Below are positions 1-64,000 of a stretch of 64,000 nucleotides of DNA, in pieces. A program made the position numbers and the translations under genes. This DNA comes from Dyadobacter chenhuakuii (GTDB lineage: Bacteria > Bacteroidota > Bacteroidia > Cytophagales > Spirosomataceae): contig NZ_CP098805.1 of the NCBI RefSeq assembly GCF_023821985.2, forward strand, positions 2,604,001 through 2,668,000, written 5' to 3'. How positions within the stretch are numbered: position 1 is the stretch's first letter; each line of letters opens with the position of its first letter. The notes beneath the pieces were generated by a model. The model did not search any database. It was not told the origin of the DNA and was given only the letters and a program-made list of their open reading frames with translations.

Positions 1-579
1 GTCGACAATTTCGGCGCGGCGCCGGATGTCTCCTGCCACTTCCACCTGATCAAAGTTTTTTTTCAGCTCCCTGACGATCATCTCAGCAATTACTTCTGCC
101 TTGTCCATCCGCAATTTGCCCGCCTGATCTTTCAAAAATGCCAATGAATCAATGATCTTTTGCTGAATGCTCCCGCCAAAACCTTTGAGCTTGGCGACTG
201 AACCATTCAAACAAGCGAGTTCGAGCTCGTGCAGGTTGTCAATGCCCAGCTCCTGCCACAGAACGGCTATTTTTTTAGGACCTATTCCTTTGATATTGAA
301 CATTTCCATCACCCCCAGCGGCGTGTTGCGCAGCAGCTCTTCGAGCTCGGGGAATGTTCCTGTTTTTGCGATCTGAACAATTTTCCCGGCAGTGCTTTTA
401 CCAATGCCCTGCAACTTGGTAAGCTCCTGTTCCGTCATATTTTGGAGCTCTCCTTCCTTATATTTATCCAGGTAAAAGGCCGCAATGGAATATCCTTTGA
501 TCTTAAAAGGATCCACACCGTGCAGTTCCATCAATTTGGCGGTTAATTCCAGGATCTCTACAATTTCAGGATTGCTCAT
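1..579 (-). CDS. DNA polymerase/3'-5' exonuclease PolX family, N-terminal part
   Basis: This is the first 193 codons of a family X (polymerase beta-like) DNA polymerase, cut by the window edge. The minus strand from ATG at 579 reads MSNPEIVEILELTAKLME. It continues with the N-terminal helical domain containing FKIKGYSIAAFYLDK, then helix-hairpin-helix motifs: LTKLQGIGKSTAGKI and MFNIKGIGPKKIAVLWQ. The end of the visible part, VAGDIRRRAEIVD, corresponds to the GS-R-R nucleotidyltransferase entry that precedes the catalytic aspartates. Bacterial PolX proteins fill short gaps in base-excision repair and usually carry a C-terminal PHP exonuclease domain of about 570 residues total; that half lies outside the window. 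Family assignment is firm, full domain content is inferred. Confidence 0.85.
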   Translation of the reverse strand, partial: MSNPEIVEILELTAKLMELHGVDPFKIKGYSIAAFYLDKYKEGELQNMTEQELTKLQGIGKSTAGKIVQIAKTGTFPELEELLRNTPLGVMEMFNIKGIGPKKIAVLWQELGIDNLHELELACLNGSVAKLKGFGGSIQQKIIDSLAFLKDQAGKLRMDKAEVIAEMIVRELKKNFDQVEVAGDIRRRAEIVD

Positions 580-751
580 ATCATTTCAGGTTAAAGAATT
601 CTTTGCGAATTACGAAGTATGTCTCAGCATTTGCAAATATCGGGTAAGTAGTCCATTTTTCCCTTTAAGTAGTTATAGTATCAGCTGGTCTTAAATAGAA
701 AAAACTTTAAACAAAACAGCCCTTTTCGGGACATAAAATAGGATTTCCAAA

Positions 752-2026
752 ATGAGCATTGATCAATTAAAAAGTTACCGCGACGAGATTCACAACCATT
801 TGACAACTGAACTGCTTCCTTTTTGGGAAACCAGATGTGTTGACAAGGTAAATGGCGGCTTTATCACGCATTTCGACAATGCCGGAAATGACTCCGGTGA
901 GGATGAGAAGTCGCTTATAGCGCAAACCCGGACCGTTTTTACATTTTCCTCTGCGCATAGGGCTGGCTATGGCGACGGTCGCTATGCTGCCATCGCAAGC
1001 CACGGCGTCGATTTTCTGATCAATAAAATGTGGGATGAGGAAAATGGCGGTTTTTACTGGCTCATGGACCGTAAAGGGAATGTTAAGATCGATGAAAAGA
1101 TCGTTTACGGACACAGCTTCGCTATTTACAGCCTGGCCGAATACACATTGGCAACGGGCGATCCGAGAGGTTTGGAATATGCGGAAAAGGTTTTTGATCT
1201 GCTACAAATCCACGGCGCAGACACTTACTATGGCGGCTATTTTGAAATGTTCCACCGCAATTGGGAGCTGAAAGGCAACGGCCCGGCTGGCGGCGACCGC
1301 AAAACCCTGGATGCGCACATGCATTTAATGGAGGCCTTCACTACATTATATGAAGCGAGCCAGAAACAGGTGCATAAGCGGAAGCTGATGGAAATAATCG
1401 AGCTGCTTTTGCATAAAATCATGCACCCAACCTATAAAACAGGCATCCCGCAATTCTGGGCAGACTGGACGGTTGCACCGCAGATCAAATTCGACATTAT
1501 CTGGGGCTGGGACCGGTTTTCGGAAGACGGCATGAAAAGCAGTGCCGAAGACAACACCAGCTATGGCCATAATGTAGAGTTTGCGTGGCTGCTTATGCAC
1601 GCGCTGGACATTGCAGGCGTGCCTTATGACGCTTATCAGGACCAACTCCTGGCTTCGTATGATCACGCTGTGGAACACGGCATCGACTGGGAGTTCGGCG
1701 GCGTGTATGTGGAGGGCTCGCATGCGGGTGAAGTTTATGATCGTGAAAAGGAGTTTTGGCAACAAGCCGAGGTGATCATTGGCATGCTGGACGCCTACCG
1801 CGTTTACGGCGATGAAAAATATTTGAAAGCTTACGACGCAACGCACCGTTTTGTGTTTGATAAAATGATCCACCATGAAGTAGGCGAATGGCTGCCTTTG
1901 CTGACACGCCAGGGAGAGCCGATCTGGAAACATATGAGCCACTCATGGAAGGTGAATTACCATTCCGTGCGTTCTATGGTGCAGGGAATTGTACGCCTTG
2001 ATAAGCTGATTGCACAATCTGCGTAA
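752..2026 (+). CDS. AGE-family sugar 2-epimerase, probably cellobiose 2-epimerase-like
   Basis: This 424-residue protein belongs to the N-acylglucosamine 2-epimerase (AGE) superfamily, which forms an alpha6/alpha6 barrel. Seen motifs are RTVFTFSSAHR (60-70), the catalytic-type GHNVEFAWLL (272-281) with His273, KEFWQQAEVIIGML (333-346), and WKVNYHSVRSM near 399-409 with His404. Two His residues in these two places act as acid/base in cellobiose 2-epimerases. These convert the reducing-end glucose of cello- or manno-oligosaccharides into mannose or back, without a cofactor. There is no signal peptide, so it is cytoplasmic. The start ATG at 752 has AGGA eight to ten bases upstream. It stands alone on the plus strand, so its substrate cannot be read from neighbours. 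A plain N-acylglucosamine 2-epimerase or a mannose isomerase is possible. Confidence 0.85.
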   Translation: MSIDQLKSYRDEIHNHLTTELLPFWETRCVDKVNGGFITHFDNAGNDSGEDEKSLIAQTRTVFTFSSAHRAGYGDGRYAAIASHGVDFLINKMWDEENGGFYWLMDRKGNVKIDEKIVYGHSFAIYSLAEYTLATGDPRGLEYAEKVFDLLQIHGADTYYGGYFEMFHRNWELKGNGPAGGDRKTLDAHMHLMEAFTTLYEASQKQVHKRKLMEIIELLLHKIMHPTYKTGIPQFWADWTVAPQIKFDIIWGWDRFSEDGMKSSAEDNTSYGHNVEFAWLLMHALDIAGVPYDAYQDQLLASYDHAVEHGIDWEFGGVYVEGSHAGEVYDREKEFWQQAEVIIGMLDAYRVYGDEKYLKAYDATHRFVFDKMIHHEVGEWLPLLTRQGEPIWKHMSHSWKVNYHSVRSMVQGIVRLDKLIAQSA

Positions 2027-2167
2027 GATTTTCCATACAAAAGGTTGCACTGATCCTTGAAATGACTTAACCAGGACGCAAAACACGGTTTGGTATGATG
2101 TTTGAACTGTTGTGTGTAGTTCAATGCTTCTAACGAGGCTACTTTTTAAATTTAAATAGAAAAAGTC

Positions 2168-2365
2168 ATGAGTGCTTTCACACAACAAGTAAAAGGCAAT
2201 TGGAACGAGCTGAAAGGCAAATTCAAACAACAATATGCAGATTTGACCGACGACGACCTGTTATATGAAGATGGAAAAGAAGACGAACTTCTTGGAAAGC
2301 TTCAAAAGAAACTAGGAAAGACCCGTGAAGAAGTGGAAAGTGAAGTAGATAGATGGTCACGATAG
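2168..2365 (+). CDS. CsbD-family general stress protein
   Basis: This is a 65-residue hydrophilic protein of the CsbD family. The N-terminus carries the family signature [17 protein letters not shown] followed by [23 protein letters not shown]. The C-terminal part is highly charged and probably helical. CsbD-like proteins are small, abundant stress-induced proteins of unknown molecular role; in Bacillus the family member is under general stress control. The gene is a single unit, ended by a strong hairpin terminator 35 bases downstream. An AGAAAAAGTC leader precedes the ATG. Identification is by signature and length. Confidence 0.9.
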
Positions 2366-2400
2366 ACCCGGTTTGAAATACAGAGTAAATAATAGGTTAA

Positions 2401-2436
2401 GAGCCCTGGAATTGCGATTCCAGGGCTCCTTTTTTT
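2401..2436 (+). terminator. Rho-independent terminator after the csbD-like gene
   Basis: A perfect 12-bp stem (2401-2412 pairing with 2417-2428) closes a four-base loop and is followed by a run of seven T at 2430-2436. It lies 35 bases after the CsbD stop codon. It also rules out a start upstream of it for the next gene. Confidence 0.92.
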
Positions 2437-2495
2437 GTAGTAGGAAGCTCCTCATAAGTCCTTTTTGTTTCATCTTTTATATAAATGTTCTTGAA

Positions 2496-3479
2496 ATGAA
2501 TCCAAATGAAATACCGGTCGGCATAGTGGGTTTGGGATTAATGGGTTGCAGTATTGTGACCTGCCTGCTGATTGTCGGCCATCCCGTAATTGCCGTTGCG
2601 CCTGTGAGCGCGGATCTGCTTCATGCGGAAAGAAGGATTCGGGAACATCTGGAAAATGCAAAAGAAAAGGGACTCATTGAAAATGGTCCGGATTTCTATT
2701 TTAAAAACCTCATCATTACCGAGGATTACGCCGAGCTGAAACCGTGCAAAATTGTTAACGAATGCACGATTGAAGACATTGATATTAAGAATTCAGTATA
2801 TAAAAAAGTTGAAACGGTTATTGCGCCGGATGCATTGTTGTCGAGCAACACTTCTGCTATTCCAATTAGTCAGCTGCAAAAGCTAACGCTTCATCCTGAG
2901 CGCTTTCTGGGATTGCATTGGACTGAACCGGCGCATACTACGCGGTTTCTGGAAGTGATCTGCGGGGATGATACGGACATTAAAAACGCAGAATTTCTGT
3001 ACGAACTTTCTTATAAATGGGGAAAAGAGCCAATCCTGGTGAGAAAAGACATTGCCGGATTTATCACCAACCGGCTCATGTATGCCATGTATCGCGAGGC
3101 GATCAGTCTGGTAGAAAATGGTTACGCGACCATTGAAGATGTCGACCGCTCGTGCCGCAACAACGCAGGCTATTTCATGACATTGGTCGGTGTTTTCCGC
3201 TGGATGGACCTGACTGGCGTGCCTGCATATCACACCGTCATGAAAAACCTGCTCCCTACATTAAACAACAGCACCGAAGTCCCCGAACTGATCGATAAAG
3301 TAGTCCGCGAAGGCGGCCGAGGTATCGCCAACTCCCACGGATTCTACAACTACGAACCCGGCGAAGCCGAAGTCTGGGAAGAAACATTCAAAGAATTCAC
3401 CTACGAAATAAGGCAACTCGCATTAAAATACCCGGCAGATGTTGTGAAGAAAAGGCTGGCTGAAAAGCGGAACGGGTAA
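2496..3479 (+). CDS. 3-hydroxyacyl-CoA dehydrogenase family protein
   Basis: This 327-residue protein has the two domains of 3-hydroxyacyl-CoA (3-hydroxybutyryl-CoA) dehydrogenases. An NAD-binding Rossmann fold opens with VGIVGLGLMGCSIV, and SSNTSAIPISQL lies at the active-site Ser/Asn region. GLHWTEPAHTTRFLEV takes the place of the usual HFFNP catalytic His segment. The C-terminal domain contains DIAGFITNRLMYAMYREA. The start at 2496 is chosen because the open frame continues upstream only through the terminator at 2401-2436. The NP pair of the HFFNP motif is altered (HWTEP), so the substrate may not be a standard fatty acyl-CoA. It is monocistronic here. Enzyme class is well supported, substrate is not known. 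Confidence 0.75.
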   Translation: MNPNEIPVGIVGLGLMGCSIVTCLLIVGHPVIAVAPVSADLLHAERRIREHLENAKEKGLIENGPDFYFKNLIITEDYAELKPCKIVNECTIEDIDIKNSVYKKVETVIAPDALLSSNTSAIPISQLQKLTLHPERFLGLHWTEPAHTTRFLEVICGDDTDIKNAEFLYELSYKWGKEPILVRKDIAGFITNRLMYAMYREAISLVENGYATIEDVDRSCRNNAGYFMTLVGVFRWMDLTGVPAYHTVMKNLLPTLNNSTEVPELIDKVVREGGRGIANSHGFYNYEPGEAEVWEETFKEFTYEIRQLALKYPADVVKKRLAEKRNG

Positions 3480-3535
3480 CGTCATTTCTCCTGATCCTTT
3501 TTACCAAAAAACTGGTTCTTGATATAAGACTTCAC

Positions 3536-3586
3536 TAGTTTTGGATGGTGCCGGTTTTGGTGCCGGAAGTTTTTGGAGACCTCCAA
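3536..3586 (+). promoter_or_regulatory. Candidate cydAB promoter and operator region
   Basis: TAGTTTTG at 3536-3543 fits the Bacteroidota -7 element TAnnTTTG; a matching TTTG -33 element is not evident. Directly after it are two direct copies of GGTGCCGG (about 3547 and 3559) and a perfect inverted repeat TTGGAG-AC-CTCCAA at 3573-3586, 23 bases before the cydA ATG. These are plausible operator elements for oxygen- or redox-responsive control, but no regulator is identified. Confidence 0.4.
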
Positions 3587-3609
3587 TTTTTTAGTAAAAT
3601 AATTCCACA

Positions 3610-4923
3610 ATGGATGATTTTATAGCTGCCCGATCTCAGATGGCCCTTTCGCTGGGTTTTCACATTATATTTTCCTGTATTGGCATGGTGATGCCGTTTT
3701 TTATGGCCGTAGCGCACTACTATTGGCTCAGGACTGACAACATTGTTTATAAAAACGTCACCAAAGCATGGAGCAAAGGCGTTGCGATCTTCTTCGCGAC
3801 AGGCGCCGTCTCCGGGACGGTCCTTTCGTTTGAACTCGGGCTCTTATGGCCGGAATTTATGAAACACGCAGGCCCCATATTCGGAATGCCGTTCTCGCTG
3901 GAAGGAACGGCATTTTTTATTGAGGCCATTGCCCTGGGTTTTTTCCTTTATGGTTGGGACAGGTTTAACAAATGGTTCCACTGGTTCACCGGCGTCATTG
4001 TCGGCGTAAGCGGACTTGCATCGGGAATCCTGGTAGTGGCTGCCAATGCGTGGATGAACAGTCCGGCTGGTTTTGATTTTGTCAACGGCCAATATATTAA
4101 CATTGACCCTATCGAAGCCATGTTCAATGACGCGTGGTTTTCGCAGGCACTTCATATGACCATTGCTGCGTTTGTGGCCACGGGTTTTGCGGTTGCGGGC
4201 GTACACGCATTCATGATCCTGAAAGGTCAGAATGTGCTTTTTCATACCAAATCCTTTAAAATAGCCGCGATATTCGGGTGCGTAGCTGCGATTTTGCAAC
4301 CATTAAGCGGTGATATTTCGGCCAAGGACGTGGCCATTCGCCAGCCTGCCAAGCTTGCGGCGATGGAAGCGCATTTCCATACCGAAAAATCGGCGCCCCT
4401 GATCGTCGGCGGCATCCCTGACGAAGAGAATAAAAAGGTGGATTACGCCATAAAATTGCCTGGCTTCCTGAGCTTTCTGGCACACGGTGATTTTGAATCA
4501 GAAGTGACAGGACTGGATAAAATTCCCGAAGAAAATCAGCCTCCGGTAGCCATCACGCATTATGCGTTTCAGATTATGGTCGGCATGGGCATGGCAATGA
4601 TGCTGGTTGCTGTCCTTTATTTTATTGCGCTTTGGAAAAAGAAAAACTGGCTCGCCAGTCCGTGGCTGTTGAAATTGTTCGTTGCAGCAACGCCGCTGGG
4701 CTTCATCGCCGTGGAAGCTGGCTGGACCGTAACAGAAGTGGGCAGACAACCCTGGATCATCCACAACGTCATGCGGACCGCCGACGCCGTAACCCCCATG
4801 CCTGGCATAGCCTACTCATTCTACCTTTTCAGCGCCGTGTATGTCTCATTAGCATTAGTCGTAATTTTCATGCTCTACCGTCAAATCAAAATGGTAGGAA
4901 CGCTATACGACAAGCCGAGATAA
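3610..4923 (+). CDS. cydA: Cytochrome bd oxidase subunit I (short Q-loop type)
   Basis: This 437-residue integral membrane protein is subunit I of a bd-type quinol oxidase, which reduces oxygen to water with electrons from menaquinol. Haem ligands are recognisable: His18 in MALSLGFHIIFS, His182 in QALHMTIAAF and Met323 in YAFQIMVGMGM. The quinol-site pair is present as Lys248 and Glu253 in AKLAAMEAHF. GRQPW, conserved near the C-terminus, is also present. The Q-loop is short, as in the cyanide-insensitive and Bacteroidota enzymes; the E. coli protein is about 85 residues longer. cydB follows after 104 bases. No small cydX-like gene follows cydB. Confidence 0.95.
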   Translation: MDDFIAARSQMALSLGFHIIFSCIGMVMPFFMAVAHYYWLRTDNIVYKNVTKAWSKGVAIFFATGAVSGTVLSFELGLLWPEFMKHAGPIFGMPFSLEGTAFFIEAIALGFFLYGWDRFNKWFHWFTGVIVGVSGLASGILVVAANAWMNSPAGFDFVNGQYINIDPIEAMFNDAWFSQALHMTIAAFVATGFAVAGVHAFMILKGQNVLFHTKSFKIAAIFGCVAAILQPLSGDISAKDVAIRQPAKLAAMEAHFHTEKSAPLIVGGIPDEENKKVDYAIKLPGFLSFLAHGDFESEVTGLDKIPEENQPPVAITHYAFQIMVGMGMAMMLVAVLYFIALWKKKNWLASPWLLKLFVAATPLGFIAVEAGWTVTEVGRQPWIIHNVMRTADAVTPMPGIAYSFYLFSAVYVSLALVVIFMLYRQIKMVGTLYDKPR

Positions 4924-4938
4924 GAATCCAACGGAGCA

Positions 4939-5019
4939 CATCGCCCGGCGCCCCCGTCACTCATCGCCCGGCGACCCGGTCAAACATTCAATCACCGCCG
5001 GCAACCCGGTCACACATTT
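4939..5019 (+). repeat. Three imperfect GC-rich tandem repeats between cydA and cydB
   Basis: Three related units of about 21-29 bases follow each other: 4939-4959, 4962-4988 and 4991-5019. Their shared core is a CATCGCCCGGCGACCCGGTCA-like element, and the last two also share an AAACATT/CACATTT tail. They fill the cydA-cydB spacer and are clearly richer in GC than the flanking genes' third positions. No reading frame crosses them. The function is unknown; an effect on the cydB transcript level is possible. Confidence 0.6.
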
Positions 5020-5027
5020 AAATCAAA

Positions 5028-6050
5028 ATGCTCTACATAGTCATCACCTTTCTCTGGACTTCCATCCTCCTCTACCTGTTGCTGGGCGGGGCGGATTATG
5101 GCGCCGGGATCATCGAACTTTTTACCTCACGTAAAAATAAAGCGGTGACCCGCAAGACATTATACGGCGCTATCGGGCCGATCTGGGAAGCGAACCACAT
5201 GTGGCTGATCATTGCCATTGTGATCCTGTTTGTAGGTTTTCCGGTAATTTATTCAACCATGTCTGTGCACCTGCATATCCCGCTTACCATCATGCTTCTG
5301 GGCATTATAGCACGTGGGACAGCCTTTACTTTCCGACATTATGATGCGGTTGTAGATGATATGCAGTATTTGTACAACACGATATTTGCCATATCAAGCT
5401 TCATAACGCCCCTATTTCTAGGCATCATTGCAGGAAGCGCCGTCTCCGGCCACATTGATCCACAGGCTGATACATTTCTTTCAGCTTATATTTTCAGCTG
5501 GCTGCATTGGTTCGGGGTTTCGGTCGGACTGTTCACTGTGGCTATTTGCGGCTTTTTGGCTTCTGTGTATCTGATCGGTGAAACGGATAATGATCAGGAC
5601 CGGTTGCGGTTTGCACACAAAGCGCAGTTTTTCAATATTGCTGCTGTCATATGCGGAATCCTCGTTTTTATTGCCGCTTATATCGAACACATTCCGCTGA
5701 TCGACTGGGTCTTTGGAAACTGGGTCGGGCGGATCGCCATTGTTTCAGCTACGCTTTCGCTGGTCTGGATGTGGTCGCTGCTTTACCAGGGCAAGCTTGT
5801 TCTGTTGCGGCCGCTTGCAGGGTTTCAGGTAACAATGATCTTGCTGACAACCACTTACAAGCATTTTCCTAACATTGTGATCTTAAAAGGAGGCGGTTAT
5901 TTATCGCTGCTCGAACACAGCGGACAGGAGAAAACGATGGAGGCTCTGGCACTCGCATTGCTGATCGGCAGCGTTTTTATTTTGCCTGCATTGTTCTACC
6001 TGATTTACAGCTTTCAGAAGAAACCTTTGGAGTACGGAGCCGAACATTAG
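5028..6050 (+). CDS. cydB: Cytochrome bd oxidase subunit II
   Basis: This 340-residue membrane protein is subunit II of the bd quinol oxidase and has about eight to nine hydrophobic segments. The N-terminus has the typical LLGGADYGAGIIELF, the CydB counterpart of the conserved subunit II start. GPIWEANHMWLI (positions 49-60) is the family hallmark, and RGTAFTFRHYD follows. The length is as usual for the short CydB type. It partners CydA encoded just upstream. CydB supplies structural support and, in some enzymes, the oxygen or proton channel. The start ATG at 5028 directly follows an AT-rich TTTAAATCAAA leader. Assignment is firm. Confidence 0.95.
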   Translation: MLYIVITFLWTSILLYLLLGGADYGAGIIELFTSRKNKAVTRKTLYGAIGPIWEANHMWLIIAIVILFVGFPVIYSTMSVHLHIPLTIMLLGIIARGTAFTFRHYDAVVDDMQYLYNTIFAISSFITPLFLGIIAGSAVSGHIDPQADTFLSAYIFSWLHWFGVSVGLFTVAICGFLASVYLIGETDNDQDRLRFAHKAQFFNIAAVICGILVFIAAYIEHIPLIDWVFGNWVGRIAIVSATLSLVWMWSLLYQGKLVLLRPLAGFQVTMILLTTTYKHFPNIVILKGGGYLSLLEHSGQEKTMEALALALLIGSVFILPALFYLIYSFQKKPLEYGAEH

Positions 6051-6067
6051 CCAATGAATCAACCATA

Positions 6068-6100
6068 ACGGCCGTTCGCACATCCGAAAGGCGGCCTTTT
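6068..6100 (+). terminator. Possible terminator after cydB
   Basis: GGCCG-TTCG pairs with CGAA-(AGG bulge)-CGGCC around a six-base loop and is followed by TTTT at 6097-6100. It lies 18 bases downstream of the cydB stop codon. The bulge and short T-run make it weaker than the other hairpins in this window. Confidence 0.45.
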
Positions 6101-6173
6101 CTCAATTACCAATACTTTGGAATGCGAGAAAAGTGCAATAGGCTTTGCATTAAAAGTGCCTCGCCCGCCTGGT

Positions 6174-6923
6174 ATGATCAAAATTCTAATTGTTGATGAT
6201 GAACAAAAGGCAAGGAGTTTCCTGCATCGGCTGATCATCGAGTTTGTCCCGGAAGTATCTGAAATCCGCTTCGCTGCGTCAGCAACCAAAGCACGGGAGC
6301 TATTGAATGACTATGAGCCTGATATTGCATTTCTGAATATCGAAATGGCTTATCAAAACGGGTTTCAATTGCTGATAAGTTTGAAAAACCCGCAGTTTGA
6401 GGTCATTTTCACAACCTGCCAGAGTAAACATGCTATTCAGGCTCTCCGGTTCAGTGCGCTGGATTATCTGATGAAACCCATTGATCCGAAAGAACTCGTC
6501 GGTGCGATCCAGCGCTATCTCGTGAAGCGCAATTTGAAGCCCAGAAGGCCAAAGACATATGAGCATTTCATAGGCGGCGCGGAGAAAAAAAACTCCAAAG
6601 AGTTCCGGCTGACGGTTAGCTCTAGTAAGGGCGTTTTCTTCTTCCCGCTTGCAGAGATCATTCGCATCGAGTCCGACCGCAACTACTCGGTTATCCATTT
6701 CACGGATCAGGTAAAACCTTTTGTTGCTACCAAAACGCTCAAATATTTCGAGTACATTCTCGAACAATTCAAATTCATCCGAACACACAAATCCCACCTG
6801 GTTAATGCTGAGCATGTTATCCGCATCTCCAACAGCAATGATTTTGTTGTGCTTTCGGATGGGACAAGAATAGAGGTTTCGCGGAGAAAAAGAGAAGTCC
6901 TTATAAGGTTGCTGAATGTTTAA
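6174..6923 (+). CDS. LytTR response regulator with Asn at the phosphoacceptor position
   Basis: This 249-residue protein has an N-terminal receiver domain (1-120) and a C-terminal LytTR DNA-binding domain (about 145-249) with FFPLAEIIRIESDRNY and FIRTHKSHLVN. The acidic pair Asp8-Asp9 in ILIVDDE, Thr80 or Thr81 and Lys101 (DYLMKPID) are present. The phosphoacceptor position, normally Asp in FLDIxMP, is Asn55 (FLNIEM; codon AAT at 6336), and the following Pro is replaced too. It is therefore likely not phosphorylated at the usual site. The start at 6174 places M-I-K-I-L-I-V at the usual beginning; a longer open frame begins at 6117. No LytS-type kinase is next to it. Confidence 0.85.
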   Translation: MIKILIVDDEQKARSFLHRLIIEFVPEVSEIRFAASATKARELLNDYEPDIAFLNIEMAYQNGFQLLISLKNPQFEVIFTTCQSKHAIQALRFSALDYLMKPIDPKELVGAIQRYLVKRNLKPRRPKTYEHFIGGAEKKNSKEFRLTVSSSKGVFFFPLAEIIRIESDRNYSVIHFTDQVKPFVATKTLKYFEYILEQFKFIRTHKSHLVNAEHVIRISNSNDFVVLSDGTRIEVSRRKREVLIRLLNV

Positions 6924-7023
6924 TTGGGTGATAAATTGCCAAAAGAATTCGGCCCTGGTCAAGTAGATACGCGGCGAAGCGACGTTACTATATCTTGTTA
7001 TTAATTACTAACTACGGACCTCT

Positions 7024-8277
7024 ATGACCGATCGTAAAACACGGCTGGCTATCATTCTCATTACTTCGTTATTTTTTCTTTGGGGCTTTGCCCTTAATCT
7101 CAACCCCATCCTCATTCCGCATTTAAAGAAAGCATGTCAGCTAAGCGACTTTCAATCAGCACTTATTGATTCGGCTTCCTATATCGCGTACTTTCTGATT
7201 GCATTGCCTGCCGGGCTTTTTATGAAAAGGTTCGGTTACAAGGCCGGGATCACCCTGGGGCTGCTTTTGTTTGCATTTGGCACATTCCTGTTTTATCCCG
7301 CTGCCGAAATGAGGCATTTTGGCTTCTTCCTGTTTGCCTTGTTCGTGATTGCCAGCGGTTTAACATTGCTGGAAACGGCTGCCAACCCTTATATAACCGT
7401 TCTTGGAGACAGTGAGTCGGCTACGCAGCGACTTAATTTTGCACAGTCATTCAATGGTTTGGCTGCTTTTTTAGCGCCGTTAATGGGCGGGACTTTTATC
7501 CTCTCGGGTAAAACACTATCTGAGCAGGAAGAGCAATCGATGTCTGCGGACCAGCTGAACAGTTACCTCAATGCAGAAGCCTCTTCGGTTCAAATACCCT
7601 TTCTGGTTATAGGAGTTGTGGTTTTGTTGGTTGCGGTAATGATCTGGCGCACGCAATTGCCTGAAATCAAGGAGGAAACGGACGACAGCGGCAAGATCAG
7701 CGGCTCCATATGGTCAGAAAAAAACCTGATTTTAGGCGTTATAGCACAGTTTTTCTACGTTGGTGCGCAAGTTTGTATCAGCAGTTTTTTTATTCGTTTT
7801 TCGGACAAAGTCGCAGGCATTGATGAAAAAACGGCTGCATATGTGCTGTCAGGAGCATTTTTAAGCTTTATGATCGGCCGGTTTATCGGCACATATTTAA
7901 TGCGATTTGTTGCTCCGCCGCGCTTACTCGCACTTTACAGTATTATTAATGTTGCGTTGCTTATCCTGGCCGTCCTTACCGAAGGCATGGTTGCGGTGTA
8001 TGCATTGGTAGGCGTTCAGTTTTTCATGTCCATTATGTTCCCGACAATTTTTGCGCTCAGTATCCGCGGACTGGGAGAAAAGACCAAAATCGGGTCTTCA
8101 CTGGTTATTATGTCTATCGTTGGCGGAGCGATTTTCCCGGTTATTATGGGTCAGGTTTCTGATATTTCGTCTATACAAACGGCCTATATCGTTCCGGCGG
8201 TCTGCTTCCTGGTTGTTCTTTATTTTGCGATCAAAAACAATTCAATTAAACATGTGACGCTGGGTGCTTCCCATTAA
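7024..8277 (+). CDS. fucP: L-fucose:proton symporter-type MFS transporter
   Basis: This 417-residue protein has about twelve membrane segments and the FucP family pattern. Signs are the N-terminal ITSLFFLWGFALNLNPILIP, the FMKRFGYKAGI loop after helix 3 and TLLETAANPYITVLGD in the middle. The family imports L-fucose, and some members glucose, galactose or N-acetylglucosamine, with protons across the inner membrane. Two oxidoreductase genes follow at once on the same strand (33-bp and 38-bp gaps). This makes uptake plus oxidation of L-fucose or a related sugar likely. Substrate is inferred from family and context. Confidence 0.85.
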   Translation: MTDRKTRLAIILITSLFFLWGFALNLNPILIPHLKKACQLSDFQSALIDSASYIAYFLIALPAGLFMKRFGYKAGITLGLLLFAFGTFLFYPAAEMRHFGFFLFALFVIASGLTLLETAANPYITVLGDSESATQRLNFAQSFNGLAAFLAPLMGGTFILSGKTLSEQEEQSMSADQLNSYLNAEASSVQIPFLVIGVVVLLVAVMIWRTQLPEIKEETDDSGKISGSIWSEKNLILGVIAQFFYVGAQVCISSFFIRFSDKVAGIDEKTAAYVLSGAFLSFMIGRFIGTYLMRFVAPPRLLALYSIINVALLILAVLTEGMVAVYALVGVQFFMSIMFPTIFALSIRGLGEKTKIGSSLVIMSIVGGAIFPVIMGQVSDISSIQTAYIVPAVCFLVVLYFAIKNNSIKHVTLGASH

Positions 8278-8310
8278 AAGTCGTCCGTATTCTTGCTAAC
8301 ATTCTCTATT

Positions 8311-9099
8311 ATGGATTTACAATTAAAAGATAAAGTCGTCATCGTAACGGGTGGCGCAAAAGGGATTGGTGAAGGCATTGTGCATGTGCTGGCCAACGAG
8401 GGCGCTATTCCCGTTATAGTTGGCCGCAATGCTGCTGATAATCAAAAATTGGTTGACGAGCTTTCCGCCAAAGGAACGTCCTCATTCCAGGTGGTTGCCG
8501 AGCTTACCAGGCCCGAAGCTTGCGAGCAGGCCGTTGCAGCTGTTATAGAAAAATTCGGCCGCATCGACGGGCTGGTGAACAATGCAGGTGTAAATGATGG
8601 CGTGGGCCTCGAAAGTGGTAATTATGAAGCATTTATGGCTTCGTTGCATAAAAATGTTGTGCATTACTATCTCATGGCACATTATGCATTGCCAGCGCTG
8701 AAAGCTTCCAAAGGTTCCATTGTCAATATCAGTTCAAAAACGGCTGATACAGGTCAGGGAGGCACATCGGCTTACGCTGCATCCAACGGCGGACGCAATG
8801 CACTTACCCGTGAGTGGGCGGTGGAGCTCCTGAAATATGGTATCCGTGTCAATTCGGTTATTGTGGCTGAATGCTGGACGCCGCTCTATGAAAGATGGAT
8901 CGAAACGCTGCCCAATCCACAAGAAAAACTGGCTTCCATTACGGCGCACATTCCCTTGGAAAACCGGATGACAACGGCCGAAGAAATCGCTAATATGACT
9001 GTTTTTCTGCTGTCGCAACGTTCGAGTCATACAACGGGCCAGCTGATTTATGTGGACGGTGGTTATGTTCATCTGGATCGTGCGTTGGCTAACTCTTAA
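8311..9099 (+). CDS. SDR oxidoreductase, L-fucose dehydrogenase-like, catalytic Lys replaced
   Basis: This 262-residue classical short-chain dehydrogenase shows TGGAKGIG for NAD(P) binding, NNAG, ISSKT at the active-site Ser and a C-terminal DGGYVHLDRA as in sugar (L-fucose-type) SDRs. The YxxxK motif reads Tyr155-A-A-S-Asn159: codon AAC at 8785-8787 replaces the Lys that lowers the Tyr pKa and binds the nicotinamide ribose. Such a change usually cripples SDR catalysis. It sits between fucP and a zinc dehydrogenase. The start at 8311 is preferred over 8293 because the family begins with MDLxLKDKVV. It is either inactive, altered in mechanism, or affected by a sequence error. Confidence 0.8.
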   Translation: MDLQLKDKVVIVTGGAKGIGEGIVHVLANEGAIPVIVGRNAADNQKLVDELSAKGTSSFQVVAELTRPEACEQAVAAVIEKFGRIDGLVNNAGVNDGVGLESGNYEAFMASLHKNVVHYYLMAHYALPALKASKGSIVNISSKTADTGQGGTSAYAASNGGRNALTREWAVELLKYGIRVNSVIVAECWTPLYERWIETLPNPQEKLASITAHIPLENRMTTAEEIANMTVFLLSQRSSHTTGQLIYVDGGYVHLDRALANS

Positions 9100-9137
9100 T
9101 ATTCTCAACATAAAATAGAAGTTAATTCCATTCAGCT

Positions 9138-10154
9138 ATGGAGGTTTTGGTTTGTACAACACCCGGGGAATTTGCTTATCAGCAGGCAGAAAAACCAGCG
9201 TTAACCCCGGGGAATACCATTATAAAGATTAAAAGGATCGGCATTTGCGGGACAGATCTGCATGCTTTTGAGGGAACGCAGCCTTTTTTCAATTATCCGC
9301 GCATTCTCGGTCATGAACTGGCCGGGGAAATTGTCGAAACGGACGGAGCGCCGGGGTTTTCGGTTGGTGAAGCAGTTACTTTTATTCCTTATTTCAATTG
9401 TGGCAAATGCATTGCCTGCCGGAACAATAAGCCTAATTGCTGCACGAGCATCCGGGTTTCTGGGGTGCATATTGATGGCGGGATGTCTGAATATTTATCG
9501 GTTCCCTCCTATTCGCTCGTGCATGGAAACGGTTTGAGCTTTGACGAATTGGCGCTTGTTGAAATGCTTTCAATCGGCGCACACGGGATCAGGCGGGCAA
9601 ATGTGGAGCCAAATGAAACGGTGCTGGTCGTGGGTGCCGGGCCGATCGGGCTAGGAACGATGGAATTCGCGCGCATTGCCGGAGCGAATGTGATTGCGCT
9701 GGACATCAATGATGGAAGATTAGCCTTCTGCCGTGAAAAACTGGGCGTAGCACATACGATCAATGCATTGAATGACAATGTTTTGGAAAAATTGGCCGAA
9801 ATCACAAATGGCGACATGCCAACGGTTATCGTGGATGCAACGGGCAATCTGAGAGCGATTAACACCGCATTCAGTTACTTGGCACATGGCGGCAGATATG
9901 TGCTTGTGGGCCTCCAAAAAGGGGATATCAGTTTCAGTCATCCCGAATTCCACAAGCGGGAAGCCACATTAATGAGCAGCCGGAATGCTACCCGCGCTGA
10001 TTTTGAGCATGTGATCAGCAGTATGAAAAACAGCTTTATAGATCCTACCACTTACATTACGCACCGGGTGGCTTTTGGTCAGGTGAAGGACGAGTTTGAA
10101 GGCTGGCTGGATCCTGCGAATGGTGTGATCAAGGCGATGGTTTCTGTGGATTGA
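9138..10154 (+). CDS. Zinc-dependent sugar/alcohol dehydrogenase (MDR family)
   Basis: This 338-residue medium-chain dehydrogenase has the catalytic zinc residues Cys37 (GICGTD) and His59-Glu60 (GHE). The structural zinc cysteines are Cys88, Cys91, Cys94 and Cys102, and the Rossmann glycine motif VVGAGPIGLG follows. The family includes L-idonate, galactitol, sorbitol and threonine dehydrogenases that act on polyols or sugar acids with NAD. It is the third gene of the fucP unit, 38 bases after the SDR, so it probably oxidises the same sugar or a product of it. A terminator follows at 10178. The exact substrate is unknown. Confidence 0.85.
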   Translation: MEVLVCTTPGEFAYQQAEKPALTPGNTIIKIKRIGICGTDLHAFEGTQPFFNYPRILGHELAGEIVETDGAPGFSVGEAVTFIPYFNCGKCIACRNNKPNCCTSIRVSGVHIDGGMSEYLSVPSYSLVHGNGLSFDELALVEMLSIGAHGIRRANVEPNETVLVVGAGPIGLGTMEFARIAGANVIALDINDGRLAFCREKLGVAHTINALNDNVLEKLAEITNGDMPTVIVDATGNLRAINTAFSYLAHGGRYVLVGLQKGDISFSHPEFHKREATLMSSRNATRADFEHVISSMKNSFIDPTTYITHRVAFGQVKDEFEGWLDPANGVIKAMVSVD

Positions 10155-10177
10155 ACCGTTTGTTTTATTGTAATTAA

Positions 10178-10209
10178 AAAATGCCTGACTGTTTCAGATC
10201 AGGCATTTT
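10178..10209 (+). terminator. Terminator of the fucP-SDR-dehydrogenase unit
   Basis: An 11-bp perfect stem (10178-10188 with 10199-10209) with a ten-base loop lies 24 bases after the dehydrogenase stop. The arms end in AAAA/TTTT, so it can work on both strands. Confidence 0.75.
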
Positions 10210-10263
10210 GCTTTCATTTAGGGTGCGTATTTGCGTTAAGTTTGAACTTCAATGAGAAAAGCT

Positions 10264-10293
10264 GTTGAAATATTAATTACCCTCGTAATTTTG
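10264..10293 (+). promoter_or_regulatory. Candidate lepA promoter
   Basis: TAATTTTG at 10286-10293 is an exact Bacteroidota -7 element (TAnnTTTG). GTTG at 10264-10267 is a near match to the -33 TTTG, with an 18-base spacer. The lepA ATG is 56 bases downstream of the element. Confidence 0.5.
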
Positions 10294-10348
10294 CAGGTGT
10301 TTTGCCTCAGACTTTTACGAGCCAAACATTGGAACAGTAACTACTTTC

Positions 10349-12136
10349 ATGAAGAAAATCCGTAATTTTTGCATCATTGCCCATATTGACCACGGGAAAA
10401 GCACACTGGCAGACCGATTGCTGGAATTTACAAATACTGTAAGCAAACGCGAAATGCAGGCCCAGTTACTTGATAACATGGACCTGGAACGCGAGCGCGG
10501 CATCACGATCAAGAGCCACGCTATCCAAATGACTTATCCTTACAAAGGAGAAGAATATACATTCAACCTTATCGATACGCCGGGCCACGTCGACTTTTCT
10601 TATGAAGTTTCGCGCTCCATTGCTGCCTGCGAAGGCGCATTGCTGCTCGTGGATGCATCGCAGGGAACGGAAGCCCAGACGATCTCGAACTTATATCTGG
10701 CGATCAACCACGACCTGGTGATCATTCCGGTTTTAAATAAAATAGATTTACCGGGCGCTATGCCGGAGGAAATCAAGGATGAAATGGTCGATCTGCTCGG
10801 TTGCGATCGGGATGACATCATTCCTGCCAGCGGAAAAGAAGGAATCGGCATTGAGGCCATTCTGAACGCGATTGTAGAAAGAATTCCGGCTCCGGTAGGC
10901 GATCCGAAAGCACCTTTGCAAGCATTGATCTTCGACTCGGTTTTCAATTCGTATCGTGGGATCGAAGTTATTTTCCGGGTTAAAAACGGGACAATCAGAA
11001 AAGGCGATCGCGTTAAATTTATGGCGACGGGCAAGGAATACATTGCCGACGAGATCGGAACATTAGGTTTGGCACAAATCCCGAAGCAAGTGGTGGAATG
11101 CGGTGACGTAGGTTACCTGATCTCAGGGATTAAAGTGGCTAAGGAAGTTAAAGTAGGCGATACATTCACGCACATTGACAGGCCTGCAAGTGAAGGAATT
11201 GTAGGTTTTTCAGAGGTTAAGCCAATGGTTTTCGCCGGGATCTATCCGGTTGACACCAGCGAGTTTGAAGAGTTGCGTGAGGCCATGGAAAAACTGCAAC
11301 TGAATGATGCCGCGCTTGTTTGGGAACCGGAAACATCTGCGGCATTAGGCTTCGGGTTCCGTTGCGGATTCCTCGGAATGCTGCATATGGAGATCGTGCA
11401 GGAACGTCTGGAACGTGAGTTTGATATGACGGTTATCACCACGGTGCCTTCGGTGCAGTTCCGTGTGACGAATACAAAGAACCAGTTGTTGAACATCAGC
11501 GCGCCTTCGGAAATGCCTGATCCAAATCATATTAATTCGATTGAGGAGCCTTATATCAACGCACAGATCATCACGAAATCCGATTACATCGGCGCGATTC
11601 TGAACTTGTGTATGGACAAACGCGGCATTCTGAAAAACCAGGTTTACCTGACTTCGGAACGCGTTGAGCTTCAATTCCTTATTCCGCTTGCGGAGGTCGT
11701 TTTTGATTTCTTTGATAAACTAAAAACAATTTCCCGAGGTTATGCGTCTTTGGACTATGAACTGGCGGGTTACCAGGAATCGGACATGGTGAAGCTGGAC
11801 GTTATGCTGAATGGCGAGCCTGTTGATGCGCTTTCTGCCATCGTTCACCGATCAAAATCTTATGAATGGGGTAAAAAGCTTTGTGAAAAACTGAGAGAAC
11901 TGATCCCGCGCCAGATGTTTGAAATCGCTATCCAGGCGGCAATCGGTCAAAAGATCATTGCGCGTGAAACGGTGAAAGCGATGCGGAAAGACGTTTTGGC
12001 GAAATGCTACGGCGGTGATATTTCCCGTAAAAGGAAGCTTTTGGAGAAGCAGAAAAAGGGTAAAAAACGCATGCGCCAGGTTGGTAATGTGGAAATCCCG
12101 CAGGAGGCGTTTATGGCCGTATTGAAAATCAATTGA
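10349..12136 (+). CDS. lepA: Elongation factor 4 (LepA)
   Basis: This 595-residue translational GTPase acts at the ribosome, where it back-translocates or remodels stalled initiation and elongation complexes. The G1 motif AHIDHGKST (11-19), RGITI in switch I, DTPGHVDF in G3 and NKIDLP in G4 are all intact. The C-terminal LepA-specific domain is present with [26 protein letters not shown] (read in two parts). Length matches the family (about 595-600). Start and stop are clear. The gene is preceded by a terminator and by its own candidate promoter, so it is a single unit. Confidence 0.98.
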
Positions 12137-12215
12137 TTAAATCATAAATATTCAGCCGAGCGCTGTCCTGGTCAATTTTATGGCGTGAAAGGCAAGACCT
12201 ATCCGCGTTTTGTTG

Positions 12216-12223
12216 TAATTTTG
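12216..12223 (+). promoter_or_regulatory. Candidate -7 element for the PDH E2 gene
   Basis: TAATTTTG at 12216-12223 fits TAnnTTTG exactly and lies 51 bases before the E2 start. No convincing -33 TTTG is seen at the right distance, so confidence is modest. Confidence 0.4.
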
Positions 12224-12273
12224 ACTGAATTCAAATTTTTAGACCAAGAAACTAAAATACCTTAACAAGCGAT

Positions 12274-13983
12274 ATGGCAGAAGTAATTCGTATGCCCAAG
12301 ATGAGCGACACCATGGAAGAAGGTGTTATCGCAGAATGGCACAAAAAAGTTGGCGATAAAATAAAATCAGGTGAAATTATTGCTGAGGTGGAAACTGACA
12401 AAGCAACTATGGATCTTGAGTCCTATTATGACGGCACTCTTCTATACATTGGTGTTAACAAGGGCGATGCGGTTCCGATAGACGGCATTATGGCGGTTGT
12501 TGGTTCCGAAGGCGAAGACTATAAGTCGTTGCTCGAAGGTGGAAGCACAAATGGTGCAGCGAAAGCAGAGGCAAGTGCAGAACCGGCCAAAGAAGAAGCA
12601 AAACCAGCCGCTGCCATTGAAACGGCGACGCCGGAACCTGCAAAGAAAGCAGCTCCTGCGGCCCCAGCTGAGAAAATCAACGCAGTCGTTGTCAGAATGC
12701 CGAAGATGAGCGACACGATGGAAGAGGGAACATTGGTAGGATGGCAGAAAAAGGTTGGAGATAAAGTAAAATCAGGTGACATCCTGGCCGAAGTTGAAAC
12801 TGACAAGGCGACGATGGAGCTGGAAGCGTACGAAGACGGAACGCTGCTATATATCGGAATTAAAGACGGCGAATCTGTTCCTGTTGACGGCATTATCGCG
12901 GTTATCGGTGAAGAGGGCGCTAATGTAGAAGCATTGCTGGCCCGTGAAAACGGTGAAGGTGGTGCGGAAGTTGAAAACATTGATGCAACCGACGAAGGCA
13001 AAGCGGCTCCTGCTGCTGAGTCCGGTTCAAATGGCGTTGACAAAACGGTTTCTGTCGCTGATTCCGGTGACAGGATCAAGGCATCACCATTGGCTAAACG
13101 TCTGGCAGACGAAAAAGGAATTGATCTGAGCCAGGTTGGCGGCAGTGGCGACAACGGTCGCATCGTGAAACGCGATGTGGATGAGTTCAAACCTGCTGCG
13201 GCAGCCCCTGCTGCAAAAACAGAAGCGCCTGCTCAGGCGGCATCTGCGTCAGCTCCTGCTGCGAAATCTGAACAGTCTGCTGCAAGCGCCCCAGCAAATG
13301 GTGACTTCACAGATTCGCCTATCTCGCAAATGCGTAAAACCATCGCCCGCAGACTGAGCGACAGCTTGTTCACCGCGCCGCATTTCTATGTGACAATGGA
13401 AATCAACATGGATAAGGCCATGGCATTGCGTCCGCAACTGAACGAGGTGAGCCCTGCTAAGATCTCTTTCAATGATATGGTGATCAAAGCTTGCGCAGTG
13501 GCGTTGAAACAACATCCTGCCGTTAACTCAGCTTGGTTGGGAGACAAAATCAGAAGATACAATTACGTAAATATCGGTGTGGCCGTAGCGGTTGACGAAG
13601 GTCTCCTCGTTCCGGTGATCCGTGATGCCGACAAGAAAACATTGTCGACAATTTCCGGGGAAGTGAAAGATCTTGCCGGCAAAGCGAAAGACAAAAAGTT
13701 GCAGCCTAAGGACTGGGAAGGAAATACATTCTCGATCTCAAACCTGGGCATGTTCGGTGTAGATGAATTTACTGCGATCATTAACCCGCCGGATTCCTGC
13801 ATCCTGGCCATCGGCGCGATCAAGAAAGTCGCAGCTTTCAAAGAAGATGGAACGGTCTATCCGCAAAACATCATGAAAGTAACCCTTTCTGCTGACCACC
13901 GCGTTGTAGACGGAGCATTAGGCGCTCAGTTCCTGCTAACAGTGAAAAAGCTGCTTGAAGAGCCGATGAGTATGTTGGTATAA
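12274..13983 (+). CDS. aceF: Pyruvate dehydrogenase complex E2, dihydrolipoamide acetyltransferase
   Basis: This 569-residue E2 subunit transfers acetyl groups from lipoamide to CoA. Two N-terminal lipoyl domains are present with the lipoylated Lys43 and Lys178, both in VETDKATM. Ala/Pro/Glu-rich linkers follow. The peripheral subunit-binding domain is around 268-305 (ASPLAKRLADEKGIDLSQV). The C-terminal catalytic domain ends with DHRVVDGALGAQFL, where His542 and Asp546 are the active-site pair. The two lipoyl domains are near-duplicates. E1 and E3 genes are not adjacent. 2-oxoglutarate or branched-chain E2 enzymes are less likely because of the double lipoyl domain and the PDH-type sequence. 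Confidence 0.93.
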   Translation: MAEVIRMPKMSDTMEEGVIAEWHKKVGDKIKSGEIIAEVETDKATMDLESYYDGTLLYIGVNKGDAVPIDGIMAVVGSEGEDYKSLLEGGSTNGAAKAEASAEPAKEEAKPAAAIETATPEPAKKAAPAAPAEKINAVVVRMPKMSDTMEEGTLVGWQKKVGDKVKSGDILAEVETDKATMELEAYEDGTLLYIGIKDGESVPVDGIIAVIGEEGANVEALLARENGEGGAEVENIDATDEGKAAPAAESGSNGVDKTVSVADSGDRIKASPLAKRLADEKGIDLSQVGGSGDNGRIVKRDVDEFKPAAAAPAAKTEAPAQAASASAPAAKSEQSAASAPANGDFTDSPISQMRKTIARRLSDSLFTAPHFYVTMEINMDKAMALRPQLNEVSPAKISFNDMVIKACAVALKQHPAVNSAWLGDKIRRYNYVNIGVAVAVDEGLLVPVIRDADKKTLSTISGEVKDLAGKAKDKKLQPKDWEGNTFSISNLGMFGVDEFTAIINPPDSCILAIGAIKKVAAFKEDGTVYPQNIMKVTLSADHRVVDGALGAQFLLTVKKLLEEPMSMLV

Positions 13984-14016
13984 AAGAGTTATTTATTATT
14001 CAAACAAAAACACACT

Positions 14017-14490
14017 ATGAATGCAGACAGAAGATTAGATCAGTTGGAGCCGGTTATTTCTGAACTATTAATAAAGCAGGATAGAACAGATAAGAAAGTT
14101 GACAACCTTACTTTTATGGTGTCAAACATAACTGAGTTGGTTATTACGCAAAATGAGAACATTACATTTTTGCTTAAAAATCAGCTTCAAATGTCCGGAA
14201 GGATTGGTAATATTGAAATTAGACTGGATGGAATGGACTCGCAGTTTAAAGACGTGCTCTCAAACCAGGACTCGTTAAAAGCGGCTCAAAGTTTAATCTC
14301 CGAAAAACAGGAAGCAATGTTTATTACACAGGAATCAATGTCGGCTAAGCAGGATTTTTTGTCTAGAATGCAAGAGTCAATGTTGACCGAGCAACAGATG
14401 ATATCCGCTAAACAGGATTTCCTATCGAGAATGCAGGAAACTATACTTGCTAAGCAGGATTTGATCCTTGACTTCATTAAAAAGGAGTAG
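14017..14490 (+). CDS. Small coiled-coil protein with 21-residue repeats, function unknown
   Basis: This 157-residue protein has no recognised domain, no signal peptide and no membrane segment. It is rich in Gln, Glu, Lys, Ser and Met and almost surely a long alpha-helical coiled coil. Its C-terminal third contains two near copies of SAKQDFLSRMQESM (DNA 14341-14382 and 14404-14445), 63 bp or exactly three heptads apart. A partial third copy (LAKQD) follows. It lies 33 bases after the E2 gene and before a terminator, so it may be co-transcribed with it. Base composition is more AT-rich than in the E2 gene. Function cannot be inferred. Confidence 0.7.
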   Translation: MNADRRLDQLEPVISELLIKQDRTDKKVDNLTFMVSNITELVITQNENITFLLKNQLQMSGRIGNIEIRLDGMDSQFKDVLSNQDSLKAAQSLISEKQEAMFITQESMSAKQDFLSRMQESMLTEQQMISAKQDFLSRMQETILAKQDLILDFIKKE

Positions 14491-14520
14491 ATTTCAATTG
14501 TAATGATTTAATAAATGTAC

Positions 14521-14556
14521 AAAGTGTCAGGTTTTCCGACCTGGCACTTTTGTTTT
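14521..14556 (+). terminator. Terminator after the coiled-coil gene
   Basis: A 12-bp stem (14521-14532 with 14539-14550, one G-T pair) with a six-base loop is followed by TTTTGTTTT. It lies 30 bases after the stop codon at 14490. Confidence 0.85.
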
Positions 14557-14591
14557 GTGAGGGGTTTTACGAATTAGTATAAAATCAATTT

Positions 14592-15131
14592 ATGGAAAAA
14601 ATACATGCTACCACCGTCTTGGGGGTGCTTCATAACGGAACGGTTTCCTTGGGCGCGGATGGCCAGGCTACAATGGGTAATACAGTTGCTAAAAGCAATG
14701 TGAAAAAGATCCGGACGCTCATGGGCGGCAAAATTCTTGTGGGCTTTGCGGGGTCCACAGCAGATGCTTTTACGCTTCTTGAAAAATTCGAAGAAAAGTT
14801 GAATGCATACGGCGGCAATATGAAACGCGCTGCAATAGAATTAGCAAAAGATTGGCGGACAGACCGTTACCTGCGCAAGTTGGAAGCCATGATGATCACA
14901 GCCAACAAGGAAGAAATCCTCGTGATCTCAGGAACTGGCGATGTGCTTGAACCAGAAAACGGCATTGCAGCCATCGGATCGGGCGGGAATTATGCGTTGT
15001 CAGCTGCACAAGCATTGAAAAAACATGCAGGACACCTTACTGCGGAAGAGATGGTGCGCGAAGGATTAACGGTTGCAGCAGACCTTTGCATTTATACAAA
15101 TCACAACCTGGTAATCGAAAAAGTGCAGTAA
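14592..15131 (+). CDS. hslV: ATP-dependent protease subunit HslV
   Basis: This 179-residue protein is the peptidase subunit of the HslUV (ClpQY) protease and is related to proteasome beta subunits. The N-terminus [12 protein letters not shown] shows the short propeptide and the nucleophile Thr7, exposed after cleavage. GADGQATMG and a [17 protein letters not shown] segment are typical. It forms a double hexamer capped by HslU. The hslU gene is not next to it in this window; the next gene is convergent dacB, one base away. Assignment is firm. Confidence 0.95.
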
Positions 15132-15132
15132 G

Positions 15133-16605
15133 TTATAATTCAGCCATTAATGTCATGATTTTCACCAGTGAATCGGAAATCATGCGGTTGCTGCCCGGCA
15201 TGTATTTGTGGGCAATGATTGAAAAGCTGAGCAACGAACCTGATTTGGACGTGACATAACCGGCATAAGCGCGGGTTCCTTCAATAGACCCGCTCTTAAC
15301 ATGCATATTCCCAGCGGCTTTCGTGCCCTTACCAAGGTTCCGGACGGTGCCATTCAAGCCGAGGACGGCAATGCTCTTGTAAAAATCATTGAAACTGGCA
15401 TCCTTGTTGGCGACGTTCAGAATGTCTGTCAGGCTGTGGGTTGTGATGGAGCCGGACGGTGACAGGCCACTCCCGTCTTTGATATAAAATCCCCTCAAAT
15501 CCGCTCCTTTACCCGACCAGTAAGCTGTTATGGCCTTGGCTGCATCATCAAATGCTGCATTTCCGGCAAGTCGTTTGCCGGCTTGCTTAAAAAGTGCGTC
15601 GGCGTACAAGTTAACGCTCCAAAAATTAGTTTGCTGGCAAAGATCTCGCAACGGCGGTGACTCGTATTTGTCCAGCACAACCTTCGGATTGGCAAACGCG
15701 GCAGGCATTCCGGGCTGCGGCACTTTGTTCTCTCCTATTCCGATGGCGGCGTTTAACAAACTATTTTTCAATGCAAAAGCCACATATTCAGCTGCATTGG
15801 GAATCGAACCTTTTACTGTAAACACTGCCGGGCCGGCAGGGATTGTGCCGGTAAGGACGACCTCATTGCCCAGCGGACTGCTGTAAACAATGGTCTTATC
15901 CCCAGAGCCTTTCTCACCCGTTGTTACCTTATTGACAAATGTCAGGTAAGGAATGGCTGGCTCGATACCAACAAATGTGGTGGGATCGCCAAAGTCCGCG
16001 CCGGGCTTGAATTTAATTTTGTACAAATTTTCGTTGAAATTCAATCCTGAAACACCTGCTCCGTAATAATTCCCCAAATCCCCCCAGATCCAGGTGCTGG
16101 CAACGGTTTCGGCATCGAAAAAGGAGGCGTCGGGAATGATACTGCCTTTGATATACCGGACGCCCGTTTTCTTAACCGCTGCAACCCAACGGGTAATGAC
16201 CTCGTTTGCTGTGGGATACCCCTTGAAACGTTCACTTCCCAGCGACGGATCGCCGGTTCCGTGAATGTATACATTACCGATTAATGTGTCGTTTCTGATG
16301 ATCCCGTCGTGTTCCAGAAATGTTTGAAATTTGAAATCACCACCAAAAACCGCCAGCGCTGTGGCTGTTGAGACTAATTTTAATGTGGAAGCGGATGGCA
16401 ATGAGCGTTCGGTATTCAATGCGAAAACATTTGAGGCATCCTTTACTTTTTTTACACTCAGGGAAAGGGAACCGCTTCGCATCAATTCACTGTTTTCGAG
16501 TTCCAGCACGGCATCGCGGAGGTTATTGAGCGCGATACTGTCTATATTTTGAGCATTGGCATTTAAACAGAAAAAAAGAAAAAACAAAAACAGGCCGGAT
16601 TTCAT
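15133..16605 (-). CDS. dacB: D-alanyl-D-alanine carboxypeptidase/endopeptidase, PBP4 type (S13)
   Basis: This 490-residue periplasmic protein starts with a signal peptide, MKSGLFLFFLFFCLNANAQ. Family S13 motifs are SxxK with Ser73 and Lys76 (SASTLKLVST), the second motif SGLSPSG, and a KSG box (HVKSGSIEG) near the C-terminus. Such enzymes trim D-Ala from, or cut cross-links in, peptidoglycan. The length is that of PBP4 with its inserted domains. The gene is convergent with hslV and divergent from the beta-CASP gene at 16726. A promoter-like pair lies at 16648-16676. Confidence 0.92.
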   Translation of the reverse strand: MKSGLFLFFLFFCLNANAQNIDSIALNNLRDAVLELENSELMRSGSLSLSVKKVKDASNVFALNTERSLPSASTLKLVSTATALAVFGGDFKFQTFLEHDGIIRNDTLIGNVYIHGTGDPSLGSERFKGYPTANEVITRWVAAVKKTGVRYIKGSIIPDASFFDAETVASTWIWGDLGNYYGAGVSGLNFNENLYKIKFKPGADFGDPTTFVGIEPAIPYLTFVNKVTTGEKGSGDKTIVYSSPLGNEVVLTGTIPAGPAVFTVKGSIPNAAEYVAFALKNSLLNAAIGIGENKVPQPGMPAAFANPKVVLDKYESPPLRDLCQQTNFWSVNLYADALFKQAGKRLAGNAAFDDAAKAITAYWSGKGADLRGFYIKDGSGLSPSGSITTHSLTDILNVANKDASFNDFYKSIAVLGLNGTVRNLGKGTKAAGNMHVKSGSIEGTRAYAGYVTSKSGSLLSFSIIAHKYMPGSNRMISDSLVKIMTLMAEL

Positions 16606-16647
16606 ATTAGTTTAGCAGGGTGACTTTCGCACAGAAAGAGAAGATAC

Positions 16648-16676
16648 CAAATCTAAACTAGTAAGTAATCTCCAAA
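16648..16676 (-). promoter_or_regulatory. Candidate dacB promoter
   Basis: On the minus strand TAGATTTG (16655-16648) is an exact -7 element and TTTG (16676-16673) a -33 element, 17 bases apart. The dacB start lies 42 bases downstream. The plus-strand element for the divergent gene is at 16694. Confidence 0.5.
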
Positions 16677-16693
16677 TCTCAGCCGGTTTTTGG

Positions 16694-16701
16694 TACTTTT
16701 G
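16694..16701 (+). promoter_or_regulatory. Candidate -7 element for the beta-CASP gene
   Basis: TACTTTTG at 16694-16701 fits TAnnTTTG exactly, 24 bases before the ATG at 16726. No TTTG is seen at the -33 distance. Confidence 0.4.
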
Positions 16702-16725
16702 TAAGATACACCCCATTTCCAACGT

Positions 16726-18150
16726 ATGAAATTGACATTTTGGGGAGCTGCGCAGCAGGTGACAGGTAGCATGTTTCTTTTAGAGACAGACGATTACCGA
16801 ATTTTAATTGACTGCGGCTCTGACTTTGACTTAGACGAGATCGGTAGAAAAACCAGGTATGAGGAGCAAAAAAGTGTATTCCCATTTGATGCGAGTTTAA
16901 TCAATACAGTACTTTTAACACACGCTCACATTGACCATTCGGGCAACATTCCGAATCTGTATAAATATGGATTTGAAGGAAGGGTTGTTTGTACTGAGCC
17001 TACCCTGGCGCTCACTTCACTGCTTTTAAGAGATGCCGCTAACCTGCATCAGAAACGCCTGAATGCCCGTATGAACGGTTCTTCCAAGAAAAGAGGCAAG
17101 AAAAAGAAGGAGGTTCCGATGGATTATTTCGTTGAAAAGAACGTAAATGAGGCATTGGACAACTTCGTGCCGGTCGCTTTCGGCCAGCGCTATCGCATTG
17201 CAGATAATGTAACCATCGTTTTCTACGCGGCCGGGCATTTGCTGGGCGCCGCGCATATTGTGCTCGAAGTTTATGAAGATGGCGAAAAAAAGCGAATCTG
17301 CTTTTCCGGGGACATCGGCCGGAGCAATTATCCGCTGCTAATTGATCCCCAGGAAATCCCGCAGGTTGATTATTTGATCTGCGAATCCACTTACGGAAAC
17401 CGTCTGCATGAGGACCAGGGCTCGCCCGCGGAAGCGTTAGCAGATGTGATCAAACGAACTTGCATTGATATTCCGGGCAGGTTAATTATTCCTTCGTTCA
17501 GTGTGGGCCGCACGCAGGCGCTCCTTTACACATTGAATAAGATCTACATGGATCATTCATTTCCAAACTTAAAGGTGTTCTCAGACAGTCCGCTGGCGCA
17601 TAGCAGCACGAAAGTGTACCAGCGCCACGTGCGTCTGCTGAATAAGGAAGCACGCACTTTTCAGGACGATAATGACATGCTCTTTGATTTTGACAACCTT
17701 ATCTATCTCGAAAGCTCGGATGCCAGCAAGGCTGTTTCCAACTACAACGAACCCTGCATTATCATCTCGTCTTCGGGTATGGTCCAGGGCGGTCGTGTGG
17801 AGCAGCACGTGGAGGCTAATATTGGCAACCCTTATGCCACGATCCTGATGATCGGATATGCTTCTGAGGGAACATTGGGATGGCGGCTTCTGAATGGACA
17901 GGACACAATTTCAATTCGCGGAAAGCAGCTGCCCGTCTTGGCTAATATTGAAAAAATTGACGTATTTAGCGGCCACGGAGATCAGAATGATTTATTGAAA
18001 TTCATCAAATTACAAGATCCGGAAAAGCTGAAAGGCATTTTTCTGGTACACGGAGAACAGCAAAGCATGGCTGATTTCCAAAGTAAAATTCAAGAAAACG
18101 GCTATAAATCGGTAGAAATACCATTGAGGGGACGCACTTACGAACTTTAA
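16726..18150 (+). CDS. Metallo-beta-lactamase-fold RNase-like protein with beta-CASP domain
   Basis: This 474-residue protein has the metal motif THAHIDHSG (His66, His68, Asp70, His71). [12 protein letters not shown] supplies a further Asp ligand. The beta-CASP domain follows, with the [19 protein letters not shown] segment and [14 protein letters not shown]. The C-terminal [13 protein letters not shown] and FLVHGEQ carry the last His motifs. The family (YsgA/CPSF-73-like) comprises RNA endo- or exonucleases. It starts a plus-strand run with accA 34 bases downstream. It is not RNase J, which is longer and has a different C-terminus. RNA as substrate is inferred from the family. Confidence 0.88.
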
Positions 18151-18184
18151 GCTGCCCCGCTGCCAGACAAACAAGAACCTGAAT

Positions 18185-19138
18185 ATGAGAACATACCTGG
18201 ATTTCGAAAAACCTATGGCCGAGCTCGAACGCAAGCTCGAAGAAATGAAAACACTGGCGCAGAACAATAATGTGGATTTTTCCGGCGCCATTTCCTTATT
18301 GGAAAACAATATAACAGATCTTCGAAAGGAAATTTTTGAGAACCTTACACGCTGGCAGCGTGTGCAGCTCTCGCGCCATCCGGACCGTCCATATACGCTC
18401 GATTACATTGAGCTGATCTGCGACGAGTTCATCGAATTGCATGGTGACCGCCAGGTTCGGGATGATCCGGCTATTATTGGCGGGCTTGCCAATGTAGGCG
18501 GACAGTCTTTCATGCTCATAGGACAACAAAAAGGCCGGAATACAAAACAAAGGCAGCACCGGAACTTTGGTATGCCTAATCCCGAAGGCTATCGCAAGGC
18601 ATTACGCCTGATGAAACTGGCTGAAAAATTCAACAAACCTATTATTACCCTTATCGACACTCCGGGCGCATTTCCAGGTATGGAGGCTGAGGAACGCGGT
18701 CAGGGCGAGGCCATTGCGCGCAACCTGAAAGAAATGTTCATGCTGAAAGTGCCGGTAATATGCATCGTGATTGGTGAAGGCGCTTCGGGCGGTGCGCTGG
18801 GAATTGCCATAGGCGACCGTGTTTTAATGTTGGAAAATACTTGGTACTCAGTGATTTCCCCTGAAAACTGTTCAGCAATCCTTTGGAGAAGCTGGGATTT
18901 CAAAGAACAGGCTGCCGAAGCGATGAAAATCACGGCTAAGGATATGAAAAAGAACGGGTTGATCGACGGCATTATTCCCGAACCATTGGGCGGAGCACAT
19001 TTAGATCACCACTGGATGGCCGAGAAATTGAAAATGGTTATCCTGGAAAACATTAACGAACTCGCTGCGATTGAGCACCAGGACAGGATTGACCAACGCA
19101 TTGAGAAATTCTGTGCAATGGGTGTAGTTGTTGAATAA
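18185..19138 (+). CDS. accA: Acetyl-CoA carboxylase carboxyltransferase subunit alpha
   Basis: This 317-residue protein is the alpha half of the carboxyltransferase that moves the carboxyl group from biotin to acetyl-CoA to give malonyl-CoA, the first step of fatty acid synthesis. It starts with the helical [17 protein letters not shown] segment. It then shows [56 protein letters not shown] and [15 protein letters not shown], all AccA signatures. The length is normal. The beta subunit gene accD is not in the window. A HAD hydrolase gene follows after 8 bases. Confidence 0.97.
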
Positions 19139-19146
19139 CCGGAACA

Positions 19147-19782
19147 ATGAAGAATAGCAAGATAAAGAATATCATTTTTGACCTGGGCGACGTAATTCTG
19201 AACATTGACGTGCCCGTTGCGTCAAAATCATTTGCAGAACTAAGCGGCAGGGAACAAGCTGAAATCCTTGAACTATTCAGCAAAAATGCGCTTTTCCGGC
19301 AGTTTGAAACGGGCGAACTGGACGAAGCGGGTTTTCGCAATTATGTGCGGAAAATCCTGGAATTCTCCGATCTCTCCGACGAAGCCATTGATACAGCCTG
19401 GAACAGTCTCCTGCTGGATCTTCCTCCGGAGCGCGTGGAACTGCTTCAAAACCTATCAAAAAATTACCGGCTTTTCCTGCTGAGCAACACAAGCTCGATC
19501 CACATTACACAGGTTAACAAAATTCTGGAAGCATCAACCGGCGTTAAAAAGCTGGATGATCTTTTCGAAACTGTTTTCCTATCCTATGAAATGGGGTTAA
19601 TGAAGCCAGACCCGCGGATTTATCAAAAAGTGTTGGAACAGGCAGGTCTTAAAGCAGAGGAGACCCTTTTCCTGGACGATAACCGCGACAACATTGAGGC
19701 CGCTTCGTTATTAGGAATTGACACCATTCACGTCCAGAAACCAGTAACCATTTTGGAATATCTTAAAGACTATGCAGTCTAA
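19147..19782 (+). CDS. HAD-superfamily hydrolase (subfamily IA)
   Basis: This 211-residue protein has the HAD core motifs: I, IIFDLGDVI with the nucleophile Asp12; II, LLSNTSSIH; III, MKPDPRIYQKVL with the Lys; and IV, LFLDDNRDNIEAA. The segment between motif I and II forms a helical cap, as in subfamily IA epoxide hydrolase-like, haloacid dehalogenase-like and YihX-like phosphatases. It is cytoplasmic. It lies 8 bases after accA and overlaps the next gene by 11 bases, so it is in an operon with both. The usual second motif-I Asp (DxD) is a Gly-Asp (DLGD), as is common in this subgroup. The substrate is unknown. Confidence 0.85.
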   Translation: MKNSKIKNIIFDLGDVILNIDVPVASKSFAELSGREQAEILELFSKNALFRQFETGELDEAGFRNYVRKILEFSDLSDEAIDTAWNSLLLDLPPERVELLQNLSKNYRLFLLSNTSSIHITQVNKILEASTGVKKLDDLFETVFLSYEMGLMKPDPRIYQKVLEQAGLKAEETLFLDDNRDNIEAASLLGIDTIHVQKPVTILEYLKDYAV

Positions 19783-20974
19783 CACACGCACTTACATCAT
19801 TCAGGCCGTTCTTTTCATTCTGACGATCATTACCACCACAATGGCTGGCGCTGAATGGATTTACGGCAACATTTTTGCTTTCGTATACGACTTTGCCTAC
19901 TTCCTGATGGGCAGCGGGGCTGAAAAGCCGGTCACCGATGAAACCGTTAAATTTCTCGGGTGGGCTGAATTTAAGCAGGGCTTCCAATTTTCAATCCCTT
20001 TTCTGGCGATCCTGACCATTCATGAGTTCGGCCATTATTTTGTTGCCAAAATGCATCGCGTAAAGGTTACGCTCCCCTATTACATTCCGCTTTGGTTTGG
20101 TATTTCAAACAGTATCGGAACCATGGGCGCATTTATTCGCATTAAATCCGTTGTCCGTTCGCGCTTAAAGTTCTTCGATATCGGCATAGCTGGTCCGCTG
20201 GCCGGTTTCATTGCTGCTTTGGTGGTTCTCTGGTATGGCTTTACCCATTTGCCACCGCCGGAATACATTTTTTCCATACATCCTGAATACGCGCGGTTTG
20301 GTTTGAGTTACCCGCAATTTGCTTATGAAAATGCCTCAGGTAACATTGCATTGGGCGATAACATTCTATTCTGGATGTTTAAAACCTACATTGCAGATCC
20401 GGCGCGCTTGCCGCATGCCTACGAAATGATCCATTATCCGTACATTTTCGCAGGATATCTTGCTCTTTTCTTTACATCCCTCAATCTTATTCCAATTGGT
20501 CAGCTGGATGGCGGGCACATTCTTTACGGCTTAATCGGCAAGAAAAAATTTGATATCGTTGCGCCGATCCTTTTCGGATTGTTCGCTTTTTATGCTGGTT
20601 TGGGTCTTTTTACGGCAGAGTCGTTTGCAACAGGAAGCAATGCTGTTTTCTACGAGCGTTTCTTCTATCTGGCCATCTACATTTATTTCCTATATATCTG
20701 TTTCAAAAGGGCCAGCGATAGTCCCATGACGGGCTTAATGCTAAGTTTGATTGTGGTAGTAGGGCAATTCGCCGTATCCTACATTCGGCCCGACTGGCAA
20801 GGTTCTACCGGTTTCTTGCCATTCATTTTCATCCTGGGCCGTTTCCTCGGCATCCGCCACCCCGACACCGACGAAAACGAACCCCTCGACGCCCCACGTA
20901 TCATCCTGGGCATCTGCGCATTAATCATCTTCATCATCTCATTCAGCCCGACTCCGTTTATTTTGATTGAGTAA
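19772..20974 (+). CDS. Site-2 protease family (M50) membrane metalloprotease
   Basis: This 400-residue protein has about eight hydrophobic segments. The zinc motif is TIHEFGHYFVAKM with His84, Glu85 and His88, and the distal Asp lies in LIPIGQLDGGHILYGL. Site-2 proteases cut membrane-embedded segments, often of anti-sigma factors or signalling proteins. This long form without PDZ domain is common in Bacteroidota. It overlaps the upstream HAD gene by 11 bases. No anti-sigma gene is near; the only one in the window is about 30 kb away at 51059. The target is unknown. Confidence 0.88.
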   Translation: MQSNTRTYIIQAVLFILTIITTTMAGAEWIYGNIFAFVYDFAYFLMGSGAEKPVTDETVKFLGWAEFKQGFQFSIPFLAILTIHEFGHYFVAKMHRVKVTLPYYIPLWFGISNSIGTMGAFIRIKSVVRSRLKFFDIGIAGPLAGFIAALVVLWYGFTHLPPPEYIFSIHPEYARFGLSYPQFAYENASGNIALGDNILFWMFKTYIADPARLPHAYEMIHYPYIFAGYLALFFTSLNLIPIGQLDGGHILYGLIGKKKFDIVAPILFGLFAFYAGLGLFTAESFATGSNAVFYERFFYLAIYIYFLYICFKRASDSPMTGLMLSLIVVVGQFAVSYIRPDWQGSTGFLPFIFILGRFLGIRHPDTDENEPLDAPRIILGICALIIFIISFSPTPFILIE

Positions 20975-20988
20975 TAAAGCGTTGGATC

Positions 20989-21312
20989 AGGGGAATCCCA
21001 ACGAATGAAACATTGTGCAGTTCGTCACATCCCTCGGGGATTTGTGAAATGCCCACGAATAACATATAGCTACCAACATTGCATCGCTCCGCGATTTGGG
21101 CGGTTGCGCAATCCCGGAGGGATGAAATATCGGTAGCAACAACGATTGCGAACCGGAGGAAATCCCACGAGGGATGAAACATTGTGCAGTCCGTCACATC
21201 CCTCCGGGATTTGTAAATACTCACGAATAATATATTGCTACCAACATTGCATCGCTCCGCGATTTTGGGCGGTTGTGCAATCCCGGAGGGATGAAGTATC
21301 GGTAGCAAAACG
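20989..21312. repeat. Two copies of a roughly 140-bp palindrome-rich intergenic repeat
   Basis: Copy 1 at 21005-21144 and copy 2 at 21174-21312 are close to identical and spaced 169 bp apart. The similarity reaches further upstream in a weaker form, from about 20989. Each copy contains ATCCCTCCGGGAT-type sequence near its start and the reverse complement ATCCCGGAGGGAT near its end, plus an ATCGCTCCGCGAT inverted repeat in the middle. Each can thus fold into a long cruciform or hairpin. Open frames across it on both strands are by-products of the repeat. It resembles the extragenic repetitive elements scattered in Cytophagales genomes, but that comparison is from memory. Confidence 0.8.
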
Positions 21313-21361
21313 AGGGACAATGCGCTTTCAAATGAAGGATCAAAATTGCAACTTCACACAT

Positions 21362-22399
21362 ATGAAATCAGTAAACATTAACCCAACCCCTATATTCTCC
21401 CGAAGGCAATTCGTTGCTGCTTGCGCCGGCGTGCCGTTTTTGGGGAAATTTACTTTTGATGAACCATTTACATATAGCGTTGCCGGAAAAATCAATGTTG
21501 CTGATCTTGGCCACACGCTTATTCATGAGCATGTTCTGGTCGATTTTATCGGGGCGGACAAGGTTACACCGGATCGATGGGATCATGACGAGGTCATCAA
21601 CAAAGTCCTTCCCTATCTGCTTGAAATTAAGGAAAGGGGCATCAAGAGTCTGGTTGAATGTACGCCTGCTTACCTTGGACGGGACGTATTATTGCTGCAA
21701 AAATTATCTAAAAAATCTGGATTGAATGTCTTGACGAACACGGGTTACTATGGTGCTTCGGACAATAAATACTTACCCCGATTTGCTTTCACAGAAACCG
21801 CGGAACAACTTTCAAAGCGCTGGATTAACGAATTCCGGAACGGCATTGACGGTACGAACATTAAGCCGGGATTTATTAAAACCAGCGTTAATGCCGGCCA
21901 GCTTTCTGAACTTCACCAGAAACTGATCCGTGCAGCCGCACTTACTCATCTACAAACGGGATTAACGATCTGTTCTCATACGGGGCCAGCTCTCCCAGCT
22001 GCTCAGGAAATTGAAATATTGCAAAAAAATGGGGTTAGTCCGTCAGCTTTCGTCTGGGTTCACGCCAGCGGAAGCAATGAGGATTTTGAAAAAATTGCGA
22101 AAAGTGGTTGCTGGGTTAGTCTGGATGGCGTGAATGAAGATAATGTTGAGAAGATAGCTACGCTGATTTTATTTCTGAAAGCAAAGGGCTTTATAAAACA
22201 AATCCTCCTGTCACACGACGCGGGCTGGTATAAACCGGGCGAGCCAAATGGTGGAACATTCAGAGGTTATACCACCATTTCAGACAAGCTTTTACCTCTG
22301 TTGAAACAGAAAGGATTCAGCGAGTTCGATACAAAGCAGGTTATGCTCACTAATCCAGCCAATGCATTTACGATCCGTATCCGGAAGTCAAATGCATAA
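21362..22399 (+). CDS. Phosphotriesterase-like amidohydrolase with Tat signal
   Basis: This 345-residue protein belongs to the phosphotriesterase/lactonase branch of the amidohydrolase superfamily. The HxH metal motif is HTLIHEHVLVDF (His55, His57). Later come GFIKTSV, ICSHTGPA and LLSHDAGWY, which supply the other His and Asp ligands. The start at 21362 is chosen because the N-terminus then reads IFSRRQFVAACAGVPFLG, a twin-arginine signal, while the upstream frame runs through the repeat at 21174-21312. Export of a folded, metal-loaded enzyme to the periplasm fits the Tat route. Known relatives are lactonases, sulfonate or phosphate esterases. The natural substrate is unknown. Confidence 0.82.
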   Translation: MKSVNINPTPIFSRRQFVAACAGVPFLGKFTFDEPFTYSVAGKINVADLGHTLIHEHVLVDFIGADKVTPDRWDHDEVINKVLPYLLEIKERGIKSLVECTPAYLGRDVLLLQKLSKKSGLNVLTNTGYYGASDNKYLPRFAFTETAEQLSKRWINEFRNGIDGTNIKPGFIKTSVNAGQLSELHQKLIRAAALTHLQTGLTICSHTGPALPAAQEIEILQKNGVSPSAFVWVHASGSNEDFEKIAKSGCWVSLDGVNEDNVEKIATLILFLKAKGFIKQILLSHDAGWYKPGEPNGGTFRGYTTISDKLLPLLKQKGFSEFDTKQVMLTNPANAFTIRIRKSNA

Positions 22400-22421
22400 G
22401 CAGCATATTTCAACGGATTTC

Positions 22422-23717
22422 TCAGCCTTCAAATTCGATTCGAAAAGCCGTCCAGCCGTCTGCATTGGTATGTAATGAGAATGTGAATCCGTGGTTGATG
22501 AGGATTTCTCTGGCTAATGTGAGCCCTATGCCCTGGCCGTCGTGCTTGGTGCTGAAAAATGGGTTGAAAAGCTGGGCTCCTACTTCTGCTTCGATGGGGC
22601 TGCCGTTGTTTTTAATGGTCAGATTATTTTCGGAAACCTCGATTCGGATCTCATTGCCAGGTTTGCACGCCTCAATCGCATTTTTCAGAACATTGACAAG
22701 CACGTGCTCCATCTGGCCCACGTCGATTTTTTTAAAGATAACATTTGCCGGCAGTGATGTGTGAATTGAGACACCCCGGTGTGCGGCTGCCGGCTCCATG
22801 AAAATAGCTACGTCTTTGACAAATTTATTCAAATCCGTAGGAACCGGCGCGGGTGCTGGCAGCCGAACGACGTCTGCAAAGTTTCGCATGAATTTCGTTA
22901 GCCTCCGGTTGCGTTCAGAAGCAATGGTTAGCGCTTCTCGCAGTTCAATGTAAGAATCATCTGAAAGAATATTTGTGGTTGTCTGCAAAATGGAATCCGT
23001 GGCGCCTAATGTGTTGTTCACCTCGTGCGCCATCATGCGGATCACTTTGCCATATGCATTCTTTTCCGATTCAAGTATCTCATTAGTAAGCTCTTCGATC
23101 ATCAGAAACGAGCGACGGAAGCCTTGATCCATGAAATGCGAGCGCTGAACTTTGAATGTTACCACACCATTAGTTTTCACAATTTTCGATTCCCCGTCCT
23201 GAATATGAGCCAGTTCAACCAGCAACGGGTGATTGGTTTCCTCCAATAACAGCCCTTTCAAACCTTCCGCTTCGTTTTTGAAATATTCATTTGCTTTGAC
23301 ATTGAACGAATCGATTTTTTCATCAAAATCGAGGATAATGATGGAAATAGGCGATGCGGCGATCAGTTTTTCGAGGAAAAAATGTTGCTCATGCAAGCGC
23401 GTCCGCTCCTCACGGAGCTGGTCGATCATAAGGTTATAAACTTCGATCAATGTATCCACTTCTCCTTTGCCGGTCGGGACGAATTTGATGGAAAAATCTT
23501 TGTCCTTAATGGCCTCAATTCCCGATTTCACAAATTGGATAGGTTGCATAAAATTCTGATAAATCTGAATGGAAACGATGGCAGAAAGCAACAGAAACAC
23601 CTCAAAACCAATGAAAAGCAATTTGTCCTGATAGAGAATTTTGTAAACCAGGAAAACCAGGACAGTGTGCAATACCAATATGTAAAGAATGTATTTGGCC
23701 TTCGTTGATAATCTCAT
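22422..23717 (-). CDS. Sensor histidine kinase, NtrB-like partner of the sigma-54 activator
   Basis: This 431-residue kinase has two closely spaced membrane segments (about 9-26 and 33-52) with almost no loop between them. It thus lacks a periplasmic sensor domain. A HAMP-like region (53-105), a PAS-like region (108-210), the H-box MMAHEVNNTLGATD with His231, and a HATPase domain with NAIEACKPG, FNPFFSTKHDGQGIGLTLA follow. The gene overlaps the upstream sigma-54 activator by 4 bases (ATGA), so the two form a two-component pair. It is the last gene of a minus-strand operon with an ABC efflux system. It probably reads membrane or internal signals. Confidence 0.9.
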   Translation of the reverse strand: MRLSTKAKYILYILVLHTVLVFLVYKILYQDKLLFIGFEVFLLLSAIVSIQIYQNFMQPIQFVKSGIEAIKDKDFSIKFVPTGKGEVDTLIEVYNLMIDQLREERTRLHEQHFFLEKLIAASPISIIILDFDEKIDSFNVKANEYFKNEAEGLKGLLLEETNHPLLVELAHIQDGESKIVKTNGVVTFKVQRSHFMDQGFRRSFLMIEELTNEILESEKNAYGKVIRMMAHEVNNTLGATDSILQTTTNILSDDSYIELREALTIASERNRRLTKFMRNFADVVRLPAPAPVPTDLNKFVKDVAIFMEPAAAHRGVSIHTSLPANVIFKKIDVGQMEHVLVNVLKNAIEACKPGNEIRIEVSENNLTIKNNGSPIEAEVGAQLFNPFFSTKHDGQGIGLTLAREILINHGFTFSLHTNADGWTAFRIEFEG

Positions 23718-25087
23718 ACGTCCTCGGATTCGTAGGAAATACCATATTTTTCCAATCTGCGATAGAGCGCAAACCGTGTGATTCCGAGCGATCTGGCCAC
23801 TTTGCTCACTTTATTCTGGTGAAATTGCATGGCCTTGGTGATCATTTGATATTCCATTTCTTCCAACGTGATCGCGCCTACTTCTGGAAGGTTTTTCTGG
23901 GCAGACGGCTGTGTGCCGCCACTCAGATTACGCTGTAAATCTGCTATATCCAATGTATCCGAGCCGGAAAGCAACACCGTGCGTTCGACCAGGTTTTTCA
24001 ACTGACGGATATTTCCCTGCAACTGCAATGTGCGGAGCCATTTCATTGCTGCCGGGCTTAGGCGCAGGTTGGGGCGTTGATAAATGGTTTTCAGGTTGTT
24101 AACAAAGAATTCAGACAGCAACGGAATGTCGTCCGGCCTTTCCCTAAGCGCTGGCAGCTTAACGGTGATCAGGTTAATGCGGTAATAAAGGTCTTCCCGG
24201 AATGTTCCTTGCGCGACCATTTCCTCCAAATTCCGGTTTGTAGCACAGATCACACGCACGTCCACCGTCCTGCTTTTACTGCTTCCCAGCGGCTCAAAAG
24301 TTCTTTCCTGCAACACACGCAGCAATTTTACCTGACTTGACAAATCCAGTTCCCCGATCTCATCCAAAAAGATCGATCCCTTATGCGCCAGTTCAAACCG
24401 GCCCAGGCGATCCGTTTTGGCATCCGTAAAAGCGCCACGAACGTGACCGAAAAGCTCGCTTTCAAACAATGTTGAAGAAATCCCGCCCAGATTCACCTTC
24501 ACAAAGGGACGTGATTTTCGCTTGCTATTCATGTGAATTGCCTCGGCAATCAGTTCCTTTCCCGTGCCGCTTTCGCCCGTGATAAGCACCGCCGCATCTG
24601 TGGAAGCAACGCGGCCAACGGTTTCAAGAATATCAAGCAGTGTGGGATCCTGGCCTACAATGTTCTCGAAATGATACTGTTGTTCCAGTTTCTTTCTACT
24701 GCCTGAAAGTGGCAATGTTTGTGACAAATTCAGAATGGTCCGCACCGATTGCAGCACATGATCATTCTGCCAGGGCTTGGTAATGAAATCAATCGCACCT
24801 TCCTTCATTCCCCTCACAGCCAGATCAATAGTCCCCCATCCCGTAATCAAAATCACAGGAATGGCAGGGTAGCGCTTCTTAATTTGCTGCAAAAGCTGCA
24901 TGCCCTCCTTCCCCGAAGTTTCAATCGAAAAGTTCAGGTCCAGCAGGATCAGCTCCGGCGTAACCGTCTTCAAAATATCGAAAGTCTCATCCGGCGACCC
25001 CACACCTCTAACCTCAAACCCCTCCTTTTTAAGCAGCAGGATCAAAGAAGTCCGTATCGCAAGATCATCATCGACAATTAGGAGCAT
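23714..25087 (-). CDS. Sigma-54-dependent response regulator (NtrC family)
   Basis: This 457-residue activator has a receiver domain (1-120) with Asp6-Asp8 in LLIVDDD, phosphoacceptor Asp50 and Lys104. An AAA+ domain follows with Walker A GESGTGKE (171-178) and the sigma-54 contact loop GAFTDA (218-223). The C-terminal Fis-type helix-turn-helix reads KVSKVARSLGITRFALYRRLEK. GAFTDA replaces the common GAFTGA; this variant occurs in Bacteroidota activators. The receiver has an insertion after Asp50. It overlaps the kinase gene by 4 bases. The natural target is likely the operon itself, given the promoter candidate at 31081. Confidence 0.93.
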   Translation of the reverse strand: MLLIVDDDLAIRTSLILLLKKEGFEVRGVGSPDETFDILKTVTPELILLDLNFSIETSGKEGMQLLQQIKKRYPAIPVILITGWGTIDLAVRGMKEGAIDFITKPWQNDHVLQSVRTILNLSQTLPLSGSRKKLEQQYHFENIVGQDPTLLDILETVGRVASTDAAVLITGESGTGKELIAEAIHMNSKRKSRPFVKVNLGGISSTLFESELFGHVRGAFTDAKTDRLGRFELAHKGSIFLDEIGELDLSSQVKLLRVLQERTFEPLGSSKSRTVDVRVICATNRNLEEMVAQGTFREDLYYRINLITVKLPALRERPDDIPLLSEFFVNNLKTIYQRPNLRLSPAAMKWLRTLQLQGNIRQLKNLVERTVLLSGSDTLDIADLQRNLSGGTQPSAQKNLPEVGAITLEEMEYQMITKAMQFHQNKVSKVARSLGITRFALYRRLEKYGISYESEDV

Positions 25088-25151
25088 ATCACAATTTTAC
25101 TTCGCAATCACTTTTCAACATTCAAACATTCAATCATTCCCATCTAAACCC

Positions 25152-26318
25152 TCACTCCTCATGCAACGCTATCGCAGGGTGGATCCGGGAGGCTTGCTTG
25201 CTGGGGAGCCAGGCGCAGAGGGTAACGATGATGTAAATTACGGCAATGGAGACGAAAATTGAAGTGATATAAATTTCACTGTCCAGATCAAACACATTCA
25301 TCAGCGGGAACTGCACAGCGAAAAGTAACCCGATAATAAGACTGAAAGTCGCGATCACCCATATTTCTCCCAAAAACTGAATGGCCACTTTCCCCTCCGT
25401 GGCACCCATCGCCCTGCGAAGTCCGATCTCATTTTTCCTGCGTGAAATGTTAAGATTAAGTATCCCAAAAAGTCCCAGCGCTACATTAGTAAGCAAGAAT
25501 GCGCTGATAATCAGAAAAATAAGCACTGGAACAAGCGTAAGGTTATGACGGTTTAGACGTGATTCTTTTAAATAACTCACTTCAATTCCCCAACCAGGCA
25601 GCATCATCGCAATGTCCTTCACAAGCTTGGCTTCAAAGTTTGCGTCCGTGCCGCGTTTGGTTTTAATCAATACATTGGAATTCCATACATCATCTTTGGC
25701 AAGCATTTCAAAAACGCCCGGATTGTCAGACATAAATTCGCCTTTGGCTTTGAATTTATCGATAACGCCGACCACTTTATAGGAGCTCTTATCGTCGATT
25801 TTGATCACCTTATTCAACGATGTTTCATTTAGAAAGAGCTTGTCTTCCAGCTTTTTATTAATCACAATCGGAATAAATTTCGCTACACGATCACCTTCCC
25901 GATACCAACGTCCTTTCAACAGTGGCAAATCGAGCGTTTTATTGAAGTCAGGGTCTGTATAGTAAAAATCCGCGCCGACCGTTACTTTATTATAAGTCAT
26001 GGCACCACTAACCTGATTGGCTGAAAACGGCGTATTACTGCTCATTCTTGTAGCCGTTTCCACCTCTTTATAAGACCTGATCCGCTGCATAACGCTGGTA
26101 AGTTTGCGGGCGACTTCCACTGTATCCTGATTTTTGGCCAAGTCCACATTCCAGACCTGTTCATAGTTAAAACCAATGGGTTGCAAATAATTTCTGACAT
26201 TAAAAACAATCAGCGAAAGCACTCCGAAAAGCACCAGAAAAGACGCCAGAATTTCGATAATAAGCAGGGAATGCGTGCCCTTTTTATTCCATATGAGCTT
26301 GAAAAGATGTTGAAGCAT
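25152..26318 (-). CDS. ABC transporter permease, FtsX/MacB type (second of two)
   Basis: This 388-residue protein has an N-terminal membrane segment (about 17-42) and a large extracytoplasmic domain. Three C-terminal membrane segments follow, the layout of FtsX/MacB-type permeases. The cytoplasmic coupling motif NISRRKNEIGLRRAMGATEGKVAIQFL lies in the C-terminal half (read as two parts). It follows the other permease by 17 bases and precedes the regulator gene by 64 bases. Such permeases work by mechanotransmission with an ATPase, an adaptor and TolC. It probably pairs with the permease at 26336 as a heterodimer. Confidence 0.88.
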   Translation of the reverse strand: MLQHLFKLIWNKKGTHSLLIIEILASFLVLFGVLSLIVFNVRNYLQPIGFNYEQVWNVDLAKNQDTVEVARKLTSVMQRIRSYKEVETATRMSSNTPFSANQVSGAMTYNKVTVGADFYYTDPDFNKTLDLPLLKGRWYREGDRVAKFIPIVINKKLEDKLFLNETSLNKVIKIDDKSSYKVVGVIDKFKAKGEFMSDNPGVFEMLAKDDVWNSNVLIKTKRGTDANFEAKLVKDIAMMLPGWGIEVSYLKESRLNRHNLTLVPVLIFLIISAFLLTNVALGLFGILNLNISRRKNEIGLRRAMGATEGKVAIQFLGEIWVIATFSLIIGLLFAVQFPLMNVFDLDSEIYITSIFVSIAVIYIIVTLCAWLPSKQASRIHPAIALHEE

Positions 26319-26335
26319 AATAGTCGATTTTAATG

Positions 26336-27580
26336 TTAAACTTTCAGCGCGTCTACGATTTTTAATCTTGACATCCTGAATGCGGGTAAAACGCCCGAAA
26401 GGAGTCCGAAAAACAGGCAGACAGCCAGGCTGATCACAAATACAGGCACATTGATCGTCAGGTCTGCGTAGGCGATCCAGCCGCTTGAATTAATGAAGTA
26501 AATGATCAGGTAAGAGAGCGCCAGCGCAAATGCACCGCCAATGAATGTGATGAAAATATTTTCAATGATAAACTGCCAGAGCAATGCCGCCGAAGGAGCA
26601 CCAAATGCTTTTCTTACACCAATTTCAGAAGCCCTTTCCAAAATCCGGCTGACATTGACATTGACCAGATTAATGGCTGGCAAGCCCATAAACATTAAAA
26701 CCACAAAACTCACCACCGTGTAAAACATGAACCGCTGCGTGCTGCTCCGGGCAAAAGTGTTGACAAAATGATCGAAATATTTGTCCGCTTTTACTTGCAA
26801 AACCGTCAGGTTTTTGTCGGTATGGATCTCCGAATACGGGATACGGGAAATATTGCTGTCAAATTCCGACTGGATTACCGGCATATCCGAAGCATCCTTC
26901 GCAGTAGCGATGGCAATGAAACTGCCTCTCAGTCCCTTGTTTTGATAATTGCTCTTGGGGGCCGTATAAGGGAAATAAATGTCCGAATAACTGTAAATAC
27001 GCGTTGGCGGGCTGCCTTTAACCACACCGATCACACGATAATTGATATTCTCGATTTCAATGTTCTGTCCTACGACAGACTTCCCGCCGGTATCAAAATA
27101 CTGGTCGCGCAAAGCATCCGTAATGACCGCCACGTGATCTGAATTTTTGATGTTATTATCATTATAAGGCTTCCCCTCCAGAAACCGAAAACCCATCACC
27201 TCCCAGAACTCAGCATCGGTATACTTGGTATTCAATTTGATCCTTTTCCCATTCACGTATGTATTTGAAAAGTTGAAATTGGACATAATAGCAACCTTAT
27301 CAGCCGATTTCAGCGACTTCACATGCTTGGTCAAAAAATCGAAAGTTGCAGGTCCGGACGACATGGAAGTGCGCGCCGAATCGGTCTGGATAATGGTGGC
27401 AACATATAATGAGCGATCGCGGTTGACTTCCGGGTAATGTGTCCCGAACAAATGGTCCAGGAACGAAGTCAGCACCATTAACACCGTAAGTGTGAGGCTG
27501 ATGCCGAAAAGCGTAATAAATGTATAGAAAGGATGCCGCAGCAGCACTTTCCAGGCGATTTTGATATAGTTTAGAAGCAT
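26336..27580 (-). CDS. ABC transporter permease, FtsX/MacB type (first of two)
   Basis: This 414-residue protein has the same layout as its neighbour: a membrane segment near 20-42, a large periplasmic domain, then three segments. The conserved motif LERASEIGVRKAFGAPSAAL precedes the last two. The start at 27580 (MLLNYIKIAWKVLLRHP) is chosen over an open extension to 27652, because that extension translates a GAATGAGT micro-repeat (FTHSPIHS). Between this start and the ATPase gene lies a long hairpin at 27602-27663. It most likely forms the export channel together with the permease at 25152. Confidence 0.88.
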   Translation of the reverse strand: MLLNYIKIAWKVLLRHPFYTFITLFGISLTLTVLMVLTSFLDHLFGTHYPEVNRDRSLYVATIIQTDSARTSMSSGPATFDFLTKHVKSLKSADKVAIMSNFNFSNTYVNGKRIKLNTKYTDAEFWEVMGFRFLEGKPYNDNNIKNSDHVAVITDALRDQYFDTGGKSVVGQNIEIENINYRVIGVVKGSPPTRIYSYSDIYFPYTAPKSNYQNKGLRGSFIAIATAKDASDMPVIQSEFDSNISRIPYSEIHTDKNLTVLQVKADKYFDHFVNTFARSSTQRFMFYTVVSFVVLMFMGLPAINLVNVNVSRILERASEIGVRKAFGAPSAALLWQFIIENIFITFIGGAFALALSYLIIYFINSSGWIAYADLTINVPVFVISLAVCLFFGLLSGVLPAFRMSRLKIVDALKV

Positions 27581-27601
27581 AATGTTCAATGAGTGAATGG
27601 G

Positions 27602-27663
27602 TGAGTGAGTGAATGAGTGAATGATCGAACCATGAATAAAACATTCACTCATTCACTCATTCA
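27602..27663. repeat. Long hairpin built from a GAATGAGT-type micro-repeat
   Basis: The stem 27607-27623 pairs perfectly with 27642-27658, and pairing continues with one wobble to a total of 22 pairs around an 18-base loop. The arms consist of repeated GAATGAGT/ATTCACTC units. It sits inside the operon between the ABC ATPase stop (27667) and the permease start (27580). It has no T-run, so it is not a classical terminator. It may affect mRNA stability or the ratio of the two products. Confidence 0.8.
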
Positions 27664-27666
27664 AAA

Positions 27667-28329
27667 TTAAAGAACCTGCGTGCCGTCAAACAACCGTATC
27701 AACCTGTGCGTGCGTTTGGCCATGGCGTCGTCGTGGGTTACCATCACAATGGTGGCGCCTCCTTCATTCAGGTTTTGCAGAATGCTCAAGATTTCATTTC
27801 CCATTGCGCTGTCGAGGTTTCCGGTCGGCTCATCAGCTAAGATGATCTCCGGTTTGCCTACAATGGCCCTGGCGATGGCTACGCGCTGTTTTTGCCCTCC
27901 TGAAAGTTGCTTTGGGAAATGTTTCATCCGGTTGCTCAACCCCACTTTTTCGAGTGCTTCCTGCGCCAGCTCGCGGCGTTCTTTGGAGGAACTGGTCCGG
28001 TATAAAAGCGGGATTTCCACGTTATCGATCACCGAAAGGTCGTTAATGAGGTGGAAGCTCTGGAAAATGAAGCCCAGTTTCTGGTTACGCAGACTTGCCA
28101 GCGATTTGTCCGTATATTTTTCAACTTTACTTCCATCAATCTCAATATGTCCCTTGCTAGGTTCGTCCAGAAGGCCCATAATGTTCAGTAATGTGCTTTT
28201 TCCGCAGCCGGAAGGGCCCATTATGGAAACAAATTCTCCCTTTTTTACATCGATATTGATGTTGTTCAGCGCGAGTGTTTCGATGGAGCTTGTGCGGTAA
28301 ACTTTTTCAACGTTTTGCAGTTTGATCAT
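27667..28329 (-). CDS. ABC transporter ATP-binding protein, LolD/MacB type
   Basis: This 220-residue ATPase has Walker A GPSGCGKST, the Q-loop region LGFIFQSFHLI, the signature LSGGQKQRVAIARAI, and Walker B IILADEPTGNLDS with its H-loop VTHDD. The extra loop and size match the LolD/FtsE/MacB class, which serves FtsX-type permeases rather than transport through the membrane. It starts 4 bases after the TolC gene on the minus strand and is followed by two permease genes. It powers efflux or mechanotransmission of an unknown substrate across the periplasm. Confidence 0.94.
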   Translation of the reverse strand: MIKLQNVEKVYRTSSIETLALNNINIDVKKGEFVSIMGPSGCGKSTLLNIMGLLDEPSKGHIEIDGSKVEKYTDKSLASLRNQKLGFIFQSFHLINDLSVIDNVEIPLLYRTSSSKERRELAQEALEKVGLSNRMKHFPKQLSGGQKQRVAIARAIVGKPEIILADEPTGNLDSAMGNEILSILQNLNEGGATIVMVTHDDAMAKRTHRLIRLFDGTQVL

Positions 28330-28332
28330 GGC

Positions 28333-29778
28333 TCAGTATGTTATTTTTTTATTTTGTTCAAAATCGTATAATGTCAAGATCCTCAGGCTGTAATAGGCTT
28401 GCCAGTAATCCCGCAACGCTAAGATGTAGTCTCTCCGGGCAATGTCCTTTTCCTGCGTTGCGATGCCCAGATCGGTAACACTCAGGTCACTCAGGATAAA
28501 TCTTTCTTTGGCGATCTGATAGCGGTCCGCGGCAATATTATCGGCCAGTTTGGTGAGTTTAACCTGCTTTTGTAACATTTGCAAAAGGGTAACCTGCGTA
28601 AAAATCTCCTGCTCAAATGTAAGCTTCTCCTGCTCCACCGATTGCTGCGCAAACTCCTGATTCGCCTTCGCCACCTCCGTGCGGGCCTTATTACGGCCCC
28701 AGGTCAAGATTGGTAATGTAAATTGCAGCTCCACAAACTCACGGTCCTGCGGATTCCTGTATACGTCGGAGGGCTGTGCACCTTGATTTGATAATCCGAA
28801 AGTCGCATTCAGCGAAGCATTCAAACCGTTTTCCTTCCTGGCGAACTGCACTTCCCGTTCGGCTTCCAGCAACTTTCGCTTAAAACCGACCGCTGCGGAC
28901 CTGTTTGCAAACGCCTCATCCAACGCAAGTTGTGTATTGATTGCAAATTCCGCTGCTTCCAGTGGGATTTCCAGTTCCAGCTCCCTTTCATCCCGTGAAC
29001 CCATGTACATTTTCAGTTTCAAGGAAGCCACTGCGGCTGCCTGCTGAGCCGAAGCAAGGTCTTTCTGCGCTGTTAGCAGTCCCATTTGAAGTTGCAGAAG
29101 GTCATTCTGAGATATTTTTCCCAATGCCAACTTTTGCTGCGCGATCTTGTAAAGCGTATCATTATTGCTCCGGTTCTTCTCGGCGATCTGCAAATTTACC
29201 TGCGCAACCAGCAGCTCGAAATAATAACCCGTCGCATCCAGCGAAACCTGTTCGAGTGACTGGATAAATTGCTGATTGCCCTCCTGGTATTTCAAAGGCT
29301 GAATTTTCCGGTCCCATTTTAATGTATTAAACCGGAAAAGCGGCTGGGTGATGCCAATTTCAAATGGAATGCCGTTGTATCTGGTGTTATTTCTGGCAAA
29401 ATCATCAAAACGCTGCGTCTGCTGCTGCACGTAAACCGTTCCACCCGTAAACGCAATGCTCTGACTCAGAGACAAATTCAGCAAAGAGTTGTTGTTTGAA
29501 ACCTGCTCAAAAGAAATAGTCCCGTCCGGTTGCCTGACCTCAATGTAAGATCTCGTAAAACCCGGAATTGTTCCATTCAGGCTAAGTTGCGGCCGGTAGT
29601 CCGCCTGGAACGAGCGATATTGCCAATAGTTGGTTTTCCTGGCCGTAACCGCCTGTTTAGAAGCAACAGATTGCTCTTTGGACATGAGCACAACATCTTG
29701 CAGCGAAAGTATTCTGGGCTGTGCTAAGACCGGAAAAGTCACAAAACAAGCGAAAATGAATGTAAGAATGTTTTTCAT
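28333..29778 (-). CDS. TolC-family outer membrane efflux protein
   Basis: This 481-residue protein starts with a signal peptide, MKNILTFIFACFVTFPVLAQ. It shows the two long helical hairpin repeats of TolC proteins, with segments such as SLDATGYYFELLVAQVNLQIA and its later counterpart FILSDLSVTDLGIATQEKD. TolC trimers form the outer-membrane exit duct of tripartite pumps. It lies between the HlyD-type adaptor gene (5-bp gap) and the ATPase gene (3-bp gap), so it is part of the same pump. Confidence 0.92.
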   Translation of the reverse strand: MKNILTFIFACFVTFPVLAQPRILSLQDVVLMSKEQSVASKQAVTARKTNYWQYRSFQADYRPQLSLNGTIPGFTRSYIEVRQPDGTISFEQVSNNNSLLNLSLSQSIAFTGGTVYVQQQTQRFDDFARNNTRYNGIPFEIGITQPLFRFNTLKWDRKIQPLKYQEGNQQFIQSLEQVSLDATGYYFELLVAQVNLQIAEKNRSNNDTLYKIAQQKLALGKISQNDLLQLQMGLLTAQKDLASAQQAAAVASLKLKMYMGSRDERELELEIPLEAAEFAINTQLALDEAFANRSAAVGFKRKLLEAEREVQFARKENGLNASLNATFGLSNQGAQPSDVYRNPQDREFVELQFTLPILTWGRNKARTEVAKANQEFAQQSVEQEKLTFEQEIFTQVTLLQMLQKQVKLTKLADNIAADRYQIAKERFILSDLSVTDLGIATQEKDIARRDYILALRDYWQAYYSLRILTLYDFEQNKKITY

Positions 29779-29783
29779 AGCAT

Positions 29784-31028
29784 TTATTGAATTGAAATTT
29801 CCTCCAAATGCTCATAATCATTCAAATCCGTCAGGATCACTTTCTCGCCCACCTCTAAACCGCTTTTTATTTCAACAAAATCGAAATTTGAAAGTCCGGT
29901 TTCAACTTCCCGGCGCAGCGCTTTGTTGTCCTTTAAAACATAAACAAACTGCTTTTTCTTACCTGTAAATGCCGGTCCATTAGCAACGCGCACCGTATTG
30001 GAGCTGCTGCTGGTCACCACATAAACTTCCACCTTCATATTCGGCCTGAGCGATTCGCTTTTTGCATTATCCAATTGGATCACAAACCCGATTACGCCGT
30101 CTTTCACAGCTGGTTTCACCTGCGTTATCACACCTCGTAATGTCACCTCATTCAGCCTGATAATCACGCTAAGTCCTGCTTTCACCTGATCTGCATAAAT
30201 GTCCGAGCAACTCCCCTCCACCCTGAAACTGCCCAGGTCAGCCACTTTTGCAAGCATTTCGCCTTCATTCACCGACGAGCCAATGTTCTCATTCACCCAG
30301 GTCAAAACCCCTTTCCGGTCCGCGACGATGTCCGCCATTCTCAGCTTGTGCTGTAATTCTTTCAAATTTTTACTCTCAATCTGCGCGCCCAATTCGGTCT
30401 CTTTCAAGCTCGCGCCCATCGATTCCCGGTTGTATTTCAGGTCATTTTCCAACTGCTTCTTTTCCAGCTCCGCAATTTTTAACGCGTTCTCTGCCCGCGT
30501 AATGTCTTCCGCCGTGCCGCCTCCTACTTTTTGAAGCCTTTTTGCATCTTCAAAATCAGCCCGGAGTTTGTTAATGTTCAAGGATTTAATGCGATCATTG
30601 ATTTCAGCGTCGTACAAGTCTTTGTTCAGCTTCATCCGCAGCTGCTCAATGCTGTTTTGCTTCAATTTCAGCTGGTCCTCATAACGTTCGGACTCGATTA
30701 CGGTAAGCGACTTATCCAGCTCAACAATGGCCTGGCCTGGGTTTACCTGCGTTCCCGGCGTTAGCAAAATGCGCTTGATGCTGGCGCGAATAGGGCTTGT
30801 AAAAATTTGCTCATAAGCCGGGATGACTTCTCCCGATGCAGTCAATGTGTTTTCAACATTCCCTTTTTCAACCGTTCCCGTACGGATCCTGCTGCTTTCC
30901 AAAGTGCTGCCGAGGGATTTACGAAAAAAATAAAGCAATGTTACCGTTAAGATTATTCCCAGCGCGATGAAAAGCCATCGTCGGTTTCTGGTGGTTTTAA
31001 TGTAGTCCGGCGCAACTTCCCGATCCAT
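29784..31028 (-). CDS. HlyD/MacA-family periplasmic adaptor
   Basis: This 414-residue membrane-fusion protein has one N-terminal membrane anchor (RWLFIALGIILTVTLLYFF, about 16-34). A lipoyl-like half-motif RTGTVEKGNVENTLTASGEV follows, then a long coiled-coil hairpin (about 95-215), the second lipoyl half (DRKGVLTWVNENIGSSVNEGE) and a beta-barrel region. The start at 31028 is chosen because it directly precedes the short cytoplasmic tail; an open frame reaches up to 31109 but crosses the promoter candidate. It is the first gene of the operon adaptor-TolC-ATPase-two permeases-regulator-kinase. Confidence 0.9.
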   Translation of the reverse strand: MDREVAPDYIKTTRNRRWLFIALGIILTVTLLYFFRKSLGSTLESSRIRTGTVEKGNVENTLTASGEVIPAYEQIFTSPIRASIKRILLTPGTQVNPGQAIVELDKSLTVIESERYEDQLKLKQNSIEQLRMKLNKDLYDAEINDRIKSLNINKLRADFEDAKRLQKVGGGTAEDITRAENALKIAELEKKQLENDLKYNRESMGASLKETELGAQIESKNLKELQHKLRMADIVADRKGVLTWVNENIGSSVNEGEMLAKVADLGSFRVEGSCSDIYADQVKAGLSVIIRLNEVTLRGVITQVKPAVKDGVIGFVIQLDNAKSESLRPNMKVEVYVVTSSSSNTVRVANGPAFTGKKKQFVYVLKDNKALRREVETGLSNFDFVEIKSGLEVGEKVILTDLNDYEHLEEISIQ

Positions 31029-31080
31029 TGTTTTTTGTTTGGAGGTTAAATGTGTTTCATGGCTAATGTGCTTATAGTTA

Positions 31081-31097
31081 ATCCATTTTTGTGCCAA
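31081..31097 (-). promoter_or_regulatory. Candidate sigma-54 promoter of the efflux operon
   Basis: On the minus strand TTGGCAC (31097-31091) matches the sigma-54 -24 element. After the correct spacing TGGAT (31085-31081) partly matches the -12 element TTGCW; the key G is kept and C is A. It lies 53 bases before the HlyD start. The operon encodes its own sigma-54 activator, which supports the assignment. Confidence 0.45.
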
Positions 31098-31136
31098 TAC
31101 ATAAAACACTCACAGTCAATATTTTACACAGAAAAT

Positions 31137-31169
31137 AAAAACAAAAAACCGTGCGATAGCGCACGGTTT
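31137..31169 (-). terminator. Terminator of the 31205-32491 gene
   Basis: A perfect 10-bp stem (31146-31155 with 31160-31169) with an ATAG loop is followed on the minus strand by a T-rich run (31148-31131). It ends the minus-strand gene 36 bases upstream and isolates it from the efflux operon. Confidence 0.88.
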
Positions 31170-31204
31170 GTGTGATTTGGAACTGGAAATTTATGCCTTC
31201 GAAA

Positions 31205-32491
31205 CTAGGTTTTCAGCTTCTTCTTTTTAGCTGCCGGAAACAGGATATTATTGAGGATCAGCCTATAACCGGCCGAATTTGGATGTAAGTTCAGGTCCGT
31301 AGGTTCTTCGCCTACACGGTGCTGGTAATCCTCCGGATCATGACCGCCGTAAAAAGTAAAAAATCCTTTTCCATGCGTGCTATGAATGTAACGCGCTTCC
31401 TTAGCAGTCTTATTTTCAGCCAGAATGATGACCTCAGGCTTGATCAGGCGATTTTTAAAAGCCGTTGTCTGGCCTAAAAAGCCTTTGATAATAGTCTGGT
31501 GATTTTGCGTGAGCATGCTGGGCACCGGGTCCCATTTGGCAGAAAACTGGAACAGCGAGAAGAAGTCGTTAGCCTCCGTCAGATTACGCTCATCAGGCTG
31601 GTTATCAATGTCTGAAAACTCAACTTCATAAGGATAGGAAATGGTTTTGAAATCCTTGAAAGCAAATGTGTTATCATAATTTAGTTTACTATTAGCAGTC
31701 GGATCTACGGGCGTGCCATCGTACATAGCCTCCACAATATCCAGCCCTTCCGCAGCAAGTGTAATGTCAAATGTATCGGTTGCATTGCACATGGCGAACA
31801 TGTAACCACCACCAGTAACGAACTCCGAAATCCGCTTTGCCACTGCCAGTTTCATCTGTGGCACATTGCCAAACTGGTATTTATTGGCAGTTTCTTCCGC
31901 CTCGCGCTTTTGCTCGCGATACCAGGGAAAATCTTTGTATTGATAAAATTTACCAAACTGTCCCGTAAAATCTTCATGGTGCAAATGCAGCCAATCGTAT
32001 TCCGGAAGCTTATTGTTCAGCACTTCATCGTCATAAATCACATCATAAGGAATCTCCGCATAAGTTAGCACCAGCGTCACCGCGTCATCCCAGGGAAGCT
32101 TCGATTTGGGAGAATAAACGGCGATCTTAGGCGCTTTCTGCAATTTTACCGCATCCATATTCACATCCGGCGCACTGATCTGGCTCAGGATCTGACCCGC
32201 CTGCCCTTCCGAGATCACTTCAAAACTCACACCGCGAACCGTCATTTCCGACGCAAACTGCTGATTATAAGCGATCATAAAACTGCCGCCACGGTAATTT
32301 AGCAGCCAATCCATTTCCATTTCAAAATTTTTCAGGATCCAGTAAGAAATCCCGTAAGCCTTCAAATGGTTCTTTTGGCCCTCATCCATAGGGATAAGCA
32401 GCCGGTTGGACATGCTGTTAAATGATAATGTTAAAAAAATGATAAGCGGGATAAACAAGCGTATCACTGGTTTGATTCTTTCACGTTTCAT
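31205..32491 (-). CDS. Exported conserved Bacteroidota protein of unknown function
   Basis: This 428-residue protein starts with a long signal sequence, about residues 1-30 with RLFIPLIIFLTLSFNSM. The mature part shows LLIPMDEGQKNHLKAYGISY, KIAVYSPKSKLPWDDAVTLV, YDWLHLHHEDFTGQFGKF and EFVTGGGYMFAMCNATDTFD. Relatives in Bacteroidota are, as I recall, often labelled asparagine synthetase B, but no such domain is visible. The Gly-rich turn before a Cys (GGGYMFAMCN) and alternating strands suggest a class I glutamine amidotransferase-like or ThuA-like fold; this is inference. The start at 32491 is chosen for the signal peptide. It diverges from the permease at 32574 and ends at a strong terminator. 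Confidence 0.75.
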   Translation of the reverse strand: MKRERIKPVIRLFIPLIIFLTLSFNSMSNRLLIPMDEGQKNHLKAYGISYWILKNFEMEMDWLLNYRGGSFMIAYNQQFASEMTVRGVSFEVISEGQAGQILSQISAPDVNMDAVKLQKAPKIAVYSPKSKLPWDDAVTLVLTYAEIPYDVIYDDEVLNNKLPEYDWLHLHHEDFTGQFGKFYQYKDFPWYREQKREAEETANKYQFGNVPQMKLAVAKRISEFVTGGGYMFAMCNATDTFDITLAAEGLDIVEAMYDGTPVDPTANSKLNYDNTFAFKDFKTISYPYEVEFSDIDNQPDERNLTEANDFFSLFQFSAKWDPVPSMLTQNHQTIIKGFLGQTTAFKNRLIKPEVIILAENKTAKEARYIHSTHGKGFFTFYGGHDPEDYQHRVGEEPTDLNLHPNSAGYRLILNNILFPAAKKKKLKT

Positions 32492-32573
32492 GCGCAGCTT
32501 TACAAAGTCGGATTTTATTAAATATAAAAAGAAAACGATAGAATTCACATTATGGTGCACAAGCTTTAAAACC

Positions 32574-33818
32574 ATGAACATCAGGGAAAATATTGACGAA
32601 GGCCTCCGCTCCATTCAAAGCAATCTGCTCAGAACCGTCCTCACTGCGCTGATCATTGCCATCGGAATCACGTCCCTCGTCGGCATCCTGACCGCCATTG
32701 AAGGTATTCAGAATTCGGTCAACAGCAGCTTTGCAGACCTGGGAGCCAACACTTTCACCGTCAAAAACAAAGATGACGATGAATTTCGCAACGGCGGCCG
32801 CCGGAGCAAGCAATATCCCGCAGTAACCTATCGGCAAGCGCTTACATTTGCCAATCAATTTAAATCATCTTACACTGCAACCGCCTCACTTTCAGCAGAC
32901 ATAGGCGGAGCTGTTCAGGTAAATTATCTCTCCCAAAAAACCAATCCAAACACCAGCGTCGTCGGTTCCGACGAGCAATATCTGGGCATTAACGGCTACA
33001 AAATAGACTTGGGCCGTAATCTCGACAAGAATGATATGGAAAACGCGCTGAATGTTGCAGTGATAGGCCAGGAAATTGCCAAAAAACTCTTTCAACGCGT
33101 TGACCCGCTCAATAAGGACATTACTTTCATGGGCAGCCGTTACAAAGTCGTGGGTGTGCTGCAAAAGAAAGGTTCGCTTGGCGGACAAAATGACGCAGAC
33201 CGCATCATCCTCATTCCCCTCGAAAATGGCCGCGGACTTGCCGCAAACCGCGCATTAACATACAACATTACCGCCTCTGCCCCGAACATTTCCGACGGAG
33301 ATTTTATCGTGGAAGAAGCCCGCGGGATCATGCGCAGGATTCGGAACGATGCTCTGGGCAAAGAAGATTCATTCACCATCGACCGCGCGGATGCAGTCGC
33401 CAAGGACTTTGAAGAGGTGACCGGCTATCTTCGCATCGGCGGATTCGGCATTGGCATTATCACATTATTAGGCGCTTCCATCGCATTGATGAACATTATG
33501 CTCGTCTCCGTCACCGAACGAACCCGCGAAATCGGGATCCGGAAATCGCTCGGCGCAACGCCAGGTGTAATCCGTTTCCAATTTCTGATCGAAGCCATCG
33601 TTGTCTGCATACTGGGTGGAATAGCCGGCCTTATTCTGGGCATTGTCATCGGCAACGTCATTTCCGGCCTCATCAGCTCCGACAGTACATTTGTGGTTCC
33701 TTGGACCTGGATGGCGATGGGAATTCTCGTTTGCGTAGTTGTGGGCGTTCTTTCGGGGATTTACCCGGCCATCAAAGCCTCACGCCTCGATCCGATAGAA
33801 GCACTGCGTTATGAATAA
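32574..33818 (+). CDS. Orphan MacB-type ABC permease
   Basis: This 414-residue permease has one N-terminal membrane segment (LLRTVLTALIIAIGITSLVGIL, about 18-39), a periplasmic MacB-like core and three C-terminal segments. Between segment 2 and 3 lies the coupling motif RTREIGIRKSLGATPGVIRFQ. It begins NIRENIDEGLRSIQSNLLRT, a common MacB start. No ATPase gene is beside it; the only one of the right class in the window is at 27667. The start at 32574 follows from homology of the first residues. It is divergent from the exported protein gene, 82 bases apart. Confidence 0.88.
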   Translation: MNIRENIDEGLRSIQSNLLRTVLTALIIAIGITSLVGILTAIEGIQNSVNSSFADLGANTFTVKNKDDDEFRNGGRRSKQYPAVTYRQALTFANQFKSSYTATASLSADIGGAVQVNYLSQKTNPNTSVVGSDEQYLGINGYKIDLGRNLDKNDMENALNVAVIGQEIAKKLFQRVDPLNKDITFMGSRYKVVGVLQKKGSLGGQNDADRIILIPLENGRGLAANRALTYNITASAPNISDGDFIVEEARGIMRRIRNDALGKEDSFTIDRADAVAKDFEEVTGYLRIGGFGIGIITLLGASIALMNIMLVSVTERTREIGIRKSLGATPGVIRFQFLIEAIVVCILGGIAGLILGIVIGNVISGLISSDSTFVVPWTWMAMGILVCVVVGVLSGIYPAIKASRLDPIEALRYE

Positions 33819-33879
33819 GGAAGTTAGGTTTCGTGAATGTATTGCCATTATTTTTTCCAATGATTTTTTCGGCGATACG

Positions 33880-33910
33880 CTTGCTTAATATATTTTTCTC
33901 CCTACTTTTG
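33880..33910 (+). promoter_or_regulatory. Promoter of tRNA-Leu
   Basis: CTTG at 33880-33883 (-33) and an exact TACTTTTG at 33903-33910 (-7), spaced by 19 bases, form a good Bacteroidota promoter. The tRNA starts 25 bases downstream. Confidence 0.6.
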
Positions 33911-33934
33911 CACTCCCAACAAGAGAAGATCAAT

Positions 33935-34018
33935 GCCCAGATGGCGGAATTGGTAGACGCGTTGGTCTCAAACACCAATGAGGTTACACTCGTGCCGGTT
34001 CGACTCCGGCTCTGGGTA
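33935..34018 (+). tRNA. tRNA-Leu (anticodon CAA)
   Basis: The 84-nt sequence folds into a class II tRNA. The acceptor arm GCCCAGA pairs with TCTGGGT (one G-T pair at the end). The anticodon arm TTGGT-CTCAAAC-ACCAA gives anticodon CAA, reading UUG. A long variable arm follows, then the T-arm GCCGG-TTCGACT-CCGGC. A73 is at 34018. CCA is not encoded. The 3' end and terminator are repeated at 40490. Confidence 0.97.
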
Positions 34019-34052
34019 CAAAAGCCCTTCAACGCAAGTTGAGGGGCTTTTT
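34017..34052 (+). repeat. 36-bp direct repeat, copy 1 (tRNA-Leu 3' end plus terminator); candidate attachment site
   Basis: This sequence is repeated without mismatch at 40490-40525, in the same orientation, 6473 bp away. It begins with the last two bases of the tRNA and runs through its terminator hairpin. Perfect repeats of a tRNA 3' region flanking accessory genes are the usual mark of an integrated element. No integrase gene is in between. Confidence 0.65.
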
Positions 34053-34059
34053 TTCTTTT
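34021..34059 (+). terminator. tRNA-Leu terminator
   Basis: A 13-bp stem (34021-34033 with 34038-34050, one wobble) with a GCAA loop is followed by seven T, one C and more T. It lies directly behind the tRNA. Confidence 0.92.
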
Positions 34060-34319
34060 TGAAGCGCGAAAAATTACCATTAAACCCAGCTCTTGTAATA
34101 TTTTCCTGCCATTTGAATTCGACTCCGATCGCCGCGACCAAACGGAACTTTTTATGCAAATCTTAAACGAAAATAATATTTTAACGATCATTAATTTGAT
34201 TATCAGTCTAATACGACTTACAATCCAAAATACTTTTCCGGTTCGACAGACTATATTCTAACCCATTAGCACAAGCTAAAAATTTAGGCGTCGATTTATT
34301 AGCCAATCGGCATAAGAGG

Positions 34320-36866
34320 TCATCCTGAATCTTTTAATGGCGTCTTCTCATTAAAATGGCTAGCTAAATATTTTCCGGTTTGACTTACCGGTTCAGCGGC
34401 AACAGTTGCTGCCGAACCGCAAACGACGATTTCACCACCTTCGTCTCCGGCACCCGGCCCAACGTCGATCACCCAGTCGCTGTTTGCGACAACGTGCATA
34501 TCGTGTTCGATGACAATAACCGTATTACCCTGATCAACCAACTTATTGAGCTGGATAAGTAAATTGTCCACATCGGAAGGGTGCAATCCTGTTGTAGGCT
34601 CATCCAGAATATATAATGTGTTGCCATGCTGCGCCCGTTGCAATTCGGTAGCCAGCTTTATGCGCTGCGCCTCACCTCCTGAAAGCTCGGTAGCCGGTTG
34701 CCCAAGACGCAGATAACCCAGACCAACCTGACGAACGACATCCAGCGCCCGGTTGATCTGAGGTTCAGAGTCAAAAAAGTCAAATGCCTCATCCACAGTC
34801 ATGCCAAGCACCTGGGCAATGTTTTTGTCATGGTATGTAATTTCCAGCGTCTTCTCATTGTAACGACTTCCATGGCAAGCCGGACAAGGCGTATACACAC
34901 TGGGAAGAAATAAGAGCTCGACCATTACAAAGCCTTCGCCTTCGCAATTCGGACAGCGTCCTTTTGCGACGTTAAAAGAAAAACGACCCGCATCGTATTT
35001 GCGACTCTTTGCCATTTTTGTATTTGCGAACAATTTCCGGACATGATCAAAAAGACCCGTGTAAGTTGCCAGGTTTGACCGTGGCGTACGTCCGATGGGC
35101 TTCTGATCTACTGGTATTAACCTGCGAATATGACTTATCCCTTCTGAAATATACCCGGTCGTTGTTTTAGGGCTTTCCGTCTGGAGAAGATTATCTTCCT
35201 GATCATCTGTTCCTGATATTTGCTGTCCCAATTTCTCCAAAACAAGCTCTACAAGTGCCTGACTTATAAGACTACTTTTGCCCGAGCCCGATACGCCGGT
35301 GACACTGGTTAATACGCCTAATGGAAAATCGGCATCGACATGCTTTAAATTATTTCGGCTTACGTCCCTTAGCTGCAGCCATCCTTTTGCCTCTCTCGCA
35401 AGCTTTTGACTTTGGTCTACATTAAACAAATATCGCCTTGTAACGGACTTGTGAATCTTTTCCAATCCCTGTAACGGACCACTGTAAAGTATTTCACCTC
35501 CCTTTTCACCCGCGCCCGGCCCTACATCGACAACCCAATCCGCATGGCGGATGATTTCGATCTCATGTTCGACTACAAAAAGTGAATTTCCAGCTGCTTT
35601 TAACCTGTCTAATGCCCGGAGCAATGACTGTGTGTCGGCAGGATGAAGACCTGCGGATGGTTCGTCGAGTACATAGACGACGCCGAAAAGATTGGAGTGT
35701 ATCTGAGTCCCCAGACGCAGGCGTTGCAATTCTCCCGGCGAAAGTGTGGGGGTGCTTCTTTCAAGCGTCAGATACCCAAGCCCCAGATCGATGAGCACAT
35801 CCAGGCGGGACAAAAGATCATGACCTATCCGTTGAAGAACCAAAGTCTTTTCGGGATGTTCCTGATCTGGGTCATTGCTTTTGGATTTTAGGGATGATGA
35901 TACAATATCACGTAAGCTCTTGATATTGAGCTGATAAAATTCCGCAATATCCATTCCGGCAAATTTCACAGATAATGGCTCAGGCCGCAGGCGCTTTCCA
36001 TGGCAGACGGGACATTGCGCGCTCAGCATAAATTTTGCCACGCGCTTTTTCATTGCCTGGCTCGGTGAATTCGCAAATGTTTGCATCACATACCGTTTGA
36101 CCCCGGTAAATGTACCCATATAGCTGGGTTCCATTTTCCGCGCCAAGGCTTGTTGAACTTGTGCCATATTAAGTCCGGAATAAACCGGAACGACCGGCTG
36201 CTCCTCCGTAAACAAGATCCAATCCCTATCTTTCTTGGGCAGGTCACGCCAGGGAATGTCCACATTGTAACCAAGTGTCATTAATATTTCCCTTAGGTTC
36301 TGCCCCTGCCACGCGGTGGGCCAGGCCGCGATGGCTTTTTCTCTGATCGAGAGTGAATCATCAGGCACCATCGAATGTTCCGTCACTTCATAGACAACAC
36401 CCAGGCCGTGGCATTCCGGGCAGGCGCCTTCCGGAGTGTTAGGTGAAAACGATTCTGCATATACGATGGACTGACCGGCAGGATACTCTCCCGCCCTCGA
36501 ATACAGCATCCGGATCAGGTTTGAAATCGTCGTAACGCTGCCCACTGAGGAACGTGTGCTGGTCCCTCCCCGCTGCTGCTGCAAAGCGATAGCAGGAGGA
36601 AGGCCATCTATACTGTCGACCTGAGGAATGGACATCTGATTAAAAAGTCGCCTAGCATACGGAGAGACGGACTCCAGATAACGACGCTGCGCTTCAGCAT
36701 ACAAGGTCCCGAAAGCGAGCGATGATTTACCAGAACCCGAGACACCCGTAAATACAACCAATGCATCTCTGGGTATTTCCAGATCAACGTTTTTCAGGTT
36801 ATTCTCTTTGGCTCCCTGCACTTTGACAAAATTGGAGACCGGATGTGATATTAGTTCTTTTGACAT
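34320..36866 (-). CDS. UvrA-like ABC ATPase, class II (UvrA2-type)
   Basis: This 848-residue protein has two ABC modules with Walker [10 protein letters not shown] (41-49) and a second identical motif near residue 515. Zinc modules are recognisable as [26 protein letters not shown] and CPACHG. Signature motifs are [12 protein letters not shown] and [15 protein letters not shown]. It is about 100 residues shorter than UvrA, and the region between the first Walker A and the first zinc module is short. So the UvrB-binding domain is missing, as in UvrA2 and DrrC proteins. These give tolerance to DNA-binding drugs or DNA damage. The start at 36866 (MSKELISH) is chosen over 36887. It is the largest gene between the 36-bp repeats. 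Confidence 0.88.
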
Positions 36867-37145
36867 TGGATCTGGGATAAAATGCACTTTGAAATAGCCC
36901 CAGCGCTTTCGTAGTAGTTTTTCTGGAAGCCCGTGTTAAGCAAAGCTCGCAACTTTATTTGATGGTTGCGTAATCGAATGTTAAAGTAGTTAAGGTTGGT
37001 GAGACATCGGCAGAAGTACTGCACCGTATATTTTTACTTCTGAACCAATACCAGCAGTATAATCCCAAAGATTAACGCTTGCCTTTAATACCATCCCATC
37101 ACAAGGATGCATTAATTTCATTTCATTTAAATTAATCAAACAGTT

Positions 37146-37439
37146 ATGGTAAAATTGGCAATTCTGGCAAGGCTCGAAGCTAAGCCAGGTAAAGAACAAG
37201 ACGTCGCGGACTTTCTCAAAGGCGCCTTGCCTTTGGCGATGGAGGAAGCAGGTACCATCAGCTGGTTTGCCCTGCAAATAGGTCCTTCCACATTCGGAAT
37301 TTTCGATACATTCGAAACTCAGGAAGGCAGGGAGGCACATTTGGGAGGCGAGATCGCCAAAGCATTGATGGCAAATGCGCCAGACCTGCTTGTAGCTGAT
37401 CCGGTCCTTGAAATGGTCGACTTACTAGCAGTCAAGTAA
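37146..37439 (+). CDS. Antibiotic biosynthesis monooxygenase (ABM)-fold protein
   Basis: This 97-residue protein has the dimeric alpha/beta barrel pattern of ABM-domain proteins: an N-terminal strand VKLAILARLEAKPGKEQ, a helix with FLKGALPLAMEE, then ISWFALQIGPSTFGIFDTFE and EAHLGGEIAKAL. Members are quinone or polyketide monooxygenases without cofactor, or act in haem or quinone turnover. It is cytoplasmic. It lies in the island between UvrA2 (divergent) and a VOC protein on the same strand. The substrate is unknown. Confidence 0.82.
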   Translation: MVKLAILARLEAKPGKEQDVADFLKGALPLAMEEAGTISWFALQIGPSTFGIFDTFETQEGREAHLGGEIAKALMANAPDLLVADPVLEMVDLLAVK

Positions 37440-37538
37440 AACATTGAGTATTACCCTTCATAATAATTGTGTTTAGGCTCTTCATAGAAAATCTAGATGC
37501 GGCAGTGATCCTATTTTCAAAATAAATAATTTATCAGC

Positions 37539-38051
37539 ATGTCCACTTTCAAGAATCTGTTACTCCTTGCTACACTCCTCTTTGGCGGTCTCGTTCACGC
37601 ACAATCCAATTTTACAAGTAAATCCATCGGAGTCGGCGTCGTGGTAGCAGACTTGCAACGCTCATTGGATTTCTATATAAAAGGGATCGGCATGGTCAAA
37701 ACCGGCAATTTTACAATCAATGCAGAATTCGGTAAACGAGGCGGTTTAACAGGTGGTGAAGCGGTTGACGTAAACGTTCTTAAACTTGAAAACAGCCCCG
37801 AAGGCACCGATTGGAAACTGATGAGTTTTGGCAAAAAGGCAGGTCATCCAAAGTCAAAATTCATTCAGGACGATACAGGTCCGCAGTATATCACCATTCA
37901 GGTCAAATCCTTAAAACCCATCATTGACAGGCTGAAGGAGCAAAACGTGACTTTCCTGGGCAACACACCTACGCCTCTGACGAAAGATTCACACTTCGTA
38001 CTGGTCCAGGATCCGGACGGGACATTTGTGGAGCTGATCGGGCCGATGTAA
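37539..38051 (+). CDS. Exported VOC-family (glyoxalase/dioxygenase fold) protein
   Basis: This 170-residue protein begins with a signal peptide MSTFKNLLLLATLLFGGLVHAQ, unusual for this family, which is mostly cytoplasmic. The mature part shows the two beta-alpha-beta-beta-beta halves: KSIGVGVVVADLQRSLDFYIKGIGM and YITIQVKSLKPIIDRLKEQ. The last strand, FVLVQDPDGTFVELIG, holds the usual C-terminal Glu ligand. Whether it binds a metal or a drug (as bleomycin-resistance VOC proteins do) is unknown. It follows the ABM gene by 99 bases. Confidence 0.82.
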   Translation: MSTFKNLLLLATLLFGGLVHAQSNFTSKSIGVGVVVADLQRSLDFYIKGIGMVKTGNFTINAEFGKRGGLTGGEAVDVNVLKLENSPEGTDWKLMSFGKKAGHPKSKFIQDDTGPQYITIQVKSLKPIIDRLKEQNVTFLGNTPTPLTKDSHFVLVQDPDGTFVELIGPM

Positions 38052-38143
38052 TCGTGAAGTTTTTTTCGCCCTGAAATCGTGCATTGATTAGGCCGGAGAC
38101 CGTTATGTTCAGGTATGAAGAGCATGGAAAAAACAGTTGAGAT

Positions 38144-39850
38144 ATGGAAAACAACAAACATGACTTCAATAACGTGTTTTTCCAACAGGCTTCAGGATTG
38201 GCTAAAATTGGAAGTTGGGAACTTGATGTAGTAAATGACAAAATTTACTGGTCGACGATGGTTCACGAACTGCACGAAACAAATCCGGAAACGTTCATCC
38301 CTAATTTAGTAACAGCCCTTGGTTTTTACCGAAATGATTATCGATCAATTGTAAATGAGATTATATTAAAAAGTATCGAGACGGGTGCAGCATTTGACTT
38401 TGAAGCTGTGATAGTTACTAAAAAAAAGAAAGAAAGATGGATTCGGGCTATTGGAAATGTTGAAATGATTCATGGAAAATGCCAGAGAATAATCGGAAGT
38501 TTTCAGGATATCCATAGTTCCAAGTTGCTGGCGCTTCAGATGCGTGAGATTTTGGAAAGTATATCTGACGCTTTTTATGCAGTGGATAAAAATTGGAAAT
38601 TTACTTATTTTAATAAAGAAGCCGAGAACCTGCTGTTAAAGAAGACAGAAGATGTTTTAGGCAAAAACATTTGGGAAGTATTCCCAGCAAGTGCAGATAC
38701 TGTCATTCGGAAAATTTATCAAAGAGTTGCCCGTTCAAAAAAGAAAGAATCCTTTGAATACCATTATCCGGGGAATGGGAAATGGTATGAAATAAATGCA
38801 TATCCATCACATGGTGGCATATCAGCATACTTTAAGAATATAGATGAACGTAAGCAGGCCGCAGAAAAACTCGATAAAGCCTATCAGGAAAAAATTAATA
38901 TCCTGGAAAGTATCGGAGACGCTTTTTTCACAGTAAACAAAGATTGGGTACTAACCTATTTGAACAAAGAAACCGAAAAGGTTTTACACAGGAAAAGGGA
39001 CACCCTTATTGGTAAAAACCTTTGGGACGAATATCCTGACGCAATAGAGACTGACTTTTATCGCCAATATCACAAAGCAGCAAAAACTCAGGAAAATTTG
39101 ACTTTTGAAGAGTTTTATCCGGCATTGAAAGTATGGCTCGAAGTGACGGTGTATCCATCAAGCACCGGACTTTCCGTCTATTTTAAGGACATTACATTAA
39201 GAAAAGAGTCGGATCTACGCTTGCTTCACTCCAATGAACGCTTTGAAAAAGTCGCCGAGGCGACCCATGATGCGATATGGGATTGGAATATCCTAGAAGA
39301 TACACTCTATTGGGGGCCCGGTTTCGGTAGTCTGTTTGGATACCAGGTTGAAAAGATTACTCCAACATTAAAGTCCTGGACAAATCATATCCATCCTGAG
39401 GATCGGAAACAGGTATTACAAAGTATTTATGGAACGCTTGAGAATCCTCGCCAAACCAACTGGATCTCCGAATACCGTTACAAAAAAAATGACGACACCT
39501 TTGCCAATGTGATTGATAGGGGTATTGTAATTAGAGATGAAAATGGAAATCCTACCCGTATGGTAGGTGCTATGAATGATATCTCAGAGCGAAAAAAATT
39601 TGAGATAAGCAGACTAGAATATGTCGGACAAATTGAAACACAGAATGAAAAACTAAAAAATATTGCGTGGACTCAGTCACATATTGTTCGGGCACCCCTT
39701 GCGAGAATGCTCGCAATTATGAATGCTATTGATGATAACAACAAAGATCTGGATGACACTTTAATGTGGTTAAAACATTTAAGAGATTCCGCTAACGAGT
39801 TGGATGAAATTATAAAGGACGTAGTTGAAAAGGCGCAACATTTAACTTGA
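38144..39850 (+). CDS. Multi-PAS sensor protein with His dimerisation domain but no ATPase domain
   Basis: This 568-residue cytoplasmic protein has four PAS domains. They are at about 10-125, 130-245, 250-360 and 365-490; the last begins NERFEKVAEATHDAIWDWNI. The second and third are close duplicates (ESISDAFYAVDKNWKFTYF and ESIGDAFFTVNKDWVLTYL). The C-terminus is a HisKA-like helix pair with TQSHIVRAPLARMLAIM, His513 taking the phosphoacceptor place. It stops about 55 residues later, so no HATPase domain exists. The stop is followed after 4 bases by a single-domain receiver gene. Base composition is AT-rich compared with flanking genes. It could only be phosphorylated by another kinase or act as a phosphotransfer scaffold. 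Confidence 0.85.
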   Translation: MENNKHDFNNVFFQQASGLAKIGSWELDVVNDKIYWSTMVHELHETNPETFIPNLVTALGFYRNDYRSIVNEIILKSIETGAAFDFEAVIVTKKKKERWIRAIGNVEMIHGKCQRIIGSFQDIHSSKLLALQMREILESISDAFYAVDKNWKFTYFNKEAENLLLKKTEDVLGKNIWEVFPASADTVIRKIYQRVARSKKKESFEYHYPGNGKWYEINAYPSHGGISAYFKNIDERKQAAEKLDKAYQEKINILESIGDAFFTVNKDWVLTYLNKETEKVLHRKRDTLIGKNLWDEYPDAIETDFYRQYHKAAKTQENLTFEEFYPALKVWLEVTVYPSSTGLSVYFKDITLRKESDLRLLHSNERFEKVAEATHDAIWDWNILEDTLYWGPGFGSLFGYQVEKITPTLKSWTNHIHPEDRKQVLQSIYGTLENPRQTNWISEYRYKKNDDTFANVIDRGIVIRDENGNPTRMVGAMNDISERKKFEISRLEYVGQIETQNEKLKNIAWTQSHIVRAPLARMLAIMNAIDDNNKDLDDTLMWLKHLRDSANELDEIIKDVVEKAQHLT

Positions 39851-39854
39851 AAAA

Positions 39855-40250
39855 ATGAATAAAGCTATTGTCATTGTAGATGACGATCCAATTGTTAGAT
39901 TAGTCATCCAAAGAATGGTGCACAACATTGATAGTTCAATTACTTGCCATCAATGCGAAAATGGAGAGGTTGGTTTATTGAGAATAGAAAAACTACAAAA
40001 TATAACCGATTACATTGTTGTACTTTTGGATATTAATATGCCCGTTTTAAATGGATGGGAATTTTTAGACAGACTGCAACAACTAAATATTGTTGCCAGT
40101 GATAAATTCAAATTATACATGATCACCTCCTCTACAGATGCAAGTGACAAGATTAAAGCTCGATCTTATCCGGTGATTAAAAAGCTCTATCCCAAACCGC
40201 TTTCAAAACAAGATTTAAAGGAAATTCTTAGTTCTGATGAAATGCCTTAA
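39855..40250 (+). CDS. Single-domain response regulator (CheY-like)
   Basis: This 131-residue protein is one receiver domain without output domain. The acid pocket is in AIVIVDDDPIVRLVIQ. The phosphoacceptor Asp is in VVLLDINMPVLNGWEFL, the Thr/Ser in YMITSSTDASD, and the Lys in KLYPKPLSKQ. The gene follows the PAS protein by 4 bases and is thus co-translated or co-transcribed with it. It probably receives phosphate through the upstream protein or from kinases elsewhere. Its AT-rich composition matches the PAS gene. Confidence 0.93.
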   Translation: MNKAIVIVDDDPIVRLVIQRMVHNIDSSITCHQCENGEVGLLRIEKLQNITDYIVVLLDINMPVLNGWEFLDRLQQLNIVASDKFKLYMITSSTDASDKIKARSYPVIKKLYPKPLSKQDLKEILSSDEMP

Positions 40251-40587
40251 TTTTTAACATCGTTAACCTCGCGAGAAAATACGGTGCCATGACTTCCTCA
40301 TCCCGTAGCAACCTCTGGCAGCTTCGCAAACACCCGCTGTGTAACAACCTCATGTACCAAGAGTTTAGTCTCAGTCAAGATACATTCGCAACATTATCAA
40401 ATAACCTAATCTACTCATTTATAGATACTTATATCTGCCAACTTTTTTAAATCTATTAGCATCTGGTTCGACATTTGTTCCGTTGCGGCTACAAAAGCCC
40501 TTCAACGCAAGTTGAGGGGCTTTTTGCTATCAGGCTGTGCCAGGATTTCGCTGGTGAAAGTGTGTTAGGTGAAAAAGCTTGCCTTAA
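40251..40587. other. Intergenic stretch with the second terminator repeat
   Basis: No gene can be supported here. A 53-codon open frame (40289-40450) has no recognised motif. The stretch holds a TGGTTCGAC sequence at 40464-40472, similar to a tRNA T-arm but without pairing partners. The 36-bp repeat at 40490-40525 follows, and then AT-rich sequence to the AraC gene end. Confidence 0.6.
40490..40525 (+). repeat. 36-bp direct repeat, copy 2; candidate attachment site and bidirectional terminator
   Basis: This is the perfect second copy of 34017-34052. It contains the whole terminator stem, here with only five T, and no intact tRNA precedes it. On the minus strand the same hairpin with TTTT can end the AraC gene. 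The two copies bracket the UvrA2-ABM-VOC-PAS-receiver cluster. Confidence 0.65.
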
Positions 40588-41511
40588 CTAATTAAAAGAC
40601 TGCCTAAACTCGACCGGTGAATAGCGCGTCTTATTCTTGAACAATTTACTAAACGACTGAGGATGCTCAAATCCCAGCTGAAAGGCGATCTCGTTCACTG
40701 ACAGGTCGGTGGTGGAAAGTTTTTCTTTTGCCAGGTTAATGAGCTTGTCTTGTATGAAATGCCTGGTGCTTTGTTTGGTCAGTGTTGTCAGCAGACGGCT
40801 TAGATAATCCGGGGACAGATTCAATGCCTCGGCCACAGACTCGACTGTCGGGATACCTTCGGCTGCCAGGATATCGTCTTTGAAACGATGGGTTAGCAAC
40901 TTCTCCATCCGTTCCAGGATAGTATGGTTCGAAATCCTGCGAGTTAGGAATTGCCGTTGATAAAATCGCTCTGCGTACGTGAGCATTAATTCAAGCTGCG
41001 CAATCATGACGTGGTGGCTCGATGCATCCATATTGGCGTGGTACTCCTGCTCGATCTGCTGCATCAGGCCCACAACCAGCGCTTCCTCTTTTTCAGAAAG
41101 GTGTAGTGCCTCCCGGAGATGATAGCAGAAAAATTCATACTGCTTTATTTTGCCCGACAAGGTGGTATTCCATAAAAAATCAGGATGGATGAGTAAAAGC
41201 CATCCGGTATGTTTGAATTCCTCTTCGCCGGAAGACTCCACCGACAGAATTTGCCTGGGCGACATAAACACCATAACGCCCTCGTCAAAATCGAAGTCCT
41301 GCTGGCCATATCTGATTTTGGAGTTGACGTTTTTCTTGAGCGCGATTGTGTAAAAGTGATGGCTGATACTTTTCGGAGCCACGGCAGGCTGCGCTTTGAT
41401 ATCCTCAAATCGCACCACGCTGATGAGCGGGTGCTCAGGTCTGGGCAATTGCATCAATCGATGATATTCGGTGATGGTGCGAATGTGCCTTGGTGCTTCA
41501 ATTGACTTCAT
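40588..41511 (-). CDS. AraC-family transcriptional regulator
   Basis: This 307-residue regulator has an N-terminal cupin-like sensing domain (about 25-170) with FYTIALKKNVNSKIRYGQQDFDF read in two parts. A C-terminal AraC double helix-turn-helix (about 210-307) has TVESVAEALNLSPDYLSRLL and DLSVNEIAFQLGFEHPQSFSKLFKNKT. It lies 14 bases after the reductase gene at 41526 on the same strand, so the two are probably one unit. Sequence and layout closely resemble the AraC protein at 52507, pointing to paralogues. Confidence 0.92.
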   Translation of the reverse strand: MKSIEAPRHIRTITEYHRLMQLPRPEHPLISVVRFEDIKAQPAVAPKSISHHFYTIALKKNVNSKIRYGQQDFDFDEGVMVFMSPRQILSVESSGEEEFKHTGWLLLIHPDFLWNTTLSGKIKQYEFFCYHLREALHLSEKEEALVVGLMQQIEQEYHANMDASSHHVMIAQLELMLTYAERFYQRQFLTRRISNHTILERMEKLLTHRFKDDILAAEGIPTVESVAEALNLSPDYLSRLLTTLTKQSTRHFIQDKLINLAKEKLSTTDLSVNEIAFQLGFEHPQSFSKLFKNKTRYSPVEFRQSFN

Positions 41512-41525
41512 AACAAAGGGATCGT

Positions 41526-42389
41526 TTATAACCCAAACAGTAATTTTAGCCCTTCCTTAAGTGCAGCGGGTGGACGCCCAAGTTTTTGGGCCAGATCGGC
41601 GGTCACTACGGATTCCTGCCCGTTTCGAATATCAGCATTAAAATCGGTAATTTTTCTTGCCATTGCCTGCGGAATGCCTTTCTGAACCAGTATATCTTCG
41701 AACGCTTGACTTTCAACCGAGGTGTAGCGCACCTCTTTTCCCGACAGCTCAGTCAATGCCCGGGCAACGTCATCGAACGAATAGGCCTCCCCGCCTGTAA
41801 GCAGGTATGTCTTGTTTTCGCATGGTTCGTCCAGCATTACATGCGCGATCGCCTCGCCCATTTCCTGTCGAAGCGCAAATGCAACCTTTCCCATTCCGGC
41901 GGACTGGACAATGCCGGTGTCGAATACCTGTTTGCCAGCAAACAGCGGAATCACGTCCATATACAAAGCATTCCGAAATATGGTGTATTGTAAGCCACTT
42001 TCCCGTATATAGTCTTCGGTGGTAAAATGGTCCATCATCAAAGGGTTAGAAAGGTTATTCCTATCCCGCAACGAACGGCTCGTGTAGGCGATGCCCGCTA
42101 CTCCTGCCCTTTTCGCTGCATCCACAACATTGCGGTGCTGCTGCACCCGATCGCCTTCGTCGCTAGCTGAAATTAGTAAGACCTTATCTACATCTTTCAT
42201 GGCATGGTCAAGCGAAGGCATATCTTCGAAGTCGCCTAAGTACGCCCGGAATGCTTTTTCCTGAAACGACAATCGCCTTTCCTCTTTTCGGGTAAGAATG
42301 GCAATGCTGCTGGCCGGGATCTTTTTCAGCATCGTTTCGATCACTGCACTTCCCAACGCACCCGTCGCGCCTGTTACTAATATCCGCAT
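41526..42389 (-). CDS. NmrA-like NAD(P)-binding reductase (QorB/YtfG type)
   Basis: This 287-residue atypical short-chain dehydrogenase starts MRILVTGATGALGSAVIETML, with the GATGxLG dinucleotide motif of NmrA-like proteins. AIAHVMLDEP and YLLTGGEAYSFDDVARAL in the second half are typical of the quinone oxidoreductase QorB branch, which uses NADPH to reduce quinones. The Tyr-Lys pair of classical SDRs is absent, as in the family. The start at 42389 is chosen over the open extension to 42482, because the family begins at MxILVTGATG. It is followed by the AraC regulator gene, which probably controls it. Confidence 0.85.
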   Translation of the reverse strand: MRILVTGATGALGSAVIETMLKKIPASSIAILTRKEERRLSFQEKAFRAYLGDFEDMPSLDHAMKDVDKVLLISASDEGDRVQQHRNVVDAAKRAGVAGIAYTSRSLRDRNNLSNPLMMDHFTTEDYIRESGLQYTIFRNALYMDVIPLFAGKQVFDTGIVQSAGMGKVAFALRQEMGEAIAHVMLDEPCENKTYLLTGGEAYSFDDVARALTELSGKEVRYTSVESQAFEDILVQKGIPQAMARKITDFNADIRNGQESVVTADLAQKLGRPPAALKEGLKLLFGL

Positions 42390-42738
42390 GATTATTGTTT
42401 TAAGTACAAAGCAAAGCTCGGCAGAAACCTGAATGCATAGATAGCCAAATCCGGCTTTATTGTAGCCCAATCTGACTTCCACAAGAAAACACTTATTGGG
42501 ATAAGATAGCTCGAAAAAACTGCATGTGTGGAGACAAGCTTAACAGGCTAGGCTTTTTTGGTACATCCATTTAAATCAGTTTTGCGGATTGGAAGAAAAC
42601 CACCACTTTTGTCAGACATAATACACAACATGCAAGCTCGCTCGAAGACAAGGTGGAGAGTAACCGCATCGCCGGCGAATGCAGGCTTTGTGTCTTTTCG
42701 AATAACCGACTATCCTAAACCCATCAGATTTTTCTAAA
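42390..42738. other. Divergent intergenic region between the reductase and the sulfatase
   Basis: This 349-bp stretch holds no supported gene. TTTG at 42581-42584 and CACTTTTG at 42604-42611, separated by 19 bases, form a promoter-like pair for the plus-strand sulfatase, with one mismatch in the -7 element. It leaves a leader of about 120 bases. No clear -7 element for the minus-strand reductase is seen. Confidence 0.45.
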
Positions 42739-44298
42739 ATGAGGCCTTTGTCAATGCTGCAAAACGCCTGCCGAATCGCAGGCTTTATCCTTGTTATCTT
42801 TTCCCAGAACATTCAGGCGCAAAACCTACCTGCCAAACGCCCGAAGCCGAATATTGTCATCATTATTTCGGACGATCATGCTTTTCAGGCGATCAGCGCG
42901 TATGGCAACAAGCTTGTTAAAACGCCCAACATTGACCGCATTGCACAGAAAGGTGTCCGCCTGGACAAAGCTTATGTTACTAATTCCATTTGCGGACCCA
43001 GCAGGGCGGTAATACTCACTGGCAAATACAGCCACAAGAATGGTTTTAAGGACAACGAAACCTCCCAATTCGACCATAGCCAGGACAATTTTGCCAAACA
43101 TTTGCAGACCGGCGGATATCAGACAGCCTGGATCGGAAAGATCCACCTCGCAGGCAAACCGGAAGGATTTAACTTTTTCAATCTGTTGCCCGACCAGGGT
43201 TCTTACTATAATCCGGAATTTATCGGAATGGACGGAAAGAGCATTAGAAAAGAAGGTTATGTTACCAATCTGATCGAGGATATTTCCGAAGAATGGCTGG
43301 ACTTACGTGATTCCAACAAGCCATTTTGCCTGGTGGTCGGCCACAAGGCGACGCACAGAACCTGGCTGCCGGATACGGTGGATTTTGGCCGATATGATTC
43401 GCTGACATTCCCAGTTCCAGTAAATTTTTATGATCAATACAAAACCAGAAGTGCTGCCGCAGTGCAGGATATGAGCATTGACAAAACAATGCAAATGGCA
43501 TACGACCTGAAAATGCTCAGTTACAGCTCAAAAGGCGAACCCACCGTAAACAGGATGAATCCGGCGCAGCGAGCGAAGTTTGACGCTTATTATGGAGCGA
43601 TTGAAGCTGACTTGAAATCAAAAAACCTGACCGGCAAAGCACTGGCAGAGTGGAAATTCCAGCGCTACATGAAGGATTATTACAGCACGGCCGAGTCGCT
43701 CGACCGCAATATCGGGCGCATGCTGGATTATCTTGAAAAACACGAATTGGATCAAAATACGATTGTGATCTACATGTCGGATCAGGGATTTTACCTGGGC
43801 GAACACGGCTGGTTTGACAAAAGGTTTATGTACGAAGAATCATTCCGTACTCCGCTGCTGATGCAATTTCCGGGCGTGATTAAACCAGGGACAAACAGCA
43901 GTCAAATGGTCATGAACCTGGATATAGCGCCTACGCTTCTGGATGCGGCCGGGCTTGCGATCCCATCGGATATGCAGGGAAAATCCATGCTGCCCTTCTT
44001 AGCAAATAAAGCTGTCAAAGGCCGGGAGGCATTGTATTATCATTATTATGAAAACGGTGAGCACTCGGTTTCACCGCATTTTGGGGTGAGCACGAAGGAT
44101 TACAAACTCATTCGTTTTTACAAGCGGGTCAATTCATGGGAGCTTTTTGATCTGAACAAAGATCCCTCAGAGGAAAGCAATGTATACGGCAAAAAAGGAT
44201 ATGAAAAGACCACGCTTGCACTGAAACAGCAGCTCACGAAATTGATTGCGGAGTATGACGACAAGGAGGCGAAAGTGATCCTTAGATCAGAACCCTAG
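42739..44298 (+). CDS. Sulfatase (arylsulfatase-type, formylglycine-dependent)
   Basis: This 519-residue alkaline-phosphatase-fold sulfatase starts with a signal peptide ending QNIQAQ (about residue 28). The first metal motif is NIVIIISDDHAF. The formylglycine motif is C85-G-P-S-R in NSICGPSRAVILTGKY, where Cys85 is matured by a sulfatase-modifying enzyme. Later come GHKATHRTW and MSDQGFYLGEHGWFDKRFMYEES with the substrate and metal residues. The family removes sulfate from carbohydrates or aryl esters in the periplasm. The convergent MFS transporter of hexuronate type, 4 bases away, suggests use of sulfated or uronic-acid-rich glycans. No modifying enzyme gene is in the window. Confidence 0.92.
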   Translation: MRPLSMLQNACRIAGFILVIFSQNIQAQNLPAKRPKPNIVIIISDDHAFQAISAYGNKLVKTPNIDRIAQKGVRLDKAYVTNSICGPSRAVILTGKYSHKNGFKDNETSQFDHSQDNFAKHLQTGGYQTAWIGKIHLAGKPEGFNFFNLLPDQGSYYNPEFIGMDGKSIRKEGYVTNLIEDISEEWLDLRDSNKPFCLVVGHKATHRTWLPDTVDFGRYDSLTFPVPVNFYDQYKTRSAAAVQDMSIDKTMQMAYDLKMLSYSSKGEPTVNRMNPAQRAKFDAYYGAIEADLKSKNLTGKALAEWKFQRYMKDYYSTAESLDRNIGRMLDYLEKHELDQNTIVIYMSDQGFYLGEHGWFDKRFMYEESFRTPLLMQFPGVIKPGTNSSQMVMNLDIAPTLLDAAGLAIPSDMQGKSMLPFLANKAVKGREALYYHYYENGEHSVSPHFGVSTKDYKLIRFYKRVNSWELFDLNKDPSEESNVYGKKGYEKTTLALKQQLTKLIAEYDDKEAKVILRSEP

Positions 44299-44302
44299 GC
44301 CA

Positions 44303-45604
44303 TTAACGCAACTCGTCCAGCTCCACAACTTTCGCCGTTTTGGTCAGCATATGAATGATGAGCCAGGCGATCAAATATGTGCAACCGCAGATTGTGAAAA
44401 TGATGTTGTATCCTCCTTGCAGGTTCCCGGCTGCTTTGTAGCTGTCCAGCAGGCTGCCGATTAACATGGGAAACAAAATTCCGCCAACTGCACCTGCCAT
44501 CCCGCCGATTCCGACAACAGAACTCACGGCTTGTTTGGGAAAAAGATCGGACGGTAATGTGAATACATTGGTTGCCCAGGCTTGGTGCAATGCCACGGCA
44601 AAGCTGATCAGGCCGACTGCGACCCAGACGTCACCTGCGAACTGGATCAGGATTACCGATAACTCCAATACTGCGAATGCCAAGAGAACCGTTTTTCTGG
44701 CTTTTAATGTAGGCCACCCTTTTTTGATAAGCCACGAAGAAAGATAGCCGCCGCCAATGCTGCCGATGGTGGTTGCGGTATAAATCAGCATCAATTCGAG
44801 GCTTGGCTTTTTAAGGTCCAAAGCAAATGTGGATGCGAAATACGAGGGTAACCAGAATAGAAAAAACCAGTAAATAGGATCAATAAGGCCCTTTCCCGTA
44901 ATGTAGGCCCACGTTTGTGGGAATGTAAAAAGCTTGATCCATTTCACACGCTGCTTCTCGGCATCGTTTTCATCCTGATCCTGTCCGCTGACAATGTAAT
45001 GCAGTTCCTGGGCACTCAGGCGCTTTTGCTGAGCAGGAATATCGTAGTAAATCAGCCAGAAAATAAGCCAGACAAAGCCGAGTGCTCCGGTAATCCAAAA
45101 TACTTCCTGCCAGCCATAATGGTTTAATATCCAGGGCACCAGCAGCAATGCAACCACCACGCCGACGCTTGTGCCGGCGTTAAAAAGTCCCGTTGCCAGC
45201 GCACGCTCTTTTTTCGGAAACCATTCGGCAACCGTCTTGACTGCCGCAGGATAATTTCCGGCTTCACCCAAACCGAGTCCCACACGCGCCAGACCAAAAC
45301 CAAATGCGCTCCTTGCGACAGCATGCAACATACCCGCAATGCTCCAAAAAACAATGGTGATCGAATAACCCATTTTCGTGCCGATCTTATCGATCAGCCA
45401 GCCGAAAAGCAGCAGACCCAGGGCATAGGCGGCCGTAAAAGCCATGACAATCCGTGCAAAATCGGTTTCAGTCCAAGCGAATTCTTTTTCTAAAATCGGT
45501 TTGAGTAAACAAATGATCTGCCTGTCAAGGTAATTGATTGTCGTGGCCGTGAAAAGCAGGACAACAATGAGCCATCGGTAATTTTTAGTTGTAGCATTCA
45601 GCAT
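44303..45604 (-). CDS. MFS transporter, anion:cation symporter (ExuT-like) family
   Basis: This 433-residue protein has about twelve membrane segments. It begins KNYRWLIVVLLFTATTINYLDRQ and shows RVGLGLGEAGNYPAAVK in helix 4 and EWFPKKERALATGLFNAGTS after it. These are typical of the ACS family of hexuronate, glucarate or galactonate symporters. The start at 45604 fits the family; an open frame runs up to 45658. It is convergent with the sulfatase. Uronic acids or sulfated sugar breakdown products are likely substrates, inferred. Confidence 0.86.
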   Translation of the reverse strand: MLNATTKNYRWLIVVLLFTATTINYLDRQIICLLKPILEKEFAWTETDFARIVMAFTAAYALGLLLFGWLIDKIGTKMGYSITIVFWSIAGMLHAVARSAFGFGLARVGLGLGEAGNYPAAVKTVAEWFPKKERALATGLFNAGTSVGVVVALLLVPWILNHYGWQEVFWITGALGFVWLIFWLIYYDIPAQQKRLSAQELHYIVSGQDQDENDAEKQRVKWIKLFTFPQTWAYITGKGLIDPIYWFFLFWLPSYFASTFALDLKKPSLELMLIYTATTIGSIGGGYLSSWLIKKGWPTLKARKTVLLAFAVLELSVILIQFAGDVWVAVGLISFAVALHQAWATNVFTLPSDLFPKQAVSSVVGIGGMAGAVGGILFPMLIGSLLDSYKAAGNLQGGYNIIFTICGCTYLIAWLIIHMLTKTAKVVELDELR

Positions 45605-45769
45605 AATAAGGCGAGTTGCTTTTTGAATTGCAGGAAATGTGCTTTGAGGCTCTGCCAAAGTAAGTATTTTTCCATTTTGATAAATTTATTATTGGCTACG
45701 GCAATGCAAACGCCACATAGGTTCCGCCTGCTTTCAGGCCATAGCGTGCGCCTCCGGCTTTCCTCGCCA

Positions 45770-46180
45770 TTCAATTTCTATGTTGGTAATCCTGCCCTGC
45801 AACCTGCATTTGTACAAAATGCAGAGCTGAGCTATACTTATAAGCAACAATACAGTATCACAGCTTATTACACCTCAATCCAGGATGTTTCACCAACATC
45901 AATGTGCAGGACAATCAGACGAAGCTTTATTATGGAACGCATGCAAACCTGGGTTTAAGCGCGAATTCAGGTGTCCGTTTATCAGCAGCATTTCAGCCGG
46001 GCAGCTGGTGGGATATCAATGTGATGGGCGGCGCTTACAGGCTGCGGGAAAAATCAGCTTATCTGTCCAGCGCATTCGACTATCACCTGTTTTCCTACGA
46101 TGCGAACTTGACGCAGTACTTCACCATTCATACGAAGGCAGCAGTAAAGGCTGAGATCAGCGGGACTTACAACGGGCCCG
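45770..46180 (+). pseudogene. Remnant of a TonB-type outer-membrane beta-barrel receptor
   Basis: Two frames together encode a C-terminal piece of an outer-membrane beta-barrel protein: SPFNFYVGNPALQPAFVQNAEL and SITAYYTSIQDV in one frame, then FTNINVQDNQTKLYYG and GSWWDINVMGGAYRLREK in the next. The switch is at about 45885-45892, where GATGTTTCACC probably lost one T. The plug domain, the barrel N-terminus and the last strands are missing; similarity stops near 46180 after EISGTYNGPG. It is a decayed fragment, not an expressed gene. No intact parent gene is in the window. Confidence 0.72.
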
Positions 46181-46440
46181 GCATTCTCTTGATCATTTTA
46201 CTTAAACGAAATGCCGCCAGCAGGAAGTAAAACGCGACAAAAGCGGCATAACCAGCTAGAGTATTCATACCTATACCCGGCGTATGTGCTTGTAAATAGA
46301 TGGAGACGCCCGCCAGCATTTGCTGAATCTGTTTTCAATCTTTTCAGGCTGCTTCTCCAAATTGATACGACATTACCACCATAGCTGCTGACATACTGTT
46401 GTCATTTCCGCATTTTAATTTTGAGAAAACATTCCATCCT

Positions 46441-46821
46441 ATGAAATTTGCATCCATCCGAATTATAACCGCAGACATCCAACCTCTAATTGCATTCTAT
46501 GAACAAATTACGGGTTTATCCTTTATTCAGCATACAGCGGATTTTGCGGAATTACACACCTCATCAATCGTACTGGCGATCGGCAGCACCCGGACTCTGG
46601 ATCTTTTTGGAGGAAGCCATCTGGCCGTCCCGGCATCCAATCAATCGATCATTTTGGAGTTTCTTGTGGACGATGTAGACGCAGAATATCACAGGCTGGC
46701 AGACCTCCTTGGCGATGACATTGTTCAAACACCAACAACAATGCCTTGGGAAAACCGCTCTATGTTGTTTCGCGATCCAGACGGAAACCTCGTAAACTTT
46801 TTTACGCCAGTCAACCGGTAA
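46441..46821 (+). CDS. VOC-family protein (glyoxalase/bleomycin-resistance fold)
   Basis: This 126-residue cytoplasmic protein has the VOC fold: FASIRIITADIQPLIAFYEQITG at the start, then IILEFLVDDVDAEYHRLADL in the second half. MLFRDPDGNLVNFFTP ends it. The usual C-terminal Glu ligand is Asn (NLVNFF), so metal binding may be lost and it may be a binding protein. The start at 46441 fits the domain start; an upstream ATG at 46399 only adds a low-complexity tail. It follows the receptor remnant and precedes convergent genes. Confidence 0.84.
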   Translation: MKFASIRIITADIQPLIAFYEQITGLSFIQHTADFAELHTSSIVLAIGSTRTLDLFGGSHLAVPASNQSIILEFLVDDVDAEYHRLADLLGDDIVQTPTTMPWENRSMLFRDPDGNLVNFFTPVNR

Positions 46822-46920
46822 GCAAATGGAAGCGCTCATTGAATGTTAGTACGCAGATATTGATTTGAAGATATAAACGGGGAAAACCGTGTACCTAATT
46901 TGTTCAGTTGGGGATGCTGG

Positions 46921-47756
46921 CTACTTAATCGTATATGATGTAGTATCAAACTCACCCAGCCTGAAATACCCCAATACTTCTTCATTAGTATCATTGACAT
47001 TAGAACAGTTTCCTTTTAACTGTACAGGGATAGTTGGAAAAGGCCCGCCTTCATCACTTCCGGATTGCTGAATCAATATGTTTAAATAGTCGTAATATCT
47101 TCGTGAAATACCATAAACATTAATTCCTACGGTTACTCCGGCAACATTGTTTTCGTTATCATTCTCAATATAATTTTCGTTGCCATCTGAAAATTTATCG
47201 CTGATAACTGAAAGAGATGGCAGTGGTAAATTAGACGGAGTAAATTCGCCTAAATAATAATTTGAAACAGCAACGCGGTCGTTAAAAAATACCTGAAGGA
47301 CAATTTCTGTGTCACCATCAGAACCTTCAATGGCTTGCTCAACCCGATTAATAACAGGTGCTGCAATCAAGGTTTCTGTTGCTGTGTAAGAGTTGCCATC
47401 GGAAAGGATTTTCAGCGTGTACGATGCGTTTATTTCCGGAATAAAGTCGGTTGCAGTGTAACTACCATTATTCTGGTCGGCAAACACAACTACAGACCCG
47501 TCGTTTTCTTTGGTTACTGTTACTGAGGCACCCGTAACAGGGACATCCGGATTCTTATCAAAAAAGCAGTTGATTTTCTTAGATTAATGGTTTGTGTTTT
47601 TCCCGTTGTACCTTTTTGCCACTTAATAGACGCATCAACCACCAATCGTGCGCCGCCGTTTGGGACTTTAACATCTATGACATCGGTACACGAACTTAAT
47701 AACCCTAAAAGGAAAAAGAGTGTCCCTAATTTGCCGTATATATTCATGTTTTTCAT
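46921..47756 (-). pseudogene. DUF4249 lipoprotein gene with a frameshift
   Basis: The N-terminal part (47756-47520) has a lipoprotein signal ending LLSSCTDVIDVKVPNGGARLV. The C-terminal part (from about 47560 down to 46921) continues in another frame with DKNPDVPVTGASVTVTKEND and ends SYTIK. Together they form a DUF4249 protein. The break is at the A6 run at about 47561-47566 (GCTTTTTTGAT on the minus strand); one extra T would restore AFFDKNP. DUF4249 proteins follow TonB receptors in Bacteroidota and are probably surface lipoproteins that assist them. It starts 4 bases after the TonB receptor gene. It is a true decay, a phase-variable run or a sequencing error. Confidence 0.8.
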
Positions 47757-47760
47757 TATT

Positions 47761-50169
47761 TCAAAAATTAAAATTGTATGTTACTGAAGGGACGATACCA
47801 AATATGGAAGTACGAGTGGCTTCTGTTACGCCTGTCTTATGATTTTGACCAAAAGAAATTGAGGCTGCGTTGCTTCGGTTATATGCGTTGTATATGCCAA
47901 ATACCCATTCGCCTTGCCATTTTCTATCTTTATTTTTTTGCGGTGTTAAGGTTGCAGAAAGGTCTAGTCTGTGATAGGCAGGCAATCGGTCTGCATTCCT
48001 TTCGGAATAAGTCGCGACGGATAATCCGTTGTATACAAATTGTCCGTTAGGATAGGTAACGGGTCGCCCGGTCTGGAATACCATATTGGCCCCAAATCGC
48101 CATTTTTCGTTAAGTTTATAACTTCCGGTAAATTCAAAGTCGTGGGTTCTGTCCCAGTTAGAGTTATACCATTTCCCGTTGTTAATGCCTGCTCCGCCAG
48201 CTGCTCCTCCGGGTGTGCGCTGTTGCGATTTTGACAATGTGTACGCCACCCAGCCTGTAAAAGTGCCTTGGTTCTTCCGCAATAGAAACTCTAAGCCATA
48301 AGCCCGGGCTTCACCAGTCAAAATTTCGGTTTCAATGGTGTTTTGAGCTATAAGTTCGGCACCGTTAATATAATCTATCCTGTTGTCGATGGTTTTGTAA
48401 TAGGCTTCGGCTTCGATCGAAAACATATTCTCGTTTAAATTTCTGAAATAGCCAATGGCATATTGGTCTGCAATTTGCGGTTCAATAAACTTTCCGCTAG
48501 GCGTCCAGACATCTAATGGCGTAGCTGATGTGGTATTAGAAATCAGATGCAGATATTGAGCAATTCGGTTATAACTTGCTTTAAAAGAAGAGTTCTCGTT
48601 AAGCTGATATGAAAGTGCAAACCGAGGCTCCAAATTACTGAATGTAGCTATGCTTTTCCCCTTGCCGTAATTGCTACTAGAAATGGGTTCGGCACGCTCA
48701 TAAATGCCTAATTCCTTGTTATAAATTACTGGTAAGTTATTAGCGTAATTGTTTAATGTTTGCTTTCCTATTCGATTAAAGTAACTAAGACGCAAGCCAT
48801 ATTCAGCGGTAAGTCTTTCAGAAATCTTGTGTTCTAAACTTGCATAAATTCCAGCTTCGAAAGCAAATTTATCGTCTAATTTCTCCGGATTAACACCCGA
48901 ATCTGCATTTAGGGGGTTGAGTCTGCCTGGATTAAAGTTGTAATAAATGCCATTTACTCCAAAATCAAATTTTAATTTATCGCTTGCATAATACCCCAAG
49001 TCATAGCGCATGTTATAATTGCTTATATCTGAGGTCCAATCAATTCCCTCAATAGGAATTTCCAGGTTATAGTTATATCGACTGTATATTAAGGATACAT
49101 TGGAGAATAACTTGTTATTGAAAATATGATTCCATCGCAAGTTTCCTGAGAGATTTCCGTACGAATTAGTGAACAGTCCTGCGAGGTTAAAGTCATCATT
49201 GCCTAAATAACCAGATAGATATAGTTTGTTCTTCTCATCGATTTCATAATTTGTTTTCAGGTTCAAATCGTAAAATCCGGCTCTGCTGCTCTCCTTGGCC
49301 AAGGCCAAGAATATATTCACATAAGAGGCTCGACCAGCAATCAGAAACGAACCTTTGTCCTTAAACATGGGCCCTTCCGCCGCCAAACGACTGGAAATAG
49401 CACCAATACCGCCAGTGAGTTCAAATTCTTTACTATTTCCATCTTTTTGCCGTATATCCAGTACCGAAGAAGCACGACCTCCAAAACGGGCAGGAATTCC
49501 TCCCTTATAAAGTTTAACATCCTTAATTGCATCAGCATTAAATATGGAGAAGAAACCAAATAAATGAGAGGCGTTGTAAATAATTGCTTCATCCAAAAGA
49601 ATCAGATTCTGGTCTTCTGCACCACCGCGTACATTGAAGCCCGATGCGCCTTCGCCGGCGTTGGTTACACCTGGCAGCAATTGAATGGACTTGATCAAGT
49701 CTACCTCACCCAAAACGACAGGTATCTGTTTGATATCCTTACTTGAGAGTCTTGTCACACTCATTTGCGGTGTCCCAATGTCTACTTGCATTGATTCCTC
49801 AGCTGTGATGACTACTTCATCTAATTGGGCGTTATCCCATTTGAGCTCAATGTTGAGCTTTTGATTTGATTTAAGGTCTATTGGCCTTTCAAACGTTGTA
49901 AATCCTAAATAAGAAATGGTTAAGGTATAATTACCTTCGGGTGCTGTGATAGAATAAAAACCATATTCATTGGTTACGCTTCCAATGGAAGTACCTTTCA
50001 AAAGGACAGTCGCCCCCAGAAGTGTTTCACCGTTGCCAACATCCTTGACTATACCGCTAATTGTGTATTTTTTTTGTGCAAAAAGGAATACTGGACACAA
50101 CATTATGATCACGAATAAGGCGTACCTTTTCCTTGACCCGAAGGGCTTGAACTGACTTGTTTTTTTCAT
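47761..50169 (-). CDS. TonB-dependent receptor with N-terminal carboxypeptidase-regulatory-like domain
   Basis: This 802-residue outer-membrane receptor has a signal peptide (RYALFVIIMLCPVFLFAQ) and a CarboxypepD-reg-like domain (about 35-120, GATVLLKGTSIGSVTNEYGF). The plug domain (about 125-245) contains ASGFNVRGGAEDQNLILLDE and RFGGRASSVLDIRQKDG. A 22-strand barrel follows and ends TSIFGIVPSVTYNFNF. It is shorter than SusC and not paired with a SusD; its partner is the DUF4249 gene 4 bases downstream. The substrate, such as a siderophore or peptide, is unknown. It is divergent from an ECF sigma factor and a likely anti-sigma gene, a layout typical of receptors with cell-surface signalling. 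It is AT-rich compared with core genes. Confidence 0.9.
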   Translation of the reverse strand: MKKTSQFKPFGSRKRYALFVIIMLCPVFLFAQKKYTISGIVKDVGNGETLLGATVLLKGTSIGSVTNEYGFYSITAPEGNYTLTISYLGFTTFERPIDLKSNQKLNIELKWDNAQLDEVVITAEESMQVDIGTPQMSVTRLSSKDIKQIPVVLGEVDLIKSIQLLPGVTNAGEGASGFNVRGGAEDQNLILLDEAIIYNASHLFGFFSIFNADAIKDVKLYKGGIPARFGGRASSVLDIRQKDGNSKEFELTGGIGAISSRLAAEGPMFKDKGSFLIAGRASYVNIFLALAKESSRAGFYDLNLKTNYEIDEKNKLYLSGYLGNDDFNLAGLFTNSYGNLSGNLRWNHIFNNKLFSNVSLIYSRYNYNLEIPIEGIDWTSDISNYNMRYDLGYYASDKLKFDFGVNGIYYNFNPGRLNPLNADSGVNPEKLDDKFAFEAGIYASLEHKISERLTAEYGLRLSYFNRIGKQTLNNYANNLPVIYNKELGIYERAEPISSSNYGKGKSIATFSNLEPRFALSYQLNENSSFKASYNRIAQYLHLISNTTSATPLDVWTPSGKFIEPQIADQYAIGYFRNLNENMFSIEAEAYYKTIDNRIDYINGAELIAQNTIETEILTGEARAYGLEFLLRKNQGTFTGWVAYTLSKSQQRTPGGAAGGAGINNGKWYNSNWDRTHDFEFTGSYKLNEKWRFGANMVFQTGRPVTYPNGQFVYNGLSVATYSERNADRLPAYHRLDLSATLTPQKNKDRKWQGEWVFGIYNAYNRSNAASISFGQNHKTGVTEATRTSIFGIVPSVTYNFNF

Positions 50170-50460
50170 AATATTTTAAAAAATTTATTTATGTGCCCTT
50201 CAAAATCTTCCATTAATGGTTATGCGACGGAACCTTTGTGATGCGAATAGGTAGGCACACTGTAACCAACGGAAGAAACTATACGCAACGTAGAGACGAA
50301 ACAGGGATACATTGTTTTCAAAAGCCATTACGGGTTGTCGGAAAAAATAGTGGGGTGAATGCTGAAAAATTTTTCGTCTCAAAAAAAATATAGAATCACA
50401 CCCCACCTTTGCATGTTACCTTCCGTAAGGGGAAGAAGATGATGTTAAATCTAATTACCA
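50170..50460. other. Divergent region between the TonB receptor and the ECF sigma factor
   Basis: This stretch of 291 bases has no supported gene. Before the sigma gene lies CACCTTTG (50404-50411), one mismatch from a -7 element. An ATGATG with a strong GGAAGAAG ribosome site starts an 10-codon frame at 50439-50471 that overlaps the sigma start. It presumably holds the promoters of both genes. Confidence 0.4.
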
Positions 50461-51069
50461 TTGTTATTTAGAAGGAAAGCTCTCTTTGATGAAAAGGATC
50501 TGTCAAGCATTTTGGAAGCCTGTAAGGGTGGCAATGCTCAGGCACAACGATGTCTGATCCGGCAATTTGCAGGATATGCCAAAAGCATTTCGCTTCGATA
50601 TGCGGCTACCTTTGAGGAAGCGGAGGAGATCGTCAACGACTGCTTTTTAAAAGTGTTTAATAATTTACATAGCTATGATAAAGCGCAACCTTTCAAAGCC
50701 TGGTTTCGAACAATTGCTATTAATACGGCCATTGACCATTACCGGAAGAATCTCAAATGGCAGGAACAGCTAAGTCTGGATAATCTGGAAGTTGCGGACT
50801 GGAGTGATGACATTTTAAGTGAAATATCTGCCCAGGAAATATTAATAATGGTTCAACGCCTCCCACCGGCTTATAGAATGGTTTTCACACTGTTTGTAAT
50901 TGATGGATACTCACATAAAGAAATAGCTAACATGCTTGGTATCCAGGAAGGAACATCAAAATCTAACCTGAGGGATGCCAGACGAAAATTGCAAACCATG
51001 ATAAAACTAAACTTTCCGCATTTGTATCAACTTTATAACTGGCCTAATAAGGGATTTAATGAAAACTGA
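50461..51069 (+). CDS. ECF RNA polymerase sigma factor
   Basis: This 202-residue protein is an ECF-type sigma factor. Region 2 has LRYAATFEEAEEIVNDCFLKVFNNLHSYD and AWFRTIAINTAIDHYRK, the -10 binding part. Region 4 has RLPPAYRMVFTLFVIDGYSHKEIANMLGIQEGTSKSNLRDARRKL. The start is unclear: a TTG at 50461 is the first start codon after the in-frame stop at 50452, and the good ribosome site GGAAGAAG belongs to a 10-codon frame at 50439-50471 in another frame. The C-terminal end overlaps the next gene by 11 bases, so the two are co-translated. It likely directs transcription of the divergent receptor genes. Confidence 0.9.
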   Translation: MLFRRKALFDEKDLSSILEACKGGNAQAQRCLIRQFAGYAKSISLRYAATFEEAEEIVNDCFLKVFNNLHSYDKAQPFKAWFRTIAINTAIDHYRKNLKWQEQLSLDNLEVADWSDDILSEISAQEILIMVQRLPPAYRMVFTLFVIDGYSHKEIANMLGIQEGTSKSNLRDARRKLQTMIKLNFPHLYQLYNWPNKGFNEN

Positions 51070-52456
51070 GCAATTTGACGACGAATTCCGGAAAAAGTTA
51101 TTGGGTCTGGATCCAAGTGATGAAGAAGTCGATCGGATATATAATTATGTCTCTTCGAATGGTAATATGACGCCCCGTTTTTCATGGATCAAAATCCTGA
51201 TTTACGGGTTGGCTGCTTCGTTATTGGTCGGCTCTCTATCCTTCAATTACGTTCAAAATCTAACTAATAAAAAACTCTTATCCTCCCTGGATTCTTTAAA
51301 AAGCAGAATCACTTCTATTGAACTAAATTCTGCTCAAAAAACAAGTCTACGCGTCGATACCATATACATTGACCGGTATATTGAAAAAACCATTGCAGCC
51401 CAAAATCATCAGGAGTTGCTTTACACCAGGCAGGGCCCTCATAATGAAATTCAGCAGCCAATTAATAATCCTCTTACGGATGAATCAGTACAGAATTTAA
51501 ACTTCCAACCAGCAGATTCCTCTGGCATGGTAATAGATAAAACCGATGGTACGGTTGGAAAATCCATTGCTCGGAATAATGCTTCCGGCACAGGATTAAA
51601 TACCTACAGATCAGATGATGCCGTTGTTGAGAAAGAATCTTCCGAAATAAAGGGCAATGACAATAATCCGGCTAACAAAGCACCGTATACAAATAATGAA
51701 AATTTCCTCAAAGCTGGTAAGACAATATTGAATAGCCGTATTGGCAACATTCATCTTTCATTTACGCATTTGAAACTACCGGTTTTAAAGACGCCGGAGA
51801 AATTACCTTTGTTTAGCAAAGACAAGCCTAAATATTACTCAGAATCAATGAAGTCGGTTCTTAAAAAGATGGATTATTATGTGGGTGGAAGCCTTGACGC
51901 GGGTAACAGGCAGGTGGCAGGCGCACTTCTCGGAGAGCTGCGGCTCACACCAAAATGGAGTTTTCAAACCGGTGCCCGGTGGGCAGAAATCACCGGCCAC
52001 AGTTACGACACCGCCGAGCAGTTTGGTCAAAAGACTGGTCAGGATTTTAGGGCTCTGTATGCGCCCTACGTAGCTCAAAATGTCGATTTGTTAAATATTG
52101 AACAAAATCATCAGCTCGTTCAAATCCCTTTAACAATTGCATATCATTACGAATTAAGTCCGAATTGGGCCCTGCGTTTCGGAATAGGAACTGATCTATC
52201 CATCTACGCCCTAAAAGACATTCATTTCAATTATAAGAAAGACAGTCAGTCCTTTGATAAAGGAGAATACAATGCGAAATTATCAATAAAGCCTATTAAC
52301 GATATTACAATAAACCTGGGTCTGGAGCGTCGCTCGAACAAGTTCCTGTTTAGGGTAAGTCCTTACGTTAGTCCTCAATTACGTAAAACAGAATTTTCCA
52401 ACAAAGGTCTTTTGTGGGGCGGCAGGGTGCAGGCTTTGTATAAATTAAATAGATGA
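51059..52456 (+). CDS. Putative anti-sigma-like membrane protein with C-terminal beta-barrel-like domain
   Basis: This 465-residue protein has a short cytoplasmic N-terminus (1-42, MKTEQFDDEFRKKLLGLDPS), one membrane segment (about 46-63) and a coiled stretch with repeated Leu/Ser. A low-complexity linker (about 110-240) follows, then a C-terminal region (about 265-465) of alternating strands such as YYVGGSLDAGNRQVAGALL, WSFQTGARWAEITG and NWALRFGIGTDLSIYAL, like an outer-membrane beta-barrel. It overlaps the ECF sigma gene by 11 bases, the typical place of an anti-sigma factor. No classical ZAS zinc motif is present. How one chain spans the inner membrane and also forms a barrel is unclear; it may join both membranes. 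Confidence 0.7.
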   Translation: MKTEQFDDEFRKKLLGLDPSDEEVDRIYNYVSSNGNMTPRFSWIKILIYGLAASLLVGSLSFNYVQNLTNKKLLSSLDSLKSRITSIELNSAQKTSLRVDTIYIDRYIEKTIAAQNHQELLYTRQGPHNEIQQPINNPLTDESVQNLNFQPADSSGMVIDKTDGTVGKSIARNNASGTGLNTYRSDDAVVEKESSEIKGNDNNPANKAPYTNNENFLKAGKTILNSRIGNIHLSFTHLKLPVLKTPEKLPLFSKDKPKYYSESMKSVLKKMDYYVGGSLDAGNRQVAGALLGELRLTPKWSFQTGARWAEITGHSYDTAEQFGQKTGQDFRALYAPYVAQNVDLLNIEQNHQLVQIPLTIAYHYELSPNWALRFGIGTDLSIYALKDIHFNYKKDSQSFDKGEYNAKLSIKPINDITINLGLERRSNKFLFRVSPYVSPQLRKTEFSNKGLLWGGRVQALYKLNR

Positions 52457-52506
52457 CTTTTAATGACGTCGGCAGTTGTTTCACAAAACAATCCCTCCAA
52501 TATGCT

Positions 52507-53421
52507 TTAATTAAAAGAACGCCTGAAATCCAAGGGCGATACACTGGTTTTGAGCTTGAAAAGTTTGCTAAAAGACTGGGGATGTTCGAACCCTAGTTCA
52601 TACGCTATTTCGCTTATCGAAGCATCGCTCGTAGATAGTTGTTCCTTAGCCTTTTCAATCAGATGGTTGTGAATGTGTTGTTGTGCATTTTGCCCGGTTA
52701 TTGATCGCAGCATGTCACTTAAATAACTCGGACTGACGTTTAACTGCTCAGACAGGAACTGGACAGTTGGAAGCCCCTGCTTTTTGTCTGGTGGTGACTG
52801 AAAGTAGGTATGCAAAATGTCTTCTACCTTTTGAAGCAGATCGCTACTTACCGCCTTACGGGTGATGAATTGCCTGCTGTAGAACCGGTTGGCATAATTC
52901 AGCAGCAATTCGATCTGAGAAATGACAACGTCCTGGCTGAAATTATCAATTCTGTCTTTTAATTCTTCTTCAATATTTTCGAAAACAGAAATGATTGTCG
53001 TTTTTTCCTTTTCCGATAAGTGCAGCGCTTCATGGATAGAATAGGAAAAAAATCCGTACGCTTTGATCTTCCTGGCGAGTTCGTAACCCAGTAAAAAATC
53101 GGGATGGAAAAGTAAAGTATAACCGGACTGATCACTGAGTGGTGCGTGGCCTCCCGTGATTTGATTTGGCGAAACAAAAAACATTCCCCCTTCGTCAAAA
53201 TCGTAGTAATGCTGCCCATATTTAAACTTCCCCCGAAAGTTTGTCTTATAGGATATCTTATAAAAATTTAGGATATGGGGACTGGGAAGTCTTTCCAGCG
53301 GAACGGTCCCATCAGCATTGTTGATTAAACTTACCAACGGGTGCATAGGTGCCGGAATGTCCAGCGCCTTATGCAGCCTTGATAACGAAATGAATCTATG
53401 GTTAGACATTTCATCCTTCAT
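52507..53421 (-). CDS. AraC-family transcriptional regulator
   Basis: This 304-residue regulator has an N-terminal cupin-like domain (GKFKYGQHYYDFDEGGMFFVSP) and a C-terminal AraC domain with TVQFLSEQLNVSPSYLSDMLRS and DASISEIAYELGFEHPQSFSKLFKLKT. It resembles the regulator at 40588 along the full length, including EALHLSEKEK. The start at 53421 or, with a better ribosome site (AAGGA four bases before), 53409. It follows the hydrolase gene by 13 bases on the same strand and is probably transcribed with it. The signal is unknown. Confidence 0.92.
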   Translation of the reverse strand: MKDEMSNHRFISLSRLHKALDIPAPMHPLVSLINNADGTVPLERLPSPHILNFYKISYKTNFRGKFKYGQHYYDFDEGGMFFVSPNQITGGHAPLSDQSGYTLLFHPDFLLGYELARKIKAYGFFSYSIHEALHLSEKEKTTIISVFENIEEELKDRIDNFSQDVVISQIELLLNYANRFYSRQFITRKAVSSDLLQKVEDILHTYFQSPPDKKQGLPTVQFLSEQLNVSPSYLSDMLRSITGQNAQQHIHNHLIEKAKEQLSTSDASISEIAYELGFEHPQSFSKLFKLKTSVSPLDFRRSFN

Positions 53422-53434
53422 ATTAATGCCTGTT

Positions 53435-54364
53435 TTATAATTTACTTTCGATGCTGCCTAATGCACCTGGTACGCCGTTCAGGGCTTTCCTGGCTTCTTC
53501 CCAACTTGGATCGTTCGGATCAAATGTACTCCGAACATAGGCAAGAATGCTTTCACATACAAAGGCAACACGCTCAGGATTTTCATCACTTGTTTCGCGG
53601 GCATCATACCCTGATATGCCACCGAAGATGTGTTCAGCACCAAACACGGTCAGCAGGTCCTTCGGGCCGGGACTTTGATAATAAGCGTCCGCACGCCAGT
53701 TGTCCACATCAGAGAACATAAGGTTAATGTCTTTGTCCCCATTCACAATGAGCGCCGGCAAAGTCATGGTGCTGAAATTACCTGCCGCCAACACAGGATA
53801 ATGCTGTCTATTGGCTCCGTTAAATCCTTCTGGTCCACCAGAGGCGCCAATCAGCACCCGGGCCTTCAATCTTGGCTCTGCGGCATTCACTATTTTTCCT
53901 GTTGCAGGGTCGGTTACCTCCATGCCTGCCAGCATGGCCACGGTCTGGCCGCCCATGGAATGGCCGATGGCAGCAACTTTTGCTTGATCGACTCTTCCAG
54001 CTAACCCCGGCACTGTGGAAATAATTTCGTCTAAATGATCCAGGATAAATTGCATGTCCGTTACCCGCGAACTCCAAAACAACGGTGCTTCCGGAAGGGA
54101 CGACGGAAGACCAAGTGCTCGGGAATTTTGATGAGTGGGTTGAATGACAACAAACCCTTCTGCTGCAAAAAAATCAACCATGGGCCCATATCCTCTGTAC
54201 GAAGAGAGGAAATTAGAGGGACCATGCCCATGCGAAAGAAGAATGACAGGCAGGTTGTTTCCGCTAGCAGGAGCAGAAACTTTCATTTCGAGGTCTACGT
54301 GACGGCCGGAAACTGGTAATACAACCGGACTGAAGCTCATGATGGGTGTTTGTGACTGTTTCAT
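53435..54364 (-). CDS. Serine alpha/beta hydrolase (PAF-acetylhydrolase/chlorophyllase-like)
   Basis: This 309-residue protein is an alpha/beta hydrolase of the dienelactone/chlorophyllase-like type. It shows VILLSHGHGPSNFLSSYRGYG for the oxyanion-hole segment and the nucleophile elbow AAIGHSMGGQTVAMLAG. ALIVNGDKDINLMFSDVDNW supplies the Asp, and FGAEHIFGG the His. No signal peptide is visible when read from MKQSQTPIMSF. The start at 54364 fits the domain; an open frame reaches 54397. It is transcribed with the AraC gene that follows after 13 bases. An esterase is likely, the substrate unknown. Confidence 0.87.
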   Translation of the reverse strand: MKQSQTPIMSFSPVVLPVSGRHVDLEMKVSAPASGNNLPVILLSHGHGPSNFLSSYRGYGPMVDFFAAEGFVVIQPTHQNSRALGLPSSLPEAPLFWSSRVTDMQFILDHLDEIISTVPGLAGRVDQAKVAAIGHSMGGQTVAMLAGMEVTDPATGKIVNAAEPRLKARVLIGASGGPEGFNGANRQHYPVLAAGNFSTMTLPALIVNGDKDINLMFSDVDNWRADAYYQSPGPKDLLTVFGAEHIFGGISGYDARETSDENPERVAFVCESILAYVRSTFDPNDPSWEEARKALNGVPGALGSIESKL

Positions 54365-54557
54365 GTTGTTATTGATTTTGAATTTTGAGATATGCAAAGT
54401 TCATCAGCCTTCAACTCCCCGGCGTAGTGAAATCGGGGCATTGCGTAGCCAAACCCCGGACAAATTCAGGTACGCATCAATTCTTTTCAATTTGTTTCAA
54501 ACTCCATTTGTGATACATTTATAGACCTCAACCAACGGATTTGAATACAAGAAAACA

Positions 54558-57296
54558 TTGAAATACTTTAACCTTATTGTTCTGGTTTGTTTAATGGTAA
54601 CTGCTTGTTCCAAAAAGGAATCGAAGCAGTTTACGATTGGCTTTTCGCAATGCACGGGTAGTGATAACTGGCGTAAAACCATGCAGGAGAGCATGTATCG
54701 CGAGCTTTCTTTCAATCCCGAGATCAACTTTGTGATGAAGGATGCGGGCGGACAGAGTAAAACACAAATCACACAAATTGAAGAACTGCTCAAACAAAAC
54801 ATTGACCTGCTGATTGTCTCTCCCAATGAAGCAGAGCCGATTACACCCATTGTAGAAAAAGCCTATCAGAGCGGTATTCCGGTCATCATTCTGGACCGCC
54901 GCACCAATTCTGATCAGTACACAGCCTACGTAGGCGCTGATAATGTGGAAGTCGGGCAGATTGCCGGCGCTTATACCAATACACTTCTGAAAGGAACCGG
55001 AAAGGTGATCGAGATCAGTGAAAAGCCAGGCTCGTCCGCGGACATTGATCGCCATAAGGGTTTTATGGAAACGATCACCCGCTTTCCGGGCATTAGATTG
55101 ACAGCAAAATTGGATGGGGATTGGGACAAATATTCCTTTGAAGCTCCGCTGACCAAACTGCTGCAAACCCATACCGACATTGATGTTATATTCTGCCAGA
55201 ATGATCGCCGCGCACTCACCGCTTTTAAGGTTTGTAAAAATTTAGGTCTTGAAAAAAAGATCCGCCTCATTGGTGTAGACGGCCTAACCGGGCCAAATGG
55301 CGGCATTGATCTTGTTGATAGGAATGTTTTAAATGCTACTATTCTATATCCGACTGGTGGTGAAGAAGCCATCCGAACCGCGATTTCAATTCTTCAAAAG
55401 AAGCCTTTCAAAAGGGAAAACCGGCTGCAAATCACCATGATCGATTCGACCAATGTCAGGATCATGAAATTGCAGAGCGAGAAATTGGTGGCCCAGCAGC
55501 AAGACATTGAACGTCGGCAGGAAAAAATTGAGGAACAGCGCGCGATCTCTGAAAACCAGAGCATTGTCATTTACACCGTTTCCATCACCCTAGCATTAGC
55601 ACTCATTTTCGGGGCCATTTCTTTTTATTCTTTACGCGAGAACCGGAAGATCAACAAGCGACTGGAAGTGCAGAATCATGAGATATCAGATCAGAAAAAT
55701 CAAATTGAACAACTTGCCCAAAGCGCTGAAATTGAAAATGAGGCCAAACTCAAATTCTTTACCAACATTTCACACGAATTCCGCACGCCACTTACATTGA
55801 TTTTAGCACCTATTGAGGATGTTTTAGCCAGCGAAAAGATCCGCGATCCCTTGATCAAACAGGAACTTTCACTAATCCGTAAAAACACATTGAGGTTGCT
55901 CCGGCTCGTAAGCCAGCTGATGGATTTCCGTAAACTCGGAAGTCACCGCATGCAGGTGCGCGCTGGCGAGCACAATCTGGTGGCGTTTGTAAAAGACATT
56001 ATGGTTGCCTTTGAACGCATTGCTTCCAAGCGAAGGATTGATTTTCAATTAATCGCTTCCGATCCCGAATTGATGGTCTGGTTTGACGCGACAATGCTGG
56101 ATAAGGTGATTTTCAATTTGCTTTCCAATGCATTCAAGTTCACGCCGGATAAGGGAAGGGTTTATTTGTATATCAAAACCATTTCCAATAACCAGGCGCA
56201 GATTACGGTGGAAGACAACGGAATAGGCATGACGGAATCGGAAGTTGCGCACGTTTTTGAAGTTTTTTACCAAGCCGAAAGTGGTTATAAAGCATTGGGA
56301 ACCGGGCTCGGCCTGGCGCTTTCCAAGGAATTAATTTCGCTTCATAAAGGAACAATTTCCGTTCGCAGCCAGCCTAATAAGGAAACCGCATTTACCATTG
56401 AACTGCCGCTGGGTAACAAGCATTTCCAGGAAGATGAGTTACAAACCGGGCACGCGGAAGATTTTTCCATGGTCCAAAACTTCGAAATTCAGGAAGAGGA
56501 TCCTGCTTCAAATAATGCTTCTGCTAAGGAAGTTTCAGTTCACGAACAATCTGTCTTGCTTATTGAAGACAACAATGATCTGGTGCGGCTTTTGGAACAA
56601 AAACTGAATGTCAATTATCAGATACTGGTTGCCAATGATGGTGAAGAAGGTTTAAGGCTGGCATTTGAGCACATTCCCGATCTGATCGTGTGTGATGTGA
56701 CATTGCCCAAAAAGGATGGATTGGGCGTGAGCTCGATCCTTAAATCCGATTTCAGGACGTCGCACATTCCGGTGATTTTGCTTACCGCCAGAACCACCAT
56801 CGAACAGCAGATCGAAGGCATTCAAACGGGCGTCGATGCTTACATTACCAAACCATTTAACCTGCAATATGTTCAGGAAAGCATTAAAACTTTGTTGAAA
56901 AACCGGTCGGTGCTTCGGGAACATTACACCAGTGAGTTGCCCATTGAAACCTCGTCGGGCATGAATCCTAACAAGCTGGACAAGAAATTTATCACCCAAT
57001 TCACTGCATATATTGAGGAGCGTTACGATAATTCCGAGCTCAGCGTGGAAGACATTGGCAGAGACCTCGGCATGTCGCGGGTGCAGCTTTACCGAAAAGT
57101 GAAGGCGTTGCTGGGCATGAGTGTGAATGAATACATTCAGCAGGTAAGGCTCAACAAAGCCAAATTCCTGCTGCGCCGCGACGATCTGACCATTGCTGAC
57201 ATTGCCTATAAGGTCGGATTTTCCTCTCCTACCTACTTCTCCACGGCCTTCAAAGGGAAATATAATCAAACCCCGATGGAATATAAGAAATCATAA
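54558..57296 (+). CDS. Hybrid two-component system (HTCS) with periplasmic sugar-binding sensor domain
   Basis: This 912-residue one-protein signalling system joins a kinase and a transcription factor. An N-terminal signal with a lipobox-like LMVTAC (Cys17) and a periplasmic binding protein domain (about 22-310, FTIGFSQCTGSDNWRKTMQ) come first. One membrane segment follows (about 336-357), then HisKA with FFTNISHEFRTP (His406), HATPase with ENDGIGMTES-type N box read as VEDNGIGMTESE and G box GLGLALSKELI. A receiver has Asp713 in LIVCDVTLPKKDG, and the AraC helix-turn-helix (about 810-912) ends the protein. The start is TTG at 54558 without a clear ribosome site. The sensor resembles the fructose-sensing HTCS of Bacteroides; the transporter, kinase and SusCD genes downstream agree. 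Confidence 0.92.
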   Translation: MKYFNLIVLVCLMVTACSKKESKQFTIGFSQCTGSDNWRKTMQESMYRELSFNPEINFVMKDAGGQSKTQITQIEELLKQNIDLLIVSPNEAEPITPIVEKAYQSGIPVIILDRRTNSDQYTAYVGADNVEVGQIAGAYTNTLLKGTGKVIEISEKPGSSADIDRHKGFMETITRFPGIRLTAKLDGDWDKYSFEAPLTKLLQTHTDIDVIFCQNDRRALTAFKVCKNLGLEKKIRLIGVDGLTGPNGGIDLVDRNVLNATILYPTGGEEAIRTAISILQKKPFKRENRLQITMIDSTNVRIMKLQSEKLVAQQQDIERRQEKIEEQRAISENQSIVIYTVSITLALALIFGAISFYSLRENRKINKRLEVQNHEISDQKNQIEQLAQSAEIENEAKLKFFTNISHEFRTPLTLILAPIEDVLASEKIRDPLIKQELSLIRKNTLRLLRLVSQLMDFRKLGSHRMQVRAGEHNLVAFVKDIMVAFERIASKRRIDFQLIASDPELMVWFDATMLDKVIFNLLSNAFKFTPDKGRVYLYIKTISNNQAQITVEDNGIGMTESEVAHVFEVFYQAESGYKALGTGLGLALSKELISLHKGTISVRSQPNKETAFTIELPLGNKHFQEDELQTGHAEDFSMVQNFEIQEEDPASNNASAKEVSVHEQSVLLIEDNNDLVRLLEQKLNVNYQILVANDGEEGLRLAFEHIPDLIVCDVTLPKKDGLGVSSILKSDFRTSHIPVILLTARTTIEQQIEGIQTGVDAYITKPFNLQYVQESIKTLLKNRSVLREHYTSELPIETSSGMNPNKLDKKFITQFTAYIEERYDNSELSVEDIGRDLGMSRVQLYRKVKALLGMSVNEYIQQVRLNKAKFLLRRDDLTIADIAYKVGFSSPTYFSTAFKGKYNQTPMEYKKS

Positions 57297-57364
57297 ACAG
57301 CCGGATTTTTATTCAAGATTTTCAAGCAATTATTCAATTCTGCTTTCCGTCAATTCATAAGAAA

Positions 57365-57492
57365 TGATACAAATTTTAAACATGATGTATCAAAATTGAA
57401 AGATGACTTATGTATCAAATTTTAAATAATAGGCTAATTCACTGATTATCATTATAATAACCTTCTAAAATACCACTGTATCAAAGTTTAAC
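57365..57492 (+). promoter_or_regulatory. Four direct copies of a TGTATCAAA-type motif, candidate HTCS operator
   Basis: Sites are at 57365-57380, 57386-57401, 57411-57426 and 57477-57492. Each reads TGTATCAAA or TGATACAAA followed by an AT-rich TTTAAA-like tail. Starts are spaced 21, 25 and 66 bp; the first spacing is two helical turns. They lie just upstream of the promoter of the transporter-kinase-susCD operon. A related TGATACATTT lies at 54511-54520, 38 bases before the HTCS start. Confidence 0.55.
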
Positions 57493-57533
57493 TTTATTGA
57501 GATATTATTTAGTTATTCCAGGCAGCAAGTGGC

Positions 57534-57562
57534 GGTAGTTTTGACAAAAAATCAGAACTACC
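57534..57562 (+). promoter_or_regulatory. Candidate PUL promoter -7 element with overlapping inverted repeat
   Basis: TAGTTTTG at 57536-57543 fits TAnnTTTG exactly and lies 20 bases before the transporter start. It is inside a perfect inverted repeat, GGTAGTT at 57534-57540 and AACTACC at 57556-57562, whose second arm covers the ribosome site region right before the ATG. It could be an operator or a leader hairpin. No TTTG -33 is evident, as expected for an activator-dependent promoter. Confidence 0.45.
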
Positions 57563-57563
57563 A

Positions 57564-58886
57564 ATGAAAAACAGTAAGGTATTAGTTTGGTCGATCGTCG
57601 TTGCGCTTGGCGGGTTTCTTTTCGGATTTGATACGGCTGTGATCTCGGGGGCCGAAAAAGCCATTCAGCATTTATGGGATTTGTCTGCGGTCGAGCATGG
57701 ATTCACCGTTTCCATTGCATTGATAGGAACAGTGCTCGGCGCAATGTTGGGAGGCATTCCGGCCGATAAGCTTGGAAGAAAAACCACCTTATTCTGGATC
57801 GCTGTTTTATACCTAGTTTCCTCCCTCGGCTCAGCGCTTGCAACAGATTGGTACGTTTTCATATTCTTTCGCTTCCTTGGCGGACTGGGCGTTGGTGCTT
57901 CCTCAGTTGCTGCTCCGATGTACATTTCCGAAATATCTCCTGCCAAGTCACGCGGGAAAATGGTTGGATTGTTCCAGTTCAATGTCGTTTTTGGAATTCT
58001 CATTGCCTACTTCTCCAATTACTTCATGCAGGATATGGGCGACGATGCGTGGCGCTGGATGCTGGGCGTACAGGCTTTGCCTTCATTGATTTTCCTTCTG
58101 GCCATTATTTACGTTCCTGAAAGTCCGCGTTGGCTCATCATGAAAAAAGGCGACGTGCAGCAAGCCAGAGAAATCCTGAACATTATCGATCCTCAAACGA
58201 GCGAAGAAACATTGTTTGCGATTATGAATGCAAACGAGGAAACAAAGGACAAACCTTCTGCCCGGCTGTTTTCTGCCAAATACAAAACACCCGTAATGCT
58301 TGCCATTCTGTTTGCGGTTTTCAACCAGGTTTCAGGAATCAACGCCATCATTTATTACAGTCCACGTATTTTTGAAATGACGGGATTGGGTGCAAAAGCC
58401 GCGTTTTTGTCTTCTGCGGGAATTGGTTTCGTCAACTTCGCTTTCACACTTTTAGCCATCAACTTTATAGATCGTTTCGGCAGGCGCACATTGATGGCGA
58501 TTGGCTCCGTGGGTGTCATTATCACACTTGGATTGGTTGCCAGGGCATTTTTTATTAAGGATTTTACGGGCGTTCCGGTGTTCCTGTTCGTTTACATTGC
58601 CTTTTTTGCCTTCTCACAGGGCGCTGTTATCTGGGTTTTTATATCTGAAATTTTTCCAAACGAAGTGCGTGCAAATGGTCAGGCGCTGGGAAGTTTCACC
58701 CATTGGTTTATGGCGGCCGTCATCGCCTTTTCCTTCCCGATCATTTCCGAATATCTGGGCGGCGGAATCACATTTTCCTTCTTCGCGATCATGATGATTT
58801 TGCAACTCATTTTCGTGTGGCGGATCATGCCGGAAACAAAAGGAACCTCGCTGGAAAGGACTGACAAAACAATGATTCTACATTAA
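57564..58886 (+). CDS. MFS sugar porter (fructose/hexose proton symporter type)
   Basis: This 440-residue protein has twelve membrane segments of the sugar porter family. Hallmarks are GFLFGFDTAVISGAE in helix 1, DKLGRKTT in the first loop, PESPRWLIMKKGD at the middle loop, and NQVSGINAIIYYSPRIFE in helix 7. It probably brings monosaccharides, here most likely fructose, across the inner membrane. It is the first gene of the operon with kinase and susCD, 13 bases before the kinase gene. Its place matches the fructose permease of Bacteroides fructan loci. Confidence 0.92.
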   Translation: MKNSKVLVWSIVVALGGFLFGFDTAVISGAEKAIQHLWDLSAVEHGFTVSIALIGTVLGAMLGGIPADKLGRKTTLFWIAVLYLVSSLGSALATDWYVFIFFRFLGGLGVGASSVAAPMYISEISPAKSRGKMVGLFQFNVVFGILIAYFSNYFMQDMGDDAWRWMLGVQALPSLIFLLAIIYVPESPRWLIMKKGDVQQAREILNIIDPQTSEETLFAIMNANEETKDKPSARLFSAKYKTPVMLAILFAVFNQVSGINAIIYYSPRIFEMTGLGAKAAFLSSAGIGFVNFAFTLLAINFIDRFGRRTLMAIGSVGVIITLGLVARAFFIKDFTGVPVFLFVYIAFFAFSQGAVIWVFISEIFPNEVRANGQALGSFTHWFMAAVIAFSFPIISEYLGGGITFSFFAIMMILQLIFVWRIMPETKGTSLERTDKTMILH

Positions 58887-58899
58887 TATCTCCACTTAT

Positions 58900-59799
58900 A
58901 TGACACCAACAATAACCGTTTTCGGAGAAATGCTATGGGATATGCTGCCATCTGGCAAGCAACCCGGCGGAGCACCCATGAATGTGGCCATTCACCTGAA
59001 AAACTTCGGATTGAATCCAGCCTTCATCAGCCGCGTCGGCGACGATGATCTGGGCGTTGAACTCATGGATTATCTTAACAACCAGCACTTTAACACAGAT
59101 TTTATCCAAACCGGAATTACACATCTCACCGGTATAGTAAAAGTTAACCTGACGGACAAAACCGAAGTAACCTACAAAATCGTGCAGCCCGTTGCCTGGG
59201 ACTACATTATGACCACGCCTGAAAACAAGCAATTGGTTAAAGATTCAGATGTGTTTGTTTACGGCACGCTTTCCGTTCGCAGCCAGCAGTCGCGCAACAC
59301 ACTTTTTGAATTATTGAAAGATGCAAATCTGAAAGTGTTTGACGTCAACATTCGCCCGCCGCATCTGGACAGAGCCACCACCGAATATCTGCTGGAACAG
59401 GCCGACATTGTAAAAGTTAACGAGCACGAGCTTAACACGGTTTGCACGTGGTTTGGCATACAGCCAGACGTGGAAACGCAGATGAAATTCCTTTACGAAC
59501 GCTTCAACCTGAAACTGGTTTGTGTTACGCTCGGTGCCGATGGCGCGGTCGTTCTTTCCGGGGACGGATTTCATTCTCAGGGCGGATATGTCGTGGAAGT
59601 GCAGGACACGATTGGCAGCGGCGATTCCTTTCTGGCGATGTTTCTCAAAGAATATATTTCCGGCTCGTCCATCCCCTCAGCCCTTGAAAAAGCCTGTGCC
59701 GTTGGTGCATTGGTTGCCTCCTATTCTGGTGCTACACCTGTTATTGCTGAAAAAGAAATTGCTGGTTTTTTAATCAATAATCAAATCAATCATGTTTAA
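58900..59799 (+). CDS. PfkB-family carbohydrate kinase, probable fructokinase
   Basis: This 299-residue ribokinase-family enzyme shows TVFGEMLWDMLPSGKQPGGAPMNVA (read in two parts) at the substrate site, AFISRVGDDDLG, and the catalytic C-terminal motif DTIGSGDSFLAMF with its Asp base. Such short members with GEMLWDxLP starts are fructokinases that make fructose-6-phosphate from fructose and ATP. It lies between the sugar porter and susC and overlaps susC by 8 bases. A role in cytoplasmic fructose phosphorylation is inferred from family and context. Confidence 0.9.
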   Translation: MTPTITVFGEMLWDMLPSGKQPGGAPMNVAIHLKNFGLNPAFISRVGDDDLGVELMDYLNNQHFNTDFIQTGITHLTGIVKVNLTDKTEVTYKIVQPVAWDYIMTTPENKQLVKDSDVFVYGTLSVRSQQSRNTLFELLKDANLKVFDVNIRPPHLDRATTEYLLEQADIVKVNEHELNTVCTWFGIQPDVETQMKFLYERFNLKLVCVTLGADGAVVLSGDGFHSQGGYVVEVQDTIGSGDSFLAMFLKEYISGSSIPSALEKACAVGALVASYSGATPVIAEKEIAGFLINNQINHV

Positions 59800-62700
59800 A
59801 CGACTACCGCTTCTGGCTTTTGCCATACTCTGTTGGGTGCAACTTGCGGCTGCTCAATCCAACATTACCGGAACTGTGAAAGACGGCGCCGGCGTGACGC
59901 TCCCGGGCGTAAGTATCCTGGAAAAGGGTACAACCAACGGCACATTATCGGACGCTGACGGAAAGTACAGCATCAGCATTAACAGTGGCGCAACGCTGGT
60001 ATTTTCTTACGTGGGCATGGTCCCAAGTGAGGTGGTTCCGGGCACGAATAGTGTCATGGATGTGACGCTCGAATATGATTCAAAAAGCCTGAATGAAGTC
60101 GTTGTTACCGGTTATCAGTCTGAGCGAAAGAAGGATATCACAGGTGCGGTAAGTGTGGTGAGCATTAAAGACATTAAGGACAGTCAGGTGGGTAACCCGG
60201 CAAAAGCATTGCAGGGAAGAGTGCCGGGCGTGTTGATCACCACGGATGGAGCGCCTGGCGGAGGTGCTACGGTAAGGATCAGAGGCGGCAGCACATTGGG
60301 CAATAATGATCCGCTTTACATCATCGATGGCATTCCTACCAAAAGAGGATTAAATGAAATCAATCCGGCCGACGTCGAATCTATCCAGGTTTTGAAAGAC
60401 GCTTCTTCGGCGACGATTTATGGTTCAAGAGCTGCAAATGGCGTGGTGATTGTTACGACCAAAAAAGCAAAAAATGGCCAGTCAAGGTTGAATGTGAACA
60501 TTTCTACTTCAATTCAGGATTATGCTTCAAAGCTAAAAACATTGAATGCAGACGGCAGAGGCCGGGCTTACTGGCAGGCGGCAGTGAATGACAAAGCAGA
60601 TCCGAATGCGAACCAGATTTATCAATACGACTGGAATAACGACTTCAATAGTCCTTCATTGAATCAGGTGAAGTATCCCGAATTCATTGATGCGGCAAAA
60701 ACGATGAAGCCTGCGAACACTTATTGGTATGATGAGATTGCACAAAAGTCGATTATCCAATCCTATGATATGTCTATTTCCAATGGTTCTGAAAAAGGAA
60801 ATACGATGTTTTCGCTGGGCTATTACGATAACAAAGGAGTTGTAAAATCTACGCATAATAAAAAGTATAACGCAAGGTTGAACACGGATTTCTCGCTCTT
60901 TAAGTCCAAATTGAAAATCGGCGAAAACCTGTCTGCTACTTACATCCAGGATGTGCAGTCTCCTACTGCCGATATCTTATTTGCATCACTTGTTTCACAG
61001 CCTGTTGTGCCGGTTTACACCGTGGATGGCGGATGGGGCGGCCCTGCGTCCGGAATGACCGACCGCCAAAATCCGGTCAGGCTCATCGAGGACAACAGGC
61101 AGAATAAAGGCAACTTCTACCGGCTATTCGGAAATGTCTTTGCCGACCTGGAAATAATTCCAAAACTGCATCTTAAAACCAGCTATGGAATTGATTATAG
61201 CGGTGGTTACAAAAGGCTGCTTCGCAAATCGTACACCTCAGGTTTCTTGTCTGATCCAACGAATCAGGTTTCCAACTTCCAGGATTACTCGGGAAATTCG
61301 ATCTGGCAAAACACATTGAATTATGACATTCAGACTGGTAAGCACCAAATTGGAGTCCTTGTTGGACAGGAAAGCATCCGATATATCGCCCAGGAATTTT
61401 CAGCAAGCAGAAGAGGCCTGGCATTGGAGAATATCAATTATTCCTATCTGAATGCCGGAAGCAACAACATTAATAATGGCGGCAGCGGCAGCTCGAATTC
61501 ACTTTTCTCCTATTTCGCAAAGGTTAATTACACTTACGCTGATAAGTTCCTGGCATCGGCAACTGTACGTCGTGATGGTTCGTCGCGCTTTGGAAAAGAA
61601 AACCGCTTCGGAACATTTCCTGCATTTTCATTGGGTTACCGTTTGAGCGAAGAAGCATTCATTAAAGATATGCCCTTCATTTCTGATTTAAAGCTAAGAT
61701 ATGGCTGGGGGCGCTCGGGTAATCAGGAAATTCCGAACAATGCTACGCAGTCTTTATACTCAGCCATTTACGGCAGCGATCCAACCTGGGATTTTGATAA
61801 TGGCAGTGCTTATGACATTGGCGGCAATGGCACAGGCCAGCTCCCATCCGGATTTACATTGATCCAGCAAGGCAATGATGCCCTGAGATGGGAATCGCTG
61901 GCAGAATCGAATTTTGGTGTGGATTTTGGGTTCATGAACAACACATTGACAGGTTCTGTCGATTATTTCCAGAGAAAAACATCCGACATCCTGATCAGCC
62001 CGGCATATCTGGCCGTGATTGGTGATGGTGGAAACCGATTTACCAACGGCGCTTCGATGAAAAACAGCGGTTTCGAAGCATTGCTTTCCTATGACACTAA
62101 AATTGGTAATGATCTAAGGATCAACCTGACCGGTAACTTCTCGCTGTACCGCAACAAGATCACGTATTTACCAAAAGAGGTGATTGCATCCTATCCGGGA
62201 AATGGAACGGACAAGACCATTCTGGGCCGTCCGGCCAATTCATTCTTTGGATATGTAGCCGACGGAATATTCCAGAATCAGGGCGAAGTGGACAATGCTG
62301 CAACCCAACCGGGAAAAGGCGTGGGACGAATCAGATATGCCGATCTGAACAGCGATGGCACCATTGACGCGCAGGACAGGGATTTTATCGGAAACAGCAC
62401 GCCTAAGTATATGTATGGCTTCAACACTTCCGTAAGCTGGAAAAATTTCGATCTGAGCTTCTTCTTTCAAGGGATCAATGTAAAGGTTCAGAACGAATTC
62501 AAAACCTACACCGATTTCTCATCACTTTGGACCGGCACGAACTGGGGTGACAGAACGCTGGACGCATGGACGCCCGAAAACACAGGTTCTGACATTCCTG
62601 CTTTAACATTGGTAGACAGAAATAACGAAGGCCGCTTCTCGACTTACTTCATTGAAAACGGTTCCTACCTGAAATTGAGAAACGCGCAGATCGGGTACAA

Positions 62701-62869
62701 TTTCAAAAGTCTGAATGCCCTGAAAATCCAGAGCGCACGATTGTATCTGCAAGGGAGCAACCTGTTTACCATCAAAAGCAAAGCTTTCACAGGTCCCGAC
62801 CCGGAGATTCCAAACTTCGCTTTCCCGATACCCGTCATAGGAACCATTGGCCTGAATGTCACTTTCTAA
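59792..62869 (+). CDS. SusC/RagA-type TonB-linked outer-membrane transporter
   Basis: This 1025-residue protein has a signal peptide (ending AAAQSN) and the CarboxypepD-reg-like domain with SGTVKD-type NITGTVKDGAGVTLPGVSIL. The SusC plug (about 105-230) contains NPAKALQGRVPGVLITTDG, RIRGGSTLGNNDPLYIIDGI and SATIYGSRAANGVVIVTTK. A 22-strand barrel ends IPVIGTIGLNVTF. SusC forms the outer-membrane channel, closed by the SusD lid, for TonB-driven uptake of oligosaccharides. Its start overlaps the kinase gene by 8 bases, and susD follows 12 bases after its stop. The likely substrate is a fructan, from context. Confidence 0.96.
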   Translation: MFKRLPLLAFAILCWVQLAAAQSNITGTVKDGAGVTLPGVSILEKGTTNGTLSDADGKYSISINSGATLVFSYVGMVPSEVVPGTNSVMDVTLEYDSKSLNEVVVTGYQSERKKDITGAVSVVSIKDIKDSQVGNPAKALQGRVPGVLITTDGAPGGGATVRIRGGSTLGNNDPLYIIDGIPTKRGLNEINPADVESIQVLKDASSATIYGSRAANGVVIVTTKKAKNGQSRLNVNISTSIQDYASKLKTLNADGRGRAYWQAAVNDKADPNANQIYQYDWNNDFNSPSLNQVKYPEFIDAAKTMKPANTYWYDEIAQKSIIQSYDMSISNGSEKGNTMFSLGYYDNKGVVKSTHNKKYNARLNTDFSLFKSKLKIGENLSATYIQDVQSPTADILFASLVSQPVVPVYTVDGGWGGPASGMTDRQNPVRLIEDNRQNKGNFYRLFGNVFADLEIIPKLHLKTSYGIDYSGGYKRLLRKSYTSGFLSDPTNQVSNFQDYSGNSIWQNTLNYDIQTGKHQIGVLVGQESIRYIAQEFSASRRGLALENINYSYLNAGSNNINNGGSGSSNSLFSYFAKVNYTYADKFLASATVRRDGSSRFGKENRFGTFPAFSLGYRLSEEAFIKDMPFISDLKLRYGWGRSGNQEIPNNATQSLYSAIYGSDPTWDFDNGSAYDIGGNGTGQLPSGFTLIQQGNDALRWESLAESNFGVDFGFMNNTLTGSVDYFQRKTSDILISPAYLAVIGDGGNRFTNGASMKNSGFEALLSYDTKIGNDLRINLTGNFSLYRNKITYLPKEVIASYPGNGTDKTILGRPANSFFGYVADGIFQNQGEVDNAATQPGKGVGRIRYADLNSDGTIDAQDRDFIGNSTPKYMYGFNTSVSWKNFDLSFFFQGINVKVQNEFKTYTDFSSLWTGTNWGDRTLDAWTPENTGSDIPALTLVDRNNEGRFSTYFIENGSYLKLRNAQIGYNFKSLNALKIQSARLYLQGSNLFTIKSKAFTGPDPEIPNFAFPIPVIGTIGLNVTF

Positions 62870-62881
62870 AATTCTGAAATC

Positions 62882-64000
62882 ATGATCACTAAAAAATTTA
62901 TATACGCCCTGACATTGCTCATGGTGCTTTTCACAGGCTGCGACGATGCGCTGGTAGAACCTGCCCAAGGTGTCATTTCGGGCGACGATTTGAATACACC
63001 TGAGAATGTGGACAAAATGGTGGTAGCAGCCTACTCCGCACTTGGAAACGATCATTACACCTCCCCTTTTTCCAGCATGTGGGCTTACGGAAGCATTCGC
63101 GGCGGCGATATGTACAAAGGCGGCGACGGCCCGGGCGATTTGTCAGAATTTCATTTGTTCGAAACATTTTCACTCAACCGGGTTGACAATGCATTGATCG
63201 ACCAGGTTTGGTTCAGATTGTACGTGGGCATCAGCCGGACCAATGATGCAATGCGCAGAGTGAGTGCATTTTCCGAAGCAGAATATCCCGAAAAAGCAGC
63301 GCGTATGGGTGAACTCAATTTCCTGAGAGGACATTTCTATTTCCTGCTGAAAATCTTGTTCAAATATGTCCCGTATATCGATGAAACCATTGCCAAAACA
63401 GACTATCCGACCATTTCAAATGACAAGCTTTCCAATGACGAACTATGGTCAAAAATAGAAGCCGATTTCCGGAGCGCAGTTGACAAGCTTCCTGAAAATC
63501 AAAGTGACAAAGGCCGGGCTAACAAGATTTCGGCAAAAGCCTATCTGGCAAAAACACTCTTGTACAAGGCTTACGAACAAAACGAAACCAATGCCGTTGT
63601 ATCGATAAATAAAGCCTTGCTGACAGAAGTAAATTCGCTTTGTGATGAGGTGATCAACTCCGGAAAGTATAACCTGAGCGCCGATTATGCTGACAATTTT
63701 CTAACAGCAACCGAGAACGGCCCCGAATCCGTATTTGCAATTCAATATTCAAAAAACGACGGAACGCCACTCGGCAGGCTGGATTACGGACATGCGCTGA
63801 ATTACACCATGAACCAGGAATACGGCTGCTGCGGTTTCCACGTTCCCAGCCACGACCTGATCAATTCATTCAAAACAAGTGCCGACGGTCTGCCGCTGTT
63901 TCAAACCTATGCTGCTAATGACGTAGCGGCATCCCTTGATTTCCAGACCAGCTCATTCGATCCGCGGCTGGACCACACTGTGGCAAGGCCAAATGCGCCG
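62882..64000 (+). CDS. SusD/RagB-family outer-membrane lipoprotein, C-terminally cut by the window
   Basis: The first 373 codons of a SusD-like protein are present. The signal peptide ends in a lipobox with Cys20 (LLMVLFTGCDDALV). Tetratricopeptide-like helices follow, for example RMGELNFLRGHFYFLLKILF and KISAKAYLAKTLLYKAYEQ, which build the SusC-binding face. SusD proteins bind oligosaccharides on the cell surface and form a hinged lid over SusC. The remaining residues (typically 100-200) lie beyond position 64000, where a surface glycan-binding protein and glycoside hydrolases are expected. Confidence 0.95.
   Translation, partial: MITKKFIYALTLLMVLFTGCDDALVEPAQGVISGDDLNTPENVDKMVVAAYSALGNDHYTSPFSSMWAYGSIRGGDMYKGGDGPGDLSEFHLFETFSLNRVDNALIDQVWFRLYVGISRTNDAMRRVSAFSEAEYPEKAARMGELNFLRGHFYFLLKILFKYVPYIDETIAKTDYPTISNDKLSNDELWSKIEADFRSAVDKLPENQSDKGRANKISAKAYLAKTLLYKAYEQNETNAVVSINKALLTEVNSLCDEVINSGKYNLSADYADNFLTATENGPESVFAIQYSKNDGTPLGRLDYGHALNYTMNQEYGCCGFHVPSHDLINSFKTSADGLPLFQTYAANDVAASLDFQTSSFDPRLDHTVARPNAP

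Follow-up and report, generated by a model that had tools for sequence, protein, structure and literature searches.

The founding paper of the Dma family reportedly appeared in PNAS in 2024. In excerpts of a J Bacteriol 2026 paper (PMC13088901), Dma proteins are described as having an N-terminal anti-sigma part, one transmembrane helix, a long disordered tether and a C-terminal barrel. The family is there called restricted to Bacteroidota, and ECF21 sigma genes adjoin its members. The same excerpts report that the hypervesiculation caused by deletion of dma2 requires das2, that Dma3 bears a sigma domain fused in front, and that the overall role of two-membrane anti-sigma factors is poorly understood. 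For Reo/EcfO of Bacteroides fragilis and Phocaeicola vulgatus, excerpts of a Gut Microbes 2026 paper (PMC13114119) propose outer-membrane stress sensing and describe the P. vulgatus Reo as spanning all compartments. An outer-membrane barrel is likewise proposed in sigma control in the SigX-CfrX-CmpX-OprF system of Pseudomonas aeruginosa (excerpts of PMC8999054). According to excerpts of PMC7406223, only 6% of Bacteroidetes ECF sigma factors are associated with a class I anti-sigma domain.

We found a protein of the same general layout in the window, that is, the whole stretch of 64,000 nucleotides analysed, which belongs to a genome of 6.08 Mb; those of its close relatives that carry a name are Dyadobacter. 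This protein is very probably a Dma/Reo-type anti-sigma factor, a sigma holder that would bridge both membranes and whose sigma factor would use two back-to-back promoters. The gene pair and the parts of the protein are as follows.

50461..51069, + strand: ECF sigma factor gene, 202 aa as listed, TTG start (Pfam Sigma70_r2, Sigma70_r4_2)
51059..52456, + strand: Dma-type anti-sigma protein dma, 465 aa, ATG start (ORF, AlphaFold model, fold comparison, relatives)
51059..51184, + strand: aa 1-42, proposed sigma-binding part (conservation)
51188..51244, + strand: aa 44-62, predicted hydrophobic helix (hydropathy; modelled helix at low pLDDT)
51275..51367, + strand: aa 73-103, membrane-proximal stretch with L73, L80 and the DTxY box at aa 100-103 (invariant residues)
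51326..51856, + strand: aa 90-266, linker without predicted structure (pLDDT <50; fastest-changing region)
51872..52447, + strand: aa 272-463, predicted outer-membrane-type beta-barrel (model, fold comparison)

The original prediction, which was made from the sequence of the window, noted an 11-base overlap of the gene with an ECF sigma gene. The two ORFs do overlap in this way, and the upstream protein carries sigma70 regions 2 (E 1.1e-13) and 4 (E 2e-15) in Pfam. This sigma factor is 95-98% identical in close Dyadobacter loci, and its best NCBIfam matches are under the cut-offs, the general sigma70-ECF model excepted. The sole Pfam matches of the 465-aa protein are OMP_b-brl_2 (E 0.0016) and OMP_b-brl (E 0.0067) at aa 286-424, both under the curated cut-offs. 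The N-terminus was also predicted to be anti-sigma-like. Gene order and a published family of the same layout speak for this, but the N-terminus has no Pfam or NCBIfam match and no curated anti-sigma domain, and none is among the families matched by the 35 A1 rows or the 10 A3 rows. Comparison with PHROGs gave no match, and a sequence search of solved structures with profile A2 gave none up to E 1. We claim Dma membership from the layout, and the 465-aa protein is well supported as a real Dma-type protein that is ordinary as a kind.

The original prediction proposed searching for the same domain order beside other ECF genes. A single-sequence search matched 37 of 59 genomes, comprising all 37 at genus level (own genome included) and none of the 22 from other families. 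A profile search of the order matched 18 of 194 genomes, among them 9 of the 11 listed same-family genomes outside the genus, and a broader profile matched 36 of 296 genomes in the phylum; these profile searches score few candidates per genome, and their misses are soft. Each of the 39 near loci has a sigma ORF upstream with the identical 11-base overlap, which places the pairing beyond chance; these loci encode 35 distinct proteins, and some are one gene fetched twice. The spacing varies at order level: the sigma ORF stops 71 bases before the start in L046-L048 and overlaps it by 4-14 bases in most others. All 27 phylum-level loci inspected have a sigma gene directly upstream as well, and in four of them (L087, L089, L093 and L094) the anti-sigma-like protein lacks a barrel. 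Between the near and the far set, the barrels can be aligned over 174 columns with a probability of 99.7, the far profile A3 having taken 10 of 21 barrel-bearing proteins.

An alignment of the intergenic region upstream of the sigma gene exposed two opposite copies of a promoter-like motif.

50400..50428, + strand: ACCCCAC-N17-CGTAA, facing sigma/dma (intergenic alignment, motif search)
50328..50356, - strand: second ACCCCAC-N17-CGTAA copy, facing the TonB receptor (intergenic alignment, motif search)

These are the only exact N17 copies in the genome, and 0.02 exact copies are expected in the window; the rarity is partly after the fact because the motif was first spotted by eye in this region. 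Searching the genome at spacings of 16-18 gave three exact matches, two of which are the pair, and none in a reversed control. The third, with spacing 18 (G000:C1:2833493), lies antisense in what by eye is a DNA ligase-like ORF and was taken as chance. When one mismatch was allowed, the genome gave 10 matches versus 34 in the reversed control, and we therefore used only the exact N17 pair. Scans of 46700-52700 revealed no excess of sigma-70-type promoters (14 versus 15.3 in shuffles) or of terminators (4 versus 5.2 in shuffles).

We searched 40 Dyadobacter genomes for the motif at spacings of 16-17, ten with this sigma factor and 30 without it. An exact match occurs at the locus in all ten genomes with the sigma factor, and the exact pair in eight of them. 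In G010 the sigma-side copy is ACCACAC...CGTAT; in G026 it ends in CGTAT and the opposite copy has spacing 16. The motif faces a fatty acid hydroxylase in G026. In G010 the first gene that it faces encodes a 276-aa protein with no Pfam match, and behind this come a fatty acid hydroxylase, a TonB receptor and DUF4249. The motif pair is absent from the 30 genomes without this sigma factor. These contain 17 scattered matches (16 of the 30 have none), and the ten genomes with it contain 13 further matches elsewhere; reversed controls gave 44 and 19, respectively, so scattered single matches carry no meaning.

Some extra copies sit within ~8 kb of the locus. Those found by motif search near the locus in other species are listed here.

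L276 5662 (- strand) and 5731 (+ strand): extra ACCCCAC...CGTA copies
L275 3614 (- strand) and 3676 (+ strand): extra ACCCCAC...CGTA copies
L274 5723 (- strand) and 7048 (+ strand): extra ACCCCAC...CGTA copies

These copies lie before a DUF5686 protein, an operon with a PMT_2 glycosyltransferase, and proteins that lack Pfam matches. Specifically, extra copies precede a ~395-aa protein without a Pfam match and then a PMT_2 glycosyltransferase in G017 and G010, the DUF5686 protein in G010, and two ~400-aa proteins without Pfam matches in G026. The copies in G017 and G026 are again paired with a CGTAT variant. By eye, the site and gene order in D. crusticola (L037) are as in G017. Judged from sequence, the gene content behind the motif copies would fit an envelope regulon.

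The motif could instead be the site of another regulator, or the sigma factor could act elsewhere, in which case the TonB receptor and DUF4249 would be mere neighbours. The after-the-fact discovery of the motif is in keeping with this explanation, as are the 17 scattered copies in genomes without the sigma factor, though these are fewer than the 44 of the control. However, the motif looks like an ECF promoter in its spacing and its CGTA box, and from genome to genome it goes with this sigma gene. Moreover, at a paralogous sigma factor of the same genome the CGTAA box recurs with another upstream box, again as a back-to-back pair and with only two copies in the genome. We thus consider another regulator, or action elsewhere, unlikely.

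If the pair is used by the sigma factor that the two-membrane protein would hold, its second copy would serve the divergent genes.

47761..50169, - strand: TonB-dependent receptor, 802 aa, predicted target (Pfam; orthologues)
46921..47756, - strand: DUF4249 gene, second predicted target, frameshifted in this assembly (Pfam DUF4249)

That these two genes are the targets had been proposed from their position, and the paired motif supports them as predicted targets. The Pfam match of the DUF4249 gene (E 5.9e-13) lies on the part 46921-47487, and a one-base shift occurs in a T run near 47563, where three aligned relatives are open. The frameshift may be a true mutation, a phase switch or an assembly error. 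Orthologues of the TonB receptor with at least 90% identity occur in 8 of 48 Dyadobacter genomes, all eight beside this sigma gene, and the next matches have at most 48% identity. The dma gene is visible in six of these eight loci, and in the other two the end of the locus cuts it off (for one of them it is shown by L007). The divergent receptor is present in all six named Dyadobacter loci, which are partly the same genomes. Up to E 1, the Pfam matches of the receptor are CarboxypepD_reg-type, Plug and barrel domains and weak matches to PEGA, DUF2490 and CooC_C. Elsewhere in the window, a short ORF (45904-46230, + strand) looks, from its translation, like part of an outer-membrane receptor.

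An AlphaFold model built on 35 aligned relatives has a mean pLDDT of 57.5 that is unevenly distributed. The N-terminus and helix have low block values (35-52), so the model does not establish their fold. Hydropathy peaks at aa 44-62, over 19 residues with a mean of 1.83. Lysine plus arginine is richer on the N-terminal side of the helix than on the other side in 27 of 66 proteins, equal in 17 and poorer in 22, and the topology is not settled by this count; among the 31 distant members, 24 have an N-in charge bias and three the reverse. Residues L73, L80, D100, T101 and Y103 are invariant in 35 rows. A DT[VI][YHW] sequence follows just past the helix in 45 of 66 relatives, and all 21 without it belong to the phylum-level set. 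The long linker that had been anticipated is borne out as unstructured, with pLDDT <50 at aa 90-266. From the helix end to the barrel start there are 170-281 residues in the 35 proteins, and the tether in 31 distant relatives spans roughly 130-365 residues.

The helix might also be a long signal peptide that is cleaved, a possibility raised in the original prediction. The barrel would then be an outer-membrane protein on its own, and any effect on the sigma factor would come from the N-terminal piece by itself. A signal-peptidase-like site is indeed present, in that the small-x-small triplet SLS closes the helix with its last residue at aa 62, and a split relative encodes its barrel separately, in a protein whose own N-terminal helix is probably a signal peptide. 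However, the triplet is not kept: by eye, relatives have SLTF or SLLY at this position, and a second paralogue has MAFMY. In addition, comparison of the window protein with seven close relatives gives identities of 93% for aa 1-42 and 89% for aa 67-110, so that the parts flanking the helix (itself at 85%) are as conserved as the barrel (87%), with the linker at 74%. In 24 rows of the second paralogue, the corresponding identities are 26% for the N-part, 30% for the helix, 31% for the next stretch, 10% for the linker and 22% for the barrel. The published relatives, too, are described as spanning both membranes in excerpts of PMC13088901 and PMC13114119. We therefore regard a cleaved signal peptide as very improbable and the helix as a probable anchor in a two-membrane protein.

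A structure prediction of the C-terminal ~200 residues, which had been read as a barrel, gave a barrel at aa 272-463 that is modelled confidently (block pLDDT 72-93). Near the top of its fold matches are the N-domain of OprF (Z 16.4, rmsd 2.4, 130 aligned), a designed barrel (Z 16.3), OmpA (Z 15.7, rmsd 2.8, 131 aligned) and NspA (Z 15.5). Nine strands are listed in the model; on our reading they could be eight barrel strands if 398-407 and 417-426 form one interrupted strand. That the domain is instead a barrel-like domain in the periplasm, making the protein an ordinary inner-membrane anti-sigma factor, would be in line with Pfam matches under the cut-offs and with the lack of a terminal aromatic residue in some relatives. 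Yet the best matches are outer-membrane barrels, with the soluble avidins lower (Z 10.8 and 9.5), and four relatives (L051-L054) end in an aromatic residue, e.g. ...YYQF, ...LYQF and ...FFQF, which fits a barrel end signal. We regard this alternative to an outer-membrane barrel as very improbable.

In FecR-FecI-FecA cell-surface signalling, an ECF sigma factor is governed by an event at the outer membrane and a TonB receptor gene lies nearby. We rejected signalling of the FecR type for this locus: among Pfam matches up to E 1, the window protein has no FecR domain and the neighbouring receptor no STN signalling domain.

From the computed layout, barrel fold, conserved sigma neighbour and paired motif, we infer how sigma binding, localisation, signal, cutting and promoter use could be connected in a two-membrane sigma holder. 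The first ~42 residues would keep the ECF sigma factor bound at the inner membrane, where the helix (aa 44-62) would be the anchor. About 200 unstructured residues would cross the periplasm, and the C-terminal barrel would sit in the outer membrane. When failed folding, a ligand or membrane damage disturbs the barrel, this might be relayed down the chain to the membrane-proximal DTxY stretch. The chain would then be cut near the inner membrane and the sigma factor freed. We propose this last step by analogy with other membrane-bound anti-sigma factors, and we see the chances of release by such cutting as evenly poised. The freed sigma factor would use the two back-to-back promoters, those of its own operon and of the TonB receptor-DUF4249 pair.

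The genome has at least three further loci with a sigma factor and a fused protein, namely L106, whose sequence links it to the window protein, L105 and L108. The fused proteins of L105 and L108 have sub-threshold OMP_b-brl_2 matches in Pfam, and that of L106 has none. A Rieske-domain protein (L105 497-1000, - strand) is found after the third fused sigma/anti-sigma pair of the genome.

A split form occurs at L107 (G000:C1:4797000-4801500), with a sigma gene, a 271-aa anti-sigma-like protein without a barrel and a separate 367-aa protein. The short anti-sigma-like protein carries the helix. The 367-aa protein has an N-terminal hydrophobic stretch and an OMP_b-brl_2 match above the cut-off, and it is modelled as an outer-membrane barrel (PagL Z 16.0, rmsd 3.0, 132 aligned; OmpA model 13.1). 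The split anti-sigma gene has matches in all 48 Dyadobacter genomes searched, and the three split genes are together in all 30 loci inspected (L117-L146). In one of these, L142, the sigma factor and the anti-sigma part are a single 479-aa ORF, which recalls the fused sigma domain reported for Dma3 in excerpts of PMC13088901. Gene orders similar to the split form are seen in the four phylum-level loci without a fused barrel. Among these, L094 alone has a Pfam barrel match in its separate ORF; the separate ORFs of L087, L089 and L093 have none, and a barrel was recognised there by eye (two of these ORFs are truncated at the end of the locus). In a tree of 58 sigma factors, from which L046 was omitted with only 29 residues recognised, 13 split rows and the fused L108 make up one supported group (100/99). 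The best tree has two changes between the fused and split forms, of which the starred branches force one, with the direction unset.

Locus L106 also contains a conserved RNA-like element.

L106 ~7737-7792, core G000:C1:5578740-5578761, + strand: GTTAGGGGTGAGTTGG, then a hairpin, then a T run, beside the paralogous sigma gene

Of 37 Dyadobacter genomes, 34 have exactly one copy of the element; none of 22 others has it. Its hairpin is 96% paired over 19 variants. Two-sided changes in the hairpin number 13, versus 5.4 in shuffles, and 7 of 13 pairs never vary; this count takes 19 of 25 variants, all of 57 bases, and leaves out six of other lengths, the window genome's own included. A search of Rfam with E up to 1 gave no match. 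With a loose pattern, a divergent TTTGCAACA...CGTAA copy is found upstream of the element in 19 of the 34 loci, and in eight of these it lies within 75-115 bases with no gene between. A crude filter found a lipoprotein-like ORF of 204-208 aa in between in 12 of the 34 loci. The element is a candidate sigma-dependent small RNA.

Tentatively, Dyadobacter might have a closed sensor-effector module with a single back-to-back promoter pair, made up of the two-membrane anti-sigma factor, the partner sigma factor and one divergent cassette for the outer membrane. The split form, in which anti-sigma part and barrel are separate, might then mean that the covalent bridge is one of two evolved ways to read the state of the outer membrane. 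The divergent product of the paralogous module could be a small RNA; alternatively, it could be the mRNA of a lipoprotein, carrying a conserved RNA tail. The value of the locus lies in its readable promoter pair and split relatives: two predicted promoters make a narrow, testable regulon in an environmental bacterium that is not from the gut, and the split form is a natural test of the need for a covalent tether. More broadly, two-membrane anti-sigma factors answer part of how Bacteroidetes ECF sigma factors are controlled.

Neither the split form nor the TonB-DUF4249 promoter pair was found in the literature surveyed on anti-sigma factors, barrels and DUF4249, and both may still be published. 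The architecture itself is already known from Dma and Reo of gut bacteria, and the analysis suggests that the new aspect here is the back-to-back motif pair, which indicates a regulon. We liken the window protein to the Bacteroides Dma proteins and to Reo by layout description and not by sequence. As far as the excerpts of their descriptions go, Dma1/Das1, Dma2/Das2 and Dma3 of Bacteroides thetaiotaomicron share with the window protein the four-part layout and the adjoining ECF sigma gene. They differ in their host group and in their targets, which are nigD/PULs there and the predicted TonB receptor and DUF4249 here. Reo/EcfO, as excerpted, shares the span of all compartments with our proposal, and the Reo regulon includes nigD genes. 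The OprF barrel of the SigX-CfrX-CmpX-OprF system is the best fold match here, which is a resemblance only; in the excerpts available for that system, the components are separate proteins and the anti-sigma factor is soluble, whereas the protein described here would join the sigma holder and the barrel in one chain.
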